DNA from: a virus
Direction: 5' to 3' (one strand)
Virus record (IMG/VR): IMGVR_UViG_3300035688_000356
Span: 1 to 28,175 of that record
Length of the DNA stretch: 28,175 nucleotides
Below, one piece after another: positions 1 to 28,175 of this stretch. Every line of letters starts with the position of its first letter. The first letter of the stretch is position 1. A model generated the notes under the pieces. It saw only the letters and a list, made by a program, of their open reading frames with translations, was not told the DNA's origin and did not search any database. The translations under genes and the position numbers were made by a program.

Positions 1-405
1 AACATAATGATGATATTTCACCCATCCTCGTATAGGAACGTAAATCATCCAATACCCACGCTTGGATATCATCATTGTTGGATGTTTTTTGAAATTCTCT
101 TTTGATTTTTTTTCGTGAACTTCCCTTGCCTTTTTAGTTGTTTCGAATCTGTCTCGTTGTCCTATTTCATACTGCTTTAATATAGATTGCCTTATTTTTT
201 CCTTGATAATGGGATTATTGTAAACCTTTTCTTTCATTGATTTCATAAAATGCTTTTTATACTCTGCATCATTGCTTCTACATTCGTAAGAACAATATAT
301 TTTCTTATTGAAAGATTTCACTAAAAATATTTTCCCGCAGACTTTACATTTTCTTTCTATTAGAGGCTTTTTGTTCCAAGCTTTACATCCTTTTTTGAAT
401 GGCAT
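1..405 (-). CDS. HNH-type homing endonuclease, partial (C-terminus beyond window)
   Basis: The frame opens with ATG at 405 and stays open to the window edge, giving 135 residues without a stop. The N-terminus is basic (MPFKKGCKAWNKKP). A treble-clef or zinc-ribbon module follows, with CKVCGK near residues 20-25 and a second pair, CSYEC, near residues 38-42. The last visible residues (RGYWMIYVPIRGW, then YHHYV) match the strand that precedes the HHxDGN core in phage HNH homing enzymes. That core itself would lie outside the window. It sits just downstream of the Mu-F-like head gene and has its own TATA-like box about 27 nt before the ATG, like the HNH gene inside the terminase intein. It is probably a free-standing selfish endonuclease. 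Confidence 0.7.
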   Translation of the reverse strand, partial: MPFKKGCKAWNKKPLIERKCKVCGKIFLVKSFNKKIYCSYECRSNDAEYKKHFMKSMKEKVYNNPIIKEKIRQSILKQYEIGQRDRFETTKKAREVHEKKSKENFKKHPTMMISKRGYWMIYVPIRGWVKYHHYV

Positions 406-426
406 AGCTAATATTATACATCTACA

Positions 427-438
427 TATTTAAATACT
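427..438 (-). promoter_or_regulatory. Candidate TATA box for the partial HNH gene
   Basis: On the minus strand the sequence reads GTATTTAAATATG, centred about 27 nt upstream of the ATG at 405. This is the archaeal TATA distance for a leaderless transcript. No clear Shine-Dalgarno sequence precedes the ATG, which fits. Confidence 0.45.
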
Positions 439-443
439 TTCCA

Positions 444-1403
444 CTATTTGATACTTTCTATAAGTGGACTTATGGTACAACGACAGTATGGATGAATTAC
501 AAGCTTATCTTTTATATCTTTTAACAGAAATTCCTTGCCGTTAAGAGCAAGACACCTGTCGCATGTGCGTCCACCCGGTGCGGAAGGAACTGCAAGCCAA
601 CGAACTTTTTCAATCCCTTTATCTTCATAATGCAATATCGCGCCTTGGTTTGCAATAACCATTATCTCTGTTCTTGCTATCAATCTCGCACTATCCTCAT
701 CTTCGGTAACTATTTCTATCTCGTTCTCAAGTTTATTCAACGTCCACCCTTGAGTAATACTGTCTATCAACATCTGCTTTAATGTCTTTTTTTGTTTTGT
801 GTCCAATGTTGTTATACGACTAAAATCATAAGTCTCTAAAAATTTCAACATATATGCAATATCGCCTATGAAATCCCAACCGACAAACTTTTTCAGTTCC
901 ATCTCCGCGTCCTTTCCTGTTAGTCTTTCAGATCCGCAAGACGGGCAGGACGTCTCACCGCTGAGTAGAATGTTTCCGCAGCTCTCGCAGCGTCTTATCT
1001 TTCCAGACCCAAGGCGTACTGGGATCATCGCGTATCCAGCAGTCCCCTGTCCGCCAGTTGAGGTGAGCGTGAACTTTTTGAAATCGTTTAAGAATCCGTC
1101 CAGGACGGTTTTCAACTCGGATGCGTCGACTTTGATATCTTTTGATATAGAGCTACTCTCGGTATCAATAGAATTTATTCTTATTGCGTCGCGTATGTAC
1201 GTGCTCCTGAACAGATTAAGAACCATCGGTGAGTTGCCGAACCTAGAACGAACTTCTTCGAAAGTTATCTCAGTAGAGAATACCTGAGCCTCCATAAGCA
1301 TGAACATCCTGAAAGATTCTGATGCCTCCATATATAGCGGTTTGAGCTTCCAAGCATTCTCGCATTCTATAAAAGTATCGAAATCTAATCGTATAAGACT
1401 CAC
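444..1403 (-). CDS. Minor head protein, phage Mu F / SPP1 gp7-like
   Basis: This 319-residue protein starts at GTG 1403 after a GGTGG ribosome site. The C-terminal part carries the signature of the Mu-F/SPP1-gp7 head morphogenesis family: ARTE near residues 243-246, the CDRC pair at about 281-284, and the terminal HPYCRC at 304-309. Family members sit at or near the portal and help head assembly or DNA ejection. A zinc-ribbon-like insert lies at about 139-156 (CESC and CPSC). The stop of the upstream small membrane gene is 2 nt before this start, so the two are probably co-translated. In many phages this gene neighbours the portal, but here about 6 kb of surface-protein genes lies between them. 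Confidence 0.85.
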   Translation of the reverse strand: MSLIRLDFDTFIECENAWKLKPLYMEASESFRMFMLMEAQVFSTEITFEEVRSRFGNSPMVLNLFRSTYIRDAIRINSIDTESSSISKDIKVDASELKTVLDGFLNDFKKFTLTSTGGQGTAGYAMIPVRLGSGKIRRCESCGNILLSGETSCPSCGSERLTGKDAEMELKKFVGWDFIGDIAYMLKFLETYDFSRITTLDTKQKKTLKQMLIDSITQGWTLNKLENEIEIVTEDEDSARLIARTEIMVIANQGAILHYEDKGIEKVRWLAVPSAPGGRTCDRCLALNGKEFLLKDIKDKLVIHPYCRCTISPLIESIK

Positions 1404-1405
1404 TT

Positions 1406-1639
1406 TTACCCACCTATTAATTTTCTAGTGCTGCATATTAGTTCTTCATTTCCAACTTTAATATCTATCGGCTGCTTTGTTGAATTTATTATCTGTACCA
1501 TGCTCTGCAGCGCGTTGTTAGATCCTTCTTGCCTGCAACTGTTATAAAAGTTTGTCCATGCGTTACCTGCAACAAAATAAATCAACACCGCAACCAATGC
1601 TACCGAGAGTATCACTATAGTTAAACTTTTCTTATCCAT
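1406..1639 (-). CDS. Small single-pass membrane protein, function unknown
   Basis: The product has 77 residues. After a short basic N-terminus (MDKKS) there is one hydrophobic segment at about residues 6-24 rich in I, L, V and A. A short polar domain with two or three cysteines and an N-x-S/T sequon follows. A purine-rich site (GGGGATGA) overlaps the end of the upstream HNH gene and lies a few bases before the ATG. The topology suggests an N-terminal anchor with the rest outside, as in the larger neighbours. I do not recognise the family; a virion membrane or lysis accessory protein would be a guess. Confidence 0.65.
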   Translation of the reverse strand: MDKKSLTIVILSVALVAVLIYFVAGNAWTNFYNSCRQEGSNNALQSMVQIINSTKQPIDIKVGNEELICSTRKLIGG

Positions 1640-1643
1640 TTAA

Positions 1644-2207
1644 TCATCCCCATCTTTTGCCCTTGGTTTTATTGTGACACTTCTCGCAGAGCGTCTTGCC
1701 ATTGTTGATGTTCCAAAGTTCCTCGCAGTTCAACGCCTGCTCTAATGCTGTTATCTTGTTCTCTTCTATTATCTTAGAAAACTCCTTAATGTGATGAGCA
1801 TTGAGAGTTCCTCCTCGCTTATTACATTCTTGGCATGTGTAGTTATCTCTTGTGAAAACATCAGAAATCCACTGACGATATTTGAAAGAGTGCCTTATAG
1901 ACGTCATTAAAGGAGTTATACCGCCCTTCCAAAGCGGATGTTCATTTCCAGTATTCTGACCTATTTTAAATGAACCTTTATTTGGTTTGATTAATCCTTT
2001 AATTCCTTTGCACCAAGGAATATGACCTTTCTTAAAACTATTCTTAGGAACATGATATTTATAATTTTCAGACATTTTCTTTCTTGTTTTTTCAGAATGT
2101 TTAATTAATCCTTTTGTTCCTTTATTGTAAACAGTATGTCCTCTTGTAAATCGTGTCTCTTTTCCTATCGGATTTCCTTTTTTAAATTGACCTTTTCTAT
2201 ACATCAT
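1644..2207 (-). CDS. HNH endonuclease with NUMOD3-like DNA-binding repeats
   Basis: The frame is open back to 2417, but only as a shadow of the upstream surface-protein gene. The likely start is ATG 2207, 5 nt after that gene's stop, giving 187 residues. The N-terminal half has lysine/glycine repeats of NUMOD3 type: HSEKTRKKMSE, then FKKGHIPWCKG and a similar RFTRGHTVYNKG. The C-terminal half is an HNH domain: CQEC at about 125-128, LNAHHI at about 136-141, WNINNGKTLCEKCHN at about 155-169. Such genes are typically mobile homing endonucleases sitting in or between virus genes. The gene lies between a surface-protein gene and a small membrane gene with almost no spacer, so insertion into a pre-existing operon is likely. 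Confidence 0.8.
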   Translation of the reverse strand: MMYRKGQFKKGNPIGKETRFTRGHTVYNKGTKGLIKHSEKTRKKMSENYKYHVPKNSFKKGHIPWCKGIKGLIKPNKGSFKIGQNTGNEHPLWKGGITPLMTSIRHSFKYRQWISDVFTRDNYTCQECNKRGGTLNAHHIKEFSKIIEENKITALEQALNCEELWNINNGKTLCEKCHNKTKGKRWG

Positions 2208-2212
2208 TCTAA

Positions 2213-5080
2213 TTACCCATAACGTTTTCCGCTCCCAATAATTACTTTGCAGCCAGAGGCCCACGTTGTCCTTAAGATGTTCGTCACGTCCCCGGAAGTT
2301 GTTATCGTCCCCGTGTTTATGAAAGTGACAGCGATGCCCCCCACGTCGCACGCCCCTATGTCGCAGTTCTCCGCGCAGTTTATAGGCGTTCCGGCCTGTA
2401 TGCTCGCGCAGCTGCAAGTGTTCCCTGCGGACGTCGTCAAATAATTGAATGAACTAACACAAGACGTTCCGTTCCAGTTGTTAGACGTGTCGTTGGCGTA
2501 GACGCACCAGTAGACTGTATCGCCCGCTGCCGAGTCAACGACCTTCGTGACGTTGGACCAGTTTCCAGCTCCTGTCATCCCCGTCCAAGTGTCGTTGACC
2601 ATGCTCGCCGCAGAGCCGTCACAGTCATAGCTGGTCGCATTGCTATAGGTTATGTTCACGGCCACCCAGTCGAGGAACATCCTCCTTGTGACGGCCGTGG
2701 CATTAGCGGTCACATTGACCATGATGTTGTTCGCGGCCGTCGAATCCCACGTCAGGCCCCACAGGCTCGACGTCGAGTTGCCCCAGGCGAAGCTTCCCAA
2801 GTCGCCCGTATCAAATGGAGCTGACCAGGTAGTTCCGCTGTCGTTGCTCACCGAGGCGTAGACGGTGTTGACCCCAGTCGTCGATGAGCAGTTGGCGCGG
2901 ATATAGAGCTGTATTCCGAGGATGGTCGCACCCGACGGCACGCCCGCGCTGAAGCCGCTGTAGTTTGTCGCGTTGGTGTTCTGCGTCCTGTTTCCGTTCG
3001 CCCAGGCGTAGCTGGTGTCGCGCGCATAGGCGTTGGCCGCTGTCTGCCATCCCTTGCCTTTCAGCGTGGAGTTCGCCGAAGGGCTCAGAAGTCCTGTGCT
3101 GTAGGTCGAGGTGTTACTGAACGTTCCGTTGCAGAAGCTGAAGACATAGCCGCTCAAAGCTACATTATCAGTCCAATACAAATCATGCTGGACAGGCGTT
3201 CCTGCCAGAGTCGAGTTTGTAGAATTTTGAGAATATGTCGGTGCATCTACATCAGTTGTAATCAAACTAAAATTCTCTGATGTTGCCCAGTTATTAGAAG
3301 AATCGTTAGCATATTGCTTCCACCAAAGAGTTTGGGGAGTTTCATTAACTATCAAAGTCTGATTGCACCAATATGAAGTTCCCGACAAAGAACACCATGA
3401 AGAAGCATTAACCCAAGCTGAACCATTCCATAAAGAAGTTATTGCTTTGCTTAAACCAGCATCACCTAATCCATCATCTGTATCATTCCATTTCAGTCTA
3501 AACTCAATGGGTTTTCCTGCTCCAGTGTAATTTGTTGAATTGTCCGAATATGTAGGTGGGGTTATGTCTGGCCCAGGAACATAATAAGTAATGTTAAAAT
3601 AAGAATAAAAACTCGCATTTTCAACCGTAGTGATTTGATTGATATTGCCCGTCATCGCAACATCATCAATATCATGCCCCTCTCTTATTCCAAATGGTGT
3701 TATTCCTGTCTTATTTATAAAAGATAGATTTGATGAATTTACAATCAGCATATACCAATTATTTACACTAATCGTTGAAATATCGATTTTATTTGAATAA
3801 ATTGTAGGACTATTAACACTACCACATTGGTCGTAATCATCAACTCCCAATGTTGAGAAACTGGCTTGCGTTGTCGGACCAACAAGAGCAATATAATCAC
3901 TCCCATCATTAGCTGTATTAGTTACAATATCAATATAAAAGCTAAATGTTACATTCAATAAAACTGCATCATCTGGAATAATTGACGAATTCAGTGGAAT
4001 AAACCCCCTACTTATACTACGAGTATATATAGTATCCCATCTGCATCCTACAAAAAGGTAGGATGTTGAAGCACTCGTACCACCTGTAGCATCATGGATA
4101 TCATTCCAAGTTGCTGATTGTGTATTATTAAATACATAACCTTTCCCTGTTGTATAATTCAGCGTTATCGTGGTCGAGTTCTCTCCAAACTCCAAGATGT
4201 CGCCCAAAGCAAAAGGAATCACCCGAGTCTTTACATCATTCTTAGATAGGAAACTTAAATTAGCAGAACTCTTGATTAGATAATCCTTCTTATAGTCGCC
4301 TGTAAGTTCTGAAACATTCTTAGTAACATTGGGTGCATAGACCTTTATCGGTATGGAGACGATACTCAAAATGTTCTTATTAGATAAATTAACAGTTATA
4401 GAAGTGGTGTTCCAATCGAGGCAGTTAGCGATATTCATCCCATCGGATTTTACACTGCATTTCACACTCGAGTTCTTTAAAGATTTTGCTTCGTCTATTG
4501 ATTTCCATTGCCCATTATCATAGGCGTAACTTCCACCGATTGTTGCTGTGCATGTTTTTCCTATGCATTCTGTGACTGAATTGTAATCATAAGTTGTGAT
4601 TGCGGAAACGTTCTCTCCTATCCACTTCGGATCGATGTCCGTCCCCTCTATTGCCCACTTCACAATCGAGTACAAATCCTTCGTAGCATTGATCATAAAC
4701 TCGTTCTCGCCCGTTGGTATGCAAGAACCTGTGAAATTGAAAGGTTTCCATCGGGCCGGATTATCCGCCCTGTATCTCTTATCAGCCTTGTAGAGACCGA
4801 GACCGTTCACTTTTTCAGGATTAGTAAGAACCACTCTCAGATTGTTTCCAAAGCATAACGCCGTGATGTTCGTAACCTCTCCAAGATAGTTGGTCACCTT
4901 CGCAGGGACGGTGAAATTGAAATAACCATAACACGTCTTATCACCACCGCAAATCATGTCACCAGAATGAGAAGTAGGAACTCCCTGCGATTCCAGATAA
5001 AGCATCAACGCTCCAAGAGTTATCGTAGTCGCAAATATCCAAAGTCTTTTTTTTGTCAGCCTCCTGGTAACCAAGACCAT
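2213..5080 (-). CDS. Large membrane-anchored, sequon-rich surface or tail-fibre protein
   Basis: The likely start is ATG 5080, which overlaps the upstream stop as TGATG and gives 955 residues. A GTG at 5098 would add 6. After a basic stretch there is one hydrophobic segment (residues about 15-32) and then a long exterior region with dozens of N-x-S/T sequons. Two Ig/fibronectin-like units each open with a D-x-P-TYS motif (near residues 508-515 and 610-617). The end is a cysteine-rich tail (CSCASIQAG, CAENCDIGACD). Such proteins are common in archaeal surface layers and archaeal virus fibres, so adhesion or receptor binding is the natural guess. Base composition changes sharply near 3150: the 3' third is GC-rich and the middle AT-rich, suggesting a mosaic gene. 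The C-terminus may have been shortened by the HNH insertion. Confidence 0.75.
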   Translation of the reverse strand: MVLVTRRLTKKRLWIFATTITLGALMLYLESQGVPTSHSGDMICGGDKTCYGYFNFTVPAKVTNYLGEVTNITALCFGNNLRVVLTNPEKVNGLGLYKADKRYRADNPARWKPFNFTGSCIPTGENEFMINATKDLYSIVKWAIEGTDIDPKWIGENVSAITTYDYNSVTECIGKTCTATIGGSYAYDNGQWKSIDEAKSLKNSSVKCSVKSDGMNIANCLDWNTTSITVNLSNKNILSIVSIPIKVYAPNVTKNVSELTGDYKKDYLIKSSANLSFLSKNDVKTRVIPFALGDILEFGENSTTITLNYTTGKGYVFNNTQSATWNDIHDATGGTSASTSYLFVGCRWDTIYTRSISRGFIPLNSSIIPDDAVLLNVTFSFYIDIVTNTANDGSDYIALVGPTTQASFSTLGVDDYDQCGSVNSPTIYSNKIDISTISVNNWYMLIVNSSNLSFINKTGITPFGIREGHDIDDVAMTGNINQITTVENASFYSYFNITYYVPGPDITPPTYSDNSTNYTGAGKPIEFRLKWNDTDDGLGDAGLSKAITSLWNGSAWVNASSWCSLSGTSYWCNQTLIVNETPQTLWWKQYANDSSNNWATSENFSLITTDVDAPTYSQNSTNSTLAGTPVQHDLYWTDNVALSGYVFSFCNGTFSNTSTYSTGLLSPSANSTLKGKGWQTAANAYARDTSYAWANGNRTQNTNATNYSGFSAGVPSGATILGIQLYIRANCSSTTGVNTVYASVSNDSGTTWSAPFDTGDLGSFAWGNSTSSLWGLTWDSTAANNIMVNVTANATAVTRRMFLDWVAVNITYSNATSYDCDGSAASMVNDTWTGMTGAGNWSNVTKVVDSAAGDTVYWCVYANDTSNNWNGTSCVSSFNYLTTSAGNTCSCASIQAGTPINCAENCDIGACDVGGIAVTFINTGTITTSGDVTNILRTTWASGCKVIIGSGKRYG

Positions 5081-6573
5081 CACCCGTAAATTGTCCACTG
5101 AGTGCCATTATAAGTCATATTATGTAAGCACGCCTGATCGCCACATATCAGAGGTGCGTAAATTTTGGTCGTGTTCATGCCTGTCGTTGAATTAACCCAT
5201 ACCGCACCGGCTATCGTTATCGCATCGTTTACATCTGCGTCTGTTAAAACCGTTATTTCAGTTCCTCCTATACAATCCGTGCATGTTAGATCATAAGCCG
5301 TTCCAGCATAACTAACGTTTAGATTTGCTACCTGAGTTGCGGAAGCCACGATGAAAGGCGCTGTACCGGCCGCTACATCGCTTTGGAAAGTTGAGGCTCT
5401 CAACTCCCATGCTCCTATATCAACGTTCGCTCCAGCTACTAAGTTAGAAGCCGTCAGTGTGTTTGTTATGTCAGCGTCAACAACGTTGGTCCAGGAATAA
5501 GAATGTAAATCATTGTTTACAACAAAATCTATATCACCGTTCGCATCATCATAAGTAACTGTTATCAAAGTCTCCGTGCCTCCTAAAAGTGCTCCGGCCG
5601 CGTCCTGCATTTCTTCTGTTGTATTAAATAGATCAGTTCCGCATACCCAGGCGCCGGCTACCTTTCCTATAACCTTCTGCGCCACCGTGCAGTTGGCGAC
5701 GTCCGTGATATTTCCTAAATTGATGGCGAACGTTGATGCAAGTTGTGTAGCCGTTATCGTTCCGGATGTTATGTTCCCGGCTCCCAACGAACCTGTCCAC
5801 GCAATACCTAATGATCTGCCTGAAACGTTTCCCCATCCCAATGTATTTGTCCATGCCTTATTCAAATCCCAACCTGCGCTTATGTTACCAAAATTGATAG
5901 CGAAGCCGCTAGCGAGATCAGCAGTAGCTATCGTGCCGTCTGTAATCTGAGTTGTTGAAATCGTGCCTGACGTTATGTTTCCGCCTCCGAGTGATCCTGT
6001 CCAGGCGTTGTTCAACGACCAGCTGCTAAGATTTCCCCAGGTAATCGTCTGCGAGAATTTATGAAATGTGCTGTTATCAATTACCGCCCATATCTGAGCG
6101 CTCGTGTTAAAAAGCTCAGTTCCGTTCTGGAAATAAGAAGTGGCGTAGCCATTGAAGTAAACAGAATTGTTAACCGTCATGTTGAACGTCCCGGGCGTGT
6201 TGTTTATCGCCGTTCTCATTTCTGCTGTCGTATTGAACGTGTCTGTATCGGTATCAGCAGAGCATGTCACAACTCCTGTGGCGTTGTTTACTGCGCTTAC
6301 CTTCTGCGTCCCCGAGCATGTGGTCGTAGAAACATTAGCGCCTCCGCCCCCTGCCCCCGTTGCGTCAGTGCCGCAGTAAAGCGTTCCGTTCGTATAAGTT
6401 TTTACATCGCAACTTGCGACATTTAGTCCCATCACCGTCAAGTTCTTTGTTATGTTAACGTTGTCGAAAATGGTCTGTGTGGCAATAACTCCTGTCGCTG
6501 ATAGAATAATTAAAGTTATTCCTACAATTAGAAGAATCCATAAATGCGCTTCAAAACTATATTTTATTTTCAC
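5080..6573 (-). CDS. Membrane-anchored fibre-like repeat protein
   Basis: I chose the GTG at 6573, which overlaps the upstream stop as GTGA and gives 497 residues starting MKIKYSF. A GTG at 6585 would add four. One hydrophobic segment lies at about residues 10-28. The region after it is rich in T, G, N and sequons. Between about residues 180 and 300 imperfect repeats recur (W-x-L-N-x-A-W-T, then SLG-G-G-NITSGTI). This pattern is typical of trimeric phage tail-fibre shafts. The C-terminal part (TLTASNLVAGANVDIG and following) also resembles fibre or spike beta structure. It is translationally coupled to the next surface protein. A role in host attachment is inferred from repeats and position; no enzyme motif is visible. 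Confidence 0.7.
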   Translation of the reverse strand: MKIKYSFEAHLWILLIVGITLIILSATGVIATQTIFDNVNITKNLTVMGLNVASCDVKTYTNGTLYCGTDATGAGGGGANVSTTTCSGTQKVSAVNNATGVVTCSADTDTDTFNTTAEMRTAINNTPGTFNMTVNNSVYFNGYATSYFQNGTELFNTSAQIWAVIDNSTFHKFSQTITWGNLSSWSLNNAWTGSLGGGNITSGTISTTQITDGTIATADLASGFAINFGNISAGWDLNKAWTNTLGWGNVSGRSLGIAWTGSLGAGNITSGTITATQLASTFAINLGNITDVANCTVAQKVIGKVAGAWVCGTDLFNTTEEMQDAAGALLGGTETLITVTYDDANGDIDFVVNNDLHSYSWTNVVDADITNTLTASNLVAGANVDIGAWELRASTFQSDVAAGTAPFIVASATQVANLNVSYAGTAYDLTCTDCIGGTEITVLTDADVNDAITIAGAVWVNSTTGMNTTKIYAPLICGDQACLHNMTYNGTQWTIYG

Positions 6574-6731
6574 GGTTTGGTCCACTCATTGGCTATTACG
6601 CCGTCAATGTAAAGTTCTACCTTGCTGCTTGCTCCGGTGCCCGATACTTTGAAATAAGTATTGCCTTCTGCAGGAAACCTAAAGTCCAATCCAAGTTTTA
6701 TATGATCAACCATATGTTCTGCTAGGCTCAT
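6570..6731 (-). CDS. Small 53-residue protein, unknown
   Basis: The frame starts with ATG 6731, overlapping the upstream stop as ATGA, and ends at TGA 6570, overlapping the start of the fibre-like gene. Tight coupling on both sides argues that it is a real gene despite its size. The product begins MSLAEHMVDHIKLGLDFRF and contains a likely beta hairpin (SKVELYIDGVIANEW). It has no signal, cysteine or known motif. Its position between a beta-sandwich protein and a fibre suggests a small virion or fibre-assembly component, which is inference only. Confidence 0.6.
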   Translation of the reverse strand: MSLAEHMVDHIKLGLDFRFPAEGNTYFKVSGTGASSKVELYIDGVIANEWTKP

Positions 6732-7273
6732 TTAATCCTCTCCGCAACATTGATAACCAGATTGTTGGCGTCCCTGGTAAACGATGAAATCTTAATGTGC
6801 AGACCGTCATTCTCGTCTATCTCACTTACAAAATTGTTTACATCCCTGGTAAGCGTTGTCTGTTTTGTATCAAATCCAGTAGGCAGAACTCTTAAAGCAT
6901 TGAACTGCGGAGAAAATATCCTGTCCTCTCTTTCCTGTATGGGCGTTCTAAAAATAATTGTTTCAAGTTTCTTGTCAGCAAGTCTGTTAACAGTCACGTT
7001 GACATTTTTGCCAGGCAACCCCGTATCTATCGTTGTGTTGTTTGTTCCTATCTTCTCTAGGTCTGTTGCTATTGTTTTCCTAGCCTCGATAAAAAGAATA
7101 TCATTGTTTGTGTAAGAAGTGAACGTAACTGTGTAGCTGCCGTCCGCCGCGCTTGTCGCCGTCAATATTTCCAATGTGTTTAGATTTATCACTTTTATGT
7201 TTGCTCCGGCCAACGCTGTGGATCCGTCAATGTCATAAATCAAACCGTTCAAAATCCAAGGGATAACAGGCAT
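6728..7273 (-). CDS. Carboxypeptidase-regulatory-like beta-sandwich protein
   Basis: The product has 181 residues and its ATG at 7273 shares one base with the portal stop. The first 75 or so residues (GLIYDIDGSTALAGANIKVI, then SAADGSYTVTF) match the carboxypeptidase-regulatory or transthyretin-like fold, which often occurs as an exposed domain in virion and surface proteins. The rest is variable, with two similar short units (LTRDVNNFVSEI and FTRDANNLVINV) near the C-terminus that look like an internal repeat. Because it follows the portal directly, a head-completion or head-decoration role is plausible but not shown. Confidence 0.6.
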   Translation of the reverse strand: MPVIPWILNGLIYDIDGSTALAGANIKVINLNTLEILTATSAADGSYTVTFTSYTNNDILFIEARKTIATDLEKIGTNNTTIDTGLPGKNVNVTVNRLADKKLETIIFRTPIQEREDRIFSPQFNALRVLPTGFDTKQTTLTRDVNNFVSEIDENDGLHIKISSFTRDANNLVINVAERIK

Positions 7274-8781
7274 TACTTAGCCACCTGCGTTATTATTTTC
7301 TTAAACTCTTCCAGAGTAGGATTTTTTTCTAATGATTTTGGCATCGATGTGGCTGGAAATCCTCCGGTCTGCATCGTGTTTAGAATAGGATTGAACGGCT
7401 CGTCTCCCCACGCTACAGGATCCATCCCCCTGTTTTGAGTTCTTACCTCGTTGATAGAAAGTATGCCGGCGTTTACATCCGCTATATCCATGTCCCTTTT
7501 TAGTTTGTCCTCCTCGAGATCATAAGTCTGAAATTCAAATCTGACATCATCGTACTCAAACTCAGCAAGAACTCCGGCGTTCATCTCGTACTCGAACAGC
7601 TGCAGCAAGGGCAGTATAGCTTTCATTCTTTCTCTTCTGAGGATAGCCAGTGATCCGGCCTTCGGTGCCTCGCCTCTAAGGCTTAGAACCGGTATGTCAA
7701 TATTAAAAATGGCCATAACCAATCTGATAAACCATTGCTGCGTAGCCAGGTACTCCATGTCCCTAGCGGTTACTTGCAGGTTTACAAATTCCGCCTTCCT
7801 GTTTACTACGGCAAACTTGTGATGTTTGCCCATAACTTCTTTTTGCCAGTATGCCTGTAGCCTGTCTTGCTCGGTCTTGGACATGTCCAGCATTGAAATG
7901 ATTCCTTCGGGTATTCCCTTCTCTGTCAAGCCTGTTAAACTATAAATGACGGCTTCCTTCAATGTCCTGATTATGTCTTCCAGCGATTGCACCGGCGACC
8001 ATCCGTAAAAAGAATAAGACCTAGGGCTCATCATCGTATAGACTATTTCGTCCCTGTCAAAAACTGCAGGTGCTCTTCTTGGCAATTTAAAACTATATTG
8101 GAAATATCTATGAACGAATCCTGTGTAATCTCCATCCGCTAAGAATGTAGATCCGTCACGGCAATATAATTCTAACAGTGTTCTTTGGCCGAATTCCTTC
8201 AACGGTCTGAATCCCTTTTCTATCTTACCGTCCTTTCCGACTATACCTTTAGAAATTTCAACTTCCTTCGATATTTTAACTTCATTCTCTCTTATGCCGC
8301 GCTGGTAATACTCATACTGCAGCGTGTTATATTGTCCTGGTTTCTCTTCGTAGCTGTCCTCGGAGAAAACTTTTACAAGAACGCCGGCATCAACTGTCAG
8401 GACGTCATAGGCCCACTGTCGCATAAGGTCCGATAGCGTTTCCTTGTTTTGATTTGGCACTTCAATGAATTTCTTTATCTTGTCTATGTGCGCCTGGTCA
8501 AAAGCGTGAGAATCCTTCGGCACTATGTCGTAAGGCGTTGTTGCGAAATCATCAATTATAGTTTTAAGGCAAAGATGTATGAACGGCTGTTTTGCCAGGT
8601 CCCTAAGATCAACTATGTTTATGCTCCTGGGCTGGCCATACGGAGCCTGGAAATACCATTCGGGCATAAGCGCGCGCCTGCCCGTGTCCGCGTATACCGG
8701 CGTCAGCTGCGCGAATAGAGCACTCTCATTAATACTAGAGGGGCTCATAAAGGCTGATAATCTTTGTCTTAAAGTGGGCAT
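7273..8781 (-). CDS. Portal protein (SPP1/HK97 type)
   Basis: The product has 502 residues from ATG 8781. The middle and C-terminal parts carry the pattern of phage portals: FDRDEIVYTMMSPRS followed by YGWSPVQSLEDII, then a long helical region ending GLTEKGIPEGIIS, and later IFNIDIPVLSL and SLAILRRERMKAILPLLQ. Portals form the dodecameric ring at the head vertex through which DNA is packaged. Location between the terminase and head genes fits. The final part is probably the flexible crown. Family assignment is firm from the pattern, although subfamily is not resolved. Confidence 0.85.
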   Translation of the reverse strand: MPTLRQRLSAFMSPSSINESALFAQLTPVYADTGRRALMPEWYFQAPYGQPRSINIVDLRDLAKQPFIHLCLKTIIDDFATTPYDIVPKDSHAFDQAHIDKIKKFIEVPNQNKETLSDLMRQWAYDVLTVDAGVLVKVFSEDSYEEKPGQYNTLQYEYYQRGIRENEVKISKEVEISKGIVGKDGKIEKGFRPLKEFGQRTLLELYCRDGSTFLADGDYTGFVHRYFQYSFKLPRRAPAVFDRDEIVYTMMSPRSYSFYGWSPVQSLEDIIRTLKEAVIYSLTGLTEKGIPEGIISMLDMSKTEQDRLQAYWQKEVMGKHHKFAVVNRKAEFVNLQVTARDMEYLATQQWFIRLVMAIFNIDIPVLSLRGEAPKAGSLAILRRERMKAILPLLQLFEYEMNAGVLAEFEYDDVRFEFQTYDLEEDKLKRDMDIADVNAGILSINEVRTQNRGMDPVAWGDEPFNPILNTMQTGGFPATSMPKSLEKNPTLEEFKKIITQVAK

Positions 8782-8803
8782 TTTAAAAACATCCAGTTAT
8801 TTT

Positions 8804-9268
8804 TTATTTTGTCTTGGGTTTGACTTTTTCTTTGAACTCAGATCCGCCACACGGCACGTCCTTGCCGCTCAAGAAAAACGCACCTGTATTCTTTTTGTTC
8901 CTGCAGCAGAAAACCTGCCCGCATCCCATGATTATAGTCCTGGGTTCCCTTAACTTCACTCCGGCTACCGGGTTGTGAGTTATCTGCTTCAATCCTATTT
9001 TTATTTTCTTGCCGTGTTCGTCTGTGATTTCCGTGTCCTGTTGGTTCGAAGCGTACCCTCCGACGCCCAGCTCGTCGATCTTTCCCTGCGTCGTGATCAC
9101 ATCGCAAGACATGCAGCTCTCGCACTGCGGATTCAGCTTAGGCAGGTTTAACTTGACCACTGCCACGAACTGATCCATAAACGGCCTCGTGTTTCCGGTG
9201 TATTCTCTCTTCTTTATTTCTGAGTTCTCAAAATCCAGCAAATCCAATAATGGCGCAAACTTACTCAT
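8804..9268 (-). CDS. Cysteine-rich protein of unknown function in the head module
   Basis: The frame begins with two ATGs, at 9274 and 9268. The second is better spaced (about 9 nt) from the AAGGAG ribosome site, giving 154 residues. Cysteines are grouped: CESCMSC near residues 49-55, CGQVFCC near 116-122 and a late C near 138. This suggests one or two metal sites or disulfides. No family is recognised. It is the first gene after the conserved promoter at 9302-9325 and reads into the portal gene with 22 nt between, so it probably heads a head-gene transcript. Confidence 0.6.
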   Translation of the reverse strand: MSKFAPLLDLLDFENSEIKKREYTGNTRPFMDQFVAVVKLNLPKLNPQCESCMSCDVITTQGKIDELGVGGYASNQQDTEITDEHGKKIKIGLKQITHNPVAGVKLREPRTIIMGCGQVFCCRNKKNTGAFFLSGKDVPCGGSEFKEKVKPKTK

Positions 9269-9301
9269 ACTCATTCTCTCCTTAACTAATCTAATACCAA
9301 C

Positions 9302-9325
9302 TTGTCTAAACTCGATTTATATTTC
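9302..9325 (-). promoter_or_regulatory. Conserved promoter block, copy 1
   Basis: On the minus strand a TATA box (GAAATATAAAT) is followed directly by CGAGTTTAGACAA. The same 24 bases recur exactly at 23019-23042, and 18 of 20 core bases recur at 12701-12720. The predicted start site is about 25 nt after the TATA centre, near 9293, leaving a short leader with AAGGAG before the gene at 9268. The CGAGTTTAGACAA part lies between TATA and start site, where archaeal promoters usually show little conservation, so it may be an operator. Confidence 0.65.
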
Positions 9326-9513
9326 TACTCGTCAGAACGCTTGGGAAACTTTTCGATGTCTTTCTTTATCTTGAACATCTCGTCCTTCTCTTCCTTCGTA
9401 TATAGAGGCGGCTGTGAGTCAGGTTTCTCCTCGAGTTCTCCATGCAGCCAGATTATAGCTCCACTTATCAGATTATCTATAGCCTGCCTTACCTTGCTTT
9501 TTTCATTCTCCAT
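9325..9513 (-). CDS. Small charged helical protein, unknown
   Basis: The product has 62 residues from ATG 9513, overlapping the upstream gene by 11 nt, with an AGAGGT ribosome site 6 nt before the start. It is rich in E and K and mostly predicted helix, with one short hydrophobic patch (NLISGAIIWL). Its 3' end runs into the conserved promoter block. I do not recognise it; a packaging accessory protein is possible because of position. Confidence 0.5.
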   Translation of the reverse strand: MENEKSKVRQAIDNLISGAIIWLHGELEEKPDSQPPLYTKEEKDEMFKIKKDIEKFPKRSDE

Positions 9514-9826
9514 AAAGATACCTCTCCACTTCCTTGGGCCAGAATCCCCGCTTGATAAGTTCCTGCGCAGCGCGAAGCTTGAGCCTGCAGAACTCCTTCG
9601 TGTTAATTCTAATCGAACTGCAAATATAACATTCGCACCACAAGGCGTTTATCAAGTCTACCATCGGGTTTATTGATCTATCCCAGCTTACTCTGCCTTC
9701 GTGCCTTCCGTGATCAACGTAAACCATATCAATGTAAACTGTTTTCGGTGTAGGTTCGAACTTTATTACCTGAACTATCTTTGCCTTTCTAAGAATCTCT
9801 TTTGTTATTCCTACTACTTCGAACAT
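9503..9826 (-). CDS. Small protein between terminase and head genes, unknown
   Basis: The product has 107 residues from ATG 9826, with GGAG about 8 nt upstream. Early strands (AKIVQVIKFEPTPKTVYIDM) are followed by a helix with a cysteine pair (CECYIC, near residues 64-69) and another cysteine at about 80. A basic C-terminal helix (LRAAQELIKRGFWPKEVERY) ends the protein. The pattern would fit a small metal- or nucleic-acid-binding packaging accessory factor, but no family is recognised. Confidence 0.55.
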   Translation of the reverse strand: MFEVVGITKEILRKAKIVQVIKFEPTPKTVYIDMVYVDHGRHEGRVSWDRSINPMVDLINALWCECYICSSIRINTKEFCRLKLRAAQELIKRGFWPKEVERYLYGE

Positions 9827-9900
9827 TTTTCATACTCCGTTAAGCTTTTGCATTTTTCGGAATCCAATTTTATGACTCGCTTTTTATTTTTTCTCTTCAT
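9814..9900 (-). CDS. Possible 28-residue peptide (doubtful)
   Basis: A short frame starts at ATG 9900, right after GAGGGAGAG inside the end of the terminase gene. It ends at TAG 9814, overlapping the next gene's start. The peptide is basic (MKRKNKKRVIKLDSEKC and so on). The ribosome site is strong but close to the start. It may only be spacer that happens to be open. Confidence 0.2.
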   Translation of the reverse strand: MKRKNKKRVIKLDSEKCKSLTEYEKCSK

Positions 9901-12046
9901 TCTCTCCCTCTAAGAATATTATCTTGTCAAATTCTTCGCCCAAAGTTGTAATCACATAACGCAACGCGTCCATACTATTATGAACAAGAACGTCATTAGC
10001 ATAGAATTCGTGACATCCTTCTACAGTAATATCATATACATCTTCTCTTCGTTCCAGTTGTCGTACCGAAAGTACGAATACACCATCGTCTGTAGCTGCT
10101 CTTGCAGTTGTTAGAGCAGAATCGCGCGTTGTCTCTTCTTGTGATGTCATTGAACCTGTTGCCGCAGTTATAACATTTTTTCTTGATAGGCTTTCTTTTT
10201 TTCCAACAATCAATTCCATGCCTTCTGTGCCATCTGATGCCTGCTTCTGATGCGTGCCATTTTTTTGTAAGGATTCTGATGCTGTCGAGATGTTCTCTCT
10301 TTCTGGCGCTGCATACTCCTCCATGCATTGACTTGTGCTTTCTGATTTCAACGCATTCGAGATTTTCAATGCTGTTATTAGCTTTGTTGCCGTCCTTGTG
10401 ATGCAATTCAAACCCAGCAGAAACCTTTCCAAAATTCTTTTCCCACACGTACTGATGAAGGCTATGAAGCCCTTTGAGGATGTACTTTGTCTGCGGCTTA
10501 AAATATTTGCTTTTGTCATATCTTCTGAATATGATTCCGTCAACGGTGATTTCTTCTCTATCCATGCATTCTCATTGATACTGTTCAATTTATATTTGTA
10601 TCGCAGTGAATCCATAGGAATAAAGCCTTTGTCATTTGCCCAAACCCTGTGGTCGGGCGTTCCTATCAAAAACTTTCCATTAGACATTCTTACTTCACAA
10701 AGTTTTGCATTCTGTATTGTAACCCCGCTTTTTAGAACTTTTCTATATCCTTTTCTTGTCAGTACATCTTCTCCTAGCTTTATATCCTTTATTTTCTTAG
10801 ATCCTTTGATTGTCTCAACAAGTGTATCACCAACAAGGCAGTGGTCGAACATTTTTATAGGCAACTCTTTCTGTGGAGTTTCTTCCGTCTTTTCTGGATA
10901 CCTGTAGTTCTCGAATTCCATTATCGTATTGACGCACTTCTGGTCGACATAAAGACGCGGACGCCCATCGCCTCTTACTATTAGCAAATTACTTATCCTC
11001 TTGATGCCCGATATAACAAAAGTTTCCCTAGGCTCCGCGACCTGCTTCTTTACACCCTTGCATTCCATATCTAGATTTTTAAACTCCTGAATTGCGCTGG
11101 GGTTTTCACTGTCCGCTATAAAGAACTCAACATCTTTGAAATTATTCTTTGCATATTCGGCGAGTGCAGAATCCGTCACATGCCTTTCGTAAAATTCGTC
11201 CAAAACGTAGATTCGTCCGTCATAGTCTATTCCTATCTTTAAAATTACTGATGGATTGGTGAACCCGAAATCAACGCCAGCAAGTATAGCTTCGAACTTA
11301 TGTTGTGAAGTATCGATGACGTGAATTGCCCTGTTAAATTCTGGATAGACGCATCCCTCGAACCCTACGAACTGGCCGTATATTTCCTGCCTTGCGAAGA
11401 CTCCGGTATATTCTTCCAATAAAGATTTCTTATAGTCTTCCGGCAGGTAGGGATTGTCAAGCGAGCTCGCCGTTATGTAAAAATAATCCTTGGTCGCCTT
11501 GCTTACGAACTTCTCCCATGTCCATCCGTAGCCCTTAGGTGTAGTGGTCACCCAGCCTCTTCTCGGCCCGGTCTGCCCTCTCAGCCTACCGATCAATATC
11601 TGCCATGCATATCTTAGAAACATCGAGCCCTCGTCCATCCAGAACCAGTCGACGTTTATATTTCTCAAGTGATCTATTGAAGCTGCATCGTCGCCAGGCC
11701 TGAATAGTATTTCCGAGCCGTCTATCAATGTCATGTGCTGTTCGGATCTGTTATACCTTTCTATCAGATCATGCGGGCATATTTCCAGAAATGTCCTTAT
11801 AGTTGAATCGCACAACATACGATATGTGGGCGCCAGTATGACTCCCAAGCTTCCTTTGTAATCCAGAGCTGTTATGATAGATTCCACTGCGCCGCACAAT
11901 GTTTTTCCACTTCCAAGACCGCCGATGAATCCCCTGAATTTTGCCAGGCTATTGTGAAACTTCTCCTGCGGGCTCCACGGGCGGTAGTTCAATATTGTTT
12001 TTATCCGTTCCATTTGTCCCTGGTTCATTGCTTCCGTTTTTATCAC
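9884..12046 (-). CDS. terL: Terminase large subunit interrupted by an intein
   Basis: The precursor has 720 residues from GTG 12046. ATGs at 12028 and 12013 are alternative starts within the overlap with the upstream gene. Walker A (GGLGSGKT) is at about 42-49 and Walker B (VDWFWMDEG) at 132-140, giving the packaging ATPase. The C-terminal RNase H-like nuclease shows GVDFGF with its aspartate at 259 and FFIADSE with its aspartate at 312. The final nuclease motif, DHxxDALRY, is split by an intein: DH ends at residue 402 and SMDALRYV resumes at 691. After protein splicing the mature enzyme would have 432 residues, normal for the family. It pumps DNA into the head through the portal and cuts concatemers. 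Confidence 0.93.
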   Translation of the reverse strand: MIKTEAMNQGQMERIKTILNYRPWSPQEKFHNSLAKFRGFIGGLGSGKTLCGAVESIITALDYKGSLGVILAPTYRMLCDSTIRTFLEICPHDLIERYNRSEQHMTLIDGSEILFRPGDDAASIDHLRNINVDWFWMDEGSMFLRYAWQILIGRLRGQTGPRRGWVTTTPKGYGWTWEKFVSKATKDYFYITASSLDNPYLPEDYKKSLLEEYTGVFARQEIYGQFVGFEGCVYPEFNRAIHVIDTSQHKFEAILAGVDFGFTNPSVILKIGIDYDGRIYVLDEFYERHVTDSALAEYAKNNFKDVEFFIADSENPSAIQEFKNLDMECKGVKKQVAEPRETFVISGIKRISNLLIVRGDGRPRLYVDQKCVNTIMEFENYRYPEKTEETPQKELPIKMFDHCLVGDTLVETIKGSKKIKDIKLGEDVLTRKGYRKVLKSGVTIQNAKLCEVRMSNGKFLIGTPDHRVWANDKGFIPMDSLRYKYKLNSINENAWIEKKSPLTESYSEDMTKANILSRRQSTSSKGFIAFISTCGKRILERFLLGLNCITRTATKLITALKISNALKSESTSQCMEEYAAPERENISTASESLQKNGTHQKQASDGTEGMELIVGKKESLSRKNVITAATGSMTSQEETTRDSALTTARAATDDGVFVLSVRQLERREDVYDITVEGCHEFYANDVLVHNSMDALRYVITTLGEEFDKIIFLEGENEEKK
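10032..10565 (-). CDS. HNH homing endonuclease nested out of frame inside the intein
   Basis: This 177-residue frame is shifted against the terminase/intein frame and lies wholly within the intein. It has a full HNH core: the strand LHQYVWEKNFG, then FELHHKDGNKANNSIENLE (residues about 52-70) and H77 and H81. A treble-clef zinc motif follows (CYNCGNRF near 131-138, CSNNC near 150-154). In inteins the endonuclease is usually fused in frame; here it is a separate overlapping gene. A TATA-like box lies about 28 nt before the ATG, so it could be made from a leaderless transcript. Its 3' end also encodes the start of the intein's C-terminal blocks, so two reading frames are constrained at once. 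Its likely role is spreading the intein. Confidence 0.85.
   Translation of the reverse strand: MDREEITVDGIIFRRYDKSKYFKPQTKYILKGLHSLHQYVWEKNFGKVSAGFELHHKDGNKANNSIENLECVEIRKHKSMHGGVCSARKREHLDSIRILTKKWHASEAGIRWHRRHGIDCWKKRKPIKKKCYNCGNRFNDITRRDNARFCSNNCKSSYRRWCIRTFGTTTGTKRRCI
10588..10597 (-). promoter_or_regulatory. Candidate internal TATA box for the nested HNH gene
   Basis: On the minus strand the sequence reads ACAAATATAAATTG, with its centre about 28 nt upstream of ATG 10565. This nearly matches the TATA part of the conserved promoter (GAAATATAAAT). There is only a weak ribosome site (AATGAGAATGC), so leaderless translation is likely. The box also encodes the intein residues YKYKLN, so chance cannot be excluded. 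Confidence 0.5.
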
Positions 12047-12533
12047 TCTCCGGCGGCTTTGTCTTCAGCCATTCTGGACGTACGAATGAAATCTCTATTG
12101 CTCTTCTTTCCAACGGTGCGACCTCCCTGATTATCCCCAGAGACTGCAAAATTTTTATCTTGTCGTTCTGGAAGTCATGTATCAGACGCAGAGCTCCTAT
12201 CTTCGCATTTGGATGCTTTGTCTTCTCGAATAATTTCCATGCCTCCTCATAAGCTCCCTGGTTCTGCAGTTTGAAGTCGTTCAGTAATTTTATCATGTCC
12301 TCTTTTTTCAATTCTTCTTCTAATTCCTTTTGCACGACTTCCATGTCCCTCGATATCGTCGCGCTGCTGACATTCAACCTCTTTACCAGCTCCTCCCTGG
12401 TATGATATCCGCGCATCAGAATCATTCTAAGGTTAGCCCTTCTTATGATTACCTTTCTCGGAGTCTTCTTCGGCTTCAATTCTTCCACCAAATTTTCATT
12501 GCTCTTGAATGGCATGCTTATCATATCCTGCAA
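11949..12533 (-). CDS. Terminase small subunit candidate with helix-turn-helix
   Basis: The frame of 194 residues opens with TTG at 12533. In-frame ATGs lie at 12524 and 12515, the latter about 9 nt after AGGAT and probably the better start. A helix-turn-helix (REELVKRLNVSSATISRDM, about 47-65) is followed by a long helical middle (about 70-135) and an acidic, proline-rich tail. Position directly before the large terminase, with about 98 nt of overlap, and the DNA-binding N-terminus suit a small terminase, which recognises packaging sites. A transcription regulator is the main alternative. Confidence 0.65.
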   Translation of the reverse strand: MQDMISMPFKSNENLVEELKPKKTPRKVIIRRANLRMILMRGYHTREELVKRLNVSSATISRDMEVVQKELEEELKKEDMIKLLNDFKLQNQGAYEEAWKLFEKTKHPNAKIGALRLIHDFQNDKIKILQSLGIIREVAPLERRAIEISFVRPEWLKTKPPESDKNGSNEPGTNGTDKNNIELPPVEPAGEVSQ

Positions 12534-12700
12534 CTTGGCCGTCTAGACGTAGGCTTTCAATCCTACCGGATTTATCTAAACAGTGGTTGATTCAGGTACC
12601 TAGAGGTAGCTGTATCAATATCACTCAGAAGCACTAATCCTACTTTTCATCTTACTGACCTTTTACTGCACTCTCTGTCTCTTTCTTTACTGCTTTAGAA
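12534..12700 (-). other. Long leader before the terminase genes, with hairpin and short repeats
   Basis: The conserved promoter at 12701-12723 predicts a start near 12690, leaving an untranslated leader of about 160 nt. No gene is seen here. On the plus strand it holds GTCTAGAC (12541-12548, palindromic), a small hairpin GTAGG/CCTAC (12549-12566), and two copies of AATCCTAC (12559-12566 and 12636-12643). The position beside a small terminase candidate would suit a packaging site or leader control; both are guesses. Confidence 0.35.
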
Positions 12701-12723
12701 TTGTCCAAGCTCGATTTATAAGC
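12701..12723 (-). promoter_or_regulatory. Conserved promoter block, copy 3 (diverged)
   Basis: On the minus strand, TTATAAATCGAGCTTGGACAA has the TATA core and the CGAG(T/C)TT(A/G)GACAA element of the other two copies, with two changes. It overlaps the last codons of the zinc-ribbon gene ending at 12724 and points toward the terminase genes. Confidence 0.6.
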
Positions 12724-12930
12724 CTACTTCTTTTTTAAAAGCTTTTCATATACCAGTTCTTTCTTCAAGCCGTGCACGTCCTTTTTCGATATGAAGTACA
12801 TGCCCTTGAAGTAGAAAAACTGCCTATGACATCTTGTGCACGTCCTCAGCTTCCTGGTCCTGGGGCTCACGCTGGTCAGAAAGACAGTATTGCAAAAGGG
12901 ACACTCCAGGGGCCCTATATCGTGCGACAT
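12724..12930 (-). CDS. Small zinc-ribbon protein
   Basis: The product has 68 residues from ATG 12930, with AGGA upstream. Two CxxC pairs (CPFC at 10-13, CTRC at 31-34) form a typical zinc ribbon, followed by aromatic strands (RQFFYFKGMYFISKKD) and a basic tail. It ends a run of overlapping small genes. Such proteins can bind nucleic acid or act as transcription adaptors; no specific role can be given. Confidence 0.65.
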   Translation of the reverse strand: MSHDIGPLECPFCNTVFLTSVSPRTRKLRTCTRCHRQFFYFKGMYFISKKDVHGLKKELVYEKLLKKK

Positions 12931-12936
12931 GCTATT

Positions 12937-13338
12937 CTATTCCTGTTCTTCTTTCGGCTCCGGCTCTGTTGGTATGTCCATGGCCGGCTTTATTGCTGCT
13001 TCGTTGCCCTTCTTTGCTTCCGCTTCTTTCTTAGCTAACTCTTCTTTGACCTTCTCTTCCTCTTTCTTTACCTTTTCTGCTATCTCTGTTAAGAATGGCT
13101 GTATCTTTCCTAGCCGCATATCCAGGGTTTTTAAGTTCTCTTCCATGTCCACTTTTTGCTTGTCTAGGAATTCGTGCTTCTGAGGTATTGCGTCTATCTG
13201 CTGCTTCAACTGGTCCCTCTTGACTTTTATCTCATCATATATTTTCTTCATAAAGGCTGCTGTTCTTGTGTCTATCGTGTGCTGCACTATCCTGTATCCC
13301 TCGCCTTCCTTCTCTACTCTGAATCTTTCTTTTAACAT
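12937..13338 (-). CDS. Coiled-coil protein, unknown
   Basis: The product has 133 residues from ATG 13338 with a strong AAGGAGG site. After a short beta-like start (RFRVEKEGEGYRIVQHTID) residues 30-105 are a long lysine/glutamate coiled coil, and the tail is acidic and proline-rich. Start overlaps the upstream nuclease gene's end. No catalytic motif is seen; a scaffold or DNA-metabolism partner would be possible. Confidence 0.6.
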   Translation of the reverse strand: MLKERFRVEKEGEGYRIVQHTIDTRTAAFMKKIYDEIKVKRDQLKQQIDAIPQKHEFLDKQKVDMEENLKTLDMRLGKIQPFLTEIAEKVKKEEEKVKEELAKKEAEAKKGNEAAIKPAMDIPTEPEPKEEQE

Positions 13339-13622
13339 TTACGTTCCTCCTTTTTTATTTCGTAAAATAGTAGCTTCCTGTTTTTCCTGTAAGCTACTCT
13401 GAACGGTATCCCGAACTCGATTATTTTTTTGGCTTCCGCCTTCTCCTCCATGCTCAGATATTTGTTTACCTTGCATTCGCAGAAGAACGTCTCGCCAGGT
13501 TTGATCATAACAAGGTCTGGAAACCTGCTCCTGCCCTGGCGTATGACCATATAGCCTAATTTCTGGAAATGCTTTCTAACTCGGCACTCGAAGCCGTAAC
13601 CTATGCGTCTGCTGTTAGGCAT
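13332..13622 (-). CDS. Hjc-like / PD-(D/E)XK nuclease
   Basis: The product has 96 residues from ATG 13622. The order fits the archaeal Holliday-junction resolvase or VRR-type nuclease fold: a first helix with glutamate (GYGFECRVRKHFQKLGY), RFPDLVMIKPG with the catalytic aspartate, and FFCECKVNK carrying the E-x-K of the active site. Length is slightly below Hjc (about 120-140). In archaeal viruses such enzymes resolve replication junctions before packaging. It is translationally coupled to its neighbours on both sides. Confidence 0.75.
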   Translation of the reverse strand: MPNSRRIGYGFECRVRKHFQKLGYMVIRQGRSRFPDLVMIKPGETFFCECKVNKYLSMEEKAEAKKIIEFGIPFRVAYRKNRKLLFYEIKKEERKC

Positions 13623-13797
13623 ATTTAATCAGACCTGCCTTTTCTAATTCTTTCAAGGCATAACAAAGTTCTATGCTCCATATGATTGTCGCCTTCTTGG
13701 GTATCTTTCTTCCGTATAGCGAGTGAAATTCCCTGACGCAGCTTTTGTCTTTGCATATTTTGAAATACTTGCACTCTTTGCTTATTCTGTTAGGCAT
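13615..13797 (-). CDS. Small cysteine-containing protein, unknown
   Basis: The product has 60 residues from ATG 13797, with GAAGGGATG ribosome-site context. The first 20 residues hold three cysteines (ECKYFKICKDKSC), which could bind metal. The rest is a helical segment (ELCYALKELEKAGLIKY). It overlaps the nuclease gene by 8 nt. No family is recognised. Confidence 0.5.
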   Translation of the reverse strand: MPNRISKECKYFKICKDKSCVREFHSLYGRKIPKKATIIWSIELCYALKELEKAGLIKYA

Positions 13798-13798
13798 G

Positions 13799-13954
13799 TC
13801 ATCCCTTCAAGATTTTTTCTAAGATGTTTATCAGCCTGTCCTCGTGGTCGACTATTCTCCGCAGTATGCCGCTCTGCTCTAGAGTTATGTTTTTTATGTC
13901 GGTTGCTTCCCTGCCCAGCGTTCTTATCGCGGCTTCGATTGCAGCCTCGTTCAT
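13799..13954 (-). CDS. Small helical protein, unknown
   Basis: The frame is open back to 14032, but ATG 13954 overlaps the upstream stop as ATGA and follows GAGGAG, giving 51 residues. It is almost all helix (MNEAAIEAAIRTLGREATDI, then a hydrophobic heptad ending DRLINILEKILKG), so a small dimeric coiled coil is likely. No motif suggests a function. Confidence 0.55.
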   Translation of the reverse strand: MNEAAIEAAIRTLGREATDIKNITLEQSGILRRIVDHEDRLINILEKILKG

Positions 13955-14118
13955 TTCGAGCTCCTCTCTATCACAAGGCCTGTGTTCCCTCTGATTTGTT
14001 TTATGTACCAATGCCAGTAGCACTTCTCGCACACCGGCGGTTCTTTTCTGTGCAACTGATTCTTATTTCCGCATACGCTGCACTTTGCTCCGCTCTTCAA
14101 AAAATCAAATATTCCCAT
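13951..14118 (-). CDS. Small zinc-ribbon protein
   Basis: The likely start is ATG 14118, 4 nt after the upstream stop, giving 55 residues. Two CxxC knuckles (CSVC and CEKC) are separated by about 14 residues. The tail IKQIRGNTGLVIERSSK is basic. It belongs to a run of mini zinc proteins; nucleic-acid binding is plausible only. Confidence 0.6.
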   Translation of the reverse strand: MGIFDFLKSGAKCSVCGNKNQLHRKEPPVCEKCYWHWYIKQIRGNTGLVIERSSK

Positions 14119-14122
14119 GTGA

Positions 14123-14326
14123 TCACTTCGGCCTCTTCTTGTATTGTTTGCCAGGTGTCTTTCTCTTGCGTCCTTTCTCATGGTCTTCCTTGCTCACGAA
14201 CTTCTTGTCTCTTGTTAGCGAGTGCTTACCGTGAGCGAATCTTCTGTGAGTCGCCATCGCTCCCTTGGCTCCCCTTCCGTGTCCGGTGTTAAGCCCGCAG
14301 TCCGGGCATATTACATTTTTATTCAT
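14123..14326 (-). CDS. Small C2H2-like basic zinc-finger protein
   Basis: ATG 14326 is 9 nt after GGAGGT, giving 67 residues; an upstream TTG is too close to the ribosome site. CPDC near residues 7-10 is followed by TGHGRGAKGAMATHRRFAHG, whose paired histidines complete a C2H2-type finger. The C-terminal half is strongly basic (EKGRKRKTPGKQYKKRPK). This is the profile of a small DNA- or RNA-binding protein. Confidence 0.6.
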   Translation of the reverse strand: MNKNVICPDCGLNTGHGRGAKGAMATHRRFAHGKHSLTRDKKFVSKEDHEKGRKRKTPGKQYKKRPK

Positions 14327-14328
14327 TT

Positions 14329-14490
14329 TTACCAAACCTCCTTTTTTACGATATTTTTCTGAACATCAATCACGTGCGAACAGAACGCGCATCGCCTGGT
14401 CTTCTGGGTTACGCTCTCGACCGCCTGCGGCACGCTGTTGCACTTATTGCATCGGACCTTTATTCTGCGCAGCTTCGGAACATAAGGCAT
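14329..14490 (-). CDS. Small zinc-ribbon protein
   Basis: The frame runs from ATG 14490 to TAA 14329, giving 53 residues. GGAGG lies about 10 nt before the start and the next gene's ribosome site overlaps its end. Cysteine pairs CNKC and CAFC are about 20 residues apart, with basic flanks (VPKLRRIKVR). The layout and coupling support a real gene; the role is unknown. Confidence 0.6.
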   Translation of the reverse strand: MPYVPKLRRIKVRCNKCNSVPQAVESVTQKTRRCAFCSHVIDVQKNIVKKEVW

Positions 14491-14492
14491 TC

Positions 14493-15182
14493 TCAATCGG
14501 CCTCCTGCAACATTATGTTCCCGGACTCCACGCGCATTAAGAATTTGCGTCCTATGAATTGCTTGAGTGTGTCTAATGTATGCGTCTTGTCCGTCTTGAG
14601 AATTACGCCTCCCTTGGCGTCCTTGATGGTTACATCAAAGGATCCTTTTTTCATGCCCTTTATCTTCGCCCACCTCTCGCTCCTGTCAATGCCCTGCGGG
14701 GTTTCCTGCGTTTGCGGACCCGGTTGAGGTTCATATCGCACAGAATTTATCTTGACATTCTTGAAATCGATAGCAGGGATATTGGTCAGTTCCGAGATCT
14801 TCGCCGCCTCGACTTTCAGTTCCATGAGCTTCGGTATTATCTTTTCTAGCTTGTCATTTCTTGTTAACTTTACTCCATGCTTCGAGTTCAACTCGACAGA
14901 CATGATGTAGATATCCTTCTCGGAAAGATTCTTGTGGACCTTCGCCTGCACGTGCGTCTCGCCGTTCATCTCGCGGGCGTCTATCCTGTGCCTGCCGTCG
15001 ATAAGAATGTATTTCTTGCCCACGCCGGTGCTGCTCTGAGCCACTTCTATCGGAGGAAACTTAGCACCACGCTTCATCGCTTCCGCGTATTCCTCTACCG
15101 TCATAATGCTATGAGTACTTCTCGGATACATGTCTTCTAAAATCTCGATATCCTTTATGTTTATCAATCTTTCCTCAGTCAT
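14493..15182 (-). CDS. ParB N-terminal-domain protein
   Basis: The product has 229 residues from ATG 15182. Residues 8-110 match the ParB/sulfiredoxin-like fold: INIKDIEILEDMYPRS, a middle helix EYAEAMKRGAKFPPIEV, then ILIDGRHRIDA (residues 59-69), the ParB box that contains the nucleotide-binding arginines. ParB relatives bind centromere-like DNA sites or regulate genes. The C-terminal 70 residues are a separate small domain. The gene starts 8 nt after the pentanucleotide array, and the last pentamer (TAAGG) is correctly placed to act as its ribosome site. Partition, packaging or gene control are all possible roles; the array may be its site or leader. Confidence 0.7.
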   Translation of the reverse strand: MTEERLINIKDIEILEDMYPRSTHSIMTVEEYAEAMKRGAKFPPIEVAQSSTGVGKKYILIDGRHRIDAREMNGETHVQAKVHKNLSEKDIYIMSVELNSKHGVKLTRNDKLEKIIPKLMELKVEAAKISELTNIPAIDFKNVKINSVRYEPQPGPQTQETPQGIDRSERWAKIKGMKKGSFDVTIKDAKGGVILKTDKTHTLDTLKQFIGRKFLMRVESGNIMLQEAD

Positions 15183-15190
15183 GATTAAAA

Positions 15191-15693
15191 CCTTACCTTA
15201 CGTTACCTTGCCTCACCATACATCGCCTTACGCTACCGAACGTTGCACCGCCCAGCCTTGAATCATAAATAATATTCCTCGCCTAACCTCGCATTGCCGG
15301 ACCTCGCCAAGCGTCACATCACCGTGCATCGCCATAAATATAAAATTAAAATCCTCGCCTTACGTTACCGTGCATCGCCACGCCTTGGCGAACCCTGCTT
15401 TACCTGACCTAACCTGACCTTGAACATAAAAATTATTCCTCGCCTCGAATTGCCTTGCCTTACACTGCCGAACCAAACCTAGCTCCGCTTAACCTCGCCG
15501 CGCCGAGCACAGCGTCACTCTGCCATGAGCATAAAAATTATCCATGCCTCGCTATACCGTGCTCCGCCCAGCCAAGCATTGCCCAACTTTACTCTGCCAT
15601 GCACAGCCCCACCCTGAAACATAAATATAATTTCCTCGCCTTGCCTCACCGGACCGGGCCACGCTGCGCCTTGCTCCGCCATGCCAGACTATG
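15191..15693 (-). repeat. Pentanucleotide-phased array: six blocks and five AT-rich separators
   Basis: On the plus strand the DNA falls into consecutive 5-mers of form C-N-N-N-purine (minus: pyrimidine-N-N-N-G, with the fourth base usually also G). Blocks are 15191-15260 (14 units), 15277-15331 (11), 15353-15422 (14), 15438-15527 (18), 15542-15616 (15) and 15634-15693 (12). By hand count, 82 of 84 units keep the first C, and all keep the last purine. The second base is C in about two thirds. Between blocks lie AT-rich separators of 14-21 nt holding CATAAA. On the minus strand a block typically ends CGAGG, then the separator runs to TTTATG. Five-base phasing cannot be coding. The array lies just after the RAMP-like gene stop and just before the ParB-like start, so it may be transcribed with them. 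It is CRISPR-like in outline but not a CRISPR array. Guide-like RNA or protein-binding DNA are the options. Confidence 0.85.
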
Positions 15694-15701
15694 CCTAAGC
15701 A

Positions 15702-16262
15702 TTATCCCCATGATTTTATTTCGAACTTGCCGAACGTCCCTTTCTTCTCAGGCCTGAAATTCAAGAGTCCGACTTTTATTCCGCCGTCTATTATTATCTT
15801 TTTCAAAAGTTTGTCGTCAGCTATGTAGTCCTCGTTGTATACTAATTCGAATCCCAGCTCCCACTTGTCAATCCTCGGCCTGCATCTGATGATTCTTGCC
15901 TTCTGCACGACGACGCTCCTCTTGTCTATGACATAATCCGTTATGAACTTGCTTCCGAGCGTCAATGGTATGTTCTCCGGAGTCACGTCAATCGCTCCTG
16001 CAATCGTAGACTGCACGTTCCTTCCCTTCACCTTGAAGTACGATGCTGACCTCAATATCATTCCGTAAACGCACCTGTTCGGAACGCACAAGACTGTCTT
16101 GCCCTTGATCTCCGTCGTATATGCGCTCTTCCTGGCTTCCTCTATCGGATCATACTTTTTCATGCTCGCCCTTCCCTCGTCTGCCTGCGAGCTCATCATG
16201 CTCTCTACGTTGTGCATCAACAGCGGAGTCAGTCCGCTCAAAACAACTTTTATCTTTTTCAT
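15702..16262 (-). CDS. RAMP / Cas7-like protein
   Basis: The product has 186 residues from ATG 16262. It opens with a first beta strand IKVVLSGLTPLLMHN (4-18) typical of the RAMP fold. A helix-forming segment after PNRCVYGMILRSASYF (61-76) resembles the Cas7 'P-x-S-x-x-G-x-x-R' region. The last third has strands RCRPRIDKWELGFEL (126-140) and a glycine-rich loop ending KKGTFGKFEI (173-182), as in RAMP and Cas7 proteins. Proteins of this general type occur in phage genomes without CRISPR genes. No Cas1, Cas2, Cas3 or Cas10 is nearby. The 5-nt-phased array starts directly after its stop. RNA-binding filament formation is inferred. A single-domain phage recombination-like protein is the alternative. 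Two in-phase pentamers lie just upstream of its start (16271-16280) and supply its ribosome site. Confidence 0.65.
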   Translation of the reverse strand: MKKIKVVLSGLTPLLMHNVESMMSSQADEGRASMKKYDPIEEARKSAYTTEIKGKTVLCVPNRCVYGMILRSASYFKVKGRNVQSTIAGAIDVTPENIPLTLGSKFITDYVIDKRSVVVQKARIIRCRPRIDKWELGFELVYNEDYIADDKLLKKIIIDGGIKVGLLNFRPEKKGTFGKFEIKSWG

Positions 16263-16283
16263 ATTTTTTACCTCGCCTTAATT

Positions 16284-17669
16284 TTATACATTTTCATTAT
16301 ATTCCACTGGTTTCTCGACAACGCGTACGCGGTCGGGCCAGAATTTCAGTTTGCCGCTAGTCTGCCATGTAAGGATCTCCCATTGGATGAGCCTTTCTAT
16401 CTCATGCTCCATTCCATCCGCAGACCAAGCATGCTCCTCTATCTTTTTCTTTATGGATACTTTTGTCCATTGGTCGTTCCTTTTACCTAAAGCAGCTTTC
16501 AAAATGACAACGAGCTTTCCAAGAGCTGTCGATGGCTCAGAGAAAACATTTATAGTCGGTCTCAATTTTTCTAAGATTATTATCGGTTCTGTTTTTCTGA
16601 CTGTTATTTCTTTCATATCTTCAATGCTTTGTGTTTCTCCATCTAACTTGCAACTTGATATTGCTTCTTTGATTAATGGTGATTGAGGCTTTGACTTTTC
16701 TGGTAACTTTGTAGGTAACTTTGTAGGTAACTCTTGGTAACTTTTAGTAACTTTAGGTAACTCCTTCTTCGGCTCGAACTTGTCCTTGAATTTTGTTATG
16801 AACTCGCCGACGTCCATCAGCTTTATGTTCGCGGCCTTCGGACTCAATAGGAACATTCTCGTAGCGTGAAAAGTTTCTCTCTTGCGGAACATTATTTTTT
16901 TGAATATCTTTGGACTCTCCGGATGCCAGACCCATGCCTCGCCGTTCTTCAAAGAATTTAAAGTGTCATACCATTCCTTCAAAGCTTTTTTACCTTCGTC
17001 GGTCTGTTCTTCTACCCATGCTTGAATGGCTTTCTTATCCTGCGGAGCGAGTGTTCTTAGAATTATCAGACAGTCGGATTGCGTCAGCAAATCTTTGTTT
17101 AGAACTGCTGAACGCTGGGTTATCAATGAGCAACCAAGATTTTTATTTCCACCGCGCCTTACAAAGTTATCCATTGCTCCTAAACATTGAATCTGTTCTA
17201 TACCTATGACTCTCTGTGGCGCCCACAAGTCAGCTTCCTCGATAAAGACATGGCGTTCTAATCTGTTTATTTTGTAGAGTTCGTCTAGGAACTCGGCAAC
17301 TATTCTTCTTGCTACTGCTTTAGAAAATCCTGACAAGTCTATGACCGCAGAAATATTTGTCTCAACGATCGCTTTCGCTACCTGTTTTGATTTTAATGGA
17401 TCTAAAGGAATATCCGCATGCTCTCCGCCAAAAACTACAATTGGTAACCCATCTCCCGTACCGTCCTTGCCTACACGCAGTCCCCACCAGATGCCCATGC
17501 CGTCTATGACGACAATCGGTATCTGATTCTTGAGCATCTCTTCTGCCAGATCTGCAGCTGCGTAAGTTTTGCCCGCACCGCGTTTAGCCAGGAAAGAATT
17601 AACCCAGGTCACACTCACTCTAGGCAGGCTTACCTTCTCGCTTATTTTAAAAACTACTTCACTTTTCAC
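16284..17669 (-). CDS. HerA/FtsK-superfamily ATPase
   Basis: The product has 461 residues from GTG 17669, with GGAG 8 nt upstream and a possible overlap with a tiny upstream frame. Walker A is AKRGAGKT (28-35), Walker B is HVFIEEAD (140-147), and LITQR (182-186) is a sensor-like motif. This is the HerA/DUF87-type pattern of hexameric DNA translocases. In viruses, relatives pump or process DNA, and HerA works with nucleases in end resection. The C-terminal 100 residues contain a winged-helix-like region (SIKKKIEEHAWSADGMEHEIERLIQWEIL). A linker at about residues 304-323 is encoded by DNA with six GTAACT repeats (see that entry). Confidence 0.75.
   Translation of the reverse strand: MKSEVVFKISEKVSLPRVSVTWVNSFLAKRGAGKTYAAADLAEEMLKNQIPIVVIDGMGIWWGLRVGKDGTGDGLPIVVFGGEHADIPLDPLKSKQVAKAIVETNISAVIDLSGFSKAVARRIVAEFLDELYKINRLERHVFIEEADLWAPQRVIGIEQIQCLGAMDNFVRRGGNKNLGCSLITQRSAVLNKDLLTQSDCLIILRTLAPQDKKAIQAWVEEQTDEGKKALKEWYDTLNSLKNGEAWVWHPESPKIFKKIMFRKRETFHATRMFLLSPKAANIKLMDVGEFITKFKDKFEPKKELPKVTKSYQELPTKLPTKLPEKSKPQSPLIKEAISSCKLDGETQSIEDMKEITVRKTEPIIILEKLRPTINVFSEPSTALGKLVVILKAALGKRNDQWTKVSIKKKIEEHAWSADGMEHEIERLIQWEILTWQTSGKLKFWPDRVRVVEKPVEYNENV
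16702..16763. repeat. Iteron-like GTAACT direct repeats inside the ATPase gene
   Basis: On the plus strand GTAACT begins at 16703, 16715, 16727, 16737, 16747 and 16757, so spacings are 12, 12, 10, 10 and 10. Most copies are preceded by G. Because 10 is not a multiple of three, the repeat is kept at DNA level although the encoded linker is only partly repetitive. Copies are thus roughly one helical turn apart, as in protein-binding iterons. Confidence 0.7.
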
Positions 17670-17731
17670 AAAATCACTCCTTTTTCAAACCTTCTCTTCG
17701 CTTCTAATCCATACCAAAGAGCCTTTTTCAC
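17666..17731 (-). CDS. Possible 21-residue peptide
   Basis: A short frame from GTG 17731 ends with TGA overlapping the ATPase start as GTGA. The peptide is basic and helical (KKALWYGLEAKRRFEKG). The overlap suggests translational coupling; otherwise this 100-nt stretch would be non-coding. There is no strong ribosome site, so it remains doubtful. Confidence 0.3.
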   Translation of the reverse strand: MKKALWYGLEAKRRFEKGVIL

Positions 17732-17771
17732 TCTCGAAACGCAATCAGCATTTTCTTTTTAAAGCTATCGT

Positions 17772-18125
17772 TTATTCCTTTGGCATGAAGGCCTTCATTT
17801 TTTCGAGATTGTTATTTATGCTGTTTACTTTCAAAACTATGTCCAGCGCCATCAGAGACGTATCCTTTATCAATGCTCCCAGCGTTTCTTCGCCCTCGAT
17901 GACTTCTGAGACGTTGTTGTACTTCCCGTCCAGAGATTTTTTGTACTTGATTGTCAATTTCTTTCCTTCCTTGCCGCGCACTTTTTCTATCAGTTTCGTG
18001 TCAAAGATGCTGAATGACTGCTCCTGCTCCTTGAATTTTACGACTCCGTATGTTGACTGCGTCCTCTCAGATACTCTCTCGTCCATGCTCGCCAGCGTTC
18101 CCTCAAAACTCAATTCGTCAGACAT
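17772..18125 (-). CDS. Internal start: OB-like, possibly ssDNA-binding protein
   Basis: ATG 18125 follows GGAGGAGAAA and would give a 117-residue protein. Strands STYGVVKFKEQEQSFSIFD and KLTIKYKKSLDGKYNNVSEV suggest a small OB-like barrel, with a helical C-terminus (LKVNSINNNLEKMKAFMPKE). Such viral proteins often bind ssDNA. The ribosome site is the strongest in the gene, so this short form is probably the main product, but the fold is inferred by eye. Confidence 0.55.
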   Translation of the reverse strand: MSDELSFEGTLASMDERVSERTQSTYGVVKFKEQEQSFSIFDTKLIEKVRGKEGKKLTIKYKKSLDGKYNNVSEVIEGEETLGALIKDTSLMALDIVLKVNSINNNLEKMKAFMPKE

Positions 18126-18458
18126 TTTCTCTCCTCCGTTTGTTTTTTTATTTTTGAATTCTCTCTTGTCCAGGTTGTGCTCTTTGCACAGCAGCTGCAG
18201 ATTATTTTTCATGTACTGCTCCTTCCAATCGGTCAGCCTTGCATCTCTGCCAGCTCCGGACATCGCATTATTCTCCACCGGCACGATGTGGTCTATTTCC
18301 AAATTTTCCACTGCGTCGCACTTGTTGCACTTCCCGCCGAGCAGGTAGACGAAAAATCTTCTCCATGTCACGTATGTTTTTTTCTTCATCGCCTGCATGT
18401 GTGCCATTGCTAGGCCGCTACCAATATCGCCATTGGGAATACAAACCACTCCGTCCAA
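17772..18458 (-). CDS. HNH domain fused in frame to an OB-like protein
   Basis: The frame of 228 residues opens with TTG at 18458; ATGs at 18407, 18398 and 18389 are alternative starts. Residues about 40-100 form an HNH domain: GGKCNKCDAVENLEIDHIVPV, then NNLQLLCKEHNLDK. From residue 112 a second, unrelated domain begins after a perfect ribosome site (GGAGGAG) inside the gene. No stop separates the two, so a full fusion and a shorter internal product are both possible. The HNH part may be a homing endonuclease that inserted upstream of, and became fused to, an older gene. Neighbours are nuclease and ATPase genes of a DNA-processing type. Confidence 0.65.
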   Translation of the reverse strand: MDGVVCIPNGDIGSGLAMAHMQAMKKKTYVTWRRFFVYLLGGKCNKCDAVENLEIDHIVPVENNAMSGAGRDARLTDWKEQYMKNNLQLLCKEHNLDKREFKNKKTNGGEKMSDELSFEGTLASMDERVSERTQSTYGVVKFKEQEQSFSIFDTKLIEKVRGKEGKKLTIKYKKSLDGKYNNVSEVIEGEETLGALIKDTSLMALDIVLKVNSINNNLEKMKAFMPKE

Positions 18459-18465
18459 ATATTAA

Positions 18466-18726
18466 TCATAATTGAATCCTCTCTCCGCGTTTTTTGTCAA
18501 TTTTTTTATTCTTCTCGTACTCGAATATCTCTCCTGTGGTCATGTCCATCAAGTCAGCTATTCCGCCTTTTTGCAGTTTGATTTCACTTCCGACCTTGTG
18601 ACCAAGTTTGTGAATGTCCCACGCCTTCGAGCACTTTGCCAGGAAATGCTCCTTGGTCTCCGCATGTATCCTCACGCACCCGAATTTGTGGAAGCCTTGG
18701 GAAGTGTCTATCAAGTCTTTAATCAT
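18466..18726 (-). CDS. Small nuclease-like protein (PD-(D/E)XK type)
   Basis: ATG 18726 is about 9 nt after GAGAGGT; the ATG at 18732 is too close. The product has 86 residues. A helix with HFLAKCSKAWDIHKLGH is followed by the core GGIADLMDMTTGEIFEYEKNKK, in which the aspartate and E-x-E-x-N-K positions resemble the active site of CoiA-like or VRR-type nucleases. It is short for a full nuclease, so an inactive or subunit form is possible. It lies next to the HNH/OB gene. Confidence 0.55.
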   Translation of the reverse strand: MIKDLIDTSQGFHKFGCVRIHAETKEHFLAKCSKAWDIHKLGHKVGSEIKLQKGGIADLMDMTTGEIFEYEKNKKIDKKRGERIQL

Positions 18727-19123
18727 GAGCATACCTCTCGCAACTTTTCCTGAGAGCCCTCAGCGTGAAATAAATCTTTATCCTCTCGATTATCCCAGGT
18801 TTATTATTTCTCATTATGACACCGTGATTATTTTCTCAGTTATAAGGAAAGTAGTAGTAGTTAACTTTTCCCGACGACCACGACTATCTATTTTATTTAT
18901 TATCGTCGATAGCCCTGCCACTAGGTACTCTCCTACATCGACGAGCGTCACACTCAACAGACCGTCACTATCGCCAATAAAACTTAACTACTACTACTAC
19001 TGATTCCAACATGCGGCATTACTGTTTGTCTTATCAGTTGTCTCCTATCCTCGCTGTTCGTCACAGTTACCTTCGGAAAGTCGTCTTGCACTTGAATGTA
19101 ATATTTTAATTTAGCAATACGCT
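18727..19123. other. Long non-coding gap with inverted repeat; possible origin or control region
   Basis: About 390 nt carry no convincing gene, although one short minus-strand frame (ending in a run of serines at about 18985) cannot be excluded. It holds a 15-bp inverted repeat, an AT-rich core (TATTTTATTTATTATC near 18888-18903), CGACGA/TCGTCG and CTATC/GATAG pairs around that core, and two CGTCAC copies. This layout would suit a replication origin or a regulated promoter for the genes downstream on the minus strand. Confidence 0.4.
18850..18998. repeat. 15-bp inverted repeat, arms 119 nt apart
   Basis: Left arm AGTAGTAGTAGTTAA (18850-18864) is the exact reverse complement of TTAACTACTACTACT (18984-18998). 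Between them lies the AT-rich core. The trinucleotide component is low-complexity, but exact pairing plus TTAA makes a designed pair likely. Possible uses are a protein-bound loop or an origin flank. Confidence 0.65.
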
Positions 19124-19405
19124 TTATCGTTTCATTTCCTTACTACCTGTAAAGTTAGTAAGCATAATCTGATCAGGCTCTCCGGAGCCCATCTCCTGTA
19201 CCGATTGCACAATCTCTTTTCCTTCCAGAACATTTCTTCCGTTGTCTGTCGTAACGTAAAACGCATCCTTGCCTCTCCTCTTCCTCGCAAGATATCCGAA
19301 CGTGCATAAATCATTGATGTTATTCCTTATCGTCTGCGGCTGGTAACCGCTCATATTCGTGATTATTTTTTTCAAGTTCATGGGAACATAATAGCAGAAT
19401 CTCAA
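19124..19405 (-). CDS. Winged-helix DNA-binding protein
   Basis: The frame begins at TTG 19405 and gives 93 residues. An upstream in-frame stretch (IETKLSNLQDRI) looks like the missing first helix, so the true start may be a non-standard codon just upstream. A helix-turn-helix (LKKIITNMSGYQPQTIRNNINDLCTFG, written here in part) leads into a wing (ARKRRGKDAFYVTTDNGRNV). This is the MarR/ArsR-type archaeal regulator pattern. Target is unknown; the neighbouring gap with an inverted repeat is one candidate. Confidence 0.65.
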   Translation of the reverse strand: MRFCYYVPMNLKKIITNMSGYQPQTIRNNINDLCTFGYLARKRRGKDAFYVTTDNGRNVLEGKEIVQSVQEMGSGEPDQIMLTNFTGSKEMKR

Positions 19406-19436
19406 TATTCTATCCTGCAGATTTGACAGCTTCGTT

Positions 19437-19535
19437 TCAATCGCCTCTTTCCTCGCAGGCCTTGCATACGGAAGGATATATTTTATTCTCCGATACTCTT
19501 CCCGAAATCTTTCCGCACCTCGGACAAATATTCAT
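19437..19535 (-). CDS. 32-residue zinc-ribbon peptide
   Basis: ATG 19535 overlaps the upstream stop as ATGA and the frame ends at TGA 19437. The peptide has CPRC near the start and CKAC near the end, enough for one zinc ribbon. Coupling supports translation. It overlaps the likely true start of the winged-helix gene. Confidence 0.5.
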   Translation of the reverse strand: MNICPRCGKISGRVSENKIYPSVCKACEERGD

Positions 19536-19927
19536 TCCATCACCTTGTCAAATCCTTCTTTGATAGCTTTCTCCATCAATGAAGCTATGCCGAACAATCC
19601 CTTGAGATCCATGTTAGCGATATCGTCCTTCTTCATCTCAGCCCACATCACCGCCGTCCTGAGCACGTTCTCCCTGAGTATCTGCTCGTCGTTCTTTTCC
19701 ACGTAGAAGGATCCTTTTTTCCTGTATATCGGGTCCGTCTTTGTCATGGTCTGCCCGAGCTTCCTGAAAAAAGAAATCTCTCCTGTGCTGTTCAAATTAT
19801 ATTCTATCAGCGTATCCTCCCTGAGCCACTGGGCGTACTGCCACGAGCCCGGCACTACCTTGAGTATCTTGCCGTCGATGGTCAGGCTCTCTGATTTTTT
19901 TAAAACCTCTGTCACTTTGCCTTGCAT
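19532..19927 (-). CDS. OB-like DNA-metabolism protein candidate
   Basis: The product has 131 residues from ATG 19927. The first half is beta-rich (MQGKVTEVLKKSESLTIDGK, then IEYNLNSTGEISFFRKLG) and resembles a short OB fold; the second half is helical (EQILRENVLRTAVMWAEMK and a final helix). Phage proteins of this arrangement often bind ssDNA or take part in recombination. No exact family is recognised. Confidence 0.5.
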   Translation of the reverse strand: MQGKVTEVLKKSESLTIDGKILKVVPGSWQYAQWLREDTLIEYNLNSTGEISFFRKLGQTMTKTDPIYRKKGSFYVEKNDEQILRENVLRTAVMWAEMKKDDIANMDLKGLFGIASLMEKAIKEGFDKVME

Positions 19928-19936
19928 TTTATCACC

Positions 19937-20041
19937 TTATGAAAATCCTTCGTTTACTGTAGGCTCTATGTCTACGTCTCCAGTCTCTTCAAATTCAAAC
20001 CCACATTCTGGACATTTACAATGTAAAGTTACTTCCATCAT
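19937..20041 (-). CDS. 34-residue zinc-knuckle peptide
   Basis: ATG 20041 overlaps the upstream stop as ATGA. The peptide begins MMEVTLHCKCPECGFEFEE, with three closely spaced cysteines, and then becomes acidic. It is part of the run of coupled mini-genes in this region. Confidence 0.5.
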   Translation of the reverse strand: MMEVTLHCKCPECGFEFEETGDVDIEPTVNEGFS

Positions 20042-20247
20042 AACACCACCTTTTTATTAGAGAATTTGCCTGTAGCGAATTTGCTCAGAAGGTTAGTTCT
20101 ATCTACTTCAACGACTTGCTTGATCTTGTAAGTTGACGACCTCAGAATCGGCCTATACGTCTTGTCGATTGAAGCAGGATTTGTAGAAAAATCAGCGTGC
20201 GTGCCCTCCGCATCAAACCTCTTGTTCAATGCGTTAGAAGCATCCAT
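20038..20247 (-). CDS. Small protein downstream of the regulator, unknown
   Basis: The likely start is ATG 20247, sharing one base with the upstream stop (TGATG) and 6 nt after AAAGGTG, giving 69 residues. The sequence has beta potential in the middle (SSTYKIKQVVEVDRTNLL) and a basic end. No motif is recognised. An 80-residue form from 20280 would overlap the regulator more deeply. Confidence 0.5.
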   Translation of the reverse strand: MDASNALNKRFDAEGTHADFSTNPASIDKTYRPILRSSTYKIKQVVEVDRTNLLSKFATGKFSNKKVVL

Positions 20248-20387
20248 CAGCAACACCTTTCTAGAAGGAATTCGTCCCATGTAACAGTCCTGCCGAGCTT
20301 GGCGGCATGCTTCATTTTTCTTGCCGTCAGTTCTGCAAAAGTTTCAGGGAGTACAGACAATCTGCCTGTTCTTTTTTGAATTGACAT
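20247..20387 (-). CDS. Small RHH-like regulator candidate, divergent from the integrase
   Basis: ATG 20387 lies 25 nt from the shared TATA centre and has no ribosome site, so it is probably leaderless; an open stretch to 20450 is a shadow. The 46-residue product has a beta-like start (RLSVLPETFAELTARKMKHA) and a second helix TVTWDEFLL, similar to small archaeal ribbon-helix-helix proteins. Position beside the integrase promoter suggests control of integration genes. Confidence 0.5.
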   Translation of the reverse strand: MSIQKRTGRLSVLPETFAELTARKMKHAAKLGRTVTWDEFLLERCC

Positions 20388-20405
20388 ATTATATACAGTA
20401 AATAG

Positions 20406-20418
20406 CGTATATATAAAG
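20406..20418. promoter_or_regulatory. Shared two-way TATA box
   Basis: CGTATATATAAAG is near-palindromic (TATATA core). Its centre is 28 nt before the integrase ATG on the plus strand and 25 nt before the regulator ATG on the minus strand. Both genes lack a ribosome site, as expected for leaderless transcripts. One TATA box could thus serve both directions, competing for TBP. Confidence 0.6.
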
Positions 20419-20439
20419 ATTGTTATCCTATAGAATACT

Positions 20440-21357
20440 ATGGAATTCAATAATAACAGAACGGTAGTGAAGGAGTTTGTAAAGGAGTTGGATAGGAAAG
20501 GCCTGACGGATAGGAGGATAAAGAAGTATATCGTTCTGCTCAGGAAATTTCACAGTATCAAGCTGTCAAAATTCTCTAAGAGGAATGTCGATAAGTTCTT
20601 CTTCTATCTGCGTGACTCTTCGTTGAGCGACGAGACCAAGTTCGATTATTTTTGCATGTTCCGAATCTTTGTGAAGTGGCTGAAGCCTAAAATAGATACT
20701 ACAGAATATATATTGAAGCTTCATAAAAAAATTAAAATGCCCGAGGAGATTCTGACAATCGAGGAGATTAGAAAAATAATAATATCATTGAAATCCATAA
20801 GATACAGGTGCATGGTTTCCTTGCTCTATGATTCAGGCTGCCGGCCTTCTGAATTATTGAATCTGCATCTGAGGGATATAGTATTTGACGATGACGGTCT
20901 GATTGTTTTCTTCAACGGCAAGACAGGACCACGCAGAGTCCGTATAATAACCACTCTTGATAGCGACAAGTTCTTGAAGGAATATTTAGAGTTCAACCCG
21001 CAAGAGCTTATCTTCGGCAGGATGAGCATTGAGAGACTGAACCAGATTGTCAAAGAGCAAGCTCAGAAGATAGGAATCCATAAGAGAGTCTATTCTTATA
21101 TTTTCAGGCATTCTAGAGCTACTCATCTAGCCCCGCATCTGACAGAAGCCCAGTTAAAAATCTATCTAGGATGGAGCATGAGTTCAAAGATGGTTTCCGT
21201 CTACGTCCACCTGTCAGGCAGAGACATTGACAATAGAGTGATGGAACTGAATCACAGTCCTACGGCCTTCATACCATCGGAAGGCTTCAAGGAATTCCTA
21301 CTGGAGATGTATCAGAAATGGAGGACAGTTGAGAAATTGCATTCAGCAACCATCTAA
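20440..21357 (+). CDS. int: Tyrosine recombinase (integrase)
   Basis: The product has 305 residues from ATG 20440. An N-terminal core-binding domain (about 1-95) is followed by the catalytic domain: Arg135 in SGCRPSELL, Lys161 in NGKTGPRR, Arg223 in YIFRHSRATHL, Trp245 in LGWSMS and the nucleophile Tyr255 in VSVYVHLSG. The first histidine of the usual HxxR box is replaced by Tyr220, a feature seen in some archaeal integrases. It would insert viral DNA into a host site. No tRNA or attachment site is visible in the window, so it is unknown whether this is a provirus. It runs tail to tail with the nuclease-RHH gene. Confidence 0.9.
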   Translation: MEFNNNRTVVKEFVKELDRKGLTDRRIKKYIVLLRKFHSIKLSKFSKRNVDKFFFYLRDSSLSDETKFDYFCMFRIFVKWLKPKIDTTEYILKLHKKIKMPEEILTIEEIRKIIISLKSIRYRCMVSLLYDSGCRPSELLNLHLRDIVFDDDGLIVFFNGKTGPRRVRIITTLDSDKFLKEYLEFNPQELIFGRMSIERLNQIVKEQAQKIGIHKRVYSYIFRHSRATHLAPHLTEAQLKIYLGWSMSSKMVSVYVHLSGRDIDNRVMELNHSPTAFIPSEGFKEFLLEMYQKWRTVEKLHSATI

Positions 21358-21390
21358 ACTACATATATACATATATATTTTACTACAAAA

Positions 21391-21804
21391 CTACACAAAA
21401 CTTCTTATAGCGTTCTCAATAAATTTTCCTATTTTTATATTCTCTTTTGTTGCTTTAATTTTAGCATCTTTGAGTAATTTTTCTTCAATTCTAATGCTCG
21501 TTACTATCGTTTTAATCCTTTCCTTTTTGATTTTTTTCAATCTATTTCCGTCTTTAATTTCTTTCCATGTGAGTGCCTCAATTACTTTTCCTTCCTTTAC
21601 TACTAGGATAATGTCTGTATCTCTGAGTATAGCCACTTGTTTCTCTGTAAAGGTAAAATCATTATTTGATTTGACTTCGTAACCCTTTCCATCAGAGCAT
21701 AAGAAATCTGGATTTCCATTGCCCTTATGTACTATTTCTGTGATTTTATATCCAGATGATAAAAGCCAGTTGAATGCTATTTTTTCTGTATATGTCAATT
21801 TCAT
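21391..21804 (-). CDS. PD-(D/E)XK nuclease-like domain fused to ribbon-helix-helix
   Basis: The product has 137 residues from ATG 21804, about 22 nt from a TATA box. Residues 1-75 resemble a small restriction-type nuclease: GNGNPDFLCSDGKGYEVKSNND carries the D and E-x-K positions. Residues 100-137 (TSIRIEEKLLKDAKIKATKE, then IKIGKFIENAIRSF) look like a ribbon-helix-helix DNA-binding domain. So a DNA-binding module and a nuclease-like module are joined. It could be a site-specific nuclease, a regulator with an inactive nuclease fold, or a defence/exclusion factor. It stands alone with its own promoter. Confidence 0.6.
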   Translation of the reverse strand: MKLTYTEKIAFNWLLSSGYKITEIVHKGNGNPDFLCSDGKGYEVKSNNDFTFTEKQVAILRDTDIILVVKEGKVIEALTWKEIKDGNRLKKIKKERIKTIVTSIRIEEKLLKDAKIKATKENIKIGKFIENAIRSFV

Positions 21805-21819
21805 ACTATTATTTAGTTA

Positions 21820-21832
21820 TTTATAGTATTTA
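21820..21832 (-). promoter_or_regulatory. Candidate TATA box for the nuclease-RHH gene
   Basis: On the minus strand GTATAAATACTATA sits about 22 nt before ATG 21804, with no ribosome site between. This fits a leaderless archaeal promoter. Confidence 0.5.
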
Positions 21833-21864
21833 TACATGTAGTTTCTACTACAATATTTCTACAG

Positions 21865-21928
21865 CTAAGAAAAAGAAAATAGAGGCGCGTGCTTGATGTC
21901 AGAAAATTCTAAACCTATCTGCACGCCT
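21865..21928 (-). terminator. Hairpin plus T-rich tract after the holin-like gene
   Basis: On the minus strand AGGCGTGC (21928-21921) can pair with GCACGCGCCT (21892-21883), leaving one bulged pair and a loop of about 28 nt. A T-rich stretch (TATTTTCTTTTTCTT) follows. It lies just beyond the last gene of the lysis-like pair and before the next promoter, so it may end that transcript. Confidence 0.45.
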
Positions 21929-21953
21929 AAACCTCAGCTTAAACGTTGCAGGG

Positions 21954-22235
21954 CTATTTCTTCTCTGCTACTTTTGCCAGTTTTGTCACAAATACATCAG
22001 TGAACAATGCCGCCACCGGCGGTATTCCTGCCGCGCTTAGACCTATGACTTGCGGTAATACCCTGAGCATCGACGCGCCCAACTCTTTCAATTCCGGCCA
22101 TGTTATCTTGCCGTCGTCGAACGCGTGCTGCAACCATCCTCCGAGAGCTCTTATGCCTCCGATTACGAATGACTGCACTAACGGATTGCCAAGTCCTATC
22201 TGAGCGAATGAAAACACAACCTCTTCGATTGCCAT
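21954..22235 (-). CDS. Small membrane protein, holin-like candidate
   Basis: ATG 22235 follows GGAGGTG by about 9 nt, giving 93 residues; a frame to 22271 is only open sequence. Two weakly hydrophobic segments (VQSFVIGGIRALGGWL at about 20-35 and LPQVIGLSAAGIPPVAALF at about 60-78) flank a polar hairpin with DDGKITWPELKEL. This resembles phage holins and it follows a possible lysin gene by 7 nt. Family is not certain. Confidence 0.5.
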   Translation of the reverse strand: MAIEEVVFSFAQIGLGNPLVQSFVIGGIRALGGWLQHAFDDGKITWPELKELGASMLRVLPQVIGLSAAGIPPVAALFTDVFVTKLAKVAEKK

Positions 22236-22242
22236 CTTTTTG

Positions 22243-23004
22243 TCACCTCCCCTTCTTTTTATTTGAAACATTAATTTCGGTTATCCCTTCTATATCCTTG
22301 CCGAATTGTATGCTTCCGTCCACAACCCATACCTTGTTCTCGTTAACTACATAGCATATTTTGTAATTGGAAACCGTTTTTGTCAAATCATTGTCCGGAA
22401 CTTTTATCGGCTCGTATTTGTTGCTCGTGTTCTCAACTATGTAGACCTGCCCGGCTTCCCACATGAGATTGAAGAAATGCCCTTCGTTGCCGTAGAATCC
22501 CAGCGCATAATTAACTTCATAATTCCCCATTCTTCTGGCTAGAGTGCATCTTAAGGCTCCCGAGTCGTCGCAGTCGCCCTTGCCGAATTTCAAAGTTTCG
22601 ATAGGTATCTGCCAGAAATCAAGCATCCCCACGGTCTGAAAGTTATCGGACACATAATTTATATGATACTTGAAAACATCATCTATGAAATTAAGTTTAG
22701 GCAAAGAGTTGATATCTGTTATGAAATCCCTTACATCCATCTGATAGGTGTTGTTCTGATTGAACGCCCATCTCTTGGTGTATACGAGTCTTGTTGTTGG
22801 GAATTTAGAATCAAGAAATTTCTCAAATTCCGATACTTTTGACGTTCCTTCTACTAGTTGTAATTTTAATTCCTCTACCTTATTCTTAAGATTCAGCATT
22901 TCGTTCAGTGCGCTGCCTAGTTGCTTACCGCAGCTGTCATACTGCTCTTTCCAGTATGCTTCCTGGCATCCGAGCATTTTCTTTATCCAATCCGAAAATG
23001 TCAT
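22243..23004 (-). CDS. Transglutaminase-like cysteine protease; possible lysin
   Basis: The product has 253 residues from ATG 23004, just behind the conserved promoter (about 6 nt leader). Residues 30-60 are a coiled coil. The core GKGDCDDSGAL holds Cys145, GNEGHFFNLMW holds His176, and IVENTSN near 189-195 supplies the third residue of a transglutaminase-type triad. Such enzymes can act as peptidases or amidases. No signal peptide is evident. Pairing with a holin-like gene suggests host envelope lysis or DNA entry; the substrate in an archaeal envelope is not known. Confidence 0.65.
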   Translation of the reverse strand: MTFSDWIKKMLGCQEAYWKEQYDSCGKQLGSALNEMLNLKNKVEELKLQLVEGTSKVSEFEKFLDSKFPTTRLVYTKRWAFNQNNTYQMDVRDFITDINSLPKLNFIDDVFKYHINYVSDNFQTVGMLDFWQIPIETLKFGKGDCDDSGALRCTLARRMGNYEVNYALGFYGNEGHFFNLMWEAGQVYIVENTSNKYEPIKVPDNDLTKTVSNYKICYVVNENKVWVVDGSIQFGKDIEGITEINVSNKKKGR

Positions 23005-23018
23005 TCAATCGCTAATAG

Positions 23019-23042
23019 TTGTCTAAACTCGATTTATATTTC
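23019..23042 (-). promoter_or_regulatory. Conserved promoter block, copy 2
   Basis: The same 24 bases as at 9302-9325, in the same orientation, precede the transglutaminase-like gene by 14 nt. On the minus strand it is GAAATATAAAT plus CGAGTTTAGACAA. The predicted start site is near 23010, so the transcript would have almost no leader. Confidence 0.7.
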
Positions 23043-23052
23043 AGCCGTACAA

Positions 23053-23065
23053 CAGCGTATTTAAA
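23053..23065 (+). promoter_or_regulatory. Candidate TATA box for the TPM-domain gene
   Basis: GCGTATTTAAAATTG is centred about 27 nt before ATG 23088. There is no strong ribosome site, again suggesting a leaderless transcript. It sits back to back with the conserved minus-strand promoter. Confidence 0.5.
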
Positions 23066-23087
23066 ATTGCCTTCCCTAGATAGAAGT

Positions 23088-23774
23088 ATGAAAAGATTCG
23101 AAAAAATCGTAGCCATTTTGTTGATTGTTATAGCTGTCTCAACCGTCTATCTTGCGTACAATGGATGGAACACCGAACAGAAGGCAACCGCTTATGAAAT
23201 AGCAAGGAACGCATCTATAAATGCATACGTGAATCAAACGACTGCACAGAATAATTGTTTTACCGACTGCAGCAACGTAGGTGCGATAAACGGCCAGATG
23301 AAAAATAATGTGTGCTATTGCTGGGATTTGAACTCGAACAGTTGGGTTTCGTACGAAAAATTATCTTCACAAATTCCTACATTAAATAAGTATGTAAATG
23401 ATTTTGCAAATGTTTTGTCTACCTATGACATAGACAGGATTAACACTTTGTGCGCGGAAATTGAAAAAAACACAACAGCGGAGATAGCAGTCTTGACAGT
23501 GAACACCACGCAACCCATGACAATCGAAGAATATGCTGTAGATGTATTTCAGAATAACGGCATTGGAAAAAAGGATACCAACAACGGCTTGCTGATAGTT
23601 GCTGCCATTCAGGACAGAAAGTGGAGATTTGAAGTAGGAAAAGGGTTAACGTCAACTCTTAACGATTCTGAAACAGGATCGATAGGAGAAACTTACTTGA
23701 ACCCCGCGTTTATAGAAGGAATGTATGGAGACGGTCTGTATAATGCTATTGAAGCGATATATGTTAACGTTTGA
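23088..23774 (+). CDS. Membrane-anchored TPM-domain protein
   Basis: ATG 23088 gives 228 residues. A hydrophobic segment (about residues 7-24) anchors it, and a cysteine-containing exterior part follows (NCFTDCSNVG, VCYCWD). Residues 100-225 match the TPM domain: YVNDFANVLSTYDIDRI, IAVLTVNTT, then NNGLLIVAAIQDRKWRFEVG and GLTSTLNDSETGSIG. TPM proteins are small membrane proteins of uncertain activity. It is the only plus-strand gene besides the integrase, with its own promoter, and ends directly against the tail-hub gene. It looks like an accessory gene gained from a host. Confidence 0.75.
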   Translation: MKRFEKIVAILLIVIAVSTVYLAYNGWNTEQKATAYEIARNASINAYVNQTTAQNNCFTDCSNVGAINGQMKNNVCYCWDLNSNSWVSYEKLSSQIPTLNKYVNDFANVLSTYDIDRINTLCAEIEKNTTAEIAVLTVNTTQPMTIEEYAVDVFQNNGIGKKDTNNGLLIVAAIQDRKWRFEVGKGLTSTLNDSETGSIGETYLNPAFIEGMYGDGLYNAIEAIYVNV

Positions 23775-25247
23775 TTATGTATACAAAAGTACCAGCGAAT
23801 CTAAATTAGGCCCTGGATTTGCCGCAGTCGAGTTTAAAGTTATTTTAAACATCAACGAACTGCCCGAGTACGAAACATTCGTTACGGTGTTTGCAGTCAG
23901 TGTCTGATAATTAAGTCCGCCGTTGACGCTTACTTCAATCGTGCTATCTGTCATGTTCCAACCGCTATATTTGACTTCTACTTTCGTAACGTTGGCTATT
24001 GTTGTCCTGACAGCACTCAGGGCTGTACCGGTAGAATAGCCGCTTGTAAGCTGTAGCTTTCCTCCTGATATTTCTGTATGCGTCATTGTACCCATGTTAG
24101 AATTGTCGTTAAAAGTAAAATTATAAGAGTTCTCTAGATCGTTCTCGTTGGATATTGCCAAGAGCTCCTGGTTCTCGTCTATCCTGTCTTTTATTATTGT
24201 TGCCAGGTTCTCCACGAATTTTCTTTGTACTTGCAGAGTGCACGTTGTTCTGATTGTCTTTCTTCCTATTATGTTATGCGTATAGTGAGAAACAAACATC
24301 TCGCCCTGTAAACTCTGTTGCGGCGCGAAAACGTAAACAGTATCTCCGGGCCTTAAGCTGATCATACCTTTTACTATCGCTTGCTTTACTTTGATCTCGC
24401 CAGACTTCTTGCTGTTTAGAATTTCAGTTGCCTTCTCTACCAGCGCGTCATATGTTGTAACGTTCGTGTCCTTGTAGACAGTATGTATAACTCCAACTCC
24501 CTCAGGATCATCGCTGACTGTTACACACATTGGAAATCCTTCCTGATCTTGACCGTAAAGAGTTATCTTTGTTTCTATATCTGCCAATGTGTCCTCTGTT
24601 CCAAGTCTTATAAGATTTCTGCTGTAAAGAATTGGCTCATATAAATTAAAAATAGAACCCTTCTCAAACATGTGCCAGTCCTTTGAAAAATCGCAGTAGA
24701 AGCAGTAATTGTTATCCGTCAGTGCCATAAGATCCTTTAGACAATCCAGTAAAGTTTTGTTGTTGAATGTAGGTGCGAACGTTCCCAGGCTTGTCAGATC
24801 TGCCACGTTGTTAGTAGTATGATCCGTCAGGTATGAACTTATTAAATCCTTGAAGATAGTGTCTATTGTAGAAGGCGTCGTGTATTGTTTGTTGACGGTT
24901 TGTAGAAGCGCCTGGCCGGCCCAATCGTTGCCTTTTATTGTCAATATAGAATACGGTTCCAGACTGTAGTTAATGTCCCTTACGTATCCGTCAAATATCT
25001 GCGTGGTTCCTGTATCATAGTCCGCATAAATTTTTATAGAATTTGTTTTTGAAATCAGTCCGGTGTACTGGCCGTACTGATTGTAGATTCTTATTTCGCA
25101 CGTGCCGCAACTGTCTGTAACCGCGCCGTCTATCGTGCAAGAAAGCACGTCTGATTTATATTCCGCTCCGTTGATAAGAACGCTGCCGCTAACTACATAA
25201 GAAGGCCTGGGTACCCATACAAAACCTCTGTCACTATATTGTACCAC
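23775..25247 (-). CDS. Tail hub or baseplate-like protein
   Basis: The product has 490 residues from GTG 25247, 4 nt after the upstream stop. The first 260 residues follow the tail-hub pattern (gp27/gp44-like): INGAEYKSDVLSCTIDGAVTD, IRIYNQYGQYTGL, then FDGYVRDINYSLEP and IKGNDWAGQALLQTVN. After PGDTVYVFAPQQSL the C-terminal 130 residues look like a beta-sandwich that may bind carbohydrate or protein. It would join the tail tube to the surface adhesin upstream. Assignment rests on fold pattern. Confidence 0.6.
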   Translation of the reverse strand: MVQYSDRGFVWVPRPSYVVSGSVLINGAEYKSDVLSCTIDGAVTDSCGTCEIRIYNQYGQYTGLISKTNSIKIYADYDTGTTQIFDGYVRDINYSLEPYSILTIKGNDWAGQALLQTVNKQYTTPSTIDTIFKDLISSYLTDHTTNNVADLTSLGTFAPTFNNKTLLDCLKDLMALTDNNYCFYCDFSKDWHMFEKGSIFNLYEPILYSRNLIRLGTEDTLADIETKITLYGQDQEGFPMCVTVSDDPEGVGVIHTVYKDTNVTTYDALVEKATEILNSKKSGEIKVKQAIVKGMISLRPGDTVYVFAPQQSLQGEMFVSHYTHNIIGRKTIRTTCTLQVQRKFVENLATIIKDRIDENQELLAISNENDLENSYNFTFNDNSNMGTMTHTEISGGKLQLTSGYSTGTALSAVRTTIANVTKVEVKYSGWNMTDSTIEVSVNGGLNYQTLTANTVTNVSYSGSSLMFKITLNSTAANPGPNLDSLVLLYT

Positions 25248-25251
25248 ATAA

Positions 25252-28104
25252 TCACCAGCAAGCCATGCACGTGTAACAGCATGACTTTAATTCTACCCAC
25301 CAGTTCCTGTAGATAGTAGAAGCGTTGCAGTTGTATAGATTTAACTTGAGCCACAAACCGGCGCTCTGCTCTAGAGTTATGTTTGAAAGAATCTGCCTGC
25401 GCGTCGTGTTTAAAGTAAAATTAAAAGTAGTGTCAGCGTTTCCAACAGTCATATTCATACAGGAATCCATAGACTGATTTAACCTTATTGACACATTGAA
25501 ATTGCTAGAGTATCCCTTTCCGGTTATGTTGTAACCTGGTTTGCTGGCCGTCTGCCCGTACATGCTCACGTTCGTGCTGTTGACACTGACTGGCAAGAAA
25601 ATTGGTTCTGTCATAAACGAGTAAGGAAATGCCTTTACAAAATTAGAATGATAGATTGTTAGATTCTTGTTCGAAGAGCTGGCCGAGTAAGTAGCGTTTC
25701 CAGCATAAGACGCTGTGATATTTAGAATTCCTGTACCGTTGTAAGAAATGTTAATGCCGTTCATTGTCACGTTTCCCTGGTTCGCCTCTATCTTTATTGG
25801 TATGTTCTGATAGCTCGAGGACGTGTACAAGTCTAAAAAGTTTTGGAAATAAGAATTGTTGATTGTTATTGGATTGAAGTAGACTGTCAGGCTTATGTTT
25901 ATCGCAGTTGAGTTAATCACGCCCGCAGAACCTAAACCGTATGCTATTGGAATTACGCAATTGCCATCCGCGTCTGCTGTGCACAGACTAAGATAATGGT
26001 TCAGGCTGTCGCTGAAGTTTGCCGTCTTGTTGTTAGACTGATTGAACGTTCCTGTGTAACTCCACTCAGAATCCCCGTCGCTTTCTATGTCAATGTAAGG
26101 ATTAGTAGGATAGTAAGTCTCTCCGATGTTTATTTCAGATTCCAAATAAAACTGCAATGAGCTCGTGTTGTAATAGGTTGTCCCTCCTCCATTCACTATC
26201 GTTGAAGAACCGTTGGTAAATGTGTTTTCATAGAATATTTTTATTCTTCCTCCGGCTCCGGTATATCCGTTGTACTTGGGATCATAACCGACAGCTGCTC
26301 CTCCTGCACCGTAGTATGAAAATATCTTTGAATTGTTTATGCTCACATATTTTCCTATGATTAAAACTCCGCCGCCAGATCCTCCTCCGCCGCCATTTGC
26401 TTTTGTTGATGTAGCACCGCAACCGCTCCAAGAAGCGCCTCCTCCATTAGTTCCATTAACAGATATTGTTCCAGATATTTGTATGTAAGTAGAATTTATC
26501 CTTACTGTCCCCCCTCCACTACCACCAGCACCGCCATATGCAGAACATGTTGGAGAAATTGCACTACCTGTCTGACAAGCACCTCCACCGCCGCCTGAGC
26601 CTTTTTCTGTTGTCAGCAAATTTTCTGTTCCGTATGTCCCATTGGAATTTGATGCAAGCCCCCCGTAACTTCCTCCACCCGCTGAATTTCCAATTCCTCC
26701 ACCGAGGCCATATCCCGGACCTGTTCCACTACTTCCGCTTTGACCTGAAGATTCAGTAGGACAACTGCCCCCAGCACCACCTGAATATCCCGTACCATCA
26801 CTCAATATTTTAGAAGTACTATCTATTGTAAAATTCAAGCATTTTGTAAAATTAACATAACCAGTTCCATTTATCTGCAAAGTTCCACCATTATGAATGT
26901 GAACTACGTCATAAGTTAGGTCTCCACCTAAATCTACAGTAGTTCCATTTATATCCAGAACACTGATATTAGAACCGCTGACATTAGAATAAGCATCTGT
27001 AACTACCGCATTCTTGTTCATCAAAAAGTACGCCTGCTGACTTCCTGCCTGATAGAAAATAAACGTTTTGTATGTAGAACTATCGTTATAAGTCGTCAAA
27101 GAACTTGCTCCCTCCTTCAATGTCCCTGGTATTGATTTTGCCAGCGTATTGTTTACATAGACCTTTACATTGGCCGGGTAATTACTTCCTGATGTGTTAA
27201 CTCCTGTCAGATTAAATCTAACGCTGTTTATTTCGTCATATGTGTTCTGTCTTATGTATACTGTCTGATTTGCCGTTGTAGAATAGTTTAAGTTCTTGCT
27301 AGTGGTAGAATCGTTGAACGTTCTTGTAGAGCTCGTCGGGTTAAATATGTAAGTTACCGTTGTCGTGTTGCACAAGAAATTATCTCCCAGGTAACTGTGA
27401 TTAACACTCAGGCAAACACTAAGGCCCGTCACGTTTGATTTGGCCGTTATGTTCAACGGTTCGCCTATCTCTATCGTTCTGTTTGCTACAGTGTCGTTCA
27501 AATAAATTGTTATGTTGGTAGGAGCCGCAGGATCGTACATTCTGAACTCGAACTGCTCTGTATATGAATCTAAAGCATAATCGAGCCTGAGCCTTCCAGT
27601 GCTGTACACTCTTCCGAAAGAATAACCATCAGGGAACTCTATCTTCATCTTACCAAACATTATTCCCGTTCCCGTAACGCCATAGTTAGGTCCTGAGTAC
27701 GCTAGATTAGTCGTCTCATGCCTTAGTGTGAGTCCGGTCCCACCCTGTATCTCGAGTGTCTCATTTATAGGAAAGTCCTCCACGTTTGTACTCGTCGAGT
27801 TGAAGAAATATTTTTGAGCAATAAGTGCGCCGTTAGCAAAATGCGTCGAGCGCCAAACCATCATTACCTCGTTCGATATATTCTGCATTCCCAGAGTCGT
27901 CGATGTCTTGGATACCTTAGTGCTGCCGTTGTAGAGATTCACGTTCTCCGTAGCCGAGAGCACCCATGATCCGTTGAATATGTAGAATCCCGTGCTCGCC
28001 GTATTAACCTTGATCCTTGCCCCTCCTGTCTCCAGAGTTATCATTATATAGCTCGCTGCCACTATCACTGTCAGCAACCCTATAAGATATTTCTTGTTTA
28101 CCAA
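25252..28104 (-). CDS. Giant membrane-anchored, glycine-rich adhesin-like protein
   Basis: The frame begins with TTG 28104 (950 residues) and is open to the window edge. The upstream gene's overlapping stop and the basic plus hydrophobic start (residues about 4-22) favour this start. Many N-x-S/T sequons follow. Residues about 470-640 are glycine-rich repeats (GGAGGSGGG, then strands such as VRINSTYIQISGTISVNGTN), typical of adhesin beta solenoids. The C-terminus has Ig-like units and ends with close cysteines (CCYTCMACW). The gene is partly AT-rich and partly GC-rich. A receptor-binding or surface-decorating role beside the tail hub is likely. Confidence 0.7.
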   Translation of the reverse strand: MVNKKYLIGLLTVIVAASYIMITLETGGARIKVNTASTGFYIFNGSWVLSATENVNLYNGSTKVSKTSTTLGMQNISNEVMMVWRSTHFANGALIAQKYFFNSTSTNVEDFPINETLEIQGGTGLTLRHETTNLAYSGPNYGVTGTGIMFGKMKIEFPDGYSFGRVYSTGRLRLDYALDSYTEQFEFRMYDPAAPTNITIYLNDTVANRTIEIGEPLNITAKSNVTGLSVCLSVNHSYLGDNFLCNTTTVTYIFNPTSSTRTFNDSTTSKNLNYSTTANQTVYIRQNTYDEINSVRFNLTGVNTSGSNYPANVKVYVNNTLAKSIPGTLKEGASSLTTYNDSSTYKTFIFYQAGSQQAYFLMNKNAVVTDAYSNVSGSNISVLDINGTTVDLGGDLTYDVVHIHNGGTLQINGTGYVNFTKCLNFTIDSTSKILSDGTGYSGGAGGSCPTESSGQSGSSGTGPGYGLGGGIGNSAGGGSYGGLASNSNGTYGTENLLTTEKGSGGGGGACQTGSAISPTCSAYGGAGGSGGGTVRINSTYIQISGTISVNGTNGGGASWSGCGATSTKANGGGGGSGGGVLIIGKYVSINNSKIFSYYGAGGAAVGYDPKYNGYTGAGGRIKIFYENTFTNGSSTIVNGGGTTYYNTSSLQFYLESEINIGETYYPTNPYIDIESDGDSEWSYTGTFNQSNNKTANFSDSLNHYLSLCTADADGNCVIPIAYGLGSAGVINSTAINISLTVYFNPITINNSYFQNFLDLYTSSSYQNIPIKIEANQGNVTMNGINISYNGTGILNITASYAGNATYSASSSNKNLTIYHSNFVKAFPYSFMTEPIFLPVSVNSTNVSMYGQTASKPGYNITGKGYSSNFNVSIRLNQSMDSCMNMTVGNADTTFNFTLNTTRRQILSNITLEQSAGLWLKLNLYNCNASTIYRNWWVELKSCCYTCMACW

Positions 28105-28115
28105 ATAGACACCAA

Positions 28116-28175
28116 TTAGATGCTCTCGATTAAAACCAGCGTGTAAGTTACGGCCGTCTCCTCTCCTATATGAAT
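28116..28175 (-). CDS. C-terminal end of an upstream gene (partial)
   Basis: A frame open from the window edge ends at TAA 28116. The last residues (EETAVTYTLVLIESI) look like a final beta strand of a virion protein. Nothing more can be said. Confidence 0.4.
   Translation of the reverse strand: MHIGEETAVTYTLVLIESI

Follow-up and report, generated by a model that had tools for sequence, protein, structure and literature searches.

A divergent VIPR-type locus with six predicted guide RNA tracts in a tailed virus

Viral Interference Programmable Repeat (VIPR) systems, made up of a Vipr protein and vrRNAs, were described in an April 2026 preprint from Escherichia phage SUSP1 and a Pseudomonas fulva prophage (PMC13142463; bioRxiv 2026.04.26.720920). 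According to that account, Vipr is a virus-encoded ancestral RAMP of ~20 kDa, and a vrRNA consists of 9-16 YNNGG repeats, with a fixed GGY and a variable NN, followed by a 3′ tail. In recognising double-stranded DNA, VIPR skips one target base between NN pairs, in sense matches the one at the codon wobble position, and it represses competing phages. Seven types, differing in their accessory (vap) genes, are distinguished in the main text of the preprint, with DNA-binding vaps in types II, VI, and VII (PMC13142463). VIPR is a recent class, in which an ancestral RAMP recognises DNA noncontiguously under RNA guidance, for use in virus-virus conflict. The window, i.e. the whole 28,175-nt stretch of viral DNA analysed here, contains a minus-strand locus that is compared with these systems below and whose features are as follows:

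15702-16262, minus strand: vipr gene, encoding a 186-aa RAMP (Cas7-like) protein of the phrog_4652 family, as predicted from profile, structure, and phrog matches
15635-15694, minus strand: vrRNA1 tract, 12 units, NN code AT CT AT GG AA GC GT CC CC GA AA GA
15618-15640, minus strand: AT-rich separator 1, the block ends sharing AAGGCGAGGAATAATTTTTATG
15543-15612, minus strand: vrRNA2 tract, 14 units, NN code GG TG AT AG AA TG AA TT TG GG AC AT GA AT
15439-15523, minus strand: vrRNA3 tract, 17 units, fixed G broken once
15354-15418, minus strand: vrRNA4 tract, 13 units, fixed G broken once
15278-15332, minus strand: vrRNA5 tract, 11 units, NN code GA AC GA GA TT GA CC AA GA TA GA
15192-15256, minus strand: vrRNA6 tract, 13 units, with a 14th unit, GTTTT, merging into the AT-rich end
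about 15528-15545, 15423-15440, 15331-15355, and 15262-15279, minus strand: AT-rich separators 2-5, one after each following block
14493-15182, minus strand: ParB-like gene (phrog_1033, E 4.8e-9), directly downstream of the array, candidate accessory (vap)

The array runs on the minus strand from ~15694 to 15192 with a period of five and comprises ~81 GYNNN units in six blocks of 12, 14, 17, 13, 11, and 13-14 pentamers, with 79/81 units keeping the G and 81/81 the pyrimidine. This agrees with the two breaks in the fixed C/G and none in the fixed purine/pyrimidine of the original prediction, which counted about 84 pentamers in six blocks, and the five AT-rich separators that it listed were also recovered, with TTTATG at their ends. 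By autocorrelation, identity reached 0.453 at lag 5 and 0.42-0.36 at lags 10-40, compared with ~0.18-0.30 at lags other than multiples of five. The longest unbroken GYNNN run is 15 units, against a maximum of 5 in 300 shuffles of that segment, and no other run of more than 6 units was found elsewhere in the window. The base preceding the fixed G is itself a G in 52/81 units (64%), giving a relaxed (G)GY/NN consensus. Pentamers within a block are mostly non-identical (11/12, 13/14, and 15/15 distinct in example blocks); Tandem Repeats Finder called no repeat at the array, where no long direct repeats were seen, and an Rfam search of 14300-16500 gave no match. Sequence comparison of the blocks showed that the AAGGCGAGGAATAATTTTTATG element common to their ends varies in length, and a sixth AT-rich stretch leads into the ATG of the ParB-like ORF. 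By analogy with the published vrRNAs (PMC13142463), separator 1 is probably a 3′ tail. At the close of each block, the last 1-3 units are nearly constant in sequence (AA, GA) and may form part of the tail.

The protein encoded next to the array is, as modelled, a Cas7/Csm3-like RAMP in fold. A profile built from 45 homologues retrieved PDB entry 36pp, ‘SUSP1 Vipr protein’, at E=1.4e-36, with Cas7-11 and Csm5 ranking well below it, and the window protein searched alone matched 36pp only (E=0.0024); a match to phrog_4652 was also obtained (E 3.6e-15). AlphaFold2 with the 45 aligned sequences gave a model with a pLDDT of 94.1 and a pTM of 0.89, for which the best Foldseek matches were Csm3-type and type VII CRISPR RAMP subunits (E 1.2e-6, probability 1.00, TM ~0.5-0.6). 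The window Vipr is divergent, with ~17-38% identity to its aligned relatives.

The association between array and gene was assessed across the viral_contigs collection (2.9 million contigs), which was scanned for 13 GYNNN units followed by a G, without any protein information, homologues being sought by an iterative profile search seeded with the 186-aa protein of the window. At least 120 loci showed the array pattern, and 86 of the 120 listed carried a homologue (88 matches, two of which are the window itself and its copy L001), with the arrays mostly adjoining the vipr gene on the same strand. A control set of 138 loci (1.27 Mb), picked by other patterns, yielded 0 homologues and 0 diverse arrays of at least 12 units. 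Among the listed loci, vipr was found in the fetched flank of 83 of the 103 with a diverse array, compared with 3 of the 17 without a diverse chain. In viral metagenomes, the RAMP gene and its pentamer array travel together, a result reached by a route independent of the preprint, from DNA pattern first to protein second. Single-sequence searches of viral_contigs returned nothing useful, whether started from the window Vipr or from the ParB-like protein, both being too divergent. Arrays were found by the same detector in two annotated-phage relatives, Escherichia phage allfine and Pseudomonas phage LESphi2, and in the former, which is type II-like, the first G is also partly relaxed (12/17, 10/13, and 13/15).

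Given the Cas7/Csm3-like fold of the protein and the match of its family profile to the solved structure of SUSP1 Vipr, the locus is assigned, on homology, to VIPR and not to a new system. Its tracts have a fixed GY, mostly preceded by G, in blocks of 11-17 units beside a small RAMP, on a virus record with a terminase, and the ParB-like neighbour, shared with loci L075 and L115, is a putative vap. The pairing of a guide RNA array with a RAMP (Cas7-like) protein, as originally proposed, is supported by homology, fold, and adjacency, and the expectation that the same array would lie beside homologues elsewhere was borne out. As for the claim of a new RNA-guided system, discontinuous pairing is probably right, and no Cas1, Cas2, or nuclease was recognised in the adjacent genes, but novelty is not upheld, such systems having already been published as VIPR.

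Variation in the scaffold was observed among vipr-linked loci. The fixed trinucleotide is TGY in L009, CGY in L037 and L083, and AGY in L059, L093, and L113, while GYY/NN or GYA/NN registers occur in L035, L079, L109, and L122, with L024 also among the deviating loci; judged from these sequences, the scaffold trinucleotide is clade-dependent. The base before GY is nearly free in the arrays of L023, L046, L074, L086, and L091. Triplet decoding of L086 leaves 26 codons open, and its relaxed-G guide had no target in viral_contigs and otherwise a single meaningless phage match (E=9). The viral contigs L023 and L088 are near-identical, and a single unread position separates their vrRNAs (decoded TACGATG and TACGATA).

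Target scans of the sequence collections covered vrRNA1, vrRNA2, and vrRNA5. Read by the NN/skip-one rule, the vrRNA1 series AT CT AT GG AA GC GT CC CC GA translates as [IM]-L-[IM]-G-[NK]-A-V-P-P-[DE]. Its 8-unit core matched 50 viral stretches, of which 47 encode a GNAVPP-type peptide in frame, a peptide that we take to be motif X of cytosine-C5 DNA methyltransferases; 44 of the stretches lie in an open in-frame ORF of at least 100 codons, and PF00145 was detected in 9 of the 10 ORFs tested. A reordered control using the same eight dinucleotides gave 6 stretches, 0 of them in frame. On this decoding, vrRNA1 appears to read the cytosine-C5 DNA-methyltransferase motif [IM]L[IM]GNAVPP, its predicted kind of target, codon by codon with the skip at the wobble position, which shows that decoding is feasible for a natural guide. 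The matched methyltransferase genes do not fit vrRNA1 at its first unit (AT) or at its last units, and longer vrRNA1 patterns had no match in genome_contigs, no complete vrRNA1 target being found. The motif is widespread among all phages, so the matches point to a kind of gene and not to the real victim. With the vrRNA5 core, 31 matches were obtained, 26 of them in frame, and all 11 units (22/22 read positions) match in frame within a DUF669 gene on viral contig L255; this makes a phage DUF669 gene a putative target, the match being suggestive only, as a chance of ~0.01-0.06 over the guides tried is roughly estimated. Sense matches of both vrRNA1 and vrRNA5 place the skipped base on the codon wobble position. 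For vrRNA2, no target was found, the core giving 51 scattered matches in mixed frames with best, chance-like extensions of 6/12. In sense 1-nt-skip decoding, the vrRNA2 tract (15543-15612) reads G[CW]xxx[CW]xx[CW]GT, which has the CxxxCxxC spacing of radical-SAM enzymes. Comparison of the arrays with ~1.1 Mb of loci gave matches at chance level, whether 0, 1, or 2 bases were skipped or triplets were read, and six-frame codon likelihoods of the window guides weakly favour the sense orientation with the skip at wobble, without being decisive overall.

These matches also bear on how many bases each pentamer reads. The original prediction had three, and an improbable variant of the same RNP would read a contiguous target by a three-base code made of NN and the relaxed position that precedes the following GY; that position varies in the window and in the five loci in which it is nearly free, and could carry information. 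It is nevertheless G in 64% of units here, and the third base is at odds with the Asn and Ile codons conserved in the motif matched by vrRNA1, which has AAG where the methyltransferase genes have AAC/AAT (Asn, 47/47) and ATG where they mostly have ATC/ATT (Ile), agreement at the third base over all vrRNA1 units being 0.31. Treated as codons, the triplets from 553 units of relaxed-G systems include 22 sense stops compared with 20.2 expected, i.e. no depletion, and the SUSP1 binding assays, as given in the preprint, favour a 1-nt skip (PMC13142463). Three read bases are consequently not supported, and two per pentamer fit the sequence data better. An apparent depletion of antisense stops was considered and rejected, as most of it was due to L079, whose fixed trinucleotide is in another register (GYY/NN); cleaner loci showed no sense depletion.

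Among the neighbouring genes, the product of 14493-15182 contains a ParB_N-like domain, and its homologues in L075 and L115, the two loci with which the window Vipr clusters in the tree, lie downstream of vipr and the array on the same strand, which makes the gene a candidate accessory (vap). The array could alternatively serve the ParB-like protein as a DNA site, centromere-like or otherwise, with the RAMP gene as an unrelated neighbour, given that the ParB-like gene starts right at the array end and that a period of five is half a helical turn. This reading is highly improbable: the ParB-like gene was detected at 2 of the loci and at most vipr-linked arrays none was detected, the RAMP gene accompanies 86 of the 120 listed array loci, the free bases vary between units, unlike those of repeated protein-binding sites, and decoded vrRNA1 spells a protein motif. 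That the array is instead a low-complexity or coding repeat produced by simple sequence expansion, with no guide function, is barely credible, for although simple pentamer repeats do occur in the pattern scan (17 of the 120 listed loci have no diverse chain), the block units are nearly all different, Tandem Repeats Finder is silent at the array, and the presence of vipr at 83 of 103 listed diverse arrays against 0 of 138 controls is refuting unless it is a sampling artefact. The HerA-like ATPase upstream (16284-17669) was rejected as an accessory, having no homologue in the other loci; short tandem repeats with a period of ~12-20 lie within its ORF (16694-16762). The large terminase subunit (9884-12046, minus strand) appears to hold an intein (CLVGDTLVETIKG ... 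YANDVLVHNS), overlapped by a possible HNH ORF (10032-10565). An archaeal host is possible, since the terminase match with the lowest E-value (1e-38) among the phage records listed is to a Methanofastidiosa-associated virus and a Hjc-like gene is present.

Taken as a VIPR system in a tailed virus, with the array, Vipr coating, and NN-guided repression as proposed, the locus is very probably read correctly. Array, homology, fold, adjacency, and the decoded motif come from the present analysis, and transcription, RNP assembly, DNA binding, and repression are extrapolated from the systems published for SUSP1 and P. fulva. Transcription of the minus-strand array and cutting of its RNA would probably yield six vrRNAs, each with 11-17 repeats and a short AT-rich 3′ tail. 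Vipr subunits, probably one per pentamer, would coat each vrRNA by gripping GY, usually together with the preceding G, and leave the NN exposed. Together, the NN pairs would recognise a double-stranded DNA target in which one base is passed over between successive pairs, and the target gene would be repressed by the binding. The guides would be aimed at competing elements, vrRNA1 at the C5-methyltransferase motif and vrRNA5 possibly at the phage DUF669 gene, and the downstream ParB-like protein is probably accessory. A guide against a DNA-methyltransferase gene is what would be expected of a weapon against competing viruses. More speculatively, and with considerable doubt, the locus may belong to a separate VIPR branch in viruses possibly infecting archaea, with the ParB-like protein as a new kind of vap, a scaffold of GY and not GGY, and guides that silence the DNA-protecting methyltransferases of rivals. 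With its six guides, the locus is a further, divergent member of VIPR and indicates that the repeat need not keep its first G strictly.

Compared with other known systems, the locus shares with ParB-like partition proteins (phrog_1033) the ParB_N-like domain of its downstream gene, but differs from ParABS partition in that the array units are variable and the ParB-like gene is linked to vipr in two relatives; no ParA family was detected among the ten neighbours scanned. With the RAMPs of class 1 CRISPR-Cas systems (Csm3/Cas7, types III-A and VII), it shares the RAMP fold and, by analogy, a guide held at regular steps; it differs from these systems in having a gapped guide and in being without CRISPR repeats, Cas1/Cas2, or other recognised Cas subunits, no Cas family having been detected in the scanned neighbour genes. 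It differs from the described VIPR systems in that the first G of GGY is relaxed to 64%, the tail is short and AT-rich with no structured tail recognised, Vipr is divergent, and a ParB-like gene lies downstream, none being named in the main text of the preprint. With VIPR it nevertheless shares a virus-borne RAMP of ~20 kDa adjoining noncoding pentamer tracts with fixed (G)GY and variable NN, a probable shared tail after the tracts, and a minimal locus without Cas1/Cas2.
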